Positions 1 to 64,000 of a stretch of DNA of 64,000 bases are shown here, piece after piece (position 1 is the first letter of the stretch; the number at the start of each line of letters is the position of its first letter). The notes under the pieces were generated by a model that was given only the letters and a program-made list of their open reading frames with translations, ran no database searches and had not been told where the DNA came from. A program made the translations under genes and the position numbers. Source of the stretch: Caenimonas soli (GTDB lineage Bacteria; Pseudomonadota; Gammaproteobacteria; Burkholderiales; Burkholderiaceae_C); contig NZ_JABJVV010000005.1 in the NCBI RefSeq assembly GCF_013155545.1, positions 186,001 to 250,000 of the forward strand. The letters are read 5' to 3'.

Positions 1-765
1 CGGACATTCCCGGATCAGGTCCTCCATTTGTGCGTTCACCTGGGCCGCAGCGGCTTCGGGCTCCTCGGCCACGACACCGGGCCATGGCCGGAAGTGCAGG
101 CGGTAACCGCGGCCCCAGGGCAGGCGCTCACCCCAGGCCAACAGGATGGCGGCGCCGGTCTGGCGGGCCAGGCGCGTGGAGAGCGTCATGGTATAGGCCT
201 CGCGCCCGAAGAACGGCGCCCAGACACCCAGGCCTTCGGGCGGCACCTGGTCCGGCAGCAGGCCCACGGCCTCGCCCTTTTTGAGGGCTTTGAGCATCTG
301 GCGCACGCCCGCCAGCGTCGTGGGGGCTGTAGCCAGGTTCGCCCGGCCACGCGCGCTGTCGACGAGGCCCCGCAACCAGGGCTTGCGCGCCGGCCGGTAC
401 AGCACCGTCACAGCGCCGAACCGCGCGGCATAGCCTTGCGCCGCCACCTCGAAGCAGCCCAGATGTGGCGTCAGAAAGACGATGCCCCGGCCCTGTGCCT
501 GCGCGGCCTCTATGAACTCCGATCCGTCCCACTCGATCGCAGCCGGCCGGCCGAACCAGAGCCGGGGCAGCTCGGCCAGCAGCTTGCCTGTCTCACCCAC
601 GGCAGAGCGGACCTGCGCCAGCTTGTAACCTGCCTGCCGGGCGTTCTCCAGAAAGCGCCGGCGGTAAGTGCCGGAGGCCAGGAAGGTCACCCATCCCAAA
701 GCTGCGCCCACGGCATGCAGGATCGGCAGCGGCAATAGCGCTAGCAGGCGGAACAGGGTTATCAC
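1..765 (-). CDS. Lysophospholipid/lipid A acyltransferase (LpxL/HtrB family), C-terminus off the left edge
   Basis: Transfers an acyl chain to a lipid A precursor or lysophospholipid at the inner face of the inner membrane. About 255 residues are visible. The family motif HX4E appears as HLGCFE at residues 101-106, after a hydrophobic N-terminus (about residues 3-30) that would anchor the protein. The later stretch with [19 protein letters not shown] also fits the family. The start is a GTG at 765; an in-frame TAA lies two codons upstream, so no longer start is possible. It is divergent from metK and shares a short promoter region with it. The last few dozen residues lie outside the window. 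Whether it adds laurate, myristate or another chain cannot be read from sequence. Confidence 0.88.
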
Positions 766-772
766 AAGCGTT

Positions 773-785
773 TAGAATGCCCTCG
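773..785 (+). promoter_or_regulatory. Likely metK promoter (-10 TAGAAT)
   Basis: TAGAAT at 773-778 is one base off the sigma-70 -10 consensus. It would start transcription at about 784-785, exactly where the first stem of the SAM-II-like leader begins. No good -35 hexamer is visible at the right distance. The fit between the predicted start and the first helix of the aptamer is the main support. Confidence 0.5.
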
Positions 786-846
786 TCGCCGAGTTATGAA
801 CTACTTGCAGGGCGACATTAAAAAAATTCTGCTAAAGCGTTCGCCC
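785..846 (+). promoter_or_regulatory. SAM-II-type riboswitch in the metK leader
   Basis: The leader folds as a SAM-II H-type pseudoknot. Stem P1 is GTCGCC (785-790) with GGCGAC (811-816). Loop 1 contains the SAM-II-like CTTGCAG (804-810). The downstream part holds TTAAA and TGCTAAAG (830-837). Pseudoknot pairs are visible: GCAG 807-810 with CTGC 829-832, and GAAC 798-801 with GTTC 839-842. A competing stem, GGGCGA 810-815 with TCGCCC 841-846, excludes P1 and could form the ligand-free state. SAM-II elements sense S-adenosylmethionine and usually repress translation of methionine/SAM genes, which fits metK downstream. The likely Shine-Dalgarno GGAG (888-891) is about 45 bases past the aptamer, so the expression platform is not obvious. 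Confidence 0.82.
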
Positions 847-900
847 AAAGCTCCGGCACAAGGCAACGCGCCTTCAAGCAAACCTGTGGAGTTTATTCAA

Positions 901-2082
901 ATGGCGAACGACTTTCTTTTCACCTCCGAATCGGTCTCTGAGGGACACCCCGACAAGGTGGCCGACCAGATCTCCGATGCGATCCTCGACGCGATCTTCA
1001 CGCAGGACCCGCGCAGCCGCGTCGCCGCCGAAACCCTGACCAACACCGGGCTGGTGGTGCTGGCCGGCGAGATCACGACCAACGCCCATGTGGACTACAT
1101 CCAGGTGGCGCGCGACACGATCAAGCGCATCGGCTACGACAACACCGAATACGGCATCGACTACAAGGGTTGCGCCGTGATGGTCTGCTACGACAAGCAG
1201 TCCAACGACATTGCCCAGGGAGTGGACCATGCGAGCGACGACTACCTGAATATCGGCGCCGGTGACCAGGGCCTGATGTTCGGCTATGCCTGCGACGAAA
1301 CGCCGGAACTGATGCCCGCGCCGATCTACTACGCCCACCGGCTGGTGGAACGCCAGGCCCAGCTGCGCAAGGACGGCCGCCTGCCTTTCCTGCGCCCGGA
1401 TGCCAAGAGCCAGGTGACGATGCGCTACGTGGACGGCAAGCCCCACAGCATCGACACCGTCGTGCTGTCCACCCAGCACAGCCCCGAGCAGAGCGACGGC
1501 AAGCACATGCTGCCCTCGTTCAACGAGGCCATCATCGAAGAGATCATCAAGCCGGTGCTCCCCAAGGAATGGCTGAAGGAAACGCGCTTCCTGATCAACC
1601 CGACCGGACGGTTCGTCATCGGCGGTCCGCAGGGCGATTGCGGCCTGACGGGCCGCAAGATCATCGTCGACACCTACGGCGGCGCGTGCCCCCACGGCGG
1701 CGGCGCGTTCTCGGGCAAGGACCCGAGCAAGGTGGACCGTTCGGCTGCCTATGCCGCCCGCTATGTGGCCAAGAACATCGTGGCTGCCGGCATCGCGCGC
1801 CAGTGCCAGATCCAGGTTGCCTACGCGATCGGCGTTGCCAAGCCGATGAACGTGACGGTGTACACCGAGGGCACGGGCGTGATCCCCGATCACAAGATTG
1901 CCGCCCTGGTCCACGAGTATTTCGACCTGCGGCCCAAGGGCATCATCCAGATGCTGGACCTGCTGCGACCGATCTACGAGAAGACCGCGGCCTACGGCCA
2001 CTTCGGCCGCGAAGAACCCGAGTTCACATGGGAGCGCACCGACAAAGCCCAGGCGCTGCGCGCCGCGGCAGGCCTCAAGTAA
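901..2082 (+). CDS. metK: S-adenosylmethionine synthetase
   Basis: Makes S-adenosylmethionine from ATP and methionine in the cytoplasm. The 393-residue length is normal for the family. Diagnostic motifs are the N-terminal [18 protein letters not shown], the ATP-binding [12 protein letters not shown], and the C-terminal [16 protein letters not shown] phosphate-binding loop. I start it at the ATG at 901, giving [19 protein letters not shown], with GGAG at 888-891 as ribosome binding site. An upstream in-frame ATG at 796 lies inside the riboswitch and is not a credible start. It ends six bases before the convergent gene on the other strand. Confidence 0.98.
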
Positions 2083-2088
2083 GCGAAG

Positions 2089-2994
2089 TTACTGGATGAG
2101 CGCCTGCTGGCGCTCGTATTCGCCGCGTTTCATGGCCACGTAGGTGGCCCGGTCCATTTCGCGCAGCTGGCGCGAGTAGCGCTCGGTGGCGTCGAACCAG
2201 GTCTGGATTCGCTTTTCCACCTGCTGGTCCGCCGGTGAACGCAACGATGCCAGATGGGCGTCGATCGCCAGGTAGTAACGCATCGCATTGCGCTCGATCG
2301 CCCCCCGCATTCCGCCGATGTAGATCGGCTGGCCGCTGCCATCCTTGCCGGTGACCGTGAAGCCGACCTTGTTCAAGCCCGCGGTCGCAAGATAGGCCTG
2401 CATCGCCATGCGCCCGGCTATGCCGTAGCCATACGAATAGCTCAGGTGCATGAAAGTGCGGCCACCGTCCAGCGGGATCGCGGACACGATGATGCGGTAG
2501 TCCCTGGTGCCCATAGGACCCTCTTGGGCATTGAGCCTGCTCTCGAAGTAGTCGGAGCTTGCGGCGACCGGACGCAAGGCGAACTCCAGCCGATAAGCCT
2601 TCTCGACCGGCTGGTTGTATTTGCGGCCGATACGCACATGCAGCGCCACGCCGGCGTTGGCGCTCACGGCGTGGCAGTACTTGGTATTGAACGGCAGGAT
2701 CAGGATGTCGCACCAGTCCGACGGTTCCTTCAAGGCATTGCCGACCACGCCGAACGGGTGGTCGAGCACGGCATAGACGTCGCCCTTGAGCACATCACCG
2801 GCTTCGGACGAATCGATATGCATCGCGCGCTGGAAGTTGTTGTCGCGCAGCTGCTCGCGTATCTCCCCATATTTGGCGCGCAGCGCGCCGGCGTCGGCCA
2901 TGGCATTGAGCGATGCAAAACCCAGCAGGCAGGCTGCGCCCAGCCTCAGCAGGCGGGTCGCCGTCCTCTTCATCGTATCCATCAGCTTGTTCAT
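2089..2994 (-). CDS. Secreted hypothetical protein
   Basis: A 301-residue protein with a clear signal peptide: basic start, hydrophobic core LGAACLLGFASLNAMA, likely cleavage after residue 33. The mature part is soluble-looking, with no membrane segment and no family I recognise. Its start ATG overlaps the TGA of the upstream gene (ATGA at 2991-2994), so the two are translationally coupled. A far longer open frame to 3225 exists, but it would run through the upstream gene and hide the signal peptide. Periplasmic location is inferred; function unknown. Confidence 0.8.
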   Translation of the reverse strand: MNKLMDTMKRTATRLLRLGAACLLGFASLNAMADAGALRAKYGEIREQLRDNNFQRAMHIDSSEAGDVLKGDVYAVLDHPFGVVGNALKEPSDWCDILILPFNTKYCHAVSANAGVALHVRIGRKYNQPVEKAYRLEFALRPVAASSDYFESRLNAQEGPMGTRDYRIIVSAIPLDGGRTFMHLSYSYGYGIAGRMAMQAYLATAGLNKVGFTVTGKDGSGQPIYIGGMRGAIERNAMRYYLAIDAHLASLRSPADQQVEKRIQTWFDATERYSRQLREMDRATYVAMKRGEYERQQALIQ

Positions 2995-3452
2995 GCGTGA
3001 TTCCTGGTTCCGTGATATTCCGGCGAATGAGCGCGAATGCGCGTCGCCTGCTCTTCGAGCACTTCCTCCACGTCGAACTGTATGCCGCCCATGAAAAGCG
3101 AATGGGGCTGCACCGCGTATAGATAACGCCCGCGGGCCCCTAGTTCCAGGCACATGCGCAATAGAGGCTGCTGGACCTGCTCCCAGGCCTTGATCAGCCG
3201 AGCGCGCACCAGGTTGTCGCTGCACTGCAGGTAACGCAGCTTGTGGTGGTTGTGCGCGAAGTTGACCGCGTCCAGGTAAGCCGAGGCGCCCTTGTTGCGC
3301 GTATGGAAGTTCGGTGTGAGATCGATGCTCAACATCAGCACCCGGTCCTGAATTTCCAGCATGAAATGCCGGCCCATCAGACCATCGCTTGCTTCACCGT
3401 ACTTGTAGGCCAGGTGCAGGTGCGAAGGCGTCTTGCGTAGCGAGTACTTCAT
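2991..3452 (-). CDS. Hypothetical protein, first gene of a two-gene unit
   Basis: A 153-residue soluble protein starting MKYSLRKTPSHLHLAYKYGEA. It has no signal peptide, no membrane segment and no motif I can assign. It ends in ATGA overlap with the secreted protein gene, so the pair forms one operon. The partner's export suggests the pair acts at the envelope, but that is inference only. No close family is recognised. Confidence 0.72.
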   Translation of the reverse strand: MKYSLRKTPSHLHLAYKYGEASDGLMGRHFMLEIQDRVLMLSIDLTPNFHTRNKGASAYLDAVNFAHNHHKLRYLQCSDNLVRARLIKAWEQVQQPLLRMCLELGARGRYLYAVQPHSLFMGGIQFDVEEVLEEQATRIRAHSPEYHGTRNHA

Positions 3453-3509
3453 GGTGCTGTTGCCGCTATTGCGGCGTCACGAAAGATTGCGCCGCGGCGT
3501 CTTTGGCCG

Positions 3510-3587
3510 CTGTAGGACAAGGCTGGATTCGCCTGTGAGCAGCCCGGCCTTGCTCGTCGTTTTCACCGTTGGGGAGTTCTCCTACAG
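3510..3587. ncRNA. Possible structured RNA or large inverted-repeat element in the 3453-3713 gap
   Basis: The 261-base gap between two divergent genes holds a nested inverted repeat. The outer arms are CTGTAGGA (3510-3517) and TCCTACAG (3580-3587). Directly inside the left arm, CAAGGC (3518-3523) pairs with GCCTTG (3547-3552). The 5' side is thus a continuous 14-base helix strand whose two partners are separated, giving a branched fold. It could be a small RNA, a leader of the DUF2383 gene or a dispersed repeat. Nothing else is recognisable in the gap. Confidence 0.4.
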
Positions 3588-3713
3588 GCAGTCTCCTGAT
3601 TCGCTGACTGCCTCGTCTGGCCGCCGACCGAAGATGGCGAATGCATGCAGCGAGCAGCCGCCGCAAGGTGGGCCTCGCGCAAGTTCATTCAATCATCGAC
3701 TAGGAGCAAACAC

Positions 3714-4766
3714 ATGGCTGCTGAAGACAAAGACCTCAATCGCGATCCGATCACCGACGAGCCGGGCGCGCACCCGGTGGGGACGGGTGTTGGCGCTGCC
3801 GGCGGTGCCGTGGCAGGCGCGGCGGCGGGCTCCATAGGCGGTCCGGTGGGCGCCGCGATAGGCGGCGTGGTGGGCGCAGTGATCGGCGGGTTGGCGGGCA
3901 AGGCCGCCGCCGAGGCCGTGAATCCCACGGCCGAAGAGGCCCACTGGCGCGAGAACTACAACCGCGAATCCTATTACCAACAGGGCCGTAGTTTCGACGA
4001 CTATGGGCCGGCCTATCGCCTGGGCCTGACGGGGCGCACGCGCTATCAGGACTGGGACAGCGCCGAGCCGAACCTCGAATCCGAGTGGGAAACGGCCCGC
4101 GGCGGCTCCAGCCTGAGCTGGCCCGAGGCGCGGCCGGCCAGCCGCGCAGCATGGAACCGCATCGACTCCAAGCGTGCGGGCGGCATGCCGGGCATGGACG
4201 GCACTGCCGACAGTCGCATGGGCATGGGCTCGAGCCAGCGCCAAAGCCAGAGCCAGAGCCAGGGCGGCGGCGCCGCTGCCATGGTCGGCGAAGCGCAAAG
4301 CGCCGGCAACATGAGCGGCGACAACGAGGATGTGATCGACGCACTGAACGACCTGGCCGAGTGCTGCAAGGACGGCGAGTATGGCTTCCGCGCCTGCGCC
4401 GAACAGGCCGAGCGTTCGGACCTCAAGTCGGTATTCCTGCAGCGCGCGGACGATTGCCGCGGCGCGGCCCAGGAACTGTACGAACAGATACGCAGCCTGG
4501 GCGGTGACGTGGACGAAGGCGGCAGCGCAGCCGGCGCCATGCACCGCGGTTGGGTTTCGGTGAAGGCCACGCTGTCCACCTACGACGACAAGGCGGTGCT
4601 GGAAGAGTGCGAACGCGGGGAGGACAACGCGATGGCGCGTTACCGCAAGGCGCTGAAGCAACCGCTTCCGGCCGGTATCAAACTGATCGTGGAGCGCCAG
4701 ATGCAGGGCGTGCAGCGCAATCACGACCAGATCAAGATGCTGCGCGACCAGATCCGCGCTTTGTAA
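3714..4766 (+). CDS. Glycine-zipper plus PA2169/DUF2383 four-helix protein
   Basis: A 350-residue protein of two parts. Residues about 20-70 are a glycine/alanine zipper (repeated GGxxGxxxG-like spacing) that could insert into or associate with membranes. Residues about 200-350 match the PA2169/DUF2383 ferritin-like helical bundle, with the typical DVIDALNDLAECCKDGEYGFRACAEQ opening. Between them is a low-complexity Q-S repeat (QSQSQSQ). Start ATG 3714 has AGGAG at 3702-3706. Members of this family often appear among stress-induced proteins in this order of bacteria; the biochemical role is unknown. A strong hairpin follows the stop. Confidence 0.85.
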   Translation: MAAEDKDLNRDPITDEPGAHPVGTGVGAAGGAVAGAAAGSIGGPVGAAIGGVVGAVIGGLAGKAAAEAVNPTAEEAHWRENYNRESYYQQGRSFDDYGPAYRLGLTGRTRYQDWDSAEPNLESEWETARGGSSLSWPEARPASRAAWNRIDSKRAGGMPGMDGTADSRMGMGSSQRQSQSQSQGGGAAAMVGEAQSAGNMSGDNEDVIDALNDLAECCKDGEYGFRACAEQAERSDLKSVFLQRADDCRGAAQELYEQIRSLGGDVDEGGSAAGAMHRGWVSVKATLSTYDDKAVLEECERGEDNAMARYRKALKQPLPAGIKLIVERQMQGVQRNHDQIKMLRDQIRAL

Positions 4767-4776
4767 CGGAGGATAA

Positions 4777-4804
4777 CGAGGCTCTGGGCTTGCCCCGAGC
4801 CTCG
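4777..4804 (+). terminator. Hairpin terminator between the DUF2383 gene and ligD
   Basis: CGAGGCTC (4777-4784) pairs with GAGCCTCG (4797-4804), and inside it GGGC (4786-4789) pairs with GCCC (4792-4795). Only one internal mismatch separates the two. The stem is 12 base pairs and strongly GC. The following bases TACTTGTGT are only mildly T-rich, so it may act as a weak or bidirectional terminator. It sits just before the ligD start. Confidence 0.6.
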
Positions 4805-4813
4805 TACTTGTGT

Positions 4814-7327
4814 ATGGGTGACGAGCGTTCCAGCCCTTCCCTGAAGACCTACCGCGAGAAGCGCAACTTCGACGTCACGCCCGAGCCCCTGGACGGCGGC
4901 GTGCCCAACGAAGGGGCCCGCACCTTCGTGATCCAGAAGCACTGGGCAACCCGGCTTCACTACGACTTCCGGCTGGAGCTGGACGGCACGATGAAAAGCT
5001 GGGCGGTACCCAAGGGCCCCAGCTTCGACCCAACCGACAAGCGGATGGCCGTGCATGTGGAAGACCACCCGATCTCCTACAACACCTTTGAGGGGACGAT
5101 TCCGCCTGGCAACTATGGGGCGGGCAAGGTCATCATCTGGGACAAGGGTGTGTGGGTCCCACTGGAGGATCCGCACAAGGGATACCGCGACGGCAAGCTC
5201 AAGTTCGAGCTGCGCGGGCACAAGATGCACGGGCGCTGGACGCTGGTGCGCATGAAGGGCCGCGGTGAAGAACGACAGGAACCGTGGCTGCTGATCAAGG
5301 AGAAAGACGACTATGTGCGGCCCGCTTCGGAATTCAGCGTAGTGGACGAGATGCCCGACAGCGTCAAGGCGCTGGCCGACCGTCCGGCTGTTGGTACTAC
5401 CACGCCTTCATCGGCGTCGGGCCCGCCCGCAGGCGCACGAAAAGCCGCGCTGCCGGCGCAGTTGCAGCCCCAGCTCGCGACGCTGGTGGATGCGCCGCCC
5501 AAGGACGCCGACAACTGGATCTACGAGATCAAGTTCGACGGCTATCGCATGCTCACTCGCGCCGAGGGCGGGCGCGTGCGCCTGATCACCCGCAACGGCA
5601 ACGACTGGACCCACAAGCTGGAGCACCTGGCGAAAGCGCTTGAATCCATGGACCTGCCCGACGGCTGGTACGACGGCGAAATCATCATGCCGGGCGAGCG
5701 GGTCCCGGCGGATTTCCAGGCCCTGCAGGGCGCGTTCGAAACATCCCGCACAGCGGACATCGTCTATTACCTCTTCGACGTGCCCTACTGCGCCGGCTAC
5801 AGCCTGCGCGAGGTGCCGCTGCTGGAACGCCGCAACGTGCTTCAGCGCATCGTGGAGCGCAAGCCGCACGACAAGGTCCGGTTCAGCGCCGTGTTCGACG
5901 CCACACCTGAAGACGTCCTCGCCTCGGCTTGCCGGCTCGGACTCGAGGGCGTCATTGCCAAGCGCAAGGAATCCGCCTACGTGCTGCGGCGCTCGTCCGA
6001 CTGGGTCAAACTCAAGTGCGGCCAGCGCCAGGAGTTCGTCATCGGCGGCTATACCGACCCCAAGGGATCGCGCACGGGCATCGGCTCGCTGCTGCTGGGC
6101 GTGCACGACAAGGAAGGCCGTCTCAGGTATGCAGGCAACGTGGGCACCGGCTTCAACGAGCTGACGCTGCGTGAGCTGCGCGCCGAACTGGGCGGCCTCC
6201 ATGCGGATGCCAGCCCCTTTGCGCCCGACGCCGAGATTCCGCGCAATGCCCATTGGGTCAAGCCCGAGCTGATCTGCGAGGTGGCGTTCGGCGATTGGAC
6301 CCGCAGCGGGCGCATCCGGCACTCGGTCTTTCACGGCCTGCGCGCCGACAAGCCGCCCGAGTCGATCACGCGCGAGGAGCCGCGCCACACTGCCCCGGTC
6401 GACAAGCCCGCGAAGGTCGCGCAGTCCGCAACGGCCGCCCTGCCCGCCTCGCTGCGCGTGAGCAATCCCGACCGGGTCATCGACGCCGAGTCCGGAACGA
6501 CCAAGATCGGACTGGTGCGCTATTACGCGCTGGTCGCGCCGCTGATGATGGAACACCTGAAGGGCCGGCCGGTCGCCCTGGTGCGCGCACCTCAGGGCAT
6601 CGCCGGAGAACTGTTTTTCCAGAAGCACGCCGAGCGCTACAAGATGCCGGGTGTCGAGCAGCTCGATCAGGCCATCGACCCGGACCATCCGCGCCTGCTC
6701 GAAATCGCCTCGCCCGATGGCTTGCTGTCGGCGGCCCAGATGAACGTCATCGAGTTCCACACCTGGAACGGCGTCAAGACCGCCATCGGCAAGCCCGACC
6801 GCATGACCTTCGACCTCGACCCGGGAGAAGGCGTCGGCTGGCCGCAAGTGCAGGAAGCAGCGCAGCTGGTGCGCGCCTTCCTCACCGAGCTGGGCCTTCC
6901 GGCGTTTCTCAAGACCAGTGGCGGCAAGGGCTTGCACGTAGTGGTGCCGCTGAAGAAGCAATTCGACTGGGACACGGTCAAGGATTTCTCGCAGGCGATC
7001 GTGCAGCACCTGGCGCAAACCATCCCGCAGCGCTTTGTCGCCAAGAGTGGCGGCAGCAACCGGGTCGGCAAGATCTTCATCGACTACCTGCGCAACGGCT
7101 TTGGCGCGACCACGGTGTGCGCGTGGTCGGCGCGCTCCCGGCCGGGCCTGGGGATTTCAGTGCCGGTCCGGTGGGACGAACTCGAGGGCCTGAAGAGCGG
7201 CGCGCATTGGACGGTGGGCACTGTCCACACCCGGCTGGACGAAGGCAACGCGCCGTGGAGCGAGTACGAAGCCAGTCGAACCGGCTTGGCGGCGGCCATG
7301 AAGGCGCTGGGTTTCAAGCGGCGCTGA
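4814..7327 (+). CDS. ligD: DNA ligase D (PE-LIG-POL) for non-homologous end joining
   Basis: Joins double-strand breaks with Ku. The 837 residues carry the Pseudomonas-type order: phosphoesterase domain (about 20-180, with LHYDFRLELDG), ATP-dependent ligase domain (about 215-520, adenylation lysine K240 in EIKFDGYRM) and primase/polymerase domain (about 545-830, metal-binding aspartates in FDLDPGEG at 667 and 669). Start ATG 4814; a longer frame open from 4550 overlaps the previous gene and is rejected. No ku gene is in this window. A decayed copy of a ligD 3' end lies at 58,366-58,659. Confidence 0.97.
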   Translation: MGDERSSPSLKTYREKRNFDVTPEPLDGGVPNEGARTFVIQKHWATRLHYDFRLELDGTMKSWAVPKGPSFDPTDKRMAVHVEDHPISYNTFEGTIPPGNYGAGKVIIWDKGVWVPLEDPHKGYRDGKLKFELRGHKMHGRWTLVRMKGRGEERQEPWLLIKEKDDYVRPASEFSVVDEMPDSVKALADRPAVGTTTPSSASGPPAGARKAALPAQLQPQLATLVDAPPKDADNWIYEIKFDGYRMLTRAEGGRVRLITRNGNDWTHKLEHLAKALESMDLPDGWYDGEIIMPGERVPADFQALQGAFETSRTADIVYYLFDVPYCAGYSLREVPLLERRNVLQRIVERKPHDKVRFSAVFDATPEDVLASACRLGLEGVIAKRKESAYVLRRSSDWVKLKCGQRQEFVIGGYTDPKGSRTGIGSLLLGVHDKEGRLRYAGNVGTGFNELTLRELRAELGGLHADASPFAPDAEIPRNAHWVKPELICEVAFGDWTRSGRIRHSVFHGLRADKPPESITREEPRHTAPVDKPAKVAQSATAALPASLRVSNPDRVIDAESGTTKIGLVRYYALVAPLMMEHLKGRPVALVRAPQGIAGELFFQKHAERYKMPGVEQLDQAIDPDHPRLLEIASPDGLLSAAQMNVIEFHTWNGVKTAIGKPDRMTFDLDPGEGVGWPQVQEAAQLVRAFLTELGLPAFLKTSGGKGLHVVVPLKKQFDWDTVKDFSQAIVQHLAQTIPQRFVAKSGGSNRVGKIFIDYLRNGFGATTVCAWSARSRPGLGISVPVRWDELEGLKSGAHWTVGTVHTRLDEGNAPWSEYEASRTGLAAAMKALGFKRR

Positions 7328-7346
7328 AGCGGAGCACCCACTACCC

Positions 7347-8105
7347 ATGCAGGAACAATGGCCGCGCACCCTATGGATCGTGAGGCACGGCCAGAGCGCC
7401 GGCAACGTGGCACGTGATGCCGCGGAGGCGGCGGGCCTGCCGGTCATCGACATCGCCGAGCGGGACATTGATACGCCGTTGTCGGAGCTGGGCTGCCGAC
7501 AGGCGCGCGCGCTGGGCCACTGGTTTGGCGAACTGTCGCCGGGGAGGCGGCCCGAAGTCGTGCTGTGCTCGCCCTACGTGCGAGCGCGCCAGACGGCGCA
7601 CCAAATGCTGGAGGGCGCCCGCATCGCACCGAACAGCCTGCGCCTGCGAGTGGACGAGCGCCTGCGCGAGAAGGAGTTCGGCATCCTGGACCGCCTCACC
7701 CATTTCGGCATCCGCCAGAAATATCCCGAATTGGGCGAGCAGCGCGCCCACGTCGGCAAGTTCTACTTCCGTCCGCCCGGTGGCGAGAGCTGGTGCGACG
7801 TGATCCTGCGCCTGCGCAGCTTGCTGGAGATGATGACCCGCGAGCACGCGGGCCAACGCGTGCTGGTGGTGGCCCACCAGGTCATCGTCAACTGCATGCG
7901 TTACCTGATCGAGTGCATGGACGAGGCGGAGATCCTGGCGATCGACAAGCTGGCCGACGTGCCGAACTGCGGTGTAACGTCCTATGAGTACGATCCGCGC
8001 CGCGACGCCCTTGTTTCCGACCTCGTGAATTTTGTGGCCCCGTTGCGCCAGGCCGGCGCTCCCGTGACGGTGGAAGCCGACACGCCGGCCGCACCCAAGC
8101 CCTGA
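7347..8105 (+). CDS. Histidine phosphatase family protein
   Basis: A 252-residue member of the phosphoglycerate-mutase-like histidine phosphatases. The catalytic RHG motif is at residues 13-15 (IVRHGQSAGN), with the nucleophile H14. A second arginine region CSPYVRARQTA and the later VVAHQVIVNCM histidine complete the active site. It follows ligD by 19 bases and precedes nnrD by four, so the three are probably co-transcribed. The substrate is not evident. Confidence 0.9.
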   Translation: MQEQWPRTLWIVRHGQSAGNVARDAAEAAGLPVIDIAERDIDTPLSELGCRQARALGHWFGELSPGRRPEVVLCSPYVRARQTAHQMLEGARIAPNSLRLRVDERLREKEFGILDRLTHFGIRQKYPELGEQRAHVGKFYFRPPGGESWCDVILRLRSLLEMMTREHAGQRVLVVAHQVIVNCMRYLIECMDEAEILAIDKLADVPNCGVTSYEYDPRRDALVSDLVNFVAPLRQAGAPVTVEADTPAAPKP

Positions 8106-8109
8106 CGCG

Positions 8110-9024
8110 ATGCAGGCCGCGACACCATGGATCGATGTGGACGCCCGGCTGTTGCGCACCTGGCCGCTGCCGCAGGTTTCGCCTGAGGCCGACAAGGAAG
8201 AGCGCGGTCGCGTCCTGGTGATCGCGGGAAGCCGCGAGATCCCCGGCGCGGCCCTGTTGGCGGCAACGGCGGCACTGCGCGCTGGGGCGGGGAAATTGGT
8301 GATCGCCACCGCCCAGTCCGTCGCGCTAAAGCTGGCGCTGGCCATGCCGGAAGCGCGCGTGATCGCCTTGCCTGAAACGGCGGCGGGCGCCTTTGCAGCC
8401 CACGCTATCGACTTGCTCGATGAATGCGCGCAGGGCGCGGACGCCGTGCTCATCGGGCCTGGCCTGATGGACGAGGACGGCACCGACGCCTTCGTTGCCC
8501 GGCTGCTGCCCATGCTGGCCCATGCCCCGGTGATCCTCGATGCGTTGGCGATGAATGTCGTCAGGGCCGGCCCAAGACTGAACCAGCCCGTCCTGCTGAC
8601 GCCGCATGCGGGCGAGATGGCGCATCTGTGCGCATTGAGCAAAGAGGCGGTGCTGGCGGACCCGGAGCAAGCCGTCATCGCTGCCTCGCGTGAATGGAAC
8701 GCAGTGGTCGCACTCAAGGGCGCCGCCACCCTGATTGCGACTCCGGACGGTGGCCGCTGGCGGCACGAGGCCGAGCATCCCGGCCTCGCCACATCGGGCT
8801 CGGGCGACGTACTTGCCGGCCTGATCGCCGGCTTGGCGGCCCAGCAGGTACCGCTGGAGCAAGCCTGTGCCTGGGGCGTGGTCCTGCATGCGCTGGCGGG
8901 CAAAGAGCTGGCGCGGCGGCTGGGGCCGTTGGGCTACCTGGCGCGCGAGCTGCCCGGGGAGATTCCGCGCTTGCTGCGCCGGCTGCGGCCGCCGGGTCAG
9001 CTCAGGCTTTCGCCCAGGGAATAG
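8110..9024 (+). CDS. nnrD: ADP/ATP-dependent NAD(P)H-hydrate dehydratase
   Basis: Repairs hydrated NAD(P)H back to the functional cofactor. The 304-residue protein is the stand-alone ribokinase-like YjeF C-terminal domain. The signature ATSGSGDVLAGLIAGL near residues 227-242 includes the catalytic aspartate D233. The N-terminal epimerase half found in E. coli NnrD/YjeF is absent, so an NnrE must be encoded elsewhere. Its last 23 bases overlap the 3' end of the convergent gene. Confidence 0.92.
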   Translation: MQAATPWIDVDARLLRTWPLPQVSPEADKEERGRVLVIAGSREIPGAALLAATAALRAGAGKLVIATAQSVALKLALAMPEARVIALPETAAGAFAAHAIDLLDECAQGADAVLIGPGLMDEDGTDAFVARLLPMLAHAPVILDALAMNVVRAGPRLNQPVLLTPHAGEMAHLCALSKEAVLADPEQAVIAASREWNAVVALKGAATLIATPDGGRWRHEAEHPGLATSGSGDVLAGLIAGLAAQQVPLEQACAWGVVLHALAGKELARRLGPLGYLARELPGEIPRLLRRLRPPGQLRLSPRE

Positions 9025-9697
9025 CCAGCTGCAGGCGTTGCCGGCCTTCGCGCTGAAGCTCCACGCCCTCGGCAGCCGCGAGCGCAGCGACGTCGCTCCA
9101 TTCCAGGCGCCGGTAGCCGGCCTCGGCGGAGAACCCCTCGTCCCCTTGGGTCGGCCGCACCGTGAGCGTCACCACCAGCGCGGCAGGACTCGGCTCAGCC
9201 GACAGCACCAGATCCGCCGGTGCTGGATTTTCATCCGTGGCATGGATCATGGCCGCGGTCAGCACGTTGCGGACGGCAGAGCGCCTGACCTCGCCGGGAA
9301 CCGCCGGCACCTCGCTGCGCAATGCGTAGCCCCGGAAGGTCAGGCTGGTGGCCAGCAGGCCCAGGCATTCGCGCACGCCCTCGCTGGCCGTGGTCAGCAT
9401 CTCTTCTTCCGGCGCCAGCCAGGTGACAACGTCCAGGCAGGAATTGAGCGCCGCCCGCGCGAAGCCATTGATCTTGTGCGCGCTCTCGTGCACATCCGCG
9501 AGGTCCGGCTCGGGGGCTCGCAAACGCCTCTCCATCACCTCATAGATCATGCCGATGGGTTGAAGGTTGACCACCAGGTGATGCCGCATCGAGGGTGCCA
9601 GGCGGCGCAGCAGGGCGTAGCGCGCCGCTTCCGCCAAGCCGGCCGCGCCTTGCGCAGGCGCCGGCTCTTGCACTTTGGGCGCGCTCGAAGTCATCAT
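9002..9697 (-). CDS. Degenerate histidine-kinase-like protein
   Basis: A 231-residue soluble protein. Residues about 25-75 resemble a histidine kinase dimerisation helix pair (LLRRLAPSMRHHLVVNLQPIGMIYEVMERRL), with a histidine where the phospho-acceptor would lie. The C-terminal part loosely resembles a GHKL ATPase domain, but I see no clear N, G1 or G2 box, so it may be inactive or regulatory. A promoter with a perfect TTGACA -35 lies at 9703-9730. Transcription would therefore begin almost at the ATG at 9697 (MMTSS), which rules out the longer frame from 9736. No response regulator is adjacent. Confidence 0.62.
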   Translation of the reverse strand: MMTSSAPKVQEPAPAQGAAGLAEAARYALLRRLAPSMRHHLVVNLQPIGMIYEVMERRLRAPEPDLADVHESAHKINGFARAALNSCLDVVTWLAPEEEMLTTASEGVRECLGLLATSLTFRGYALRSEVPAVPGEVRRSAVRNVLTAAMIHATDENPAPADLVLSAEPSPAALVVTLTVRPTQGDEGFSAEAGYRRLEWSDVAALAAAEGVELQREGRQRLQLAIPWAKA

Positions 9698-9702
9698 GCA
9701 AG

Positions 9703-9730
9703 AGTATTTCACGCCGCAACGGCTTGTCAA
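9703..9730 (-). promoter_or_regulatory. Sigma-70 promoter next to the start codon
   Basis: On the minus strand TTGACA (9730-9725) and AATACT (9708-9703) are separated by 16 bases. The predicted start lies about 6-7 bases past the -10, at or just before ATG 9697. This implies a leaderless or near-leaderless transcript. Confidence 0.55.
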
Positions 9731-9757
9731 CTTCAATAGCGCTACCGCTTCGTACGC

Positions 9758-10885
9758 TCATCGGCATAGCCCAGCGAAGCGGTCTTGCGGCTTGCAGGCG
9801 CCGCTGGCGGGCACCCCGTTGGATCCTTGCACCTGGCACTGGCTCAAACGATCCTTCACTCTTACGGAATACTGCCACCCTACGGCCAGTGGAGGCAAAG
9901 GCGAACCTGGCTTCCAACTAAGGGTCTTCCACTTCGGATGGCCTTTGCTCTGGAGGTCATTGAACTTCTCGCAAAACTGACCGGCCATAGTGGTGATGAA
10001 CTTGTTGCGATCTTCCTTGATGAAGTTGGCCGTGATCAGGTACGAATCAACGGCGAGCGAGGGCAGGGCGGCGTCAACGATATTCAATGATGGGTAGCTG
10101 GACTTCTGGATCTCCGCCCTCCTGTAGTCCTGCAAAACCTTGGCTGACGTGCCATGCGCCGGATCGAACTTCAGGAGCCTCAAGTTCGGCGGTACATTCG
10201 TTTCGAGCAACTTGAGAGGCTGGCCGCCAACAAGCACAAGCACATCGATCTTGGGAAAGCTCGCGTAAAAATTCGGGTCACTTAGTACCATCAATGCCGA
10301 CCGCCGCGTTTTAGTTCCTTCATCGTCGCCCGTAACCGTGGGATTGATGAAAGGAGCCACGACGGTCGGCCGCTCATTGAACATCTTGCTGTAGATGTTC
10401 AGGGCGGTGAGATAAGTCCCGCTCTTCTCGGCATCCATCCAGATCCGCCTACCCTGGATCTGGTGAATGAATTCAAGCGGGCTGTCTTTATTCACCAGGA
10501 AATGGATCTCCTCTCTGTACAGCGGCATGAAGACCCTGAGATGCGCCAGGAGCTTGCCGTACTGCCGCCTTGTTTCCGGGGGCACGTCGCGGCTGTCGCG
10601 CAAGTACACAAAAGCGGCGTAAACATCCGACTGAACAATCGCCAGGCTAACTCCTTCCGTCTGGCTCATGTCCTCTACGTTCGCCCAGGATCCCTTGGAA
10701 TCCCGCACTTCCAGCGCCGGGGAAACGAACTCTTTGAGGTTGTTGCCTATCTGGAAATAGGTGCCCGTCTTCCCACCCGTCACGATGACTTCCGCATGCG
10801 CGCCGGCCACCGCCACCGCTGCGAACACAAGCACACCTTTCATCAAATCAAGCCACAAGTGGGCCGTTCGGGTCATTGCTCGCAT
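9758..10885 (-). CDS. TAXI-family TRAP-type solute-binding protein
   Basis: A 375-residue periplasmic protein. The signal peptide ends near AHA at residue 31, and the mature protein opens EVIVTGGKTGTYFQIGNNL, the typical glycine-rich start of TAXI binding proteins. Start ATG 10885 has AGAGGA six bases upstream. No TRAP permease (DctQM fusion) gene is near, so it is an orphan receptor. It is the last gene of a compact three-gene unit with a zinc-ribbon membrane protein and a 500-residue protein, which suggests a role other than ordinary uptake. That is inference. Confidence 0.85.
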   Translation of the reverse strand: MRAMTRTAHLWLDLMKGVLVFAAVAVAGAHAEVIVTGGKTGTYFQIGNNLKEFVSPALEVRDSKGSWANVEDMSQTEGVSLAIVQSDVYAAFVYLRDSRDVPPETRRQYGKLLAHLRVFMPLYREEIHFLVNKDSPLEFIHQIQGRRIWMDAEKSGTYLTALNIYSKMFNERPTVVAPFINPTVTGDDEGTKTRRSALMVLSDPNFYASFPKIDVLVLVGGQPLKLLETNVPPNLRLLKFDPAHGTSAKVLQDYRRAEIQKSSYPSLNIVDAALPSLAVDSYLITANFIKEDRNKFITTMAGQFCEKFNDLQSKGHPKWKTLSWKPGSPLPPLAVGWQYSVRVKDRLSQCQVQGSNGVPASGACKPQDRFAGLCR

Positions 10886-10910
10886 GGCGTATCCTCTCTT
10901 TGAAAAAAAC

Positions 10911-11399
10911 TCACTGTTGCGATTTGCACAACCCTGCCTTCTCGTGCGCTACGGAGCACGGCGGCCTGCTTGATCGCGGCGGGACTGCGCTCTCGCTGCG
11001 CAGCGGCATCGATGGCGCTTGTGCTGCGCCCATCACCGCGCTCCGCGTTGGTGGGGGCGCGATACCTGCGGTAGATACTGGCGGATGAGCTGACGCTTCC
11101 TCGCTGGTCCTGGGTGCAAGAAGCTTGGGCACGATCCATAAAAGAAGCAACGCGGCGACGCCAGCTATGACGCTCTTGAACAGAAGCGCCCAGGGCAGTT
11201 CGCCACTCGGCATTTCCAGGGTCCTTTGTGCACTTGCCACAACTTCATCACGTTGGGGAAGATCGTCGGGCTCCTGGCTGATCGTCGCGAAGCTGGGCTT
11301 GCGTCCGCAATAGGGACAGTAGGCCACCAAGCCGAACCACGGCTGAAGGCAATAGCCACACAGGTTCTCACCCCGCGCCGACTGAGCCCATTTATTCAT
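10911..11399 (-). CDS. Zinc-ribbon single-pass membrane protein
   Basis: A 162-residue protein. An N-terminal zinc ribbon with two CxxC knuckles (C14/C17 and C28/C31) is followed by an acidic linker, one membrane helix at about residues 71-95, and a proline/serine-rich tail of about 65 residues ending with two cysteines. The start ATG 11399 overlaps the TAA of the upstream 500-residue gene by eight bases, so the two are coupled. The ribbon is probably cytoplasmic and the tail periplasmic. No named family is recognised. Confidence 0.72.
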   Translation of the reverse strand: MNKWAQSARGENLCGYCLQPWFGLVAYCPYCGRKPSFATISQEPDDLPQRDEVVASAQRTLEMPSGELPWALLFKSVIAGVAALLLLWIVPKLLAPRTSEEASAHPPVSTAGIAPPPTRSAVMGAAQAPSMPLRSESAVPPRSSRPPCSVAHEKAGLCKSQQ

Positions 11400-12894
11400 C
11401 TGGACGTTCAATCCGGCTCTCCAGTTTCCAGCCATATGCCTGCGCGAGCTCGGGGTGGTACACCCACAAATGAGCGTCGTAGACGAACAGCGAGGTCAGC
11501 CACGGCCTTGCGACGCTCAAAGTTCCGAACAGCGCGTCGGCGCGGTTTTCTGCCTGCAGTTGCAGCACAGCACGGTGTCTTTCTTGATCGGACTCGAGCA
11601 GAGCGAGGACCCCCTGGGGTGCATCGATCCGTAGTCCGACTACCGCGTGCTCAAGCTCGGATTCGAGAAGCGGCACAACGATCGTTGAAGACGTCCCATC
11701 GGAAACATGTTCGGGCTGCATCCAGGGATCGCCCTCGATCCGTTGCTCGTTCTTGTAGCTGACGTGCCCTGTGCACAGCCGCGGCGCATCGATGGCCGCC
11801 CTCTCGGGGAACAGCTTGCCCATTTGCACGTACTCGAGCGACTCGTCTTGGCCTCTCCAACATTGCTGCCAGAAGAATCCGAAAAGCAATGGGCAGCCCA
11901 ACGAGAACGTCGGCCTCAGCCCATCGGGCCAGGCGATCCATTCAGCCTTTTTCTTGCCGGTTTGATCCAGGCGAACAATGAGCTGTCCCTCCTCGCTTGG
12001 CCAGATCACATGATGGGGATCGAAAACCGGCGCTTCATAGCCATTTTTTGGAGCGAGGACGCTTGTTGGCAAGACGATTGGTTCGGCCGCCCCCGGGGGT
12101 TTGCCGACGAGGTTGACAGCACCATTCTTGCCAAGCACCGGCAGCCAAACTTCGCCCGCCCATGCAACCGGGCCTCCGAGCGCAGGGCCTTCTCCGAAAT
12201 ACTCTACTGCGTACGACAAACCGATCAGGGTCGGTGTTACCACCGCTAATCCGATAGCAGTCGGGAAGTACAACGTTGCGCCGCGGACTCCCTCGACAAC
12301 TTCCATGCGCCATCCGCGGAAATTCTTCAGGCCCTGCGCCAGGATTCCGCCGGCCGGGCGCTCAAGCGGGCTCCAGATTTTCGATTCGGGCAGGAGTACG
12401 AGGAGCTTGCCCTGCTCCGGCTCTATGGCCATCAAAGTGGATGAGGCCACATCGAACTTGTCGACCAGGAAACGATAATGCCCCGGCGGTAAGGCTGGCA
12501 AGGTTCTGTCCGGGTCAAGGCGCCCGTTCGATCGTGCCAAGGTCAGCTGCGCAGGTGTTTGTCTCAGGCCTCTGGTTGGAGGCCTGGTCATGTCGGAGAG
12601 CGCGGGTGCACCAAAGGGCGGAACCCATGGCGAGTCCAGGCACGTGACCGGATCCTGTAGTGGAGTGCCGGTTTGCGGTGAGTAATTGAAGTCGGATGGA
12701 AACCACTGGCCAGTGGAAATATCTCTCCTGGCGCCGATCATCCGCCCGACGTCTTGAGTCGAGAGCTTTACGTTGACGGCAGTTCCATTGGGGGACGCGG
12801 CAAGGTGCCACGTCTCAGAATCTGGATCGCGGTACCACGTACCCGAGCGGAGCTGCCAGCTCTCGGTGTGCTCTTCCACAACTAAGCTCCTCAT
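11392..12894 (-). CDS. Unrecognised 500-residue protein
   Basis: A 500-residue protein rich in W, G and P, with many short hydrophobic strands and no signal peptide or convincing membrane helix. The pattern would suit a beta-propeller or other all-beta fold, but no repeat is clear and I know no family for it. It heads a three-gene unit with the zinc-ribbon membrane protein and the TAXI binding protein. An inverted repeat, TACGGGA/TCCCGTA, lies 63-82 bases upstream of its start. Confidence 0.72.
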   Translation of the reverse strand: MRSLVVEEHTESWQLRSGTWYRDPDSETWHLAASPNGTAVNVKLSTQDVGRMIGARRDISTGQWFPSDFNYSPQTGTPLQDPVTCLDSPWVPPFGAPALSDMTRPPTRGLRQTPAQLTLARSNGRLDPDRTLPALPPGHYRFLVDKFDVASSTLMAIEPEQGKLLVLLPESKIWSPLERPAGGILAQGLKNFRGWRMEVVEGVRGATLYFPTAIGLAVVTPTLIGLSYAVEYFGEGPALGGPVAWAGEVWLPVLGKNGAVNLVGKPPGAAEPIVLPTSVLAPKNGYEAPVFDPHHVIWPSEEGQLIVRLDQTGKKKAEWIAWPDGLRPTFSLGCPLLFGFFWQQCWRGQDESLEYVQMGKLFPERAAIDAPRLCTGHVSYKNEQRIEGDPWMQPEHVSDGTSSTIVVPLLESELEHAVVGLRIDAPQGVLALLESDQERHRAVLQLQAENRADALFGTLSVARPWLTSLFVYDAHLWVYHPELAQAYGWKLESRIERPDE

Positions 12895-12956
12895 CGTCGA
12901 CCTCTACTACATCAAAGGGCCGCTAGGTAATTAGACGGGAATAGAGCGGAAACCAG

Positions 12957-12976
12957 TACGGGATAAACGTCCCGTA
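12957..12976. promoter_or_regulatory. Perfect 7-bp inverted repeat, probable operator
   Basis: TACGGGA (12957-12963) and TCCCGTA (12970-12976) flank a six-base spacer. The site is 63-82 bases upstream of the 500-residue gene on the minus strand, a natural operator position. On the plus strand it is followed by TTTG only, so it is a poor terminator for that direction. The rest of the 12895-13105 gap holds nothing I recognise. Confidence 0.45.
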
Positions 12977-13105
12977 TTTGTCCTGGGGTAGTTGGAACTT
13001 TCGTCCCTGGTCCGGGCCTTGGCTCTGGAGAACGGAGAGCCAACGCCGCGCTGGATTTCCGAGGGCCTAGCTCAGCGGGGCACGATTCAAGTCGATACCG
13101 GCATC

Positions 13106-14488
13106 TCAGATAATCCGAGAGAACCGTGCGCGCGTGCGATCGGCCTGCAGGTAGCGGTCGAACACCATGGCGATGGCGCGCACCAGAAACCAGCCAGGGG
13201 CTGTCACCTGGATGCCCGACTCGTCCAGCGTCACCAAACCCTGGTCGGCTAGTTCGCGCAGCTGTTCCAGTTCACCCGCGAAGTAGCGCCGGAAATCAAT
13301 CAGCCAGGCCTGCTCCATGGCCTCGAATAGCACCTCGCCCTGGCACATCAGCGCCATGATCACCGCGCGGCGCGCCAGATCGTCGCGGCTGAGCGCCAGG
13401 CCGCGGACCACCGGCAGCCGGCCCTGGTCGAGGTGGTCGCAGTACTCCGCCATCGTCTTCGCGTTCTGGCTGTAGGTCGCGCCGATACGGCCGATGGCCG
13501 AGACCCCCAGGCCGATCAGGTCGCAATCGGGCTGGGTGCTATAGCCCTGGAAATTGCGATGCAGGCGCCCCTGGCGCTTGGCGACCGCCAGCGCGTCATT
13601 GGGCAGCGCGAAATGGTCCATGCCAATGTAGTCGTAGCCCTCCTCCTTGAACGCCGCCAGCGCTTGCGACAGCATGGCCATCTTGGCGGCGGCGGCCGGC
13701 AACTCCGCCGGCACGATGCGGCGCTGCGGCTTGAAGCGTTCCGGCAAATGGGCATAGCCGTAGAGCGCGATCCGGTCGGGGTGCAGTTGGCGCACCTGCT
13801 CCAGCGTTCGCGCGAACGTCTCAGGGGTTTGCAGCGGCAAGCCGTAGATCAGGTCCACGTTGATCGAATCGAAGCCGATCTCGCGGGCCTGGGCCATCAG
13901 TTCGAACACCTGCTCCGCCGGCTGGATGCGATGCACGGCCTTCTGGACTTCCGGGTCGAAATCCTGCACGCCGAAGCTGATCCGATTGAAGCCCAGTTCC
14001 GCCAACACCGCCAGCCGCTTGCCGTTCACGGTCCGCGGATCGATCTCTATCGAATGCTCGCCGCCGGGCGCAAGGGCGAAGCTGCGCCGCAACATGGCGA
14101 TCAGCTCGCGCAACTCGTCATCGGAAAGAAACGTGGGCGTGCCGCCACCTAAGTGCAACTGGGTTACGGTCTGGCCCAAACCAAGTTCGGCTACGTGCAA
14201 GTCCACTTCGCGCGAGAGCAAGCGTAGGTAAACCGCACCGCGCTCGTGGTGTTTGGTGATGATCTTGTTGCAGGCGCAGTAGTAGCACAGCGATTCGCAA
14301 AACGGGATGTGAACGTACAGCGACAGCGGCGAGGCCAGGAGCGCAGGACCGGCCTTTCGCTGCGCCAGGGCGCCACCGTAGTCAGCGGCGGTGAACGCCT
14401 CGACGAACCGGTCGGCTGTCGGGTAGGAGGTATAGCGCGGCCCCGGGATATCGAAGCGGCTCATCAAATCGGGTGAAACTGGAATCAT
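13106..14488 (-). CDS. hemN: Oxygen-independent coproporphyrinogen III oxidase
   Basis: Decarboxylates coproporphyrinogen III to protoporphyrinogen IX without oxygen, using radical SAM chemistry. The 460-residue length is standard. The radical SAM cluster motif CxxxCxxC is at C64, C68, C71 (FCESLCYYC), followed by LHLGGGTPTFLS. The start ATG 14488 was chosen from the family N-terminus (RFDIPGPRYTSYPTADRF); its ribosome binding site is weak. A perfect FNR box at 14544-14557 is centred 62 bases upstream of the start, which fits class II activation from a start at about 14509. Confidence 0.96.
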   Translation of the reverse strand: MIPVSPDLMSRFDIPGPRYTSYPTADRFVEAFTAADYGGALAQRKAGPALLASPLSLYVHIPFCESLCYYCACNKIITKHHERGAVYLRLLSREVDLHVAELGLGQTVTQLHLGGGTPTFLSDDELRELIAMLRRSFALAPGGEHSIEIDPRTVNGKRLAVLAELGFNRISFGVQDFDPEVQKAVHRIQPAEQVFELMAQAREIGFDSINVDLIYGLPLQTPETFARTLEQVRQLHPDRIALYGYAHLPERFKPQRRIVPAELPAAAAKMAMLSQALAAFKEEGYDYIGMDHFALPNDALAVAKRQGRLHRNFQGYSTQPDCDLIGLGVSAIGRIGATYSQNAKTMAEYCDHLDQGRLPVVRGLALSRDDLARRAVIMALMCQGEVLFEAMEQAWLIDFRRYFAGELEQLRELADQGLVTLDESGIQVTAPGWFLVRAIAMVFDRYLQADRTRARFSRII

Positions 14489-14543
14489 CGCGGGCCTGGG
14501 AGGGTGTAAGCGTTGACTGTGCGACGACCGGAGGCGCTGCCGC

Positions 14544-14557
14544 TTGATCTGGATCAA
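14544..14557. promoter_or_regulatory. FNR/ANR box upstream of hemN and fnr
   Basis: TTGATCTGGATCAA is a perfect match to TTGAT-N4-ATCAA. It lies between divergent hemN and fnr. Placed at -41.5 it would give a hemN transcript with a 21-base leader. A second, weaker site, TTGACCCAGATCAG, follows at 14585-14598, nearer to fnr, and may serve autoregulation. Confidence 0.85.
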
Positions 14558-14628
14558 GCGCGCCGGGCTCACGATGCCCACAATTTGACCCAGATCAGAA
14601 ACGCGCAGGTACACCACGGAAGACCCCG

Positions 14629-15402
14629 GTGCAGTCACGAGTCCTCAAGCCCCATCAATCCGGCGATGCGCCGGCGCTCGAGCCGAACACCCTCAAGGTA
14701 GCGTGCTCCAACTGCAATTTACGCGAGCTGTGCATGCCCATCGGCCTTAGCGCCGCAGAGGTGGAGCGCCTGGACGCGATCGTCTCGGCGCGGCGCAAGG
14801 TCAAGCGCGGCGCCGCCCTGTTCCGCAGTGGCCAGCGCTTCGAATCCCTCTACGCGATCCGCACTGGCTTTTTCAAGACCTGCATGGCATCTGCCGACGG
14901 CCGAGACCATGTGACCGGTTTCCAGATGGCCGGCGAAATCGTCGGCCTGGACGGGATCGTGAACGAGCGCCACACCTGCGATGCGGTGGCGCTGGAGGAC
15001 GCTGAGGTCTGCGTCATGCCGTTCGACCGTGTCGGCGAGCTCTCGCGTGAAATCAACGCGTTGCAGCATCACGTCCATCGCGTACTGAGCCGCGAGATCG
15101 TCCGCGAGCACAGCGTGATGCTGCTGCTAGGCACCATGCGCGCCGAGGAGCGGCTTGCCGCGTTCCTGCTGAACCTGGTGCAGCGGCTGCACGCGCGAGG
15201 GTTTTCGCGAACGGAGCTGGTGCTGCGAATGACGCGCGAAGAGATGGGCAGCTATCTCGGGCTCAAGCTCGAAACCGTCAGCCGGACATTTTCCCGGTTT
15301 GCCGAGCTGGGTCTGGTGGAAGTGCGGCAGCGTCACCTCCGCATCCTGGATCTGCAAGCGCTCCAGAGAATCGTCGACAACCCGCAATCCAGCGGGCACT
15401 GA
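14629..15402 (+). CDS. fnr: FNR/ANR-type oxygen-sensing transcription factor
   Basis: A Crp-family regulator that binds DNA when its [4Fe-4S] cluster is intact. The 257 residues include the cluster cysteines C26, C29, C35 (CSNCNLRELC) and C117 (RHTCDA). The C-terminal helix-turn-helix EEMGSYLGLKLETVSRTFSRF has the E..SR recognition pattern of FNR. The start is a GTG at 14629 with GGAAGA at 14618-14623. It sits beside hemN and upstream of several genes with matching boxes, so it is the likely regulator of this island. Confidence 0.95.
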   Translation: MQSRVLKPHQSGDAPALEPNTLKVACSNCNLRELCMPIGLSAAEVERLDAIVSARRKVKRGAALFRSGQRFESLYAIRTGFFKTCMASADGRDHVTGFQMAGEIVGLDGIVNERHTCDAVALEDAEVCVMPFDRVGELSREINALQHHVHRVLSREIVREHSVMLLLGTMRAEERLAAFLLNLVQRLHARGFSRTELVLRMTREEMGSYLGLKLETVSRTFSRFAELGLVEVRQRHLRILDLQALQRIVDNPQSSGH

Positions 15403-15459
15403 ACCAGAGATATTGGGCCGCCGGGCCGACGCCATGCTCCGCGGCGCAGGCACGGATGA

Positions 15460-15473
15460 TTGATGTGGATCAA
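15460..15473. promoter_or_regulatory. FNR box upstream of the DksA-like gene
   Basis: TTGATGTGGATCAA matches TTGAT-N4-ATCAA perfectly. Its centre is 59.5 bases before ATG 15526. At -41.5 transcription would start near 15508, leaving an 18-base leader with GAGG at 15517-15520. Confidence 0.8.
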
Positions 15474-15525
15474 CGACTGCGGCTGGTTTGCAATCCACAC
15501 TGACCTCCTCCGAAATGAGGTTCAT

Positions 15526-15933
15526 ATGAAGACATTCGACATCAGCATGGCTCCCCACTTTGAAAAGCTCCTTTCCCTGCGTGAACGCGAGCTGTGTGCC
15601 GTGCTGGGTGCGCGTGACGCACTGGCGATCGCCACCGCTGACGACGGGCGCGGCGTGACGGACTTCAAGGACATGGCGAGCGTGCAAAGCCTAGCGGCTG
15701 TGGATGAAGCCCAGGCGGAGCAGGCGGGCCATGAACTGGAACAGGTACTGGCCGCCCGCCGCCGCCTCAAGGACCATGTGTACGGGAACTGCCTGGACTG
15801 CGGCCAGGAGATCGACCTGGGGCGGCTGGCCGCGATGCCCGCCACGTCTTACTGCACCGAATGCCAGGCGGTGCACGAACCGATGGCCCGAGGCGGCTCG
15901 CGCCGAACCCAGAGGCTTTCGTTGATGTCTTGA
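15526..15933 (+). CDS. DksA/TraR-type C4 zinc-finger protein
   Basis: A 135-residue small regulator related to DksA and TraR. A long N-terminal helix pair is followed by a C4 zinc finger at C89, C92, C110, C113 (NCLDCGQ...YCTECQ). Proteins of this type bind the secondary channel of RNA polymerase; whether this one does is inferred. The start ATG 15526 follows GAGG closely; an earlier frame start at 15460 lies in the FNR box. Placement under that box suggests transcriptional tuning under low oxygen. Confidence 0.88.
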   Translation: MKTFDISMAPHFEKLLSLRERELCAVLGARDALAIATADDGRGVTDFKDMASVQSLAAVDEAQAEQAGHELEQVLAARRRLKDHVYGNCLDCGQEIDLGRLAAMPATSYCTECQAVHEPMARGGSRRTQRLSLMS

Positions 15934-15937
15934 TGCA

Positions 15938-16489
15938 TCAGATGTACCCGATAGGCGGCGGCACGTGCCGCAGATGCAGGGCGATACCCAGCGCTGCCAG
16001 GTGGTTGCCGTCGCGCCCGAGGATCTGCTGGGCCAGGGGCAAGAATTCCTGCTCCTCGAACCGGGCATGGGCCGTGTAGGCGGATACCAGCTCCGCCAGG
16101 CTTTCGGTGTCGAGCTCAGCGGCTCTCGCGCTTGCAGCGAGCTTGACGCCAGGCTTGACTCTTTTCCACAGCGCTTCGATCGTCCGGTGTTCGCTGGTGA
16201 GGCGTTGGACCATGGCTTGCACGAGATCGCTCTCGGGGCCGGCCGCTGCGCTGCGCTGCACCGCGACGAACAGCTCGCTTTCCTCGTCGGCGTGATGCTC
16301 GAGTATCGAATCCTCGAACAGCGCAAGCGTGGCTGCGGCGACGCGGCGTGCACGCTCGGCGGCGCGAACGAGCGCGGGCAATTCGGCGAAAGTCGCGAGC
16401 CCCGAGAGGATTCCCACGTGGCACCGGGAAAAACCGGCGATGGGCGTGTCAGGCTCGACTTGGATTTGAACTGCTGAACTGTCGGTCAT
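15938..16489 (-). CDS. Hemerythrin-like cation-binding protein
   Basis: A 183-residue helical protein with the hemerythrin HHE pattern: SRCHVGILSGL, EHHADEESELF, LTSEHRTIEALW and HARFEEQEFLPLA carry the histidine and acidic ligands of a di-iron site. Such proteins bind oxygen or nitric oxide or assist iron-sulfur repair. The start ATG 16489 has AAGGG upstream. It is convergent with the DksA-like gene (four bases apart) and divergent from narK1. The FNR box at 16546-16559 sits at about -41.5 for a start near 16511. Confidence 0.86.
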   Translation of the reverse strand: MTDSSAVQIQVEPDTPIAGFSRCHVGILSGLATFAELPALVRAAERARRVAAATLALFEDSILEHHADEESELFVAVQRSAAAGPESDLVQAMVQRLTSEHRTIEALWKRVKPGVKLAASARAAELDTESLAELVSAYTAHARFEEQEFLPLAQQILGRDGNHLAALGIALHLRHVPPPIGYI

Positions 16490-16545
16490 GGGGTTCGGCC
16501 CTTGGAGATGACGCTTCAATGTAGGCCCAACGTCGGCACACGAAC

Positions 16546-16559
16546 TTGATATTTGTCAA
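16546..16559. promoter_or_regulatory. FNR/DNR box shared by hemerythrin and narK1
   Basis: TTGATATTTGTCAA fits TTGAT-N4-(A/G)TCAA. It lies between the divergent genes. Placed at -41.5 in each direction it would give starts near 16511 (hemerythrin, 22-base leader) and 16594 (narK1, 44-base leader), so one site could activate both. Confidence 0.75.
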
Positions 16560-16637
16560 CGCATCGTCGATGCCCCGAACCTAAGCTCCAACCATCGCCC
16601 CATCCACAGCGGTGGCACCAACCAGGGAGCAAAGCCA

Positions 16638-17993
16638 GTGGCCGCACGACGACGAGTTTCCCCCACTGCCAACGTACCCGTCGGCGCGCAGGCCTGGTCG
16701 GTCCTTGCGGTCAGCACGCTGGCTTTCACGGTGTGCTTCATGGTCTGGATGATGTTCGGCGTCATCGGCATCCCGATCAAGAAGACGCTGAATCTCAATG
16801 CGACGCAGTTTGGCCTGCTCACCGCCATGCCGGTGCTAACCGGCTCCCTGGTGCGGGTACCGCTGGGCATTTGGACCGACCGCTACGGCGGGCGCATCGT
16901 GATGACTCTGCTGATGGCGCTGACCGTGCCAGCCATTTGGCTGATGTCGTATTCGACCCAATACTGGCACTTTCTGGTGATCGGCCTGTTCGTTGGCCTG
17001 GCCGGCGGCTCCTTTTCTGCCGGCACGCCTTACGTCGCCCGCTGGTTCCCGAAGGAGCGGCAGGGCTTCGCCATGGGGATCTACGGCGCCGGCAATTCCG
17101 GCGCGGCCGTCAACAAGTTCGTCGCGCCTGTGCTGCTGGTGGCCTTCGGCTGGACACTCGTCCCCCAGGTCTATGCCGCCGTCATGCTCGGTACCGTCCT
17201 GCTTTTCTGGTTCTTCAGCTACAGCGATCCCGCACACCAGGTTTCGAGCAGCGTCAAGTTCATCGACCAGATCAAGGCCCTGAAGGACCCCAAAGTGCTG
17301 CGCTATTGCCAGTACTACAGCATCGTCTTCGGCGGCTACGTCGCTTTGTCGCTATGGATGGTGCAGTACTACGTCGGCGAGTTCGGCCTGGACATTCGCG
17401 TCGCCGCCCTCCTGGCCGCCTGCTTTTCGTTGCCTGGGGGCGTGCTGCGCGCCATCGGCGGCTGGCTGTCGGATAAGTTCGGCGCCCACAGCGTCACCTG
17501 GTGGGTGATGTGGGTGAGCTGGATCTGCTTGTTCCTGCTCTCCTATCCGCAAACCGATTTCACCGTATTCACTGTCAACGGCCCGCGTACCTTCCATATC
17601 GGCCTGAACGTCTACACCTTCACCATCCTGATGTTGGTGCTGGGCATCGCCTGGGCGTTCGGCAAGGCCAGTGTCTTCAAGTACATCAGCGACGACTACC
17701 CCACCAACATCGGCGCCATTTCCGGCATCGTCGGTCTGGCGGGCGGCCTGGGCGGCTTCGTGCTGCCCATCATGTTCGGCGCATTGATGGACATCACCGG
17801 CATCCGCTCCAGCGCCTTCATGCTCATGTATGGCGTGGTTTGGGTCTCTCTGGTCTGGATGTACTGGAGCGAGGTGCGCAAGACGCAGGTGATGGGCGAG
17901 CACGCACCGCCCTCGCCGCTGGCGCAGATGCATGGAACGAACCCTGCAGCCATTCAGGGCCCCAGCCTTCAGGAACACTGGAGAACCACATGA
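16638..17993 (+). CDS. narK1: NarK1-type nitrate/proton symporter (major facilitator)
   Basis: A 451-residue polytopic transporter of the nitrate/nitrite porter family with about 12 membrane segments. Family hallmarks include the conserved glycine-rich stretches around GLAGGSFSAGTPYVARWFPKERQGFAMGIYGAGNSGAAVN and GLAGGLGGFVLPIMFG. The start is a GTG at 16638 with GGGAG about eight bases upstream. Its TGA overlaps the ATG of the second porter gene. In related operons NarK1 takes up nitrate with protons. A functional target enzyme is missing here because narG is cut. Confidence 0.92.
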   Translation: MAARRRVSPTANVPVGAQAWSVLAVSTLAFTVCFMVWMMFGVIGIPIKKTLNLNATQFGLLTAMPVLTGSLVRVPLGIWTDRYGGRIVMTLLMALTVPAIWLMSYSTQYWHFLVIGLFVGLAGGSFSAGTPYVARWFPKERQGFAMGIYGAGNSGAAVNKFVAPVLLVAFGWTLVPQVYAAVMLGTVLLFWFFSYSDPAHQVSSSVKFIDQIKALKDPKVLRYCQYYSIVFGGYVALSLWMVQYYVGEFGLDIRVAALLAACFSLPGGVLRAIGGWLSDKFGAHSVTWWVMWVSWICLFLLSYPQTDFTVFTVNGPRTFHIGLNVYTFTILMLVLGIAWAFGKASVFKYISDDYPTNIGAISGIVGLAGGLGGFVLPIMFGALMDITGIRSSAFMLMYGVVWVSLVWMYWSEVRKTQVMGEHAPPSPLAQMHGTNPAAIQGPSLQEHWRTT

Positions 17994-19645
17994 CAACGAC
18001 AACCACGCTGGTGTCGCCGCTGCGCAAGGGCGCCAGCGGCGCGAATATTGCCGATTGGCGCCCGGAAGACCCCGAGTTCTGGGAATCGACCGGCAAGCGG
18101 GTCGCCTACCGCAACCTCTGGATCTCGGTGCCCGCGCTCCTGTGCGGATTCGCGGTTTGGGGCATGTGGGGCATCATCGCGGTGCAGATGCTCAACCTGG
18201 GTTTCCCGTTCACCCAGGCCGAGCTGTTCACGCTTACGGCCATCGCGGGCATCGCCGGCGCGACGATGCGCATTCCCGCCTCGTTCCTGATCCGCCTGGC
18301 GGGGGGGCGCAACACCATCTTCCTCACCACTGCCATGTTGCTGGCGCCGGCCCTGGGCACCGGCATCGTGCTGCAGCACCCGGAGTGGCCGCTCTGGACT
18401 TTCCAGCTGATGGCGCTGTGGTGCGGCGTGGGCGGCGGCAACTTCGCCAGCTCGATGTCGAACATCAGCACGTTCTTTCCGAAGCGGCTGCAGGGCACGG
18501 CGCTGGGCCTGAACGCCGGATTAGGCAACTTCGGCGTGACCACGATGCAGATCGTCATTCCGCTGGTGATGACGCTTTCCATCTTCGGCAGCCTGGGCGG
18601 CGCCTCCACCACCCTTCTGAAAGACAGCGGCTGGATCTTCGGCAAGATCGCCGCGGGCACGCCCACGTGGATTCAGAACGCCGGCTTTGCCTGGGTGTTG
18701 TCGTTGGTGCCGCTTTCCGTCCTGTGCTGGTTCGGGATGAACAACCTCAAGACGGTGACACCCGATTCCGGCCATCCGCTGGTGGCCTTCGCCAAGATCA
18801 CCTGGCTCTACACGCTGGCCTTCATCCCGTCGATCCTGGGCCTCTACCTGTACCTGCCCAAACCCACCGGGCTGGGCCTCATCAGCATGTGGGTGGCGAT
18901 CCCGCTGGACATCGTGAGCGCGCTGCTGATCATGAAGCTCGCGGCTTTCGGCCCGATGAAGGAGAACGTCACCAAGCAGTTCGCGATCTTCAAGGACAAG
19001 CACACCTGGTCGCTCACCGCGCTGTACATCGTCACTTTCGGTTCGTTCATCGGCTTCTCGATGGCGCTGCCGCTTTCGATGAAGGTGATCTTCGGCGTCA
19101 GCCATGTGCCCGACGCGGCCGGCGTCATGCAGCACACCCTGAACAACCCGAACGCGCCCACGATCCTGGCCTATGCCTGGATCGGGCCCTTCGTCGGCGC
19201 CGCGGTGCGCCCGCTCGGCGGCTGGATCTCCGACAAGGTGGGCGGCTCCATCGTCACCCAGATCATCTCCGCCGTGATGGTGGTCGCTTCGGTCGCTGTC
19301 GGCTACGTGATGATGCAGGCTTACGCCTCGCCCACCCCCGAGCAGCACTTTCCTGCGTTCCTGGGCCTGTTCATCGTGCTTTTCGCCGCCAGCGGCATTG
19401 GCAATGGATCGACCTTCCGCACCATCGGCGTGATCTTCGACCGCACGCAGGCCGGGCCGGTACTGGGGTGGACCTCGGCGGTCGCCGCCTATGGCGCCTT
19501 CGTGGCGCCCATCGTCATCGGCGACCAGATCAAGGCCGGAACACCGCAGTACGCGATGTACGGTTTCGCAATCTTCTATGCCCTTTGCCTGGTGCTGAAC
19601 TGGTGGTTCTACCTGCGCAAGGGGGCTTACGTCAAAAACCCGTGA
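17990..19645 (+). CDS. narK2: NarK2-type nitrate/nitrite antiporter
   Basis: A 551-residue major facilitator protein of the same family but longer, with an extended N-terminus and an insert in the middle, as usual for NarK2. It has the nitrate-signature glycine stretches GGGNFASSMSNISTFFPKRLQGTALGLNAGLGN and AASGIGNGSTFRTIGVIF. The start ATG 17990 overlaps the narK1 stop (ATGA). It is followed after 33 bases by narG with an AGAGAAAA leader. The expected role is nitrite export in exchange for nitrate during nitrate respiration. Confidence 0.93.
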   Translation: MTTTTTLVSPLRKGASGANIADWRPEDPEFWESTGKRVAYRNLWISVPALLCGFAVWGMWGIIAVQMLNLGFPFTQAELFTLTAIAGIAGATMRIPASFLIRLAGGRNTIFLTTAMLLAPALGTGIVLQHPEWPLWTFQLMALWCGVGGGNFASSMSNISTFFPKRLQGTALGLNAGLGNFGVTTMQIVIPLVMTLSIFGSLGGASTTLLKDSGWIFGKIAAGTPTWIQNAGFAWVLSLVPLSVLCWFGMNNLKTVTPDSGHPLVAFAKITWLYTLAFIPSILGLYLYLPKPTGLGLISMWVAIPLDIVSALLIMKLAAFGPMKENVTKQFAIFKDKHTWSLTALYIVTFGSFIGFSMALPLSMKVIFGVSHVPDAAGVMQHTLNNPNAPTILAYAWIGPFVGAAVRPLGGWISDKVGGSIVTQIISAVMVVASVAVGYVMMQAYASPTPEQHFPAFLGLFIVLFAASGIGNGSTFRTIGVIFDRTQAGPVLGWTSAVAAYGAFVAPIVIGDQIKAGTPQYAMYGFAIFYALCLVLNWWFYLRKGAYVKNP

Positions 19646-19678
19646 GTCGCCTTCCCATCGAATGAGAGAAAAAAGTCC

Positions 19679-22600
19679 ATGAGCCACTTTCTCGACCGCC
19701 TCACCTATTTCCAGCAGCCGCGCGAGCCTTTCTCCGGCGGCCACGGCCAGACGACCGGCGAAGACCGAACCTGGGAGGATGCCTACCGGAATCGATGGGC
19801 GCACGACAAGATCGTGCGCAGCACCCACGGCGTCAACTGCACCGGCTCGTGTTCCTGGAAAATCTACGTCAAAGGCGGCATCGTCAGCTGGGAAACCCAG
19901 CAGACGGACTACCCGCGGACGCGTTGGGACCTTCCGAACCACGAGCCACGGGGGTGCGCTCGCGGCGCCAGCTACAGCTGGTACCTGTACAGTGCAAACC
20001 GGGTCAAGTACCCCATGGTCCGCGGCCGCCTGCTCAAGAGCTGGCGCGAGGCACGCCTGACGCTCGGACCGGTCGAGGCCTGGGCCAGCATCGTCGCCGA
20101 CGACAAGAAACGGCGTGATTACCAATCCGTTCGTGGACTGGGTGGATTCGTTCGCTCGAGCTGGGACGAGGTCAACGAGATCATCGCGGCCGCCAACGTC
20201 CATACGATCAAGCGGCATGGGCCGGATCGCGTGATCGGCTTCTCGCCGATCCCGGCGATGTCGATGGTCAGCTACGCGGCCGGGTCGCGCTACCTGAGCC
20301 TCATAGGCGGCGTCTGCATGAGCTTCTACGACTGGTACTGCGACTTGCCTCCTTCCAGCCCGCAGATCTGGGGCGAGCAGACGGACGTTCCGGAATCGGC
20401 CGACTGGTACAACTCCAGCTACATCATCGCCTGGGGTTCCAACGTGCCCCAGACGCGGACCCCGGACGCCCACTTCTTCACCGAGGTCCGCTACAAGGGC
20501 ACCAAGACCGTGGCGGTCACGCCGGACTATTCGGAAGTGGCCAAGCTGGCCGACATCTGGATGAACCCGAGACAGGGCACCGATGCGGCCGTGGCCATGG
20601 CCATGGGCCACGTCATCCTCAGGGACTTCTATTTCGGGGGCGGCGGGCGCGAGCGCAGCGCGTACTTCGACGAGTACGTGCGCCGCTACACCGACATGCC
20701 CATGCTGGTCATGCTCAAGGAGCACGCCCTGCTCTCCGGTGAGGTGGTCATGGTGCCCCACCGGTATGTCCGCGCCAGCGACTTTAACGGCAAGCTGGGG
20801 CAGGACAACAATCCCGAGTGGAAAACCGTTGCCTTCGACGAATCCGGCAAGGTGGTGCTGCCCAATGGCGCCATCGGTTTCAGGTGGGGGCCCGACGGAC
20901 GGGCGGACCAGGGCCAGTGGAACCTGGAGGCGAAGGAAGCCCGCAGCGGCGGCGACGTGAGGCTCAAGCTGTCCGTGATGGAGGGCGAGCAGCAGGGCGC
21001 CTGCGAAACGGCGCGGGTCGGCTTCCCCTATTTCGGGGGGATCGCCAGCGAGCACTTCCCGAACAACGAGCAATCGGACGTGCTGGTGCGCACGGTGCCG
21101 GTCCAACGCATCTCGCTCGGCAAGGCCGGCGAAGAGCGTTCCGCTCTCGTGGCGACCGTGTTCGATCTGCAGGTGGCCAACTACGGGATCGCGCGGGGCC
21201 TCGAGGGCGAATTCGCCGCGCACAGTTTCGACGAGGACACACCCTACACCCCCGCCTGGCAGGAGCGTATCACCGGCACGCCCCGTTCGCAGCTCATCAC
21301 GGTGGCGCACCAGTTCGCCGAAAACGCCCACAAGACCCAGGGGCGCTCCATGGTGATCATCGGCGCGGCCATGAACCACTGGTACCACAGCGACATGAAC
21401 TACCGCGGCGTGATCAACATGCTGATGATGTGCGGCTGCGTCGGCAAGAGCGGCGGTGGATGGGCGCACTATGTCGGTCAGGAAAAACTGCGGCCGCAGA
21501 CGGGCTGGACCGCCCTCGCCTTCGCGCTCGACTGGATCCGGCCACCGCGCCAGATGAACAGCACCAGCTTTTTCTATGCCCACACCGACCAGTGGCGCTA
21601 CGAAAAGCTGGGCATGGACGAAGTGGTCTCGCCGCTGGCCGACAAGAAGCTCTATGGCGGCAGCATGATCGACTACAACGTGCGCGCGGAGCGCATGGGC
21701 TGGCTGCCGAGTGCGCCGCAGTTGCAGACCAATCCGTTGCAAGTCGTCCGCGACGCCCAGGCAGCGGGCGCGGACCCGAAGGATTTCGCGGCGAAAGGAC
21801 TCAAGGACGGCTCGTTGAAGATGAGCTGCACCGACCCCGATCACCCGGACAACTGGCCGCGCAACATGTTCGTCTGGCGCTCCAACATCCTGGGCTCGTC
21901 CGGCAAGGGACACGAGTACTTCCTCAAGCACCTGCTGGGCACGAGCAACGGGGTCCAGGGCCAGGACCTGGGCGCCGAAGACGCGCGACCGACCGAGGTC
22001 GTCTGGCGCGACAAGGCGCCGGAAGGCAAGCTGGACCTGCTGGTCACGCTCGACTTCCGCATGAGCACCACCTGCCTCTACTCCGATATCGTGCTCCCCA
22101 CGGCCACCTGGTACGAGAAGAACGACCTCAACACCAGCGACATGCATCCTTTCATCCACCCGCTGTCGACCGCGGTGGACCCGGCCTGGCAGTCGCGCAG
22201 CGACTGGGACATCTACAAGGGCTTCGCGAAAAAGTTCAGCGAGGTCTGCGTGGGCCACCTGGGCGTGGAGCGCGAGCTGGTGCTGTCGCCCCTGATGCAC
22301 GATAGCCCGTCCGAATTGGCACAGCCCTTCGACGTCAAGGAATGGGCTCGCGGCGACTGCGAGCTCGTTCCCGGCAAGACGGCGCCGAACATGCAGGTCG
22401 TCGAGCGCGACTACCCCAATGTCTTCAAGCGCTTCACCGCGCTGGGCCCGCTGATGGCCAAGGCCGGCAACGGCGGCAAGGGTATCGGCTGGAACACGCA
22501 GACCGAGGTCAAGCAGCTGGGCGAACTGAACGGCCTCGTCAAGGAAGAAGGCGCCACCAAGGGCTTGCCGAAGATCGAGACCGACATCGACGCGTGCGAG

Positions 22601-23071
22601 GTCGTCCTGCAACTGGCGCCGGAAACCAATGGCCACGTGGCCGTGAAGGCGTGGGAAGCGCTAGGCAAGCAGACCGGACGGGACCACGCCCACCTGGCCC
22701 TGCACCGGCAGGACGAGAAGATCCGGTTCCGCGACGTGCAGGCGCAACCGCGCAAGATCATCAGCTCCCCGACCTGGAGCGGCATCGAGAGCGAGACGGT
22801 GTCGTACAACGCCGGTTACACGAACGTCCACGAACTGATCCCATGGCGGACGCTGACTGGGCGCCAGCAGTTCTACATGGACCATCCCTGGATGATCGCC
22901 TTCGGCGAGGGGTTCAGCACGTACCGCCCGCCGGTGGACCTGAAGACAACGGGTGGCATCCGGGGCATCCGTTCCAACGGAAATCCGGAGATTGCGCTGA
23001 ACTTCATCACGCCCCACCAGAAGTGGGGCATCCACTCGACCTACACGGACAACCTGCTGATGTTGACGCTT
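19679..23071 (+). pseudogene. narG: Respiratory nitrate reductase alpha subunit, 3' end deleted
   Basis: NarG is the Mo-bis-MGD catalytic subunit of membrane-bound nitrate reductase. The first 1131 residues are intact and in frame, including the FS0 cluster ligands H50, C54 and C58 (HGVNCTGSC) and the late conserved HSTYTDNLLMLTL. At 23,071 the family sequence stops abruptly, where full-length NarG (about 1245 residues) continues with SRGGP. The frame then runs on to 23,686 through reversed sequence of an ABC transporter operon, adding about 204 foreign residues. narH, narJ and narI are absent. The gene is therefore non-functional as read, unless the join is an assembly error. Confidence 0.93.
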
Positions 23072-23302
23072 CCAGGCCTGATCGAAGATGACGTCGCCGC
23101 CAAGTGTCATCCGGCCCTTTGTCGGTGTCGTGATGGCACCCAGGCACTTCAGGAGCGTGGTCTTGCCCGAGCCGCTGGGCCCGATCAATCCGACCACCTC
23201 ACCGGGCGCCACGCTCATGTTGACATCCTTGAGAGCGTCGACGGCAGCCGCACCCGCGCCGTAGCGCTTGCTCAAGCCCTCGATCCGGATGCCGTCGGCC
23301 AT
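23072..23302 (-). pseudogene. ABC transporter ATPase, only N-terminal 77 residues left
   Basis: This gene begins normally (MADGIRIEGLSKRYG) and contains Walker A, GPSGSGKTT, near residue 45. The family match holds to the W at 23,072-23,074 (VIFDQAW). Beyond it the frame reads antisense narG, so the Q-loop, signature motif and Walker B are all lost. It is the third gene of an operon after a membrane fusion protein and an FtsX-type permease, the DevBCA/MacAB-like layout. Without an ATPase the exporter cannot work unless another subunit substitutes. Confidence 0.9.
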
Positions 23303-23304
23303 CT

Positions 23305-23383
23305 CAGCCTCCGCCGAGCCGCCTCAAGGAGGCTGAAGCCCCCTCGGGGGGCAGCGAACCACGCGAAGCGGGGAGCGTGGGGG
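23305..23383. repeat. GC-rich double-palindrome, REP-like element
   Basis: Two adjacent inverted repeats lie between the permease and ATPase genes. CAGCCTCC (23305-23312) pairs with GGAGGCTG (23328-23335). GCCCCC (23338-23343) pairs with GGGGGC (23347-23352). The trailing GCAGCGAACCACGCGAAGCGGGGAGCGTGG is also imperfectly palindromic. I recall similar elements in intergenic spaces of Comamonadaceae, but I cannot show a second copy in this window. Confidence 0.55.
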
Positions 23384-23388
23384 TCATG

Positions 23389-24582
23389 TCAGCCGCCGAT
23401 GGCCGCAGCCGGGTCGACATTCAGGGCCGCGCGGATGCCCAGGGTGCTGGCCAGCGCGCACACGGCCATCACCATGGCAAAACCTGTTACGGCATCGCCG
23501 CTCTCGAGAAGCACGTACTTGGGAAACAGCGGCGCCCACGCGCTGGCGGCCAGCTTGCCGACGATGAAGCCGATCACGCCCAGCCCGAGCGCCTGCTGCA
23601 GGATCATCGAGGCGATCGTCCTGTCATGTGTGCCGATCAGCTTGAGGACTGCGATTTCGCGCAACTTCCCCAGGGTCATCGTATAGATGATGAAGGCCAC
23701 GATCGCCGCGCTCACGACCGCCAGGATGACGAGGAACATGCCGATCTGCCTGGCCGCCGTGGCGATCAGCTTGGCGACCAGCAGCTCCTCCATCTCCGCG
23801 CGTGAATAGGCCTGCAAGTGTTTCCAGCGCCGGATGGTCTGTGCCAGCACGTCGGCGGACCGCCCTTCAGCCATGCGCACCAGCACGGCGTTGACCTGGT
23901 GGCTGCTGGTCTGCAATGCGGTGACGGCCTCCAGCAGACCCGGCAGGCCCGGCCGGTCAAAAGCCGGATTGCCGGCGATGCGCTCCCGCTCGCTCACGAT
24001 GGCATCGTTGTCCTTGAGGAACTGCGCCTGCTGCGCATCCTTGAGGGCAATGAACACCATGGGGTCCCCGCCGGAGGACACCGTGCGGCGGGTCAGGCCC
24101 ACCACGGTGTAGATGTGGCGGCGGATGCGGATGCGCTCACCCAGCCAGAACCCGGTCCTGACATCGGCGAGGGCCTCATAGTGGCTGCGGGTCGTGCGCC
24201 GGCCGGCCACCAGGTGGGTGGGCTCGCCAGGCTGGCCCGGCTCGAAACCCACCACCATGGCCCGGACGTCCCCGGCGCTACCGCGCACCTGAAGGGTCTG
24301 GTAGGTCACATTCGCGGCCCGCGCCACGCCCGGCAGCCCGAGCACGTCCCGGTACACATCGTCGCGCAGGCTGGACGATTCCACATAGGGGCCCTGCGTA
24401 TCCTTCTGCACCACCCAGAGGTCGGCGCCGCTGTTGTTCAGCAGAACCTTGGCGTCATCCACCATGCCGCGGTAGACGCCGGCGAAAGTCAGCGTGACGC
24501 CGATCAGCAGTCCCAGGCCGATCCCGGTGAGGACAAACTTTCCCCGCGAGTGCAGGATGTCCCGGCCGGCCAGGCTGATCAC
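23389..24582 (-). CDS. ABC transporter permease, FtsX/DevC type
   Basis: A 397-residue inner-membrane protein. One membrane helix near the N-terminus (about 15-40) is followed by a large periplasmic domain and three C-terminal helices (about 275-390), the FtsX/MacB topology. The motif ILGKLREIAVLKLIGTHDRTI-like stretch (here TLGKLREIAVLKLIG) is typical of the coupling region. It overlaps the fusion protein gene by four bases (ATGA). It pairs with the truncated ATPase, so the complex is probably inactive. DevBCA relatives export lipids or glycolipids; the cargo here is unknown. Confidence 0.88.
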   Translation of the reverse strand: MISLAGRDILHSRGKFVLTGIGLGLLIGVTLTFAGVYRGMVDDAKVLLNNSGADLWVVQKDTQGPYVESSSLRDDVYRDVLGLPGVARAANVTYQTLQVRGSAGDVRAMVVGFEPGQPGEPTHLVAGRRTTRSHYEALADVRTGFWLGERIRIRRHIYTVVGLTRRTVSSGGDPMVFIALKDAQQAQFLKDNDAIVSERERIAGNPAFDRPGLPGLLEAVTALQTSSHQVNAVLVRMAEGRSADVLAQTIRRWKHLQAYSRAEMEELLVAKLIATAARQIGMFLVILAVVSAAIVAFIIYTMTLGKLREIAVLKLIGTHDRTIASMILQQALGLGVIGFIVGKLAASAWAPLFPKYVLLESGDAVTGFAMVMAVCALASTLGIRAALNVDPAAAIGG

Positions 24583-25787
24583 TGCGGGCCGCCGATCAGC
24601 GAATCGACGACCCGGACCCGGCTGCCCTCGCCCAACTCGGCTTCGCTGTGAATCACCACGGCGTCGCCGGCCTTCAGCCCGCGAGTGACCTGCAGCATGC
24701 CGTTGTCACCCTCGGCACCGACATCGATGCTGACGAAGCGAAGCTTGCCTTCCTGGTGCGCCCATACGCCAGTGTGGGCACCGCGTTGCCTTAGCGCGGC
24801 ATTGGAAACCAGCAGCGCACCATGCACGGCGGGCAGTCTCACCAGCACCTCGGCCATTTCGCCAGTCGACAAGCCTGCCGGCGGGCTGTCAAAAGTGACT
24901 TGAGCGATGCGCTCCTCGGTAATGCTGTCGCTCGCGGGATCGATGCGCGCGACCCTGCCCGGCACGGGGGCGTGCGAGCTGGAGCGCAACGTGATCTGGA
25001 CGGGCAAACCCGGGCCGAGGCCCGCGGCGCGGCTCTGGTCCAGCCGGCTCGTGACCCAGAGGCTGCCCGGGTCGAACAGTTTGATCACGGCCTGGCCGGC
25101 CACGACGGTGGATCCGGGCTCGGCGACGCGCGCCGTCACGATGCCGTCGAAGGGCGCCTGCAGCCGGATGTTGCCGCGTTGCTGCCGCGCAGCCTCCCGC
25201 TCCGCCTCCAGACGGACCTGGTCCTCGCGCGCGCCGGCCAACGCCGACTCCACAGCCGCCAGCTGGGCTCGCGCCGAATGCAGCAGTTGCAGTTTGGCGT
25301 CCACGACGCTGATGCTGACGAAGTTCTGCCGGCCCAGGTCGACATAGCGTGCGGCGTCGCCCTCGGCCAGGGCCAGGCGGCTGTGCGCATCGCGCACCTG
25401 GGCCTGCGCCGCGGCCACGGCGCTCCGGGCGCGGGCGACCGCGGCTGATGAAGACGCCAGCCGGGCATCCAGGTCCACCGCGTCCATCTCGGCGAGCAAT
25501 TGGCCGGCCCGGACGTGGTCGCCGACATCGACCAGCACGCGCTGCACCCGCCCGGCTGTCGTCGGGCCGATGAAGTATGCGCGCCTTGCCTCCACGACAC
25601 CGATGCCGAAGAGCGAAGGTTCGAGCGTACCTTCCACCACCTGCGCCAGCGTCACCCTGGTGGATGCGAGCGGTCCGCTGCGGCTCGCGAACCAGCCAAA
25701 GCCCAGCAGGATAGCGACACCTGCAGCAACCCAGAGGGCACCCTTCGCGGCTCGACGGTACGACTGTGGATCCTTCAGGATATTCAT
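24579..25787 (-). CDS. Periplasmic adaptor (membrane fusion protein) of an ABC exporter
   Basis: A 402-residue HlyD/AcrA-type adaptor. An N-terminal membrane anchor (about 15-35) is followed by a biotinyl-lipoyl half (VGDHVRAGQLLAEMD), an alpha-helical hairpin rich in A, R and E (about 105-200) and the second lipoyl half IRLQAPFDGIVTARVAEPGSTV. It links the permease to an outer-membrane channel, which is not encoded here. It is the first gene of the operon. An FNR-type palindrome at 25825-25838 is only 38 bases upstream of its start. Confidence 0.9.
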   Translation of the reverse strand: MNILKDPQSYRRAAKGALWVAAGVAILLGFGWFASRSGPLASTRVTLAQVVEGTLEPSLFGIGVVEARRAYFIGPTTAGRVQRVLVDVGDHVRAGQLLAEMDAVDLDARLASSSAAVARARSAVAAAQAQVRDAHSRLALAEGDAARYVDLGRQNFVSISVVDAKLQLLHSARAQLAAVESALAGAREDQVRLEAEREAARQQRGNIRLQAPFDGIVTARVAEPGSTVVAGQAVIKLFDPGSLWVTSRLDQSRAAGLGPGLPVQITLRSSSHAPVPGRVARIDPASDSITEERIAQVTFDSPPAGLSTGEMAEVLVRLPAVHGALLVSNAALRQRGAHTGVWAHQEGKLRFVSIDVGAEGDNGMLQVTRGLKAGDAVVIHSEAELGEGSRVRVVDSLIGGPQ

Positions 25788-25824
25788 GACAGTTTCAGCC
25801 TAGCGGATGCCGCGACGTCGCCAG

Positions 25825-25838
25825 TTGACCCATGTCAA
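25825..25838. promoter_or_regulatory. FNR/DNR-type palindrome near the adaptor gene
   Basis: TTGACCCATGTCAA is a symmetric TTGAC-N4-GTCAA site. Its centre is about 44 bases from the adaptor start at 25787. If used at -41.5 the transcript would be almost leaderless. It may instead act on the plus-strand unit together with the next site. Confidence 0.6.
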
Positions 25839-25882
25839 GCAGAACCATCGGACCGAACCTTGCGCTGACAGGACGCGAGCGT

Positions 25883-25896
25883 GTGATCTTCGTCAA
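25883..25896. promoter_or_regulatory. FNR-like box upstream of the SDR stump and P-type ATPase
   Basis: GTGATCTTCGTCAA differs from TTGAT-N4-ATCAA at two positions. Its centre is 57.5 bases before ATG 25947. At -41.5 transcription would begin near 25931, leaving the strong AAGGAG at 25936-25941 in a 16-base leader. Confidence 0.55.
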
Positions 25897-25946
25897 GTGC
25901 TCGCGGCCCGGGCGTGCATTAGGATGAAAACATCAAGGAGCTCTCC

Positions 25947-26150
25947 ATGCTTTCATCCAAAGTCGCCATGGTCACCGGGGCCTCGTCGGGGATTGGCCGT
26001 GCCGTTGCCCTCGCCTATGCCGCCGCCGGCGCCAAGGTCGTCGTGTCCGACACCAATTCCGCGGGTGGGGAAGAGCCGGTCGGCCTGATCTGCAAAGCGG
26101 GTGGAACCGGTGCTCACTACCCGATCGATGGCAGCCTCCTCGCCCACTGA
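25947..26150 (+). pseudogene. N-terminal stump of a short-chain dehydrogenase
   Basis: Only about 62 residues of SDR sequence remain: MLSSKVAMVTGASSGIGRAVALAYAAAGAKVVVSD, with the TGxxxGIG cofactor loop, then LICKAGGTGAHYPIDG and a stop. The catalytic Ser-Tyr-Lys region is gone. It keeps a strong ribosome binding site and an FNR-like promoter. The P-type ATPase start at 26128 lies inside its 3' end, in another frame. It looks like the remnant of a deletion that placed the ATPase under this promoter. Confidence 0.8.
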
Positions 26151-28890
26151 GGTAGCCGCTCTCTCGGCCGACCTCTGTGACAGGTCGGCCGAGGATCACT
26201 GGCATGCGCTGTCCGCCAGGGATGTTCTGCGCCGCCTTGCAGTCCGCGCGAACGACGGCCTCACTGGGGAGCAGGTCGAGGCACGGCGCAGGGCCCATGG
26301 GCCCAACGCACTGCCGGAGCCACCGCCCCGGCCCGTCTGGCGCCTGTTCGCGCGGCAGTTCGCCAGCCCTCTGATCTATATCCTGTTCGCCGCCGCCTTG
26401 ATGGCCGTGGCGCTCGGCCACCATGGCGATGCTGGTGTCATCCTGGCGGTGGTGCTGGCCAACGCGCTGATCGGAACCTTCCAGGAAGGGCGGGCGGAGC
26501 GATCGATGGCCGCGCTGCGGCGCCTGGCTGCCGTACAGGTGCGCGTGCTGCGCAATGGCCGCGAGAGCATGGTGGAAGCGCGCCACCTGGTGCCGGGAGA
26601 CATCGTGCTGCTGGCTGCGGGCGATGCGGTCGGCGCCGACGCCCGCCTGCTCGAAGAATCCCAGTTGCAGGCGGCCGAAGCCGCGCTCACGGGCGAGTCG
26701 GTGCCGGTATCCAAGTCGGCTGCCCCGCTGCCCGAAGCAACCAGCCTCGCCGATCGTCGCAACATGGTCTATTCCGGGACCTACCTCACCGCGGGGCGCG
26801 GGATTGGCGTGGTCGTAGCGACAGGGCCGCATACGGAGGTCGGGCGCATCGCGGGCCTGACCCAGAACGCCGCCGAACCTCAGACGCCGCTGCAGGAGCG
26901 CATCGGCCAATTCGGCCGGGTGCTCGTTGCCGCGGCATTCGCCCTGTTTGTCCTGGTCGTGTTGCTCGGCGTGTGGCGCGAGCTACCCCTTTCCGAGGTG
27001 TTGATGGTGGCCATCAGCCAGATGGTCTCCATGGTGCCCGAGGGACTGCCGGTGGCGATGACCATCGCGCTGGCGGTGGGCATGCAGCGGATGGCTGCAC
27101 GCGGCGTCATCATCCGCCGGCTGTCCGCCGTGGAGACGCTGGGCTCCACCACCGTGATCTGCAGCGACAAGACGGGCACCCTGACGCGCAACGAGATGAC
27201 GGTGACGGCACTGTGGCTTCCCCCTGCGGGAGGCCAGACGGCGCGCCGTATCGATGTGTCCGGCATCGGCTACCGGCCGCAAGGAGAATTGTCCGAGGCC
27301 GGCGCACCGGTGGATGCGCAAGCGCCGGCGCTGGCTTCGTTGTTGGAGGCTGCGGTGCTGTGCAACGATGCGCAGATCTTGCCGCCGCGGGATGGCCACA
27401 ACGGCTGGGCTGTGGTGGGCGATCCCACCGAAGGCGCCTTGCTGGTGCTCGCGGCCAAGGCCGGAATCGACCTGGAACCGCTGCGCGAGCTGGCACCGCG
27501 CGAAGCGGAGCTGCCTTTTGATTCGGACGCCAAGCTGATGGCGACCCGCCACAGGCTGCATGGCGCCCCGCGCCGGGTCATCGTCAAGGGCGCGCCGGAG
27601 GCTGTGCTGCGCCTGTGCGCCGGCGCCGCGCCCGAAACGCTGCGCACCGCCCGGGAGGCGGCAGACGAGATGGCGGCGCAGGCCCTGCGCGTGCTGGCAT
27701 TCGCTGTGGTGGAGGACGGTACGCTGGATCCGGTGGCCGGCTTCGACGCACTGATCGGAAGGGCACGGTTGCTGGGACTGGCCGGCCAGATCGATCCGCC
27801 GCGGGACGAGGCCAAGGCGGCGGTCGCGGACTGCCGGGCGGCCGGCATCCGGCCGGTCATGGTCACGGGCGACCACAAGCTCACTGGCCTGGCCATTGCG
27901 CGAGCGCTGGGCATTGCACGCGACGGCGACCGCGCGGTAGACGGGACCGAGCTCGAGCGCATGGGCGAGGCGGAGTTGCGCGACGAACTGCCCGGCATTG
28001 CGGTGTTCGCCCGCGTGCGCCCGGCGCAAAAGCTGCGCATCGTGGAGGCGCTGCAGGCCCGCGGCGAGGTGGTGGCAATGACCGGCGACGGCGTCAACGA
28101 CGCGCCGGCTTTGGCACGCGCGGATGTGGGCGTGGCCATGGGCATCACCGGCACCGAGGTCGCCAAAAGCGCGGCCCGCATTGTGATCACCGACGACAAT
28201 TTCGCCACCATCGTTCGCGCGGTTGAACAGGGGCGCGTGGTCTACGGCAACCTGAAGAAGGTCATCCTCTACCTGTTCGCGACTTCCATCGACGAGGTCG
28301 CGCTGTTGCTGCTGGCGCTCCTTGCCGGTTTTCCGCTGCCGTTGGCGGCGGTGCAGATCCTGTGGATCAACATCGTCACAGAGGGCACCCTCACGGTGAA
28401 CCTGGTGATGCAACCGGCAGACGGCGACGAGATGAGGCGCAAGCCCGTGCCCCGGGACGATCCGCTGGTCGACCGCGGGATGCTGCGCCGCGTCGCGCTG
28501 ATGGCGTTGGTGACGGTGACGGTCACTTTCGGCTGGTTCGTCTGGCGCATGGGAATGGACACGGACCTGGCGCAGGCCCGCACCGAAACGTTCACGCTGC
28601 TGGCCATGTGCCAGTGGTTCAACGTGCTGAACTGCCAGTCCCCCTCCCGAACCGCCCTGGGGACGGGTCTGTTCCGCAATCGCTGGCTGGTGGTCGGGCT
28701 GGCCGCGTCCGTGATTTTGCAGCTTGCCGTGATCTATGTTCCCGCCATGAACACGCTGTTCCACACGGTTGCGCTGCCGGTTCCAGTAGTGCTGCTCCTG
28801 GCCGGACTGGCCAGCGCCGTGTTGGCGGCGGAGGAGCTGCGCAAGTTCCTGGCGCGCGCGTCGGCTTCGGCGATTCGCGCTGGCTATTGA
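26128..28890 (+). CDS. P-type (P2-like) cation-transporting ATPase
   Basis: A 920-residue ATP-driven cation pump of the inner membrane. Landmarks are the actuator-domain LTGESVPVSKS, the M4 sequence MVPEGLPVAMTIAL, the phosphorylation site D347 in CSDKTGTLTRNE, and the hinge MTGDGVNDAPAL. The sequence resembles P2 pumps for calcium, sodium or potassium rather than heavy-metal P1B pumps: no CPx motif and no N-terminal metal domain. The start ATG 26128 (MAASSPTE) avoids a longer GTG-initiated frame at 26101. It ends with seven bases of overlap with the convergent protease gene. Pumps of this kind often sit in FNR/ANR islands with UspA proteins. Confidence 0.92.
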   Translation: MAASSPTEVAALSADLCDRSAEDHWHALSARDVLRRLAVRANDGLTGEQVEARRRAHGPNALPEPPPRPVWRLFARQFASPLIYILFAAALMAVALGHHGDAGVILAVVLANALIGTFQEGRAERSMAALRRLAAVQVRVLRNGRESMVEARHLVPGDIVLLAAGDAVGADARLLEESQLQAAEAALTGESVPVSKSAAPLPEATSLADRRNMVYSGTYLTAGRGIGVVVATGPHTEVGRIAGLTQNAAEPQTPLQERIGQFGRVLVAAAFALFVLVVLLGVWRELPLSEVLMVAISQMVSMVPEGLPVAMTIALAVGMQRMAARGVIIRRLSAVETLGSTTVICSDKTGTLTRNEMTVTALWLPPAGGQTARRIDVSGIGYRPQGELSEAGAPVDAQAPALASLLEAAVLCNDAQILPPRDGHNGWAVVGDPTEGALLVLAAKAGIDLEPLRELAPREAELPFDSDAKLMATRHRLHGAPRRVIVKGAPEAVLRLCAGAAPETLRTAREAADEMAAQALRVLAFAVVEDGTLDPVAGFDALIGRARLLGLAGQIDPPRDEAKAAVADCRAAGIRPVMVTGDHKLTGLAIARALGIARDGDRAVDGTELERMGEAELRDELPGIAVFARVRPAQKLRIVEALQARGEVVAMTGDGVNDAPALARADVGVAMGITGTEVAKSAARIVITDDNFATIVRAVEQGRVVYGNLKKVILYLFATSIDEVALLLLALLAGFPLPLAAVQILWINIVTEGTLTVNLVMQPADGDEMRRKPVPRDDPLVDRGMLRRVALMALVTVTVTFGWFVWRMGMDTDLAQARTETFTLLAMCQWFNVLNCQSPSRTALGTGLFRNRWLVVGLAASVILQLAVIYVPAMNTLFHTVALPVPVVLLLAGLASAVLAAEELRKFLARASASAIRAGY

Positions 28891-30365
28891 TCGTGCCGGA
28901 TCACCGGAATGTAGATCCTGGCCGGGCCACGCGCCACAAGCAGCGCCACCACCTTGCTCTTGCCGATGGACTCGAGCGCCGTGTCGAAATCGCCGGAGCT
29001 TGCGACATCGATGCCGTTGACGGCGGTGATCCTGTCGCCTGGTTCGATCCCGGCGAGCAATCCAGCGCCGGATGCCGTTTCGACGTAGGCGCCGGCCGGC
29101 ATGCCCTTCGTTGCGCTCACAGGCGACAACACCAGCCCAAGGCGTGCCGCATCGCCGGCCGGCACCGGGGCGCCCGGTGGCGGCAAGTCGCTGGTCGGCG
29201 CAGTGACCTTGACTGCCACTCGCTGCAATGCCTTGTGGCGCCAAACCTGCAACGCGAGCACAGCCCCGGGTCGAGCGCCCCCGATGGCCTCCTCGAACTC
29301 CAACTGCGAATCGAAACTCTTCCCGTCGACAGCGAGCAGGATGTCTCCGCTGCGAAGCCCTGCCTCCTCGGCCGGGCTGCCGGCACTCACCCGCGTCACC
29401 AGGGCGCCTCGCGGCTGTGCAAGGCCAAAGGCCTGACCCAGTTCCGGCGTCACGGGCTGAGTCCTGAGCCCTACGTGGCCGCGTGGCGTGCCCGAGCGGA
29501 ATCCGGCGGCTATGCGCATTACCCGGTCTATCGGCAATGAAAACGAAACCCCGATATAGATGCCACTGGCCGAAAAGATCATCGAATTCATTCCCACCAC
29601 CAGACCGTCGGTGTTAAATAGCGGCCCGCCGGAACTGCCGGGGTTCAGGACGACGTCCGACTGGATAAGCGGCATTCCTGCGCCGCCGCCGGGCAGAAAT
29701 CTCGGGTAGGCGCTCACGATGCCCACCGTGAGGCTGTGATCGAAACCGAACGGAGCGCCCAAGGCTGCCACCCATTCGCCAGGGCAAACATGTCCGAGTG
29801 ACGCCACCTGCGCCACTGCAAGACCAGAGGCACTGATTTTCAGCAATGCAACGTCGCTGCTTCGGTCCAGTCCCACAATACCTGCCCTGAAGCGGCGCCC
29901 GTCTGTGGTGACCACCCACGTTTCTCGTGCGTCGAACACTCCGTGAGCATTGGTGAGGATGTAGCCATCAGCGCCGATCACGAAGCCGGAAGAGGTCGAG
30001 CGCTCCAGCGTTGCGCCGGCCCCGTCCCCCAATGGCAGGCCGGACACGGCATGGAAGAAGTCGAAGCCTTCGATGTCCTCCAGTGGGTCGCGGCGGGCGC
30101 GCAGAACGACGACGCTGACCACCGAAGGGGCATTGCGCAACGTCGCCTGAACAAACCCACGAGACGACGACTCAGTAGTTGATTGGGGGGTGCAGACCGC
30201 GGATAGCGAAGACCCTGAATGGGCCAGCCCTGCGACAACAAGTGCCGCGCTCGCCATGAAGGCGCGCACCCCGCTCAGAACAGTGGCCCGAGTCAGCCCA
30301 GGCAGACCATCGCGCGCCGGCGTTGGCGTTTGCATGCTGCTCGGGTTACGCGGTTGCGGTTTCAT
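28884..30365 (-). CDS. HtrA/DegP-type serine protease with two PDZ domains
   Basis: A 493-residue envelope protease or chaperone. An N-terminal export signal or anchor (about 25-50) is followed by a trypsin-like domain with H141 (TNAHGVF), D171 (RSSDVALLKI) and S245 (NPGSSGGPL). Two PDZ domains follow at about 295-385 and 395-490. The usual GNSGGP is GSSGGP here; the catalytic serine is kept. Compared with DegP the linker and loops are shorter. It is convergent with the ATPase and divergent from uspA. Periplasmic quality control is the likely role. Confidence 0.9.
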   Translation of the reverse strand: MKPQPRNPSSMQTPTPARDGLPGLTRATVLSGVRAFMASAALVVAGLAHSGSSLSAVCTPQSTTESSSRGFVQATLRNAPSVVSVVVLRARRDPLEDIEGFDFFHAVSGLPLGDGAGATLERSTSSGFVIGADGYILTNAHGVFDARETWVVTTDGRRFRAGIVGLDRSSDVALLKISASGLAVAQVASLGHVCPGEWVAALGAPFGFDHSLTVGIVSAYPRFLPGGGAGMPLIQSDVVLNPGSSGGPLFNTDGLVVGMNSMIFSASGIYIGVSFSLPIDRVMRIAAGFRSGTPRGHVGLRTQPVTPELGQAFGLAQPRGALVTRVSAGSPAEEAGLRSGDILLAVDGKSFDSQLEFEEAIGGARPGAVLALQVWRHKALQRVAVKVTAPTSDLPPPGAPVPAGDAARLGLVLSPVSATKGMPAGAYVETASGAGLLAGIEPGDRITAVNGIDVASSGDFDTALESIGKSKVVALLVARGPARIYIPVIRHDQ

Positions 30366-30446
30366 GGTCCGTGGGCCTGGTCGTTAGCAAGCCGAACTGT
30401 TGCCGGGAACGGCTCACGATGGTGAACCCAATTTCCTTCTACGCGT

Positions 30447-30460
30447 TTGACCTTCGTCAA
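30447..30460. promoter_or_regulatory. FNR/DNR-type box upstream of the UspA gene
   Basis: TTGACCTTCGTCAA is a symmetric TTGAC-N4-GTCAA site. Its centre is 61.5 bases before ATG 30515. At -41.5 transcription would start near 30495, with AGGAGAT at 30504-30510 as ribosome binding site. The spacing repeats that of hemN and the DksA-like gene. Confidence 0.75.
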
Positions 30461-30514
30461 TGCTGCCCGTATGCGCCAAGCCAATACTGGAACCTCAATC
30501 ACCAGGAGATACTC

Positions 30515-30967
30515 ATGTTTAGGCGAGTCCTCATTCCCATAGACGGAAGCGAAACGGCAAACAAGGCCTTGGTGATTGCTCTACAGCTAGCGCGCGCAAG
30601 CGGCGGCCGTGTCCGTCTAGTGCATTCGCTGGACGAGCTGGCCTATCTCTGGGGTTACGAGTACCGCGGTGACGCCCTTACGCTGGCGCGCGAGCAGGCA
30701 TCGAAGGTATTGGATAGCGCAGCTGCTATGGCCCAGTCAGCTGGCGTGACGGCCGAGCAGCAGCTGGTCGAAGATCCAGGCGTCCGACTGGGAGAGGCGA
30801 TCGCAAGCGAGGCGAGGCAATGGGAGGCCGACCTGATCGTGGTTGGCACCCACGGCCGCCGTGGAATCGGTCGCGTGCTGCTGGGTAGCGGCGCCGAGCA
30901 GATCGTTCGATCAGCGCCGGTGCCTGTGTTGGTCATTCGCGGCGACGATCAACCCGCGAAGGCTTGA
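30515..30967 (+). CDS. Universal stress protein, UspA family
   Basis: A 150-residue single-domain Usp protein. The start MFRRVLIPIDGSETANKAL and the ATP-binding C-terminal motif GTHGRRGIGRVLLGS are diagnostic of the nucleotide-binding subgroup. The start ATG 30515 follows AGGAGAT; a longer frame from 30323 passes through the FNR box. It belongs with the low-oxygen genes to its left, where Usp proteins support survival during energy limitation. Confidence 0.92.
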   Translation: MFRRVLIPIDGSETANKALVIALQLARASGGRVRLVHSLDELAYLWGYEYRGDALTLAREQASKVLDSAAAMAQSAGVTAEQQLVEDPGVRLGEAIASEARQWEADLIVVGTHGRRGIGRVLLGSGAEQIVRSAPVPVLVIRGDDQPAKA

Positions 30968-31034
30968 CGGCAAGTTCGGAAAGGGTACAGGCCTCTGCGG
31001 TTGCCGGGGCACAGCAGGCTGCGTTGGCTCAGGT

Positions 31035-31440
31035 CGGTGGCCGGGCGTGGTGGTCATCCATGATGCAGCAGGTGTAACCCGCGACCTGCATGAGCAAGCA
31101 GACTGGCTCGCGTCCGAAGGCTTCCTCGCCCTTGCGCCGAACTTGTTCTACTGGGGCAAGCGGTGGACATGCCTGTTCGCTGCCATCCGCGATCCGACCC
31201 ATCCTCTGCCTGACCTGGACGCCGCCCGTGCCTGGCTCGCCGCACGCAAAGAATGCACCGGTCAGACCGGCGTCATCGGCTTCTGCATGGGCGGCGGACT
31301 TGCGCTGATGGTGGGCTCACCCCCGATTCCAAGCGCGCGCTGCCGCGCGCCTGCCCGATCGTCGCCAGCTACGGTGCCCGGGACCGCTGGCCGGGGGTGC
31401 GCAAGGTGCCCGGTATTCTCGAGCCCGCGCTGGCTGCGAG
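31035..31440 (+). pseudogene. Broken dienelactone hydrolase
   Basis: Frame one reads WPGVVVIHDAAGVTRDLHEQADWLASEGF through TGVIGFCMGGGLALMVG, including the nucleophile cysteine of GFCMGG. After about 31,320 the match moves to another frame (ACPIVASYGARDRWPGV), skipping a stretch that intact members have. It ends near 31,440 without the final catalytic histidine region. Both 5' and 3' ends are missing. The remainder of the gap between uspA and azlD holds nothing else I recognise. Confidence 0.78.
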
Positions 31441-31493
31441 CTCACGGTGCATGTTGTCGTCGAGCGCAGCAAATGAGCCGAAGGCAGTCACCC

Positions 31494-31823
31494 CTACCAC
31501 CCCAACTGGAACCGCAAAGCCAGCATGACCACGGTGCCACAAACGATTGTGCCGAACAGGCTGCGCCGCCACGCATAGAAAGCCAGGCCAGCCAGGGCGC
31601 CGAAGATGCGCGCGTCGCGCCAAGTGTGGATCAGGTGTCCCTGTGTGATAACCAGTTCCGGCGCCACGACGGCCGCAAGGGCTGCCGTCGGGGCATACCG
31701 AAGCCCCTCGCGCAGCCACCGCGGCATCGGGAGGTCTTCTTTCGACAGCAGGAAGAACGCACGGCACAACAGCGTGATGACAGCCATGCCCACCGAAGTG
31801 ATGAAGATTTCCAGCGCGCTCAC
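31494..31823 (-). CDS. azlD: AzlD-type small subunit of an amino acid exporter
   Basis: A 109-residue protein with about four membrane helices, matching the AzlD family (pattern TRAF-like CRAFFLL and PRWLREGLRYAPTAALAAVVAPEL). It works with AzlC to export branched-chain or related amino acids. Its start overlaps the AzlC stop by four bases (ATGA), as is usual for the pair. It lies in a zone of broken genes but is itself complete. Confidence 0.9.
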   Translation of the reverse strand: MSALEIFITSVGMAVITLLCRAFFLLSKEDLPMPRWLREGLRYAPTAALAAVVAPELVITQGHLIHTWRDARIFGALAGLAFYAWRRSLFGTIVCGTVVMLALRFQLGW

Positions 31824-32572
31824 GACTTCGCCCCCTTGCGCGCGGGCCGCGCATGATCAGCCAAGATGCCCACCGCAACCGCCGCCGCGATCGCGACGAC
31901 GATGTTCAACTTCAGAGGTAGCGCGTAGGCCGCGACCGCGGCGCAGGCAGCAACCACGGCAGCCGCCCAGTTTGACGGACTGCGCAGTTGCGTGCACGTG
32001 AGCGCGAGAAGGGCCATCGTCCCGGCGAACCCGAGGCCCCACGAGGCCGGAATCCCGTGCCCCGCGACGATCCCGCTGATGATCGAAACTTGCCACACAG
32101 CGAATGTCATCAGCGCGCTGCCCACGAAGTATTCCTCGTGCCTGCAGCCTGGCACCGGTTCAGGAAAGCGGCGGATGAAAAGCGCGAAGTTCGTGTCGCC
32201 CATCAGGAAGCTGAGTGCGACGCGCTGCCCGCGCGGCAGGTGGGCGAAGTAAGGACGGTAGTGGAAGCTGAATGCCATGAACCGCAAGCTGACGCACAGC
32301 GTGGTGGCCCACACCACCCACATCGGCGCATCGGCAGCGATGAGCGGCAGTACTGCGATCTGCGCGGAGCCGGCGTACACGAGGACGGACATGAAGATGG
32401 CCAACGGCACGCCCATGCCGCTCTTGGCCATGGCGACGCCCGCGACAACGCCCCATGCGGCGATCCCGATCGCCATCGGTACGGCATCACGGGCTCCTTC
32501 GCGGACCAGGGGCCGGCGTGCGAAGACTACCGCCTCCGCGCGAAACGATTCAAGACAGGACTTCAGAGACAC
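31820..32572 (-). CDS. azlC: AzlC-type branched-chain amino acid permease
   Basis: A 250-residue membrane protein of the AzlC family, with the conserved segments GIAAWGVVAGVAMAKSGMG and LVYAGSAQIAVLPLI. I start it at the GTG at 32572, behind GGGGAAAG; longer frames to 32734 lack family similarity. It forms the exporter with AzlD. No Lrp-type regulator is adjacent. Bases 32573-32745 upstream hold no gene I recognise. Confidence 0.87.
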   Translation of the reverse strand: MSLKSCLESFRAEAVVFARRPLVREGARDAVPMAIGIAAWGVVAGVAMAKSGMGVPLAIFMSVLVYAGSAQIAVLPLIAADAPMWVVWATTLCVSLRFMAFSFHYRPYFAHLPRGQRVALSFLMGDTNFALFIRRFPEPVPGCRHEEYFVGSALMTFAVWQVSIISGIVAGHGIPASWGLGFAGTMALLALTCTQLRSPSNWAAAVVAACAAVAAYALPLKLNIVVAIAAAVAVGILADHARPARKGAKS

Positions 32573-32745
32573 GCTTTCCCCTAGTGGGTGAGATTGTCTC
32601 CCGAGTTTCGGCGTGGATCGCCTGAACGAGCCCATGAAAGGCGATTGGCACGAGACGACGCACTTCACACAATCCCAAAGCGCGGTCGCTGGCGCTGGCC
32701 CGCTTTCGCTGTGGCCATGTTCGCGTAGCTCCAAGTCCCGCCCTC

Positions 32746-33375
32746 GCGGCCGAGATCGGGCGCTTGCCGATGGTGCTGGTTGCGCGCAAAGGCCTGAAGG
32801 TGAAGTCGGCGGCCGAGCTGACCAACGCCGCGCGTGCGGCGCCGGGCAAGATCAGCTACGGCACCTGGGGGATCGGCAGCGTTGCGCACCTGGCCTTTGC
32901 CATGCTGGAAAAGCAGGCGGGCATCGAACTGAACCACGTTCCCTTCCAGGGTGGCGCGCCGACGTACGCCGCGGTCCTGGGCGGTCACGTCGACCTGGCG
33001 CTGGCCCAGGTGAGCTGGGCCGTAGCGACGGCCCGCGACGGAAGCGTCCAGATGCTGGGCGTGACGTCGCCGCGGCGCAGCGCCCTGGCACCCGACGTGC
33101 CGACCTTGTCGGAAATCGGATTCGCCGGCTATGCCGCGGAACAGTGGCTCGCGCTGTTCGCTCCCAAGGGAACCCCGCCCCGTATCGTCGAACTCCTCAA
33201 CGTACAGGTGAACGCCTGGCTCGCAACGCCGGAGGCCCGTTCACAGCTGGCTGCGGGCGGCATCGAGCCCTCTGGTGGATCGCCCGCGCAACTTGCCGAA
33301 CGCCAGCGCGACGACATCTCCTTGTGGGGAAAGATCATCAAGGAGAAGAACATCAAGGTCAGCGACCTGAAGTGA
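32746..33375 (+). pseudogene. Bug-family (TctC-like) binding protein, N-terminal third missing
   Basis: The sequence matches the C-terminal two thirds of a tripartite tricarboxylate transporter receptor: EIGRLPMVLVARKGLKVKSAAEL, HVPFQGGAPTYAAVLGGHVDLALAQ and a C-terminal ALFAPKGTPPRIVELLN. Intact members have about 320 residues with a signal peptide; about 110 residues and the signal are missing. Homology starts near 32,746 with unrelated sequence before it. It cannot reach the periplasm in this form. Confidence 0.8.
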
Positions 33376-33483
33376 CAGGCATGCTTGGTTTGGATCTGAT
33401 CAATTCAAACCTTTGCGGCATTTCATGGTGGCGGCCACCTCTCCATGCACAGCGCAGGTTCGTGCGTCCAAAGCACACACTCT

Positions 33484-34746
33484 TTACCTTCCGGCGAGTC
33501 GGGCCCCGGTCACCATCGATCGGTACGGCCCCAGCCGCGCGAACAGGAATGAAGCAAGCATGAGGCTTGCGGCCAGCGCGGCCAAGCTGCTGGAATACCC
33601 GCCGGAGGAACTCCTCATATAGCCGACGGCCGCGACGGCGGCGGCGCCCGAGATCTGCATCGATGCCAGGAGCACTGCGTAGATGGCGCCGAACGATTGC
33701 CGGCCGAAATAGCGCGCAACCGAAAAGGCGAGCACATCGTATTCGGCCCCAATGAGCAGCCCGGCAAGGATGGCGCAGGCAGCCGCTGTGTTGTAGGGCA
33801 GCCCAAGGGCATACAGCGCGAGCGCGGCGGCCGCAACGATGCACAGCACGGCCATCAACACGGGCACCTTGACGTGGTCGAGCAGCCATCCTGTGCCCAC
33901 GCGGCCCACAATCAGCGACAGGCCCAGCACCGACTGCATGGCACCTGCCTGGCCGACGGCCATTCCGGCGTCGACGAGGATGCGGACCTGGTGAAAGACG
34001 ATGGCGCCGCTTGCCGCGCCCAGGATCGCGAAACCGGCGGCAGACAGCCAGAACACACGGGTACCGGTCGCCTGGCCCAGGGTCAGGCCTTCCAGGCGGG
34101 TTTCCACCAGCGACGGCAGCGAAGGATAGCGGCGGCGCTCCCGCAGCAGGAGCGCGGCAACCGGCCACGGGATCGCGATGGCCAGCACGCCCAGCACCGC
34201 ATAGGCGGCGCGCCAGCCGTGCGCGGCAATCACGTACGCCACCAGCATGGGCAGCAGGGCGGCTCCTACGCCCACGCCGGCATTGACGATGCCGAGGCTC
34301 AAACCCAGTCTTCTGTCGAACCAGCCGGCGGCAAGCTTGTTGTAGGAAACCGGCCAGATGCCGATGCCCAACAGCGAGACCAGTGCCAGCCCCGCGTAGA
34401 ACATGGCAATGTTCGCAGGCAGGAACGCGAGTGCGCCGACTCCCGCGCCGAACAGCGGGATGCTCGTGAGCACCAGGACGCGCGCCCCGAACCTGTCGAT
34501 CATCCATCCCGCCAGCAGCGCCGTGACCACCACCATGACCCCGATCAGCGTTCCGCCGAGCGAGATGGCGCCGACGCCCCAACCGAACTCCTTCTCCAGC
34601 GGTGAAACGAAGCTGCCGAAACAGAACACCAGGATGGTGCTGGGCCCGAGCGTCAGCCCGACGAAGGACGCCAGCGTCGCGGCCCAGGCCGGCTGCAGTC
34701 GCCCGGAATCATCACGCAGGTTTTCCGGATCCAGTTCGTCCTTCAC
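33484..34746 (-). CDS. Major facilitator transporter of the catabolic operon
   Basis: A 420-residue protein with 12 predicted membrane segments, of the monocarboxylate/OFA-like MFS type (WAATLASFVGLTLGPSTILVFCFGSFVSPLEKEFGW). The start is a GTG at 34746 overlapping the aldolase TGA (GTGA). It is the last gene of a run with aldolase, FAH protein, binding protein and hydrolase, so it probably imports an aromatic or organic acid used by them. Confidence 0.87.
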   Translation of the reverse strand: MKDELDPENLRDDSGRLQPAWAATLASFVGLTLGPSTILVFCFGSFVSPLEKEFGWGVGAISLGGTLIGVMVVVTALLAGWMIDRFGARVLVLTSIPLFGAGVGALAFLPANIAMFYAGLALVSLLGIGIWPVSYNKLAAGWFDRRLGLSLGIVNAGVGVGAALLPMLVAYVIAAHGWRAAYAVLGVLAIAIPWPVAALLLRERRRYPSLPSLVETRLEGLTLGQATGTRVFWLSAAGFAILGAASGAIVFHQVRILVDAGMAVGQAGAMQSVLGLSLIVGRVGTGWLLDHVKVPVLMAVLCIVAAAALALYALGLPYNTAAACAILAGLLIGAEYDVLAFSVARYFGRQSFGAIYAVLLASMQISGAAAVAAVGYMRSSSGGYSSSLAALAASLMLASFLFARLGPYRSMVTGARLAGR

Positions 34747-35417
34747 TCCGGGTCTCCATCGCAAAGATATTCCCACAGCCGTCCGGCGGTGCGCCCTTCG
34801 TCCCAGGTCGCGCGCGCCCGGGCCGTCACGGCGTCCAACCGGGGACCGGTCTGCGCCATGCCCGACGCGACAACGGCCAGCTCGACCCGCGCGGCTTCCT
34901 CCAGCAACCAGGCGAGCGCCAGCGCCTGCGGCGCCGACGTGCCGGCGGTCACGGCCCCGTTGACGTTCACCACGATGGCGGGCGCAGTTCCCATCAGCGT
35001 GGCCACATCCGCGGCGGTCTGATCGTCGCGCACCAGCTTCGCATTCGGGAAGAACGGAACCTGCGGATGGAAATACGCGCCGAAACCATGCCGGGCCACC
35101 GGCGCCATGCCCATGGCCGAGAGTGCCAGCACATGCGGCGAGGTGAAGCGGCACACCGCCTGCACTTCCGGGCGCCGCCGGTACACCTGTTGGTGCAGCC
35201 GCACCTCGCCGAACACGCCTTCGGGCAGCGGTCCCTCTACCTTGGCGACGGTGCCCCGCTCACCGGGCCGGATGAGTCCCATGGGCCGCGATGCGCACAC
35301 CAGGAAATGCGTCGCGTCCAGCCGCAGGCTGCAATGCCCGAAGGCGCCCGACAGGCCGGCGCGGCCCAGGGCGCGCGCCATCTGGCGCACTGTCCGCTGC
35401 TGCTGCTCCGTGGCCAT
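34743..35417 (-). CDS. Class II aldolase/adducin family protein
   Basis: A 224-residue member of the AraD/FucA-like aldolases. It opens QQQRTVRQMARALGRAGLSGAFGHCSLRLDATHFLVCASRP, the usual first helix and phosphate or substrate loop. A histidine-rich centre (RFTSPHVLALS) may hold the metal. In catabolic operons such proteins cleave 4-hydroxy-2-oxo acids or act as decarboxylases. The start ATG 35417 lies two bases from the FAH gene stop. The substrate is not evident. Confidence 0.82.
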   Translation of the reverse strand: MATEQQQRTVRQMARALGRAGLSGAFGHCSLRLDATHFLVCASRPMGLIRPGERGTVAKVEGPLPEGVFGEVRLHQQVYRRRPEVQAVCRFTSPHVLALSAMGMAPVARHGFGAYFHPQVPFFPNAKLVRDDQTAADVATLMGTAPAIVVNVNGAVTAGTSAPQALALAWLLEEAARVELAVVASGMAQTGPRLDAVTARARATWDEGRTAGRLWEYLCDGDPE

Positions 35418-35419
35418 GC

Positions 35420-36355
35420 CTACTCCGCGATGGTGTGGCGCAGCTCGCCGATGCGCTCGATCTCCAGCCGCAGCGCGTCGCCCCTTGCCAAGAAGCGGCC
35501 GCGGCCGGAACCCACGCCAGCGGGTGTGCCGGTGGAGATCAGGTCGCCCGGGTTGAGCGTCAGCTGCCTGGACAGATGGGCGATCTGCTGCGCGACGCTG
35601 AAGATCATCCGGCTGGTATTGGAGTCCTGCATCAGCTGGTCGTTGACCCACAGCTTCATCGCCAGCTGCTGCGGGTTCGGAATGTCCTCGGCCGGGGTGA
35701 TCCACGGCCCGCAGGGGAACGAGCCATCGAAGCACTTGTGCGCCATCCAGTCCCACCGGAACGGCACTGACTGGTGGATTTCTGGCCGCACCGCCCGGTC
35801 GCGCGCCGACAGGTCGTTGGCGATCATGTAGCCCGCCACATGCTCCAGCGCGCGATCGACCGGAACCGCCCGCGCGGGCTTGCCGATGACGGCGACCAAC
35901 TCCAGTTCCCAATCCAGCATCTTCGAGTCGCCGGGGTTGGCGACGCTGCTGCCGGGCCCGACGACCGAGCCGCGCGATGTCTTGACGAAGTGCCAGGGCG
36001 AGTCGCCGCAGACGTCGGCGATTGTCAGTTCGGCGGGCAGCTTGCTGAGCGCGCGCATCTCTTCGACGTGGTCCGTGTAGTTGCCGCCCGAACAGAACAC
36101 GGCGCCGGGGCTGGGAACAGGCGGGAGCAGTTGCACCTGGTCCAGCGCCATGCCCGGCGTGCCCGACGCGGCAATGGACATTGCAGCGTCGCTCAGTTTC
36201 CGTTGGGCGCGCGTCCAGTCGTTCAACAGGTCCGCAACGCTACGGTAGCCTGCCAGGCCCGGCAGCACGGCCACGGTGTACACCGCCTGCTGGACCAGCA
36301 GGCCGGCAACGGGCTCGCCCGTGTCGCCGCGAAAACTCAAAAGCCGATAACTCAT
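35420..36355 (-). CDS. Fumarylacetoacetate hydrolase family protein
   Basis: A 311-residue FAH-fold enzyme. The metal-binding and catalytic regions are FCSGGNYTDHVEEM, the acidic DWELELVAVIGK, YMIANDLSARD and GDLISTGTPAGVG. Relatives are fumarylpyruvate hydrolases, 2-keto-4-pentenoate hydratases and related C-C bond enzymes of meta-cleavage or gentisate routes. The start ATG 36355 follows GGGAA. It is probably co-transcribed with the aldolase and MFS genes. Hydratase versus hydrolase cannot be decided from sequence. Confidence 0.9.
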   Translation of the reverse strand: MSYRLLSFRGDTGEPVAGLLVQQAVYTVAVLPGLAGYRSVADLLNDWTRAQRKLSDAAMSIAASGTPGMALDQVQLLPPVPSPGAVFCSGGNYTDHVEEMRALSKLPAELTIADVCGDSPWHFVKTSRGSVVGPGSSVANPGDSKMLDWELELVAVIGKPARAVPVDRALEHVAGYMIANDLSARDRAVRPEIHQSVPFRWDWMAHKCFDGSFPCGPWITPAEDIPNPQQLAMKLWVNDQLMQDSNTSRMIFSVAQQIAHLSRQLTLNPGDLISTGTPAGVGSGRGRFLARGDALRLEIERIGELRHTIAE

Positions 36356-36410
36356 TTTTGTATTCCCTTGTGTTTCTGATCGATGGTGGTTCAAGTCGGC
36401 TTTTCGCCCG

Positions 36411-37544
36411 CTACTTCAGAAAGTTGCCCTGGCGCGAACGCATGCCGATGTCGATCCATTCGGAGGCACTGCGATGCTCGCGGTTGAACACCAGCTGGAT
36501 GCCGCCGATGTCCCAGGCGCCCAACACCTCCAGCGCTTCGGCGACGTCCTGTGCGCCGGCGAGCGAGCCCGCCCGGCGCATCGCCTCTAGGCAGACCAGC
36601 GTGTTGACGTAGGCCTCCAGGCCTTCGAAGGTCAACGCATTGGCGCCAAAGGATTCGGCGTCGCGCGACAGGTTGCGCACCAGCTGCAGGCTCTGGAATT
36701 CCGGATTGGGCATGACGCTGGTGAAGCCGATGACTTTCTCGGGGAACAGCTTGTTCAAGGAGGTGAGGCCTGGCGTGGCCAGCGCCGCGAGCAGCGAAGG
36801 CACCTTATCCAGCTCCGCGGGCCTGAGCGTGCCCATCTCGTCCAGCGCCTCCGGGCTTAGGTCCACCACCAGTGCCTGAACCTTGGCCGCGGCCACCCGA
36901 TCGAGCGCGGCCATGACGGCGGGCGTGTCAATGGTGTCCACGGTCACCGGCAACAGCGTGATCCCCTGAGCCTGGAACGCTACCCTGAGCGCGCTGGGGC
37001 GCTCGGCGTCCGGCGCCTGATCGGACAGGATGGCTGCGCGCGAGATACCCAGTGCGCGAATCTGCCGGGCCAAGGCCGGGGCTTCCCGATCGTAGCCCGA
37101 GCGAATGCCGAACACGTAGCGCAGCTTGGGCGAGCGCAGCGACGGCGCGCCGGAGATCGGCCCGATCAAGGGCACCTTGAGCTGCGTGGCTGCCTCCGCG
37201 GCCGCCTGGCAAAGCTTGTCGCCCAGGCAGTTGAGCAGCGCCACGGCCTTCCATTCGCCAGCGAGCCGGCGCAGGTTTTCCTGGTGCCGGCGCGGGTCGT
37301 TGGCGTCATCCAGCGTCACCAACTTGATCTGGCGTCCCTTGATCCCCCCGGCGGCATTCGCCGCCGCCACGGCCGCGTTGGCCCCCGCCGCGATGCGGTT
37401 GGCCGCGGTGAAGCTGGAGCCTGTCAGCGGCAAGGACTGCCCGATCACGAGCGGAGGTCCGCCCGCGATCGCGTGCTGCAATGAGATGGCCGCGAGGACG
37501 ACCAGCGCGACAAAGCGGGTGAAGGCGGCGAGGCGGTAAGTCAT
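36411..37544 (-). CDS. Leucine-type ABC substrate-binding protein
   Basis: A 377-residue periplasmic binding protein of the branched-chain amino acid/aromatic acid class. The signal peptide ends near residue 27 (HAIA), followed by PLVIGQSLPLTGSSFTAANRIAAGANAAV. No ABC permease or ATPase genes are close, so it either works with a transporter elsewhere or senses substrate. In Burkholderiales such proteins are often part of aromatic catabolic operons. Confidence 0.88.
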   Translation of the reverse strand: MTYRLAAFTRFVALVVLAAISLQHAIAGGPPLVIGQSLPLTGSSFTAANRIAAGANAAVAAANAAGGIKGRQIKLVTLDDANDPRRHQENLRRLAGEWKAVALLNCLGDKLCQAAAEAATQLKVPLIGPISGAPSLRSPKLRYVFGIRSGYDREAPALARQIRALGISRAAILSDQAPDAERPSALRVAFQAQGITLLPVTVDTIDTPAVMAALDRVAAAKVQALVVDLSPEALDEMGTLRPAELDKVPSLLAALATPGLTSLNKLFPEKVIGFTSVMPNPEFQSLQLVRNLSRDAESFGANALTFEGLEAYVNTLVCLEAMRRAGSLAGAQDVAEALEVLGAWDIGGIQLVFNREHRSASEWIDIGMRSRQGNFLK

Positions 37545-37558
37545 CGCGGCGCCTGTGC

Positions 37559-38410
37559 TTACCTGGCGTCCTGCGCGCCCAGGAACGTTTCCAGCAGCGC
37601 GCAGAATGTGCGCGAATGCTCGATCTGCACCCAGTGCCCGCACTGGCCGAAGGTGTGCAGCTGGGCGCGCGGGATCGCGGCCTGGGCGCGCACACTCACG
37701 TCCAGCGGCACGAATGCATCCTCCCGGCCGTGGATCAGCAGGGTTTCGCAAGCCAGCTGCGAAAGCTGCGCCTCCTCGAGAACCATCTCGTCCAGCACCT
37801 TCTGGCGCGGCGCCGGGAACATGGCGGCATAGGCTGCCTGGTAGGCTGGCCGGTTGCTGGCCTGGTAGCGGCCATCCACCAAAGCGTCGGTGATGATGGA
37901 CTTGTCGTAGGGAAAGACTTCCAGCAGCCGTTTCATGTTGTCGCGCGAAGGCTCATAGCCCCAGGCCAGCTCATCGAGCGGCTTGCCGATGGGGAAACCC
38001 AGCAGATTGGCACCCATGCAGGCGATGCGCGAAACCCGCTCGGGGTAGCGCAGGCAGAACCGCACGGCGAGCAAGCCGCCGAAGGAGTTGCCGACGAACG
38101 CGACCTTGTCGAGCTTGAGCGCGTCCAGGACCGCCTTCAGGTGCGCGACCCAATAGTCCATCGTGTAGACGGCACAGGGATCCAGTTCCGTATGCCCATA
38201 CCCGGCCAGGTCGATGGCGATCACGCGGAACTGCTTTGCCAGCACCGGCATGGTCAGGCGCCAGTTCGCCCAGGCGCTGACGCCCGGTCCGGAGCCATGC
38301 AGCAACACCACCGGCCGGCCCTCGCCGACGTCGTGGTAGTTGGTGCGCAGACCCATCGCGGTGATGGATTTGCCGATCTCGGGTATCGCGGGGGGTGCGG
38401 TTTCAATCAT
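37559..38410 (-). CDS. Alpha/beta hydrolase, meta-cleavage product hydrolase type
   Basis: A 283-residue hydrolase with the features of the DmpD/BphD/HsaD group: oxyanion loop LLHGSGPGVSAWANW (residues 37-50), nucleophile S109 in VGNSFGG, an acidic residue in IHGREDAFVP and a histidine in GQCGHWVQIEH. These enzymes split 2-hydroxy-6-oxo-dienoate products of extradiol ring cleavage. An extradiol dioxygenase gene lies 14 kb away in the same region. It is 14 bases upstream of the binding protein gene and starts this operon. Confidence 0.9.
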   Translation of the reverse strand: MIETAPPAIPEIGKSITAMGLRTNYHDVGEGRPVVLLHGSGPGVSAWANWRLTMPVLAKQFRVIAIDLAGYGHTELDPCAVYTMDYWVAHLKAVLDALKLDKVAFVGNSFGGLLAVRFCLRYPERVSRIACMGANLLGFPIGKPLDELAWGYEPSRDNMKRLLEVFPYDKSIITDALVDGRYQASNRPAYQAAYAAMFPAPRQKVLDEMVLEEAQLSQLACETLLIHGREDAFVPLDVSVRAQAAIPRAQLHTFGQCGHWVQIEHSRTFCALLETFLGAQDAR

Positions 38411-38529
38411 CGTGCGTTCCTTGGCTGTCGATCGGATCGCAGTCTAGGGAGGCACGGCGGCAAACACCAACAAGCGCCGTGAATTCAGGGAATTACCGGC
38501 CGCAATACGCCGCGGCCCAGCGGTCGCCG

Positions 38530-39375
38530 CTAGCCGAACGCGGCCATCGGCGCGGGGGCCTTGGCGCCGAGCGCGCGCGTGACCGAGGCCGATGTCGCCT
38601 CGATCGCGGCCTGGGCCTTGCGACCGGTGGCCCCGCGCATCTGCTCGTGCGGCCCCAGCAGCGTGATCACCGCCGTCAACGCGCCCTGGGCATTGAAGAC
38701 CGGTGCCGAGATCGCGTCGATGCCGCGGATCAGCGCCGAACGCGTGACCACTGAGGCCTGCGAACGCACCTGCTCCAGTTCCTGCCGCGTGATCTCGGGC
38801 CCGCGCTCTTCGGGCGTGAGCTGCTTGCGCTGCAGCTCCAGCACCGGCCGGGTCATGGCGTCCGGCAGGTAGGCCAGGAACAGCAAGGACGTGGCGGTGT
38901 TGCCCAGAGGAACCGTCGAGCCGACGCGCACGTTGATCATCAGGGGCTGAAGGCCCGCCTCCCAGCGCACCACGCGCGGCCCGTCGCCGCCCCAGACCAC
39001 CAGCATCGCCGTCAGCTCGGTCTCATCGCGCAGGCGCAGCAGGTAGTCGCTGGTCACCGCGAACTCGTCCAGCCGGCTCATCGCCGCGAACCCCAGCCTG
39101 CGCGTCGTCTCACCGAAGTCATAGCGGCCCGTGGCGAGGTACTGCGTGAAGATGCCTGTGCGAACCCAGCTCACCAGGTACTTGTGCAGTTTGCTCGGCG
39201 CCAGGCCGGTGGCCTGGCTCAGCTCCTTGAATGACATGGGCGCGGCGCTGCGTCCCAGCGCCTCGACCACCGCCATGCCGATCTCGATGGACTGGATGCC
39301 GGCCTGGCGCGGGCGCGCCGGCTCGGCCTGCGCCTTGGATGCTTTGGTTTTCACTGCGGGTTTCTTCGTTGCCAT
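38530..39375 (-). CDS. IclR-family transcriptional regulator
   Basis: A 281-residue regulator. An N-terminal winged helix-turn-helix (about 30-90, SFKELSQATGLAPSKLHKYLVSW) precedes a GAF-like effector domain. Start ATG 39375 was chosen; the preceding M at 39390 lacks a good ribosome site. IclR proteins in such places respond to aromatic acids or their cleavage products. It sits between the hydrolase operon and the divergent DUF1857 operon and could control both. Confidence 0.9.
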   Translation of the reverse strand: MATKKPAVKTKASKAQAEPARPRQAGIQSIEIGMAVVEALGRSAAPMSFKELSQATGLAPSKLHKYLVSWVRTGIFTQYLATGRYDFGETTRRLGFAAMSRLDEFAVTSDYLLRLRDETELTAMLVVWGGDGPRVVRWEAGLQPLMINVRVGSTVPLGNTATSLLFLAYLPDAMTRPVLELQRKQLTPEERGPEITRQELEQVRSQASVVTRSALIRGIDAISAPVFNAQGALTAVITLLGPHEQMRGATGRKAQAAIEATSASVTRALGAKAPAPMAAFG

Positions 39376-39473
39376 GGGAAACTCATTCACAAATAATCAG
39401 TATGTTCACTGTTAATGAATGATAGCAGCGAACCGGCCTATCATGAATGTCTCACGCACCGAAGGAAGCCACC

Positions 39474-39950
39474 ATGATTTTCTCCACTGCCACCGTACCC
39501 GTGAACCCACCCGGCGCAGAGCCGCTCACGCGCGACCAGCTCTGGGCCGGCCTGGTGCTTAAGGCGCGCGACGCCCGCCTGTTTCTGCCGCCAGGCGCCT
39601 GCACCCAATGCGAAGTCGTGGTCGACAACCCCGCCTTCATCATGCGCGAGGCCGTCATCATGAACGACCCCATCACCGAGATCATCAGCTTCGTGCCGAA
39701 GACGAAGGTGTCATTCCACCAGGTCAAGAGCCCGCGCGAAGGCGTCATCGTCAACGAGATCCTCGAGGACTCGTCCGGCGAGCTGCATCTGAAGTTCTAC
39801 GCCTACCTCGGCCTGCTGGGCGCGGCGCCGGGCAGCGAGCAGGAGAAGCAGGCGCAGGCCATGATGGACAGTGAGGACCGCGGCTACAAGGCCGCCCTGC
39901 TTTCCACCCTGACGCGCACGCGCGCCCTGATGAAGGATGGCAAGCTGTGA
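39474..39950 (+). CDS. DUF1857/AtaL-like START-fold protein
   Basis: A 158-residue protein of the SRPBCC (START-like) fold, AtaL-like subgroup. It opens ATVPVNPPGAEPLTRDQLWAGLVLKARDARLFLPPG, typical of DUF1857. The fold binds hydrophobic ligands, but no enzymatic role is established for this subgroup to my knowledge. Its TGA overlaps the start of the next gene (TGATG). With the SnoaL-like and NmrA-like genes it forms a three-gene operon divergent from iclR. Confidence 0.82.
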   Translation: MIFSTATVPVNPPGAEPLTRDQLWAGLVLKARDARLFLPPGACTQCEVVVDNPAFIMREAVIMNDPITEIISFVPKTKVSFHQVKSPREGVIVNEILEDSSGELHLKFYAYLGLLGAAPGSEQEKQAQAMMDSEDRGYKAALLSTLTRTRALMKDGKL

Positions 39951-40429
39951 TGGCCGGAAAATACGGCCCCGCCGATTGGGAAGCGCTGCTGCGCCGTTAC
40001 TACGTGGCGTGCAACGCCGCCGACTACGACGCCCTGGTCAGCTGCTTCACCCCCGACGCCGTGCACTACTTCCCGCCCGGCTTGCCCGAAGTGCCGTGGC
40101 GTGGCCCCGACGCCATCGCGCGCAAGTGGCAGTGGTGCGTGGAGACGCTCGGCTCGCACTGGACCATCGAGAAGATCCTGTTCAGCCACGACTCGCCCGA
40201 AGCGGTGCTGGAGTGGACCCACTGGAAACGCCAGACCAGCACCGCGCAACGCGGCGACGAATGGTACGAGTTCGATCCCGTCAGTGGGCTCATCAAGGAA
40301 ATCCGGGCGTATTACGCGGCACCGGCCGTCAAGGCGACGAGCGAGCTCCCGTTGGTGCATGGCACCCACATGGGCGAGCTGGTCGGCTTCGACTACGCCC
40401 AGCGCGGCTATCACCTGCGCTGGGATTGA
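39950..40429 (+). CDS. SnoaL-like (NTF2-fold) protein
   Basis: A 159-residue member of the SnoaL/NTF2-like superfamily: YYVACNAADYDALVSCFTPDAVHYFPPG near the N-terminus, then WRGPDAIARKWQWCVETLG. Members are cyclases, isomerases or dehydratases on polyketide- or steroid-like rings, or plain ligand-binding proteins. I chose ATG 39950; a GTG at 39947 is equally possible. It is the second gene of the operon. Confidence 0.83.
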   Translation: MAGKYGPADWEALLRRYYVACNAADYDALVSCFTPDAVHYFPPGLPEVPWRGPDAIARKWQWCVETLGSHWTIEKILFSHDSPEAVLEWTHWKRQTSTAQRGDEWYEFDPVSGLIKEIRAYYAAPAVKATSELPLVHGTHMGELVGFDYAQRGYHLRWD

Positions 40430-40487
40430 AGCCAAGGCCCGTCCGTGGGGGCGGGCCATCACCATCCACATCCTTAGGTAAATCAAA

Positions 40488-41366
40488 ATGACAATTCTCG
40501 TGACCGGCAGCACCGGCACCATCGGCACCCAGCTGGTAAACCGCCTCGCCGCCCAAGGCGCCAACGTCCACGCCCTGGCCCGCACGCCGGCCAAAGCCCA
40601 TTTTTCCGACGCGGTCACCGTGGTCCAGGGCGACTTCATGGACGTCGACTCCATGCGTGCCGAATTGGCCAAGGCGCGCACCTTGTTCCTGCTCAACGCC
40701 GTCACACCAGACGAAGTAACGCAGGCGCTGATCGCGCTGAACCTCGCCCGCGAAGCAGGGATCGAACGCATCGTGTACCTGTCCGTCATGCACAGCGACC
40801 GTTACACCAACGTGCCCCACTTCACCGGCAAGCACACCGTTGAGCGCATGATCGAGCAGCTGGACCTGCCGGCGACCATCCTGCGGCCGGCCTACTTCAT
40901 GCAGAACGACGCGACACTGAAGGACGTGATCCTGGGCTATGGCGTCTATCCGATGCCGATCGGCGGCATCGGCCTGTCCATGATCGATACACGCGACATC
41001 GCCGAAGCCGCCGCGCTGGAATTGCTGCGTCGCAATGAATCAGCGGGCCCGCTGCCGCGCGAGGTGATCAACCTGGTCGGCCCGGACGTGCTCACCGGCG
41101 AGGCCGTCGCCGGCATCTGGTCCCAGGTGCTGGGCAAGCCGATTCCCCACGCGGGCAATGACGCCGCTGCTTTCGAGCAGCAGTTCAAGACTTTCGCGCC
41201 GGGCTGGATGGCCTATGACATGCGCCTGATGATGGAGCGCTTTCAGCAGGACGGGATGGCGGCCACGGGCAAGGATGTGGATCGGCTCGCCACGCTCCTG
41301 GGCCGGCCGCTGCGCAGCTATCTCGAGTTCGCCGCAGAAACCGCGGCGCAGTGGCTCAAGGCTTAG
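40488..41366 (+). CDS. NmrA-like NAD(P)-binding oxidoreductase
   Basis: A 292-residue atypical SDR of the NmrA/QOR2-like group. The cofactor motif TILVTGSTGTIGTQLV at the N-terminus is GxxGxxG. The classical Tyr-x3-Lys is not obvious, as is usual in this group. It could be a quinone reductase or a redox sensor. It closes the plus-strand operon and converges with the MDR gene ten bases on. Confidence 0.87.
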   Translation: MTILVTGSTGTIGTQLVNRLAAQGANVHALARTPAKAHFSDAVTVVQGDFMDVDSMRAELAKARTLFLLNAVTPDEVTQALIALNLAREAGIERIVYLSVMHSDRYTNVPHFTGKHTVERMIEQLDLPATILRPAYFMQNDATLKDVILGYGVYPMPIGGIGLSMIDTRDIAEAAALELLRRNESAGPLPREVINLVGPDVLTGEAVAGIWSQVLGKPIPHAGNDAAAFEQQFKTFAPGWMAYDMRLMMERFQQDGMAATGKDVDRLATLLGRPLRSYLEFAAETAAQWLKA

Positions 41367-41375
41367 GACGCCGAG

Positions 41376-42314
41376 TCAGATCACGACGACGGCTTTGCCG
41401 GCAAAGCCTCTTCGCGGCACTTCCTGGTAGGCTTGCTTGAAGGCCTCCAGGGGGTAAGTTCTTCCCACGACGATCTCCATGCCGCCATCAGCGAGCTGTG
41501 CCAGCGTTGCCAGGTCGGAGGATGAGTTCTTCGAGAGCAACACGCGGCTCTTCTTGCTGGCATGCAGGTTGTGAAAGAATGATCCGACGATCTGCCTGGG
41601 ACCGGGGATCACGTTCACGTAGACCGATCTGCGTTTCATGAACGCCGACGCCAAGCCAAACGGCATGCGCCCCGACAGATCGATCACGGCGTCATACTGT
41701 CTCATCGAAGATAGAACACTCCCCGACTCATAGCTGATCACGTGGTCGCAGCCCCAGCGCCGCAGTAGCGGCAGCGCCCGGCTCGATCCTACGCCGGTGA
41801 CGACGGCACCGCGCGCCCTGGCGATCTGGGCCGCGAACATGCCGATACCGCCGCCGGCGCCGTTGATGAGAATATCCTTGCCGTGGCGCAGCACATCCAA
41901 CGTGTCGAAAACCTGGAGCGCGGCGCAGCCGGCGACCGGCAACGCCGCCGCCTGTTCGAAAGAGATGCTTTCGGGCTTAAGCGCGAGAGCGTCCTGGCCC
42001 GCGGCCACGTACTCGGCCATCGCCCCGCCCTTGAACGGATCGAGCGCGCCGAATACAGCCTGCCCAACGTGGAACCTGCTCGCGGAAGAGCCGGTCCGCG
42101 CCACGATGCCGGAGAAGTCGATGCCCACGCCCTTGGGGAACCTGCGGCCCGACATCAGCTTCATCTCGCCTTGCCGGATCTTCCAGTCCACCGGGTTGAT
42201 GGAGACGGCTTTGACTTGCACCAGGACGCCGTGGTCATCGATCGCCGGCACTGGTTCGTCGATCATCTCCAGCACTTCCACGCCGCCGAAGCGGCTGAAA
42301 CTCACTTTTCTCAT
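41376..42314 (-). CDS. Zinc-free MDR oxidoreductase (quinone reductase-like)
   Basis: A 312-residue medium-chain dehydrogenase/reductase of the zeta-crystallin group. Landmarks are VKAVSINPVDWKIRQGEM, the AAALPVAGCAALQVF helix and the cofactor loop ILINGAGGGIGMFAAQIA. Zinc-binding cysteines are not present. The start ATG 42314 overlaps the MMPL gene stop (ATGA), which makes it the last gene of the long minus-strand operon. The substrate is probably an alpha,beta-unsaturated carbonyl or quinone. Confidence 0.87.
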   Translation of the reverse strand: MRKVSFSRFGGVEVLEMIDEPVPAIDDHGVLVQVKAVSINPVDWKIRQGEMKLMSGRRFPKGVGIDFSGIVARTGSSASRFHVGQAVFGALDPFKGGAMAEYVAAGQDALALKPESISFEQAAALPVAGCAALQVFDTLDVLRHGKDILINGAGGGIGMFAAQIARARGAVVTGVGSSRALPLLRRWGCDHVISYESGSVLSSMRQYDAVIDLSGRMPFGLASAFMKRRSVYVNVIPGPRQIVGSFFHNLHASKKSRVLLSKNSSSDLATLAQLADGGMEIVVGRTYPLEAFKQAYQEVPRRGFAGKAVVVI

Positions 42315-44710
42315 CGCGCGACGGCCAGTTGCGTTTCCCGCGCGGCGGCAGGCTGCAGCAGCCAGTGCGCCAGCGCCGGCAACAGGATAAGGGCGCCCAG
42401 CATGTTCCAGATGAACATGAAAGCCATCAGAATACCCATGTCGGCCTGGAACTTGATAGGAGAAAAAGCCCAGGTCGCCACTGCGGCGCCCAGCGTCAGC
42501 CCGGTCAGCACCACCACGCGGCCGGTGAAGATCAGGGCAGCGTAGTAGGCGTCCGACAGGCTGCGTCCCTGGCGCAGCAGCGCCAGCGTCACCGTCATCA
42601 CATAGAGCGCATAGTCCACGCCGATGCCCACGCCGAGCGCGACTACTGGCAGCGTGGCGACCTTCACGCCGATGCCCAGCACCACCATCAGCGCCTCGGC
42701 CAACACCGTGGTCAGCATCAACGGCAGCACGGCGCACAGCACCGCCCGCCAGGAGCGGAAGGCGATGTAGGCCAGCGCGATCACGGCCAGGTAGACGTAC
42801 ACCAGCATCAGGCGGTTGGCGTCCCGCACGACGATGTTGGTCGCCGCCTCGAAACCCGCGTTGCCGGCGGCGGAAAGAAAGGTCTGCTCAGGACGGTTGT
42901 TTTTGCTTGCGAAGGCTTCGACAACGGCGACCACGCTCTCCAGGGTCTCGGCCCGGTGATCCTTGAGGTAGACGTAGACCGTCGCCAGGTCGCAGGACTG
43001 GTTGAACAGTTCGCGCGGCGCGCGCACCACGGTGGCGTTGATGACTTCCTGCACCCGCGGCACGTCGTACCACTTGAAGCTGCCTTCGTTCAGCGCCGTG
43101 GTCATGACGCGCGTCAACTGTGCCAGCGAGTTGGTGGCCTCGACGCCGGGGAGCTGCTGCAGCTCCCATTCCAGTGCATCCATCTGGGCCACCGCGCCAT
43201 AGGTGGAGCACTTGCCCTCCGGCGTTTTGGCCATCACCACATAGGTGTCGCTGCTGGCCGCATAGTGCGAGAGCATGAACGCCACGTCCCGGTTGTAGCG
43301 CGAGTCCGCGCGCAGCTCCGGCGCGCCTGGATCCAGGTCGCCGATGCGCAATTGCTGCGACACGACGAACCCGCCCAATCCCAGCACCGCGGCCGTGACC
43401 ACCGCGACGGTAGCCCAACGGCGTTGCGTGAACTTGTCCAGGAAGGCCCAGAAGGCGTGCTTCTTCGCGTCCCCTTGGCCGGGCGGACACTCGGCGCTCA
43501 GGCTGCGCCGGGCCGCCACCGGACTGACCCCCACATAGGACAGCAGGACGGGAAGCAGCACCAGGTTGGTGAAGACCAGAATCGCCACGCCCAGGCTGGC
43601 CGTCATCGCCAAGTCCTTGATCACCGGAATGTCGATGACGAACAGCACGGCAAAGCCGACCGCATCGGCCAGCAGCGCGGTGAGCCCCGCGAGGAACAGG
43701 CGCCGGAAAGTGAAGCGCGCCGCCACCCGCTTGTCCAGGCCGCGCCCGATGTCCTGCATGATGCCGTTCATCTTCTGCGCGCCATGGCTCATGCCGATGG
43801 CGAACACCAGGAACGGGATCAGGATGGAATACGGGTCCAGCTCGAAGCCGAGCGTGGGCAGCAAGCCCAGCAGCCAGACCACCGCCACCAGGGAGCAGAG
43901 CACCAGCAGCGCGGTGCTGCGGATACAGCGGGTGTGCCAGTACAGCACCGCCGCACAGATCGCGATCGCCAGCGCCAGGAACCACAGGACCTGCTGCAGC
44001 CCCTCGATCAGGTCGCCGACCACCTTGGCGAAACCGGTGACGTGGATGCGGATCGAATCCGATTCGTACTTCTGCCGCACCAACTCGAGCTTCTTCGCGA
44101 AGTCCTCGTAGCGAAGTCGCACGCCGTTGCGGTCGCGGTCCAGTAGCGGCAGCATGATGACACTCGACTTGAAGTCCAGCGCGACCAGCTGCCCGACCTG
44201 GCCCGAGCGCAGCACGTTGGTTCGAAGCGCATCGATGCTGGACGGCGAGCCGTCGTAGTCTTGCGGCATCACGGTGCCGCCGATCAGCCCTTCCTCGTTG
44301 ACACCGATCCAGCGCGTCGACGAGGTCCAGAGCGACTTGACGTACGGCCGGTCCACACCGGGCATGAGGAACAGCTCATCGCTGATCTTGCGCAGCGTCT
44401 GCAGATACTGATCTTCGAAGATGGTGCCGCCGGTGTGTTCCACTGCGATCCGCAGCGTGTTGCCCAGGCCGGCCAGTTCGCTCTTGTGGGCCGCGTAGTT
44501 CTGCACGAAAGGATGGCGCGCCGGGATCATCTTTTCGAAACCGGCGTTGAGCGTCAACTTGCTGGCCTGCAGGCCGAACAAGATGCTGAGCAGCAGACAG
44601 ATGAACACCACGACGGCCCGGTGGTTGAACAGCGCTCGCTCGACCAGCGATCCGGTTTTCGGGTCGAAATCTTCCGCGTCGCTCATGGGGTTTTGCGTGC
44701 CGGCGATCAT
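42311..44710 (-). CDS. MMPL/RND-family exporter or lipid transporter
   Basis: A 799-residue RND protein with about 12 membrane helices in two halves, each preceded by a large periplasmic loop. The segment PFLVFAIGMSHGAQKMNGI and the VALGVGIGVDYALYVM motif in the second half are typical of the MMPL/hydrophobe RND group. Genes of this group occur with DUF1302, DUF1329 and YCF48 genes in clusters for steroids or other hydrophobic compounds. All four are here. Transport of a hydrophobic substrate across the envelope is inferred. Confidence 0.88.
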   Translation of the reverse strand: MIAGTQNPMSDAEDFDPKTGSLVERALFNHRAVVVFICLLLSILFGLQASKLTLNAGFEKMIPARHPFVQNYAAHKSELAGLGNTLRIAVEHTGGTIFEDQYLQTLRKISDELFLMPGVDRPYVKSLWTSSTRWIGVNEEGLIGGTVMPQDYDGSPSSIDALRTNVLRSGQVGQLVALDFKSSVIMLPLLDRDRNGVRLRYEDFAKKLELVRQKYESDSIRIHVTGFAKVVGDLIEGLQQVLWFLALAIAICAAVLYWHTRCIRSTALLVLCSLVAVVWLLGLLPTLGFELDPYSILIPFLVFAIGMSHGAQKMNGIMQDIGRGLDKRVAARFTFRRLFLAGLTALLADAVGFAVLFVIDIPVIKDLAMTASLGVAILVFTNLVLLPVLLSYVGVSPVAARRSLSAECPPGQGDAKKHAFWAFLDKFTQRRWATVAVVTAAVLGLGGFVVSQQLRIGDLDPGAPELRADSRYNRDVAFMLSHYAASSDTYVVMAKTPEGKCSTYGAVAQMDALEWELQQLPGVEATNSLAQLTRVMTTALNEGSFKWYDVPRVQEVINATVVRAPRELFNQSCDLATVYVYLKDHRAETLESVVAVVEAFASKNNRPEQTFLSAAGNAGFEAATNIVVRDANRLMLVYVYLAVIALAYIAFRSWRAVLCAVLPLMLTTVLAEALMVVLGIGVKVATLPVVALGVGIGVDYALYVMTVTLALLRQGRSLSDAYYAALIFTGRVVVLTGLTLGAAVATWAFSPIKFQADMGILMAFMFIWNMLGALILLPALAHWLLQPAAARETQLAVAR

Positions 44711-45801
44711 CGGGCGCTCCCTGGTCCGGCGGCCGAGACGCGCGTTGGTCCGCGCAGCCCGGTGAGCACCAGGGCACCATCGGCCAGCGCCGCGAACCCG
44801 AGCACGGGCCCGGCGCGAGTCGCGCCGAGCTTGCGAAAGCTGCGGCCGTGGTCACGGCTGGCCAGCAGGTCGCCGCCATTGGTGCCGAGCAGCACCGTGC
44901 CGTCGGGCAGCCGCCGCCCGTGGGTGAAGCTGGCGCCGCCGGCGTCGCGCGTATCGACCTGGGTCCAGCTGATACCGCTGTCAGTGGTCAACCAGGCGTT
45001 GCCCACCATGCCGTATGCCAGCCATCGTTCCTTGTTGAGCATGAGTACGCCGAAGTAGGTTCCTGAATAGGGTGTGGGATGCGCGGCGAAGGTCTTGCCG
45101 CCATCATCCGAGGAGAAAACCGAGCCCTGCTCGCCGACGAGCACGATGCGCTCGTCCACCGCGGCGACGCTGTAGAGATGCCGCCCTTTGGGGTTGGGGA
45201 TGCGCCCCGTCCACGAACGCCATGACATGCCCCCATCCTCGGTGGCCAGCGCCAGGCCGTAGGCGCCCACCAGGATGCCGCGCTTGCCGGTGGTAAAGAG
45301 AACATCCAGCCACGGCTTGTCGGCGCCCTCCGTCACCAGCCGTTGCGCATCGGCCAGCATGGCCTTGCCGGCCGCGATGGTGGGGTCGGAAGATAACTTG
45401 ACGGCGTCGAGCACGAGCTGCGCGGCCTGCACGCCGTCCAGCTTCCGGCTCCACGTCGCGCCCGCGTCCGTGCTGTGCAGGACCACGCCCCCGTGCCCCA
45501 CCGCCCAGCCCAGTTCCGGCGCGGGGAAACTCACCTGCGTGAGTGTGACGCTGACCGGCACGGCCGCCTGCTTCCACGAGACTCCGTCATCGTCGGAGTA
45601 CAGAATGACCCCGCGCTCGCCCACGCTGACCAGCCGGCGGCCGGCCTGTGTCACGGCCAGCTGCGCCACGCCCGCCGCCTTGGCGCTGGAGCGCGCCGGG
45701 CGCTGCAGCGGGTCTACCTGAGCCCGCACAGGCAGCTGCAAGACGCCGAACAGCACGGCCGCCGCCAACGCAGGCCAACGGAACGGGGAGCGGTTCACCA
45801 T
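44707..45801 (-). CDS. Exported YCF48/BNR-repeat beta-propeller protein
   Basis: A 364-residue protein with a signal peptide (cleavage near residue 27, PVRA). It has repeated BNR/YCF48 units such as ILYSDDDGVSWKQ, VLHSTDAGATW, LATEDGGMSW, VFSSDDGGKTF and LASRDHGRSF, which form a seven-bladed propeller. Its stop overlaps the MMPL start (ATGA) and its start overlaps the SDR stop. In related clusters this protein accompanies the MMPL transporter, perhaps as a periplasmic partner. Confidence 0.88.
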   Translation of the reverse strand: MVNRSPFRWPALAAAVLFGVLQLPVRAQVDPLQRPARSSAKAAGVAQLAVTQAGRRLVSVGERGVILYSDDDGVSWKQAAVPVSVTLTQVSFPAPELGWAVGHGGVVLHSTDAGATWSRKLDGVQAAQLVLDAVKLSSDPTIAAGKAMLADAQRLVTEGADKPWLDVLFTTGKRGILVGAYGLALATEDGGMSWRSWTGRIPNPKGRHLYSVAAVDERIVLVGEQGSVFSSDDGGKTFAAHPTPYSGTYFGVLMLNKERWLAYGMVGNAWLTTDSGISWTQVDTRDAGGASFTHGRRLPDGTVLLGTNGGDLLASRDHGRSFRKLGATRAGPVLGFAALADGALVLTGLRGPTRVSAAGPGSAR

Positions 45802-46562
45802 GCCGTGGTACCTCCGTCGATGGCGAAATCCGCACCGGTCACCCAGGCCGACTCGTCGCTGGCCAGGTACAACGCGCAATAGGCGACGTCCTCCGGCGTG
45901 CCCACGCGCCCGTTCAGCATCAGCTTGCGTTTCATCGGCGCGAACCAGTTGGCGTCGTCGATCAGCGGCGCGGTGGCGCCGGTGCGGACCAGGCCGGGCG
46001 AGATGCTGTTGGCGCGGATGCCATGCGTTCCGCCTTCCATTGCCAGCTGGCGGGTCATGGCGATAACGCCGCCCTTCCCCGCCGCGTGCGCCAGCGCCGG
46101 CAGCACCTCGTAAGCCATCTTTCCCGAGACCGAGCCGCAATTGATGATGGAGCCACCGCCGCGCTGCTTCAGGTGCGGCCATGCCGCCTTGACCAGGTTG
46201 AACACGATGTCAAGTTCACCGCGCATGGTGGTGCTCCACATCTCGCAGGTCATGTCTTCGATCCAGGCCATACGGGCCACAGCCGCGTTGTTGTAGACCA
46301 CGTCGACGCCGCCGAACGAGTTCACCGCGTACTCGACCAGCCGGCGAGCTTGCCCCGGATCGCAAGGATCGCAATCCGGCAGGCCCACGGCTTCGCCGCC
46401 GCGCGCGCGGATCGCCTCGAGCGTTGCCTGGCACGCGACGGGGTCGATGTCGCATCCGACCACGCGCGCTCCCTCGGCGGCGAACAGGAGTGCCGCGGCG
46501 CGTCCCATCCCGCTTCCTATACCGGTGATCACGGTCACCTTGTCTTGCAGGCGCGCACTCAT
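45795..46562 (-). CDS. Short-chain dehydrogenase with His in place of the catalytic Tyr
   Basis: A 255-residue classical SDR by fold: cofactor loop TGIGSGMGRA at 13-22, NNAAVA at 91-96, active-site serine S144 (NCGS) and lysine K163. The Tyr of YxxxK is H159 here (AHAAGKGGV). A tyrosine at 151 is close but not in the usual position. The activity may be altered, or the protein may belong to a subgroup with HxxxK. It lies inside the MMPL/DUF1329 operon. Confidence 0.86.
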   Translation of the reverse strand: MSARLQDKVTVITGIGSGMGRAAALLFAAEGARVVGCDIDPVACQATLEAIRARGGEAVGLPDCDPCDPGQARRLVEYAVNSFGGVDVVYNNAAVARMAWIEDMTCEMWSTTMRGELDIVFNLVKAAWPHLKQRGGGSIINCGSVSGKMAYEVLPALAHAAGKGGVIAMTRQLAMEGGTHGIRANSISPGLVRTGATAPLIDDANWFAPMKRKLMLNGRVGTPEDVAYCALYLASDESAWVTGADFAIDGGTTAW

Positions 46563-46566
46563 GGTG

Positions 46567-47925
46567 TCACCGCCCCATCGCCGCCAGCGCGTCCGGCGTG
46601 AAGAAGGAGTCGCCCTTGCGATCGACCAGTCCCCAGAACGGGCCGCTGGTGTAGTCCGCCTGGCCGGAGATGACAAAGGCGCCCGTCAGGTGGTTGTGCG
46701 ACGAGTAGGCGGCCTTGGTATGCACGAACGGGCCTTCGTAGACGATCATCGGCAGGCCGTGATTGCTGCGCCACAGCTGGTTCTGGGCGTCCCACAGATC
46801 GGCCCACACCGCGCCCCAGGTGTCCTCGTCCAGGTAGAAGGTCCGCTTGGGCACGACGTGCCGCTTGCCGTCGGCCAAAGTCGCCTCCACGACCCATACG
46901 CGGTGCAGTTCCCAGCGCATTGCGTCGGGGTTGAGGTGACGCGAGCCCATCCGTCCTTCCACTGGCTGCAGGTGGAACTTGTGCGTGTTGTAGGGAATGA
47001 GCATTTCCTTCTTGCCGATCAGCTTGTAGTTGTAGCGGTCCAAGGCACCGTTGTAGATCTGCGTCTCATCGTAGTTCTCCAGGCCCGATGTGACGTCGTT
47101 GGGCGTGTCGTACGCCACCGTGGGTGCCTTGCGCACCCGGCGCTGCCCGGCCAGGTACTGCCAGGCCTGGGTGTCATGTGTCATGCCGAAGTGCAGAAGG
47201 AAGGACTCGCCGGCCTTGAAAGCGGGCTCGCTCTGGCGCAGCAGCGCGCGGGTATGCGTGCCGCTCTTGAGGGTCTCGGGCGAACCATCCTTGAAGTAGT
47301 AGGGGAACTGCCACATCACCCAGCCGCGCGAGATGTGCGTGCGCTTGCCTTCGGCCGTGGACATGTAGTTGGAGTAGTGCAGCAGCGCCGTGTCGCCCTG
47401 GTACATCAGGTTCTGGTTCCACATCGCCTCGTGCCCGGTCTTGGGAACCGGGAAGGGAATGCCCCCGTAAGCGCCTTCGAGGTAGACGCCATTGGCGCTG
47501 GTCTTGGCCCGGGTGGCATTTTTGAAGGTGTTCTCGTAGACCCACTGCGGCGCGGCGGCCGTGCGATGCGTGGGGTAGACGTCGATGCGGAAGGTCTTGG
47601 GGTGCGCCGTGAGCAAGGCCTTTGCGCCGTCCGGCAGCTTGTCCGCGTACTTGCCCATGTTGTCAGCCGTCACCGCGTAGAGCGGCTTCTCGCTGGCAAA
47701 GGGGTCCGGGCGCGGCGTGCCCGATTTGTAGCCCGAGGGAACCGAGGTGTAGCCTCCGGTCCACGCGGGAATGGTCCCCTCCTTGTTGCCGGCACGTTCG
47801 GCCCCCATCGGGGTGAGCGTGGTCTTGAGCTGCGCCGCCTCTTCGGCGGTCACCGCCGCCCGCGCCATGGGGACGCAGGCCAGGGCGGCCACGAGTGCAA
47901 GCTTGAGTCTGCTGGTGTTGGGCAT
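46567..47925 (-). CDS. DUF1329 periplasmic/outer-membrane-associated protein
   Basis: A 452-residue protein with a signal peptide of about 23 residues. The family hallmarks are the N-terminal GAERAGNKEGTIPAWTGGYT, the HRTAAAPQWVYENT segment and the C-terminal SGPFWGLVDRKGDSFFTPDALAAM. Of two tandem ATGs the second (47925) is better spaced from AGGAG. DUF1329 proteins have a LolB-like fold by some predictions and are nearly always encoded next to DUF1302, as here. Confidence 0.92.
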   Translation of the reverse strand: MPNTSRLKLALVAALACVPMARAAVTAEEAAQLKTTLTPMGAERAGNKEGTIPAWTGGYTSVPSGYKSGTPRPDPFASEKPLYAVTADNMGKYADKLPDGAKALLTAHPKTFRIDVYPTHRTAAAPQWVYENTFKNATRAKTSANGVYLEGAYGGIPFPVPKTGHEAMWNQNLMYQGDTALLHYSNYMSTAEGKRTHISRGWVMWQFPYYFKDGSPETLKSGTHTRALLRQSEPAFKAGESFLLHFGMTHDTQAWQYLAGQRRVRKAPTVAYDTPNDVTSGLENYDETQIYNGALDRYNYKLIGKKEMLIPYNTHKFHLQPVEGRMGSRHLNPDAMRWELHRVWVVEATLADGKRHVVPKRTFYLDEDTWGAVWADLWDAQNQLWRSNHGLPMIVYEGPFVHTKAAYSSHNHLTGAFVISGQADYTSGPFWGLVDRKGDSFFTPDALAAMGR

Positions 47926-47947
47926 CATTGTCTCCTGTCAGGTCTAT

Positions 47948-49624
47948 CTAAAAGCTGCGCTGCAGGTTGAAGGACACGAAGTCGCGGTCCTTCAAGTACT
48001 GCTTGTAGCCCAGCGTGTTGGAAGCATTGAAGTACGGGCCTGCGGGGCCGAGGTAGTGAGTCCAGTTCAGGCCGAAGCGCCACGCCTGCCGGTAGACGCC
48101 GTTGATGCCGATGCTCAGGTCGCCGGTTTTAGCCGCCCACCCGGTCACCGAGGAGTTGCCGCTGATGTTGTAGCCCAGGCCGATGGGCACGCTCACGTCC
48201 AAACCATCGACAAGCACGTTGAAGTAGTTGGTCGTGAAGATCATCCGCATGGCCGCCGCATCACGGTCGGCGCTTGGGTCCAGCGCGGCGGCATTCTTGG
48301 TGATGCTGGTGCGCCGGTTCCACGCAACCTCCGCGAGCAAGGACGAACTGCGCCAGAAAGCGGCTGGTCCGTTGACGGCGATCATCGAAGCCTGTGCGTG
48401 CGCTGTTTTTCCGACGGGGTAGGCGGGGCTGTAGCGGTTGTCCGACAGGTTGCTGGTGGACACGCCTGGGTTGGCGAGCGGCATGTTGCGGCGAACGGAC
48501 ACTTCGGCCGCGTAGTTGATGCCGCCAAGCGTCGTGGTGGCGCTGGCGCCGAAGGCCTTGATGCCCTCCGGATAGGTAAAGATGAAGTCGCCGACCTGGC
48601 CGGTCGCCGCGTTAAAACCATTGCCCGCACGCAGGTAGGTGACCGGCGCTTTGGCGTTGTAGCGGATCGCGTACAAGCCGTAGTCAATCTCCCCGCCCTC
48701 GGGGCGGAAGCGCAGTTGGGTACCCCACTGACCGCTGCGCTTGGCCTTCTGGTCCTGCCCGCGGAAGAATGCCGCCGGCCCGCCACCGGGCGCCATGGGC
48801 GCGCCGACGATCAACCGCTCGCCCGCATTGAGCAGCACGTCTCCGCCTGAGAAGTAGCTGCCGGCCTCCGGTAAGCGGATCATGGGCGAGCGGGCCTGCA
48901 CGTAGGCGGCCACGGAAAGACTAGGATTTAATTCAAGCTGACCCGATACCTGCTCGACCGGCCGCAGGATCTCCTTGAACTGCGAGCCGGGAACCGTGAC
49001 GAGCTTGATGATGTCCAGCGGCGCCAACCCGCCGGCGATGCCGTTATCGCCAAAGAAGAGGCTTTCGCCCCAGGTCTGGGCGAACCGGCCCACGCGGAAG
49101 CTGCCGGCCATGCCGTTGGCGAACTCCGTGCGTCCGAACACGAAGGCATCGAGCAGCTCGATCTTGCGTCCGTGGATTTCGCGCGTGGCTCCCGGGAACT
49201 GGTTGAAAGGCACGCTCAAGGCGTTCCAGGTGGCCGCGGAGGTGTTGTCGTTGCGGTTGTTGTAGACCGAGTCGTACCAGGCGGCGGCGCTGACGCGCAG
49301 GCCCACGTCCTTGTACGACGCGTCGAACTCGGTCAACCAGTCCACGCGGTTCGAGACGATGCCCTTGTTGAAGCTGCGGTCCCCGTCGTCCAGGTTGGCC
49401 GGCGCGACCAATTTCGGGTCCTGGCTCTTGAGGCGCCGCATCGTGCTGTACTTGAACGTGTTGTCCCAGCGCAGCTTCGTATCGCCCCCGCCCATATCGA
49501 ATTCCATGGCCATGGCCGCGGGCGCGGTGCACAAGGCCATCGCGAGCGCGCCGAGCCGCCAGGGCGGCCTCGCCGCCTTGCGGCGCCGCCCAGGACGGGC
49601 GTTGATTGTCGATTGAATCTGCAT
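47948..49624 (-). CDS. DUF1302 outer-membrane protein
   Basis: A 558-residue exported protein. The signal peptide ends near residue 39 (PAAMA), after an unusually basic N-terminus. The mature part has many alternating beta strands, and the last residue is F (FNLQRSF), which fits an outer-membrane barrel. DUF1302/DUF1329 pairs are often found in clusters for steroid or aromatic catabolism. It could be the entry pore for the hydrophobic substrate; this is inference. Confidence 0.9.
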   Translation of the reverse strand: MQIQSTINARPGRRRKAARPPWRLGALAMALCTAPAAMAMEFDMGGGDTKLRWDNTFKYSTMRRLKSQDPKLVAPANLDDGDRSFNKGIVSNRVDWLTEFDASYKDVGLRVSAAAWYDSVYNNRNDNTSAATWNALSVPFNQFPGATREIHGRKIELLDAFVFGRTEFANGMAGSFRVGRFAQTWGESLFFGDNGIAGGLAPLDIIKLVTVPGSQFKEILRPVEQVSGQLELNPSLSVAAYVQARSPMIRLPEAGSYFSGGDVLLNAGERLIVGAPMAPGGGPAAFFRGQDQKAKRSGQWGTQLRFRPEGGEIDYGLYAIRYNAKAPVTYLRAGNGFNAATGQVGDFIFTYPEGIKAFGASATTTLGGINYAAEVSVRRNMPLANPGVSTSNLSDNRYSPAYPVGKTAHAQASMIAVNGPAAFWRSSSLLAEVAWNRRTSITKNAAALDPSADRDAAAMRMIFTTNYFNVLVDGLDVSVPIGLGYNISGNSSVTGWAAKTGDLSIGINGVYRQAWRFGLNWTHYLGPAGPYFNASNTLGYKQYLKDRDFVSFNLQRSF

Positions 49625-49714
49625 GGCGTTCTCCTCGTTGGTTGGGGTGTGTTTGGGCAAAGCGTCGCCCGCGGGAGTCCGGCCGGCTCCCGTTTGCGGT
49701 TGTGCGGTGTGGCT

Positions 49715-50182
49715 TTAAAGAGGTGTGCCGTCCGGCGCGAAGCGGTCGCCGAAATCGAACATATCCTCGGTTTCGTCGCCCTCGTAGTACTGGATCTCCC
49801 ACCAGTTGTGGTCCAGGTCCTCGAGGTAGAACGAATACACGCCGTGCTGGAACTGCGTGCCGCGGACGTTGCGGATGCCGTAACGGTCCTTGTGGGCCAG
49901 TGCAGCCGCGTGGGCGGCATCCACCGCCTCCCGGGACTCGACATCGAGCCCCCAGTGGTTCATCACGGTGACAGGATGCAGCTTGTCGCCGGACTGGATG
50001 CACACCACGTGCGACGACGGGCCGCAGCGGGTCACCATGGCGCCGGAGGAATGGCGGGCCACCTCCAGGCCAAGGAATTCCTCGTAGAACCTGCGTGTGG
50101 CAGAGAGGTCGTAAACCTCGAGGGTGCCATGGCTCAGGACGCGAGGCCGTACCACCGGATCGATTGGGTCTGCTGTCTTCAT
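49715..50182 (-). CDS. Single-domain VOC-fold protein
   Basis: A 155-residue vicinal oxygen chelate protein. It has one module pair with GTLEVYDLSATRRFYEEFLGLEV at the start, VMNHWGLDVES with a candidate histidine ligand and the closing YLEDLDHNWWEIQYYEGDE with the glutamate ligand. It may be a dioxygenase, glyoxalase or isomerase. The start ATG 50182 fits the fold. It lies between the reductase and the DUF1302 gene. Confidence 0.82.
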   Translation of the reverse strand: MKTADPIDPVVRPRVLSHGTLEVYDLSATRRFYEEFLGLEVARHSSGAMVTRCGPSSHVVCIQSGDKLHPVTVMNHWGLDVESREAVDAAHAAALAHKDRYGIRNVRGTQFQHGVYSFYLEDLDHNWWEIQYYEGDETEDMFDFGDRFAPDGTPL

Positions 50183-50202
50183 CGTCAGCTCCTTGTTGCT
50201 GC

Positions 50203-51243
50203 TCAGATCCGCGCCCGCGCCCGGTCGGCGGCGTCGAGGAACGAGTCGGCGAAGAACTCGCCGGGGGGAAGGCCGCACTGCGAGGGGAAATCACGCTTGG
50301 CGGAGTCGACGACGACCGGCGCCCCGCAGGCATAGACCTGATGCCCGGACAGATCGGGAAAGTCCTCCATCACGGCGCGATGAACGAACCCGGCGCGCCC
50401 TCGCCAGTCGCAGCCCCGTGTTGCATCCGACAGCACCGGCACGAAGCGGAACGCCGGGTTGTCCGATGCGTATTGCTTGACCCACGCCAGGTCGTACAGG
50501 TCGGCGCGCGTGCGGCCGCCCCAGTAGAGCGTCATGGGGCGGGCCAGCCGCTTGTGCGCCACATACTGGAGAATCGACTTGATCGGAGCAAAACCGGTGC
50601 CGCTGGCCAGGAAGACGACCGGCTTGTCGCTGTCCTCTCGCAGGAAAAAAGTCCCCAGCGGCACTTCCATTCGAACCAGGTCGCGCACCTTCATATGCTC
50701 GAACACATGGTCGGTGAACACGCCGCCGGGGGTGTGCCGCACATGAAGCTCGATGTCCAGTGCGCCCTCGATCGAAGGCGCCGAGGCGATGGAGTAGGCG
50801 CGCCGCTCGCCGCCCGGAAGCAGCACCTCCATGTACTGCCCCGCCAGGAAAGTGAGGTTCTCGTTCATGGGCAGCTTGATGCGCAGGACCATCACATCCG
50901 GCGCTGCCCGGTGTATCTGCATCACCCGGCCCGGCGTGACGCGGGTGCGAATGCTGGCCATGACGTCCAGTTCCTGGACTTCGACCACCAGGTCTCCCAG
51001 CGGCTGCGCCTGGCACAGCAGCGCGTAGCCCTGCTCCCGCTCTTGAAGCGAGAGGTACAGGGGATGCACGTGCCCGTGATCGACCCGGCCCTGCACGATG
51101 CGGCCGCGGCAGGTGCGGCAGGCACCTGCACGGCAGCTGTAGGGAACGGCGATACCCGCATCGTGGCTGGCCTTCAGGATGCTCTGGCCGTCGGGCACCT
51201 GGAACCGGCGGCCACTGGGCGCCAGCGTAACTTCAAATGGCAT
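50203..51243 (-). CDS. Plant-type ferredoxin fused to NAD(P)H flavin reductase
   Basis: A 346-residue electron-transfer protein for an oxygenase. The N-terminal [2Fe-2S] ferredoxin has C37, C42, C45 and C77. Next come the FAD-binding RAYSIASAP region (about 160-175) and the NAD-binding VFLASGTGFAPIKSIL and VYACGAP. This order matches oxygenase reductases of the AscD, BenC or monooxygenase type. No oxygenase large subunit is encoded in this window, so its partner is elsewhere or lost. Confidence 0.92.
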   Translation of the reverse strand: MPFEVTLAPSGRRFQVPDGQSILKASHDAGIAVPYSCRAGACRTCRGRIVQGRVDHGHVHPLYLSLQEREQGYALLCQAQPLGDLVVEVQELDVMASIRTRVTPGRVMQIHRAAPDVMVLRIKLPMNENLTFLAGQYMEVLLPGGERRAYSIASAPSIEGALDIELHVRHTPGGVFTDHVFEHMKVRDLVRMEVPLGTFFLREDSDKPVVFLASGTGFAPIKSILQYVAHKRLARPMTLYWGGRTRADLYDLAWVKQYASDNPAFRFVPVLSDATRGCDWRGRAGFVHRAVMEDFPDLSGHQVYACGAPVVVDSAKRDFPSQCGLPPGEFFADSFLDAADRARARI

Positions 51244-51288
51244 TCATGTCTCCTGTGTCACGTACATCGCGTGACCACTGCATGAAAT

Positions 51289-52278
51289 TTATCCGGCGGA
51301 CCGGGCCGCGTCGAATGAAGAGTGCGAATGGCCGGAATCAGCCGCCGAAATCGCTTCAACGGATGTTCCGCCGGCGAGGCGTGCCACGCATTCGCGCAGC
51401 CAAACTTGCGCGGGGTCGCGGTTGTAGCGCTCGTGCCACTGCTGGGTGACATTGATCTGCGGGCATTCGAACGGCAGTTCGAGGACCTGTAGGCCCACCT
51501 CTTGCCGGAACGCCTGCGCCAGCGTCTCCGGCAGCACGGCGAGCATGTCCGAGCAGGCGACCATCCGATCAAGGCCCGCCAGGTGCGCGAGCTTGACGGC
51601 GACGCGGCGAGTGGCCCCTTGCGTGGCGAACAACCGATCGGCGTGTTCCGCATAAACCGCATAGCTTCCACCCGTGGGGTGGTACTCGATGAACGAAGCG
51701 GTCATGAACTGCTCGAGCGTCAGCACCTCGCTGATCGTCGGATGGTCCGGCCGCGCGACGCATACGAAGCGCGAGGTGCGCAGCCGCTGCCGGAAAAATC
51801 CCGCACCGAGCGGGTTGAGCGCGCCGATCGCCAAGTCGATGTCGCCGCTGGTCATCAGCTCCGCAATGCCGTGGCGCGACAGCGGTACGGTTTCTATCGT
51901 CACCTTGGGCGCCACCTGCTGCAGGTGCCCCAGCATCAGTGGCAACAGGCCCATTTGCCCCATGTCGCTGATGGCCAGCCGAAAGTGCCTGTCGCTCTCG
52001 CGCGCGTCGAACGAACCGCGATGCTCGACGGTCTGGCGGATCTGCTGCAAGGCGGCCTGGATCGGGTCGGCCATGGATTGCGCCAGCGGCGTCGGCATCA
52101 TTCCCTTCTCGGTGCGAACGAACAGCTCGTCGCCGAAGGCCTCCCGCAGCCGCCGCAACGCATTGCTCACCGCCGACTGCGTCACCCCGATCTGCTCGCC
52201 GGCGATCGTGGTGCTGCGCGTGCGCTGCACCGCGTCGAATACCACCAGCAGGTTCAGGTCCAGCGTATTGATGTTCAC
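51289..52278 (-). CDS. LysR-family regulator (NodD/PcpR-like)
   Basis: A 329-residue activator. The N-terminal helix-turn-helix (NTLDLNLLVVFDAVQRTRSTTIAGEQIGVTQSAVSNALRRLREAFGD) is of the NodD/LinR/PcpR subgroup, whose members often act on aromatic catabolic genes. I start it at the GTG at 52278, seven bases after GGAGG. A decayed copy of its C-terminus survives at 56,810-56,880. It probably controls the divergent dioxygenase operon and the reductase operon. Confidence 0.9.
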   Translation of the reverse strand: MNINTLDLNLLVVFDAVQRTRSTTIAGEQIGVTQSAVSNALRRLREAFGDELFVRTEKGMMPTPLAQSMADPIQAALQQIRQTVEHRGSFDARESDRHFRLAISDMGQMGLLPLMLGHLQQVAPKVTIETVPLSRHGIAELMTSGDIDLAIGALNPLGAGFFRQRLRTSRFVCVARPDHPTISEVLTLEQFMTASFIEYHPTGGSYAVYAEHADRLFATQGATRRVAVKLAHLAGLDRMVACSDMLAVLPETLAQAFRQEVGLQVLELPFECPQINVTQQWHERYNRDPAQVWLRECVARLAGGTSVEAISAADSGHSHSSFDAARSAG

Positions 52279-52305
52279 GGGCAAGCCTCCGCGAGGTGCG
52301 CGGCG

Positions 52306-52761
52306 CTATTTGCGCCAGGGATAGAAGCCGGCTGTCTGATCCGTGTAGTCGGGATCTATATAGATGAAGACGCGGCTGATCAACCGGTCGCGCACCTGGA
52401 ACGTCGTGCAGAAGCGCCCCGCAGTGCCGCCGTCGGGTTGCCACTTTCGGCCATCGACCAGCTCGCCCGAGCTCACGCCTTCGATGCAGACACGGTCGCC
52501 GTCCGACAGATAGCGGAACGACGACGCGTCGTGAGAGATCGAGCGGATGTAGGGCCCCAGGCTCTGGTACAGCCGGCCCAAGTCCTCCTTGCCGCGGGCC
52601 AGACCCCACTTGGGGAAGAGCAGCTCGACGTCGTCGGTCAGGAGCGCGAACACGTCGCCCTGGGCATCCATGGTCTTGAGGAACTCGCGGCAGAGCGCTT
52701 CATTGGCCGTATTCACTACTGTCTCCTGCTTTTGCACTTCATTCACCATTGACGAGTGCAT
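52306..52761 (-). CDS. SnoaL-like (NTF2-fold) protein
   Basis: A 151-residue NTF2-fold protein (EALCREFLKTMDAQGDVFALLTDDVELLFPKWG, then RDRLISRVFIYIDPDYTDQ). The role could be isomerase, dehydratase or hydrolase. It lies 27 bases upstream of lysR on the same strand and is divergent from the dioxygenase gene. An internal ATG at 52749 is an alternative start. Confidence 0.82.
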   Translation of the reverse strand: MHSSMVNEVQKQETVVNTANEALCREFLKTMDAQGDVFALLTDDVELLFPKWGLARGKEDLGRLYQSLGPYIRSISHDASSFRYLSDGDRVCIEGVSSGELVDGRKWQPDGGTAGRFCTTFQVRDRLISRVFIYIDPDYTDQTAGFYPWRK

Positions 52762-52816
52762 TCACCTATCGTAAAGTCCGACGCCTGATCTGTCAAATGC
52801 CACTGGAGTGATGAGC

Positions 52817-53764
52817 ATGAGCGCACCGTTTCGCTATCGACGCCTGGGCTATGTCGCCCTGAACGTTTCTGACATCGACAAGACCTCGCGTTTCGCGACC
52901 GAGGTTTTCGGCCTCGACCAGGTAGCGGAGGCGGCCGACGGCACGCGCTTCTTCCGATCCGGCCAGGCCCATCACGACGTGGTGGTGGCGCCCGCCGGGA
53001 AGCCGGGGTTCGTGCGCAGCGCCTGGGAGCTCGAACGCGACGCTGAGCTGGACATCGCCTTCGATCACTTCCGCGGCGCCGGAATGCAGCCGCAGTGGAT
53101 GAGTGACAAGGAGTGCGCGGGCCTGCGGCTGCAGCGCGCCTTTCGCGTTACCGATGCGGTCGCGGGCGCGACCTGGGAGTACTACGCCGAGATGACCTAC
53201 CTGTCGACGCCGCGCACCAACACGCTCACGACGTTCCAGGGCGGCAAGCACTTCGGCATGGCGGTGCCGGACTGCAAGGCCATGACAGGTCATGCCATTC
53301 AGCAGTTGGGCTTTCTGGTGTCGGACTACTTCGAAGGCAACGTGCTCTCGCTGATGCGTGCCTGGCCAAACCCCAACCACCACAGCATCGCCTTCGTTGA
53401 ATCGCCCGGCGCCGGCCCGCGCTTTCATCACCTTGCCTTCATGGTGCAGACCATCGACGACATCGGCCGCCTGCTCAACCGGGTCAAGCGCTACGGCGTC
53501 CAGGTGCAATGGGGCATCGGCCGGCATCCGACGTCGGGCAGCATCCACCTCTACATCTACGACCCCGACCACATCGTCTGGGAGTACACGCTGGGCATGG
53601 AGCAGTTCGCGGAACAAGGTGCCCGGCCGCCCAGGCGCTTCACGATCACGCCTGAGGAATTCGATCTCTGGGGGGCAGTGCCAGACTCATCGCACGCTGC
53701 GGACATGCCGCCGGTGCTGACGGCTGCACCTCACGCGGCGGAATTGCGATCGGTGATGGCCTGA
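52817..53764 (+). CDS. Extradiol ring-cleavage dioxygenase (two VOC modules)
   Basis: A 315-residue type I extradiol dioxygenase. The first VOC module (about 5-120) lacks metal ligands, as in BphC. The second carries a candidate His in GGKHFGMAVPDC, the second His in RFHHLAFMV and the Glu in IYDPDHIVWEYT. It should cleave a catechol-type ring next to the hydroxyls. The start ATG 52817 has GGAG eight bases upstream. The product would suit the hydrolase at 37,559. A vestige of a second copy of its 3' end is at 56,895-56,944. Confidence 0.9.
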   Translation: MSAPFRYRRLGYVALNVSDIDKTSRFATEVFGLDQVAEAADGTRFFRSGQAHHDVVVAPAGKPGFVRSAWELERDAELDIAFDHFRGAGMQPQWMSDKECAGLRLQRAFRVTDAVAGATWEYYAEMTYLSTPRTNTLTTFQGGKHFGMAVPDCKAMTGHAIQQLGFLVSDYFEGNVLSLMRAWPNPNHHSIAFVESPGAGPRFHHLAFMVQTIDDIGRLLNRVKRYGVQVQWGIGRHPTSGSIHLYIYDPDHIVWEYTLGMEQFAEQGARPPRRFTITPEEFDLWGAVPDSSHAADMPPVLTAAPHAAELRSVMA

Positions 53765-53814
53765 ATTCACGGCGTGCATTGGTTTTCAATGCGGCGCTGC
53801 GGCAGACTGCAGCC

Positions 53815-54780
53815 ATGAGTTCCAATCATCTGCTGGACCCCGACCTGCGCCCGCTGTTCGAACAGCTCCCGCCCTTCCGGTTCGACGACGCCATGCTGTC
53901 GGATCCGTCGCTGCTGGCGCCGATGCGCCGCATGGTCGGCGAAATGCTTGGCGCCAATCGCCCGCCACCGCGCGCCGACGTGCAGCGCTCGGCACGGCTC
54001 ATTCCCGGCCCGGACGGCTCGAAGCTGCGGGTGGAGATCGTCCGGCCACTAGCTAGCGGCAGCATACGCCCGGCCATCCTGCATATCCATGGCGGCGGCT
54101 TCGTCATGGGCGCGCCGGGCGACAACGCGGCGACCCACGAGCAATACGCGGGCGAACTGGGGGCCGTGGTCGTTTCTGTGGACTATCGCCTGGCGCCCGA
54201 GACGCCCCACCCCGGCCCCGTCGAAGACTGCTACGCGGCATTGAGCTGGCTGTACGAGCATGCCGGCGAGCTGGGCGTGGACCGCGCCCGCATCGCCGTC
54301 AGCGGCGAGAGCGCGGGCGGCGGTCTGGCGGCGGCACTCGCCCTGGTGACGCGCGATCGCGCCGAGATTCCCCTGGTGTTTCAGCATTTGGTCTTCCCCG
54401 CGCTCGACGATCGTACCGCCAGCGAAGCCGAGCCGTCGCCCTACGTGGGCGAGTTTGCCTGGACCCGCGATGCCAATTGCTTCGCTTGGCGCGCGCTGCT
54501 GGGATTCGCTCCTGGCGCCGGCGAAGTCTCCCCCTATGCGGCGCCGGCACGCGCCGGCGATCTGTCCCGGCTGCCGCCGGCGTTTATCGCCTGCGGATCG
54601 CTGGATCTCTTTGCCGAAGAAAACATGACGTATGCGCGGCGGCTGGTGCGCGCCGGCGTACCCACCGAGCTGCACATCTATCCCGGCGCGCCGCACGGGT
54701 TCATGATGGTCGCGGACGCGCCCGTCACCCGCGCATTCACCGCCGCGTCCATGGCGGCATTGGCCAGGGCACTGGCATGA
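53815..54780 (+). CDS. HSL-type alpha/beta hydrolase
   Basis: A 321-residue esterase of the hormone-sensitive-lipase group. It has the HGGGFVMG oxyanion motif, the GESAGGGLAAAL nucleophile elbow and the C-terminal histidine in GAPHGFM. It is 50 bases downstream of the dioxygenase gene on the same strand, probably in the same transcript. It may hydrolyse an ester or lactone intermediate. The substrate is unknown. Confidence 0.9.
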   Translation: MSSNHLLDPDLRPLFEQLPPFRFDDAMLSDPSLLAPMRRMVGEMLGANRPPPRADVQRSARLIPGPDGSKLRVEIVRPLASGSIRPAILHIHGGGFVMGAPGDNAATHEQYAGELGAVVVSVDYRLAPETPHPGPVEDCYAALSWLYEHAGELGVDRARIAVSGESAGGGLAAALALVTRDRAEIPLVFQHLVFPALDDRTASEAEPSPYVGEFAWTRDANCFAWRALLGFAPGAGEVSPYAAPARAGDLSRLPPAFIACGSLDLFAEENMTYARRLVRAGVPTELHIYPGAPHGFMMVADAPVTRAFTAASMAALARALA

Positions 54781-54791
54781 GCGCGTCGGTC

Positions 54792-55538
54792 TTACCAGGG
54801 GATTTCGGTGCCATCGTGCGACTGGAATACGCCGCTGTGAGCGGGTGTGGACCGAATCACCAGGCCGAGCATGCGATGCACGCTGTCCTTGGCCTCGAAC
54901 ATGCCGTCGGCGCCACCCATTTCAGTCTTCACCCAGCCAGGGTTCAGCGTTAGCACCACGATTCCCTTCTCATGCAGGTCGGCTGCCAGGCCTCGCGCAA
55001 GCATGTTGAGCGCCGCCTTCGACGACCGGTATGCGTGGATGCCGCCGCCCGGCGGAAAGCGGCTGCGATCGTTCCAGCCGATGCTGCCCATCACGCTGGA
55101 CACCATGACGATGCATTTGCGTTCGCTGGCAGCGATGTGGTTGACGAATGCCTCGCTGACCTTCGCCGTGCCGATCACATTGATGCGCAACACTTCAAGC
55201 CATTCGTCGTAGTCGAATCGTCCAACCGATTGCAGCATGCTGCGCGACCTCTCCGAAAAATGCGTGCCGGGGTTGCCGAGAACGCCGGCATTGTTCACGA
55301 GAAGATCCAAGGGCCTCCCTCCGACCGTGGCAGCCACACGATCGATGCTAGCAAGGTCACCCAGGTCCAGGGCATGCAGTGCGACACGGCCGTCCGACAC
55401 CGCTGCCACCTGCTGCAGGTCCGCCGCGACGCCGGGCTGGCGACAGCAAGCGTGGACGTGCCAGCCGAGCGCGGCCAGTTGGCGGACAAATTCCAGGCCG
55501 AGGCCACGGTTGGCACCGGTGACGAGTGCGGTAGGCAT
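54792..55538 (-). CDS. Short-chain dehydrogenase
   Basis: A 248-residue classical SDR: cofactor loop TGANRGLGLEF, NNAGV, serine in MVSSVMG and the active-site YRSSK. It converges with the hydrolase gene (11 bases apart). It resembles carbonyl-reductase-type SDRs such as those acting on hydroxylated ring compounds. It is followed by a SnoaL-like and a GST gene upstream on the same strand, so the three may form an operon. Confidence 0.9.
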   Translation of the reverse strand: MPTALVTGANRGLGLEFVRQLAALGWHVHACCRQPGVAADLQQVAAVSDGRVALHALDLGDLASIDRVAATVGGRPLDLLVNNAGVLGNPGTHFSERSRSMLQSVGRFDYDEWLEVLRINVIGTAKVSEAFVNHIAASERKCIVMVSSVMGSIGWNDRSRFPPGGGIHAYRSSKAALNMLARGLAADLHEKGIVVLTLNPGWVKTEMGGADGMFEAKDSVHRMLGLVIRSTPAHSGVFQSHDGTEIPW

Positions 55539-55552
55539 TCAGTTCCTTCAAA

Positions 55553-56032
55553 TCAAGAGGTTCCAGGGCCAACGCGAGCGGCCGCCTGGAGGAAAACCTC
55601 CTCGTTGCCCTCATTCCAATGGACCTTCTGTTCGCTGCGAACGATGCGCCAGTTGCCTAGCCGTTCGAGCATCGTGCGGTAGTACCCGATCTGGCGCTGG
55701 ACCGAGCCCCCTGGACAGCCTGCGAGGTAGTGCTGCGCGTGGAGAGTCGAGAGGCACACTGCGCGGTCACCATCGATCTCCATCAGATGATTGGCGCTCA
55801 GATGTTGTGTAGCGTCCAGCTGTCCGAAGAACTGAGGGGATATCTCGAGAAGCGAATCTGCCGCAAGTGTCACCGCGCCAATGGTGGCGGGATAGTCAAA
55901 TTCCACCCGGTCGGCGAAGCAGCTGCGAAAGCGCGCCCAATCCCGTGTATCGATACTTACCGCGAACCGCACCATGAGATCAGTGATCGCTGCCCGGTCG
56001 AAAAGGTACTGGAGCTTCTGAGATTCGGTCAT
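55553..56032 (-). CDS. SnoaL-like/ring-hydroxylating-dioxygenase-beta-fold protein
   Basis: A 159-residue NTF2-fold protein with AITDLMVRFAVSIDTRDWARFRSCFADRVEFDYP, a common opening of the SnoaL_4 group. It might be an isomerase or dehydratase, or resemble oxygenase beta subunits in fold only. The start ATG 56032 is chosen over a GTG at 56050. It lies between an SDR and a GST gene on the same strand. Confidence 0.82.
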   Translation of the reverse strand: MTESQKLQYLFDRAAITDLMVRFAVSIDTRDWARFRSCFADRVEFDYPATIGAVTLAADSLLEISPQFFGQLDATQHLSANHLMEIDGDRAVCLSTLHAQHYLAGCPGGSVQRQIGYYRTMLERLGNWRIVRSEQKVHWNEGNEEVFLQAAARVGPGTS

Positions 56033-56059
56033 GAAGTCTGCTCTTTCCACGCACCAGAC

Positions 56060-56767
56060 CTAGAGCCGAACCGCATTGTGCATTCGCTCGCCGAACATGT
56101 TGGACCACTCGACCGGCGACAGCTCTGCTCTTTGCTGGAGGTACTTACCCGGCGTAGCCAGGTCGCCTGACTGGCCGCGGATCACCGCGTGCCGCTGCGA
56201 GACCTGATCTACCCAACGTCGGGTTGCGGGATGCAGCTCGGGTGAGAACGACGGCTTGGCCCAGGGAAAGACCGCGATGTCAGCGATCGAATACTCTTCC
56301 CCGGCAAGGTATTCGGCTTGGCCGAGACGCCGCTCGAGAACGCTCAGCAGCCGTGCGGTCTCTTTGGTGTAGCGCTCTATCGCATAGGCATTCGGCTCCG
56401 GCGCGTACCGCATGAAATGCGCTGCCTGGCCCACCATCGGTCCAAGGCCCGCCACCTGCCAGGTTAGCCATTGGATAGCGACACTGCGCTGACGAGGGTC
56501 CACCGGCAACAGCCGGCCCGACTTTTCAGCAAGGTACATCAGGATCGCACCCGATTCGAACACCGCGTGCGGCACGCCGCCGAAAACGGGATCGTTGTCG
56601 ACGATGGCGGGAAGCTTGTGGTTGGGGTTGACTGCCCCGTACGCTGCCGTGTGCTGGTGGCCGTCGAACATGTCGTAGGTCATCAAGGTATAGGGCAGAC
56701 CAAGCTCCTCCAGTGCGATGCTGATCTTGTGCCCGTTTGGCGTAGCCGCGAAATGAAGATCGATCAT
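56060..56767 (-). CDS. Glutathione S-transferase, YfcG/YghU-like
   Basis: A 235-residue GST with a thioredoxin-fold N-terminal domain (HFAATPNGHKISIALEELGLPYTL; VNPNHKLPAIVDND; FESGAILMYLAEK) and an all-helical C-terminal domain (SIADIAVFPWA). The Asn of TPNG replaces the usual Ser/Tyr, as in Nu-class enzymes with disulfide-reductase activity. In an aromatic cluster it could open epoxides, dehalogenate or cleave ethers. Confidence 0.9.
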   Translation of the reverse strand: MIDLHFAATPNGHKISIALEELGLPYTLMTYDMFDGHQHTAAYGAVNPNHKLPAIVDNDPVFGGVPHAVFESGAILMYLAEKSGRLLPVDPRQRSVAIQWLTWQVAGLGPMVGQAAHFMRYAPEPNAYAIERYTKETARLLSVLERRLGQAEYLAGEEYSIADIAVFPWAKPSFSPELHPATRRWVDQVSQRHAVIRGQSGDLATPGKYLQQRAELSPVEWSNMFGERMHNAVRL

Positions 56768-56809
56768 CTGAGAGCCCGTGACAGGTGTGGTGCGTGACGA
56801 CGGCTGGAA

Positions 56810-56944
56810 TCTATCTCGACCGGTTGCCTGCGTCGAATGAAGCTTGGGAATGGCCGTAATCAGTGATGGAAATCCATGCGAGGCCCAACCATCCGAATTG
56901 CCTTCGGTGATGACTTGAATTCAGGACGCGCATTGGTGCTTTCA
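56810..56944. pseudogene. Collapsed second copy of the LysR-dioxygenase cassette
   Basis: On the minus strand 56810-56875 reads WISITDYGHSQASFDAGNRSR then TAG, matching the C-terminus of the LysR protein at 51289 (SAADSGHSHSSFDAARSAG); about 39 of 48 bases agree. On the plus strand 56895-56918 reads ELPSVMT then TGA, matching the dioxygenase end ELRSVMA at 53741; the similarity continues past the stop, about 36 of 43 bases. In the intact copy these ends are 2.4 kb apart; here about 20 bases. The rest of the 56768-57051 gap holds nothing else I recognise. Confidence 0.8.
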
Positions 56945-57051
56945 GCCCTCCGCCTTCAAACTACGGTTCCCGTTATCGCCATTGCAAAAAACATGACAAA
57001 CCCACCAGCACCCATCCCGATCCCCGCCCGTGCATTGCCGAGGGCCCTGTC

Positions 57052-57819
57052 ATGACCCGCAGCCTGGAGAACAAGGTGATCATCGTCACGGGCGCAGGTG
57101 GAGGCATCGGGCGCGACAGCTGCCGCGTACTGGCTGCCGCAGGCGCGCGGTTGGTGGTAAGCGACATCTCTGAAGGCGCAGCCCAGGGCACGGTGGATCT
57201 TCTCCGCGCGGACGGTCATGAAGCAGTGCTGATCACGGCGGACGTGGGCTCGGAAGACTCCGTGCAGGAACTGGTGAAAGGCACCATCGCGTCATACGGC
57301 CGACTTGATGGCGCCTTCAACAACGCAGCGATCGAGCAGTCAAACAAGCCGCTTGCGGACCTGACCCTGGCCGAGTGGGAACGCGTGATGCGCGTGGACC
57401 TGACAGGGGTCTTTCTTTGCATGAAGCACCAGATCCGCGCCATGTTGACCTCGGGTGGCGGCGCCATCGTCAATACGTCGTCGGGCGCGGCGCAAATCGC
57501 ATTCCCGAACGGCGGGGAATACGTGACGGCCAAGGCCGGCGTGCTCGGCCTGACGCGCTCCGCGGCCGTCGATTATGGGGCGCGAGGCATCCGGGTGAAT
57601 GCCATCCTTCCAGGAGTCATTCGCACACCCATGATTGCGAGACTCTCGGAAGACCCTGCGTTCGCAGCGATGTTCGACCGCTCGCGGCAGCGCCATATTG
57701 TCGGACGCTTCGGAGAGCCCTCCGAAATTGGCGAAGCGGCCAAGTGGCTGCTGTCTGATGCTTCATCATTCGTCCAAGGAGCAGCCATCTCGGTGGATGG
57801 CGGCTTCCTCGCCAATTAA
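57052..57819 (+). CDS. Short-chain dehydrogenase
   Basis: A 255-residue classical SDR: cofactor loop TGAGGGIGRDS, NNAAIE, catalytic serine in NTSSGAAQ, active-site YVTAK and C-terminal SVDGGFLAN. It reads like a cis-dihydrodiol or hydroxy-steroid dehydrogenase, but substrate class cannot be fixed. It stands alone at the right end of the catabolic region, downstream of the collapsed LysR-dioxygenase vestige, and may once have been controlled by that LysR. Confidence 0.92.
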   Translation: MTRSLENKVIIVTGAGGGIGRDSCRVLAAAGARLVVSDISEGAAQGTVDLLRADGHEAVLITADVGSEDSVQELVKGTIASYGRLDGAFNNAAIEQSNKPLADLTLAEWERVMRVDLTGVFLCMKHQIRAMLTSGGGAIVNTSSGAAQIAFPNGGEYVTAKAGVLGLTRSAAVDYGARGIRVNAILPGVIRTPMIARLSEDPAFAAMFDRSRQRHIVGRFGEPSEIGEAAKWLLSDASSFVQGAAISVDGGFLAN

Positions 57820-58365
57820 GACTTGACCTGATATCGGAGAGACCATGGAGTCGGCACCGATCAAAACGACGAAGGACGGCAAGGACTGGAGGCACACGCC
57901 AGAGACCAGGGGCAACATGATCAGGACTATGGCGGTGGCACAGGCGCCGCAAAGCCGCCATGAAGTGCGCTGCACCGGCACTTCCCGCTGGTGCAAACGG
58001 CGGCTGCGGCTGCTCCAACATATCGAAGGAGCCCACGTGAACACCCTAAAAAGGGCACGCGACGGATCACGACTGGAGTCCCCGATTCGTACGCCCATAA
58101 GCAACGTCTTAGACAGGCTCTCGGGTCATCGACCACGGGTGGCACCAATACGCTTGACTCACTATTGCTTCTTCGGAAACAGCTGCACGTACCAGCGCTG
58201 ATCAAACACCGCGCCCTCAAAACGATCGGCTTCAGGCTTGCTCGGCGTGAAGGGCCCTAGGGTCTTCTTCACACCCCCTCCGATTACCGACCGCTTCCCG
58301 CCGCTCTTACCCTTCTGCGCATACGGCGCCCAATTCCCGCCCAAGCTGACATGCGAACGGCGGCC
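57820..58365. other. Gene-poor stretch with one doubtful ORF
   Basis: No gene of known family is visible. A minus-strand ORF at 58162-58344 (60 residues, basic and glycine-rich start, then GPFTPSKPEADRFEGAVFDQRWYVQLFPKKQ) could be the end of a lost gene, since it faces the decayed ligD end that follows. I cannot assign it. Confidence 0.4.
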
Positions 58366-58659
58366 ATCCCGCAGCGGTTCGTGGCGAAGTCGGGGCCCTC
58401 GAACCGCAAGGGAAAAATCTTCATCGACTTCCTGCGCAACGGGCAGTCACAGTTCACGGCGGCCACGTTTTCGGCGTGCCAGGCCGGGGATTTCGGTGTC
58501 CATGCCAGTTGCGTGGGAGCAACTGCTTGATGTGAAAAGTGGCGCTCGCTGGACCATCACCACCGCGCTGACCTACCTGCAGCGGGTGAACGTTGACCCT
58601 TGGGCGGGGTACTGAAATCAAAGCCGTCCCTGACCGCAGCCATCACCGCGCTCAAGTAA
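58366..58659 (+). pseudogene. Decayed 3' end of a second ligD gene
   Basis: The frame at 58366 reads IPQRFVAKSGPSNRKGKIFIDFLRNG, matching the LigD polymerase domain (intact copy: IPQRFVAKSGGSNRVGKIFIDYLRNG). About 100 bases later the match moves to another frame (SMPVAWEQLLDVKSGARWT). It then shifts again to KSKPSLTAAITALK and a TAA at 58657-58659. The upstream 85 percent of the gene is absent. It differs from the intact ligD in this window at many bases, so it is a separate lineage and not a recent duplicate. Confidence 0.85.
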
Positions 58660-58787
58660 TGCGCTTGTTGGGCGAACCTCGACGAGGCAGTCCACCTTTA
58701 GGTGAAAAGCACACATCCCCCGAACGGAGGATGCGCTAGCAATCAAGGCAGGTTATACGTATTGCACAATAGAGGAAGAGGTGAGCG

Positions 58788-59507
58788 ATGCCCCAGCACG
58801 GCCGATTTAGCGCATCGAGTTTTCTGGCCCGACTTTTCTCCCGGGCGCGCGCCCCCGCCCCTCCCGCATCCAGCGAGCCGCATTCACAACTGGCGTCGGG
58901 CCATTCGAAGCATTCCCGGGGCGCGCAGGCATCCGATAACGCGTCCAGGCGCGAACTGCTGCGCGTGGTGTTGCGCGACACCCTCAACCGTCATGGGATT
59001 CCTGTGCACTGGCTGGGCGCAGACGTGCTCGTTGCGACTTCACGCACGGGCGAGCGCGGCCTGCACTGGCGATTGGTGATTAGGCATTGGGACCCGCGCC
59101 TGTTGACGCACGGCTTCGCCTTGCAGCAAAGCCTGATCAAACGCATGACCACCTACGACCCGCTTGCGGGCAACTGGCTGATGGGCATCTCTTGGCAATT
59201 CGCCCTGCCGGATGATTTGATCAGCCCGCCCATGCCTCACCCGGGCCTCTGGACTGCCGACCCGCCCACGCCCCGCCCGACGCCACTCCAGGCCGTTTCC
59301 GGCGGAGTCGCCGACGTGATCGCAGGACCTGTGCGCATCGCCGACCATGCCAGCCCGGCCGCAGGGGTTGGATCGGATGTTAGAGCCGATCTCGATCAGC
59401 TCCTGGCCGTCCGCGATTCGGACTTCAAGCGGCACGGTGAGGGCGCTCCCGACCACGAAGCGACACAGCCCATGTACCTGCGCACCGAGCCCAGCCGGCT
59501 GGAATGA
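58788..59507 (+). CDS. Hypothetical protein
   Basis: A 239-residue protein. The first 50 residues are low complexity (A, P, S, R). The core at about 50-150 (RRELLRVVLRDTLNRHGIPVHWLGADVL, then LVIRHWDPRLLTHGFALQQSLIKRM) looks folded and conserved-like. The tail is proline-rich and then acidic. No signal peptide or membrane helix is seen. The start ATG 58788 follows GAGGAAGAGG. Family not recognised. Confidence 0.65.
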   Translation: MPQHGRFSASSFLARLFSRARAPAPPASSEPHSQLASGHSKHSRGAQASDNASRRELLRVVLRDTLNRHGIPVHWLGADVLVATSRTGERGLHWRLVIRHWDPRLLTHGFALQQSLIKRMTTYDPLAGNWLMGISWQFALPDDLISPPMPHPGLWTADPPTPRPTPLQAVSGGVADVIAGPVRIADHASPAAGVGSDVRADLDQLLAVRDSDFKRHGEGAPDHEATQPMYLRTEPSRLE

Positions 59508-59582
59508 TCAGATTCCGAAACAGTGGCGTACAAGGAGTGCTCGTGACCGTCGGCTGCAGGGTACGTCTTTGTCACTTTAGGG

Positions 59583-59611
59583 TTTACCTGTTTGCGTCAA
59601 TTTGCTATAAA
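59583..59611 (+). promoter_or_regulatory. Sigma-70 promoter with flanking GGTTTACC/GGTAACC
   Basis: TTTACC (59583-59588) and TATAAA (59606-59611) are 17 bases apart, a near-consensus promoter. Transcription should start near 59618, with GGAAGA ahead of ATG 59652. The -35 lies in GGTTTACC and the -10 is followed by GGTAACC, so a repressor could recognise both. Confidence 0.65.
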
Positions 59612-59651
59612 GGTAACCTGATGTAACCAATAAAACAGACGGAAGACCCAC

Positions 59652-59894
59652 ATGAATCCTCCCCGCGATGCCTACACTCGCGCCCTGGAGCAAGAGCGCC
59701 AAACCTGGAACGCTCTTCACAGCCTGCAGCGCACCGACCCTGCATATGCAGAGGCCCTGACGCGGTGGCGCGCAGCAGCCGATAGCATAGGCGCGGCAGT
59801 GCAACAGCAGGTGGAAGCCTCACCCCCGGCCACGGCGTTTCGTTCCCTAAGTGCCAGGGCGCCCGCCAAGGTCTCCTCGCGCCGGAGCGCATAG
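59652..59894 (+). CDS. Small hypothetical protein
   Basis: An 80-residue, mostly helical protein starting MNPPRDAYTRALEQERQTWNALHSLQ, with a basic tail. It has a good promoter and a ribosome binding site (GGAAGA), which is the main support for it being real. Family unknown. Its 3' end overlaps the next reading frame by 44 bases. Confidence 0.55.
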   Translation: MNPPRDAYTRALEQERQTWNALHSLQRTDPAYAEALTRWRAAADSIGAAVQQQVEASPPATAFRSLSARAPAKVSSRRSA

Positions 59895-60258
59895 CGCTGG
59901 GCAGTGGGCTAAGGAGCGCAGCCTGAACCTGGAATCTATCTCCGGCCCCTGGCGCGGCCTGTACGTGATCGCGTACACAACCGAGTTCGAGGGTCTCTTC
60001 TACGGCTACGCGAAGGTGTGCAGTTCGAAGCCGATCCACGCCTGGAGCGCGGACGCTATCGTGAAAATGTCCACGGGCGGATTCACCGACGAATTGCATT
60101 CGCTGGTTGTTGCCGACCTGTGCGGGCAGGCGATGGTGAGCGCAGTTCGGGAGCTGGTTGCCGCGCGCCCTTGGGTGCGCCGTGTGGTCAAGGCGCCGTT
60201 GTTGGTGCAGCACGTTCTTCCAACGGAAGGCGATGCGACTTCGGTGCGGCCGCCCTAA
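59851..60258 (+). CDS. Hypothetical protein
   Basis: A 135-residue ORF whose credible core begins at about LNLESISGPWRGLYVIAYTTEFEGLFYGYAKVCS and ends LVQHVLPTEG. The only upstream in-frame start is the GTG at 59851, inside the previous gene. AAGGAG at 59911 precedes a CTG codon, so a non-standard or corrected start is possible. No family recognised. Confidence 0.5.
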   Translation: MPGRPPRSPRAGAHSAGQWAKERSLNLESISGPWRGLYVIAYTTEFEGLFYGYAKVCSSKPIHAWSADAIVKMSTGGFTDELHSLVVADLCGQAMVSAVRELVAARPWVRRVVKAPLLVQHVLPTEGDATSVRPP

Positions 60259-60433
60259 GCCCAAGGCGACCAGAACACGCGCCCACAGGGAAAGCAATCG
60301 CATGGGTTGCTTATACGCAGCCTCGCCCATTTCCAATGGTAGTAGTGGTCCCCTTGCTTCGGCCGATCGGTCACTCTGCCTGTAGTCGCATCGCGGAGGA
60401 TGGCCCAAATATTTTTAGCAGCTGCCTAAAGAA

Positions 60434-60706
60434 GTGGCACAGCCCGCAAAGCCAGGCCTGATGCGGATCCGAGAGGATGTCTACAAGGTTATCAACACCC
60501 CTATCCCCGGTGGGCATGGACATCCGGACCGCCCGAATGTGTTAGGAGCCAGACAGCCCCAGAACGGGCTGCTTTTGGCGGCGGATTCAACCGATCGCAC
60601 GCACCTCATGCAGAAAATGCAGGAAATGTCGGAGAAGCGCGTGGTCTTCGGAAGTGATGCCATCCGGGTCGAAGTGCATCACATCATTAGGCACCTCGGA
60701 GGCTGA
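60434..60706 (+). CDS. Doubtful small ORF
   Basis: A 90-residue frame from a GTG at 60434, or from an ATG further in (MRIREDVYKVINTPIPGGHG). Composition is protein-like and the reading ends EVHHIIRHLGG. No family, promoter or ribosome site supports it strongly. The flanking gaps 60259-60433 and 60707-60897 hold nothing recognisable beyond short hairpins. Confidence 0.3.
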   Translation: MAQPAKPGLMRIREDVYKVINTPIPGGHGHPDRPNVLGARQPQNGLLLAADSTDRTHLMQKMQEMSEKRVVFGSDAIRVEVHHIIRHLGG

Positions 60707-60897
60707 GGACGTTCTTGCGACTCAGACTCGCGTCTGGCGTCTGCGGTCGCGACTCGAACACAGGTTGCCCCGATCGCGCGAGATGCCAAAGTCCCGCCTA
60801 AGACGACGTCGCGCACTCTCACGCTGGTGAGATCGCAGCCACGCAACTTACTGTCCAATGCGCGGGAGGTAACGGCGCACGGGCCGTGGCGCGAGCC

Positions 60898-61980
60898 TCA
60901 GGCCCCTAGCGGCTCGCTGGTGGCGCGGCCGGCGTAGTCGGTCCAGCAGCGTCGCGTGAAGTCATAGAGCTTGCAGCGTCGCGCCGTTTCGAAGTACCAG
61001 CGCCAGGAGAAGCGCTGCACCACAATGCGACCAGGCAGCATCTTCTCCAGCGTGGCCTGCGCCTGACGCAGGCGGTACAGCGGGATGCCCATGTCCACAT
61101 GGTGTGCCGTGTGCTCCATGATGTGGTGCAGCAGGCCGCCTATCGCCGGCGGAAAGGTCAGGTGCACGGTGGTCGATACAAACGGCTGAGCTCTCGACCA
61201 GGCACCGCGCTCCTCGTGCCAAGAGACCGCCGTGTGCGTGTGATGGACGTACACCACGAACCCGATCATGGCGCACCAGAAAAGGAACGGAGCCACCCAA
61301 CCGGTTAGCAGCAGCACGGTAACGGACTGCCCCGTCGCCAGGGCTGTCGCGACCAAGCCGGCAGCCCAGAACAGGCCGAAGGCACTCACCAAGAGGTTGT
61401 CGAGCAGGAACATCGGACGGCTGGTGGGCATATGCCGCCGGTTCGGAAAGAACATGCGCTTCCACCAGATTTCCACCATGTAGTACAAGCCCGGCGTCCA
61501 GCCGCTGCGGTAGATGCGGCCCAGCAGGCGCTGTCCCGGTGACAGCGCGGCGAACTCCTCGCGCGTGTAGGGCGCCCACACGAAGTCGAAGCCCTTGAGG
61601 TTGGTGTAGCCGTGATGCACGACGTTGTGTCCTATGTCCCAGAGGCTATAGGGCGTGAGCGAGGGCAGGAAGGCGATACGCCCTATCCATTTGTTCAGGG
61701 TCCGGTGGGGCGTCAAGCTCTGGTGGCAGGCGTCGTGGCCGATGATGAACAGGCGCCCGATCACGAAGCCGGCCGCCAACCCGCACATCAGCTTCGCCCA
61801 GGCCGGCTGCAGCAGCACGGTGCCGGCGATCGCCGCGGCGAGCAGCAGCCAGTCGACCAACAGCAGCACTAAAGCGAGCGTGGTCGCCTTGGCGGAGAGC
61901 GGCAGCAGCCACTGGCGCAGGACCTTGCGGTGGGGCAGCGGAGCATCGGGGGGAACAGGCCGGGTGAAGTCGACGGTCAT
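60898..61980 (-). CDS. Membrane fatty acid desaturase
   Basis: A 360-residue di-iron desaturase of the inner membrane. It has the three histidine boxes: HDACH at 82-86, HNVVHH at 118-123 and a C-terminal EHTAHH. Four or so membrane helices flank them. It is of the acyl-lipid omega-desaturase type (DesA-like), although some relatives act on carotenoids or hydrocarbons. An FNR box sits upstream. Oxygen is a substrate, so control by an oxygen regulator makes sense. Confidence 0.9.
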   Translation of the reverse strand: MTVDFTRPVPPDAPLPHRKVLRQWLLPLSAKATTLALVLLLVDWLLLAAAIAGTVLLQPAWAKLMCGLAAGFVIGRLFIIGHDACHQSLTPHRTLNKWIGRIAFLPSLTPYSLWDIGHNVVHHGYTNLKGFDFVWAPYTREEFAALSPGQRLLGRIYRSGWTPGLYYMVEIWWKRMFFPNRRHMPTSRPMFLLDNLLVSAFGLFWAAGLVATALATGQSVTVLLLTGWVAPFLFWCAMIGFVVYVHHTHTAVSWHEERGAWSRAQPFVSTTVHLTFPPAIGGLLHHIMEHTAHHVDMGIPLYRLRQAQATLEKMLPGRIVVQRFSWRWYFETARRCKLYDFTRRCWTDYAGRATSEPLGA

Positions 61981-62042
61981 TGGGATTGCGCGAGCGCGGA
62001 AGCCAAAGGCGACGATGTTAGGAGGCGGCGGATCGGCGCGTG

Positions 62043-62056
62043 TTGATCTGTATCAA
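62043..62056. promoter_or_regulatory. FNR box upstream of the desaturase gene
   Basis: TTGATCTGTATCAA is a perfect TTGAT-N4-ATCAA site. Its centre is 69.5 bases from the desaturase start at 61980. At -41.5 transcription would begin near 62008, giving a 28-base leader. It is 30 kb from the other FNR boxes in the window. Confidence 0.75.
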
Positions 62057-62172
62057 GAATCGGCGTTGTCTCGCCGCCGCAATTCGCCGACTCGCGGATC
62101 ACGTTGAGCTGTGTTTTCGACTTTGTTTGGTCGGATCAACCTCCAAAAAAAAAGTACCGCCACCCCCGAGAA

Positions 62173-64000
62173 TCACTCGACCGTCACACTCTTCGCCAGG
62201 TTCCTCGGCTTGTCCACATCCGTGCCACGCGCGCAAGCGGTGTGGTACGCCAGCAACTGCAGCGGCACCACATGCAGTAGCGGACTGAGCGGTCCGTAGT
62301 GTTCGGGCATGCGGATCACGTGGATGCCTTCTTCGCTTTCGATGCGCGAGTCGGCATCGGCCAGCACGTAGAGCACGCCGCCGCGGGCGCGCACTTCCTG
62401 CATGTTGCTCTTGAGTTTTTCGAGCAGTGCATCGTTCGGCGCCACGGTCACCACCGGCATCTCGCTGGTCACCAGGGCCAGCGGCCCGTGCTTGAGCTCA
62501 CCGGCGGCATAGGCTTCCGCGTGGATGTACGTGATCTCCTTGAGCTTGAGCGCGCCTTCGAGCGCGATCGGATAGTGCAGGCCGCGGCCCAGGAATAGGG
62601 CGTTCTCCTTGCCCGCGAAATCCTCCGACCAGCTGATCAGCTGCGGCTCCAGCGCCAGCACGGCGGAAAGCGCCGCCGGCAGGTGCCGCATGGCCTTCAG
62701 GTGCGCCGCCTCCTGTGATTCGGTCAGCCGGCCCTTCGCCTGCGCCAGGGCAAGCGTCAGCAGGAACAGGCCGGCCAGCTGGGTGGTGAAGGCCTTGGTG
62801 GAAGCGACGCCGATCTCGACGCCCGCCCGCGTGATGTAGGCCAGCTTGCATTCGCGAACCATGGCCGAGGTGGACACGTTGCACACCGTCAGCGTATGGG
62901 TCATCCCCTGGCTTTGTGCATGGCGCAGCGCTGCGAGCGTGTCGGCGGTTTCCCCCGATTGGCTGATGGTCACCACCAGCGTGCGCGGGTTGGGCACGGT
63001 GTCGCGGTAGCGGTACTCGCTCGCGATCTCGACTTGGGTCGGGATCTTGGCGATGCTCTCCAGCCAGTACTTGGCGGTGCAGCCGCTGTAGTAGCTGGTG
63101 CCGCAGGCCAGGATCAGCACCGAATCGATCTCGTTGAAGACGCGGTGAGCGCCCTCACCGGGACGGTGATTTCCGGATGCTTCGAAGAGCTCGGGCACGA
63201 TCGCTTGCACGCCCTCGAGCGTGTCGGCCACGGCGCGCGGCTGCTCGAAGATTTCCTTTTGCATGTAGTGGCGGTACGGGCCCAGCTCGGCCGCGCCACT
63301 GTGCGCGTGCACGGTCTTGACCGGGCGGGCCGCCGGCTTGTGGGCCTTGTCGATCACCCAGTACTTGCCCAACTGCATGTCGACCAAGTCGCCTTCTTCC
63401 AAGTAGACGATCTGGTCGGTCACGCCCGCCAGCGCCATGGCATCGCTGGCCAGGAAATGCTCGCCGCCTTCCTTTCCGACGCCCAGGATCAGCGGCGAGC
63501 CGGCACGGGCACCGATCACACGGTGCGGCTCGTCCTTGCAGAACACTGCGATTGCGTAGGCGCCATGCAGCTGGGAGATGCCCGCCTTCACTGCCTCGAA
63601 CAGGTCGCCTTCGTACAGGCTGTCGATCAGGTGGCAGATCACCTCGGTGTCGGTCTGGCTGTTGAATTCGTAGCCTTTGGCCTTGAGGGCGGCCCGCAAT
63701 TCATCGTGGTTCTCGATGATGCCGTTATGGACCAGCGCGACGCGCCCGGGTTTGCCGCTGGCGCTCTTGCCCGGGCCGTGGCTGAAGTGGGGATGGGCGT
63801 TGTGCACGGCCGGGGCGCCGTGGGTAGCCCAGCGCGTATGGGCAATGCCGGTTGTGCCCTGCAGATGCTCTTCATCCACCTGGGTCAACAATTTGGCCAC
63901 GCGGTCGGTGCTGCGGGCGCGCTTCAGGCCTTCGGCGTAGACCGCGACGCCGCACGAGTCATAGCCGCGGTACTCGAGCCGCTGCAGGCCTTGGACGAGG
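62173..64000 (-). CDS. glmS: Glutamine-fructose-6-phosphate aminotransferase, N-terminus off the right edge
   Basis: Makes glucosamine-6-phosphate from fructose-6-phosphate and glutamine for cell-wall precursors. About 608 residues are visible, starting within the glutaminase domain ([20 protein letters not shown]) and lacking only the first 15 or so residues with the catalytic cysteine. Further landmarks are TRWATHG, the two SIS sugar-isomerase domains ([41 protein letters not shown]) and the classic end [14 protein letters not shown] run of nine T follows the stop by about 19 bases, but without a clear stem. Confidence 0.97.

Follow-up and report, generated by a model that had tools for sequence, protein, structure and literature searches.

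How the nitrate reductase gene narG came to be joined tail to tail with an ABC exporter ATPase gene, both of them cut, is the question raised by this locus of Caenimonas soli. We analyzed a stretch of 64,000 nucleotides (the window) that corresponds to positions 186,001-250,000 of contig C45 in an assembly of 5,637,765 bases and 51 contigs, with completeness scored at 100% and contamination at 3.08%. Comparisons of sequences indicate that a single recent deletion probably fused two convergent gene clusters, its ends joined by 2 bp. This is an ordinary kind of recent gene loss, with an anatomy that is unusually clear.

The narG gene is cut at codon 1131. The remnant (19,679-23,071, plus strand) matched the family model TIGR01580 with 1930.6 bits over profile positions 1-1111 of 1235, and corresponds to residues 1-1111 of the 1247 residues of Escherichia coli NarG (PDB 1q16 chain A); the gene does not encode a full-length catalytic subunit. 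The match spans residues 2-1131 of the reading frame, with codon 1131 ending at 23,071, in agreement with the initial annotation that the NarG match stops after residue 1131. The missing C-terminal end comprises about 140 residues (1112-1247 in 1q16 numbering, 1129-1270 by the NarG of G020, whose two clusters are the closest to those of the window). The reading frame is open past the join (19,679-23,686, plus strand, 1335 aa), with a read-through tail of 204 codons and a stop (23,072-23,686, plus strand) that translates antisense ATPase and permease DNA.

On the other side of the join, codons 1-77 of the exporter ATPase gene remain (23,072-23,302, minus strand). The remnant has a PF00005 match at the N-terminal end, keeps the Walker A motif GPSGSGKT, and ends in FDQAW; everything past residue 77 is gone. 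An intact relative (L023, 6210-6953) has 247 residues, so that two thirds of the window's gene is missing and, as had been proposed, both genes have lost conserved core sequence.

The two genes meet at a break with 2 nt of microhomology. When the sequence was compared base by base with two relatives of each gene, the breakpoint fell at 23,069-23,070, at a shared CT. Likeness to the relatives' narG DNA ends at 23,070 in most of them (codon 1131), likeness to ATPase-gene DNA starts at 23,068-23,070 in the closest relatives, and from 23,069 onward the sequence is antisense to ATPase codons 1-77. The initial annotation had placed the cut at 23,071/23,072; the join is real in the sequence, but it is not clean, given the CT overlap. 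Both parental sequences can be aligned to the break and share only two bases there, as in illegitimate recombination. So short an overlap also weighs against an assembly chimera, in which two distant or foreign pieces were misjoined, because assemblers need far more shared sequence than this to make such an error.

No insertion sequence or repeat marks the join, as had been noted from the sequence. There was no direct repeat of at least 12 nt within 22,571-23,571, and the insertion sequence end or repeat expected at the break for a deletion mediated by such elements was not found. An imperfect 16-nt inverted pair (88%; 22,956-22,971 and 23,432-23,447) flanks the join and may be due to chance. 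A dispersed intergenic repeat of about 86 bp (23,303-23,388), which begins about 230 bp to the right of the join, separates the ATPase and permease genes. Other copies in this genome reach 83% identity, and copies across the genus reach 97% over shorter parts; in G020, the ATPase and permease genes abut with no such repeat between them.

The sequences missing from the two genes were not found elsewhere in the assembly. We searched the 51 contigs with the DNA of G020 from the 3' end of narG to narI, and the sole match was 102 bp at 75% identity in a gene for another oxidoreductase on contig C18. With the NarH protein as query, the only two matches were distant ones (39% and 37%), narJ was not found in the assembly by DNA search, and the NarI family (PF02665) had no match in this genome, compared with matches in 4 of 14 control genomes; neither a NarH nor a NarI subunit appears to be encoded. 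A 9.5-kb query from narG onward in G050, with narHJI and genes assigned by family to a PpiC-type isomerase, carbonic anhydrase, nitronate monooxygenase and ribonucleotide reductase, found only the narG of the window and the same gene on C18. The nitronate monooxygenase and ribonucleotide reductase genes need not have been at this locus, since they are not neighbors of narI in G020 or G052. A DNA search with the 3' part of the ATPase gene returned only short matches to other genes. The absence of narHJI that had been read from the window thus holds for the whole assembly in protein, family and DNA searches.

These absences weigh against several ways of making the join. A balanced inversion or an internal misjoin is disfavored, because the lost halves should then remain elsewhere in the assembly, and a chimera of pieces from this genome meets the same difficulty. 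A local artefact or a mixed population, in which a minority deletion variant was assembled or about 15 kb was skipped while intact copies existed in the sample, would suit both an undecayed remnant and the linked arrangement of a sister genus described below. However, if the intact allele were in the majority, contigs with narHJI would be expected, and none was found in the assembly; we regard this explanation as very unlikely.

No second nitrate reductase was identified in the genome. There were nine matches to the NarG model, and the narG remnant alone passed the cut-off of 1084.15. All matches to NapA were below the cut-off (best 160.1 versus 930.55 bits). The NarH-like gene on C18, which is the best such match in the genome, was rejected as a Nar subunit: it encodes an Fe-S protein between a 988-aa molybdopterin-type oxidoreductase and a 310-aa membrane anchor protein (L159, 7148-11,783), a cluster that, read by eye, we take to be a sulfite-dehydrogenase-like complex (SoeABC). 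It adjoins an open reading frame labeled by eye as a SulP-like transporter.

The two sides of the join are similar in composition. Tetranucleotide bias to the left and right of the join on the contig was correlated with r = 0.984, and the 20 kb on each side gave 0.958 and 0.960 against seven pooled stretches of other contigs, a test that is blind to a chimera with a close relative. A chimera of foreign DNA would be compatible with the contamination of 3.08%, but not readily with this similarity.

The genes upstream of the break appear to be intact, and their order is that of nar clusters in the same genus. The nitrate/nitrite transporter gene narK1 (16,638-17,993, plus strand) covers positions 3-368 of the 368 in TIGR00886, with a score (208.9 bits) below the curated cut-off of 311.7, and its product is 81-87% identical to the NarK1 proteins encoded next to narG at three loci (L021, L022, and L025). 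The narK2 gene (17,990-19,645, plus strand; PF07690) is a frame of 551 aa whose start we picked by comparison with relatives; its last 516 residues are 72-74% identical to NarK2 of the same three loci. The view that narK1, narK2, fnr and hemN are intact agrees with our results, in that all four appear full-length when judged by how much of the family models or of relatives they cover. The nar clusters of G020, G050 and G052 have the same narK1-narK2-narG order, with the window's NarG 93% identical to that of G020 over the retained part, but they run on through narHJI, ppiC and a carbonic anhydrase gene whereas the window is cut at narG codon 1131. Of 14 narG loci examined with their flanks in the genus, 13 had all of narH, narJ and narI; the fourteenth (L173) has narH and then the end of the contig.

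Four nar loci in other members of the genus (L160, L161, L171, and L172) have genes for a histidine kinase and regulator pair (NarX/NarL-like) directly upstream of narK1, and in its place the window has hemN, fnr, a DksA/TraR-type gene and a hemerythrin gene. In G014, narG is in two pieces in different frames and is followed by narHJI (L169, 5696-9441), possibly a frameshift or a sequencing error.

The join was found in this genome only. None of the 59 other genomes of the genus had it, nor did any of the matches listed from the family search (399 genomes, 192 with a match). There were no exact matches in viral contigs, and 401 plasmid records matched, none covering 80% of the query. Among the titles returned on Ramlibacter nitrate reductase or narG, none concerned such a deletion. 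Occurrence in a single genome is what a chimera would give as well.

Within the genus, the two clusters are not seen together. Both sides of the join were matched in five genomes (G005, G020, G037, G043, and G044), on different contigs in all five, and in G020 both clusters are deep inside their contigs (C114, at 190 of 453 kb, and C180, at 190 of 229 kb). This pattern is what one would expect of an unbalanced rearrangement, that is, a translocation, an insertion or a very large deletion that brought together clusters that were not neighbors, with loss at both ends.

A sister genus has the two clusters as convergent neighbors. In three of its genomes (G253, G326, and G388), whose regions were chosen for matching both sides of the join, an intact narK1-narK2-narGHJI-ppiC cluster faces an adaptor-permease-ATPase operon; the carbonic anhydrase gene was found in two of the three by this test. 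The clusters and their facing orientation are those of the window; the difference is that the positions equivalent to the break are 14.2 kb (G253), 15.8 kb (G326) and 15.4 kb (G388) apart, with narHJI and ppiC between them. The interval in G326 also encodes a SirB-family protein, a PilJ/GAF histidine kinase and a LuxR-type regulator (which we read as NarX/NarL-like), a nitroreductase-family protein, a chemotaxis receptor, a hemerythrin protein, a FixG-type protein, and three open reading frames without a family match.

Other arrangements were also seen in the family. G153, of the same sister genus, had a narG match only. Among the matches listed, both clusters were on different contigs in G154, G175, G251, G446 and G447, about 1 Mb apart in G210, and on one contig but in another orientation in G211. 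A search of other genera gave a weak negative: no gene for NarG, NarH, NarJ, NarI, PpiC or carbonic anhydrase was found near the exporter in the best 80 of 563 loci, with flanks of at most 10 kb that are too short for the layout of G326.

The layout in the sister genus suggests most simply that the window is a region of this kind from which one segment has been removed. A deletion is favored because the missing parts are not in the assembly and because the undeleted clusters are convergent and about 15 kb apart in three genomes. A random misjoin would rarely reproduce neighbors of this kind, and we consider a chimera quite unlikely. An unbalanced rearrangement is unlikely in view of the linked, convergent order in the three genomes, and a simple deletion takes one step. 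Of the two possibilities raised at the outset, a one-step deletion disabling both genes or a chimeric assembly, the first is now the favored one.

Based on these results, we propose the following course of events for the deletion. Before the event, narK1-narK2-narGHJI, probably followed by ppiC and the carbonic anhydrase gene, would have run rightward, and an adaptor-permease-ATPase exporter operon would have run leftward, toward the nar cluster. The deletion would then have taken out everything between narG codon 1131 and ATPase codon 78, a segment of probably about 14-16 kb if the spacing resembled that of the sister genus, and the ends would have been joined over the 2 bp of shared sequence by illegitimate (microhomology) recombination. 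The cell would be left with no respiratory Nar complex and with an exporter that lacks its own working ATPase. We infer the size of the deletion, the route of recombination and the loss of function, as well as the former linkage in this lineage, which is suggested by analogy with one other genus.

The narG remnant has no sign of decay or of relaxed selection. It contains no stop and no frameshift. Its unique departures at the 795 columns that are otherwise invariant number 7, which is not elevated relative to the range of 2-14 in 11 relatives (the 14 narG loci of the genus minus L173, which is cut, L168, which is 65% identical, and L169, which is in two pieces). In three-taxon decompositions, omega was 0.048-0.052 on the window's branch, compared with 0.049-0.055 in G020, 0.063-0.065 in G050, and 0.104 in G052. 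For the time spent without constraint, we obtained an upper bound of 0-2.3% of a branch with dS of 0.395, a value that varies with the background omega and is based on an approximate site count; on this scale the event would be very young. We therefore rejected relaxed selection on the remnant and conclude that the event is recent or artificial, as the initial annotation had suggested. An artefact would give the same result, and a remnant that is undecayed up to the break also fits a chimera.

The rest of the exporter operon appears to be intact. The FtsX/MacB-type permease gene (23,389-24,582, minus strand) matched PF02687 and PF12704, and the gene for a membrane-fusion (HlyD/RND adaptor) protein (24,579-25,787, minus strand) matched TIGR01730 with 167.1 bits, all over the cut-offs; a match to the DevC model TIGR01185 was below its cut-off. 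The adaptor and permease of a MacB/DevC-type ABC exporter are thus present, and its ATP-binding subunit is incomplete, with 77 codons left. Of the best 80 among 563 related loci, 79 contain a relative of the ATPase (at least 70% identity), and in the remaining locus (L063) the contig ends right after the permease. The exporter would be without its own motor unless another ATPase substitutes. The permease has 5 departures at columns that are at least 98% conserved, the joint second highest count among 86 sequences (highest, 14). Four such departures occur in its nearest relative, and two of the window's five sites are each common to one other sequence. In Candidatus Ferrigenium altingense, the exporter ATPase is matched a second time, in part (L097, 16,310-16,885; residues 49-242, 82% identity), about 4 kb beyond the intact exporter operon.

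The deletion is expected to abolish respiratory nitrate reduction. From what is known of the enzyme, no Nar complex can form, because NarH and NarI are gone along with the C-terminal end of NarG. NirK, over its cut-off, is present on contig C51 and no NapA is over its cut-off, so respiratory nitrate reduction was probably lost and nitrite reduction kept. Judged from its gene content, the organism probably reduces nitrite and can no longer respire nitrate. We think it more likely than not that one very recent deletion in a nirK-bearing member of a narGHJI lineage took the nitrate step along with the exporter but left the nitrate transporters and fnr intact, and that the birth of a nitrite-dependent partial denitrifier has been captured here to the base. 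An undecayed narG of 1131 codons, with 1930.6 bits against the cut-off of 1084.15, can thus occur without a nitrate reductase, and surveys based on narG would miscount such an organism because the remnant is far over the family cut-off.

Gene loss is among the accepted origins of partial denitrifiers, which are common. The locus provides a clean example of a fresh, single-step loss for which a candidate ancestral arrangement has been identified. Denitrifiers with a truncated pathway have been reported (for example, PMC4689864 and PMC4770552). Part of the denitrification chain is reported to be missing in them as it is here, and the window differs in that the loss of the nitrate step is seen as one fresh breakpoint.
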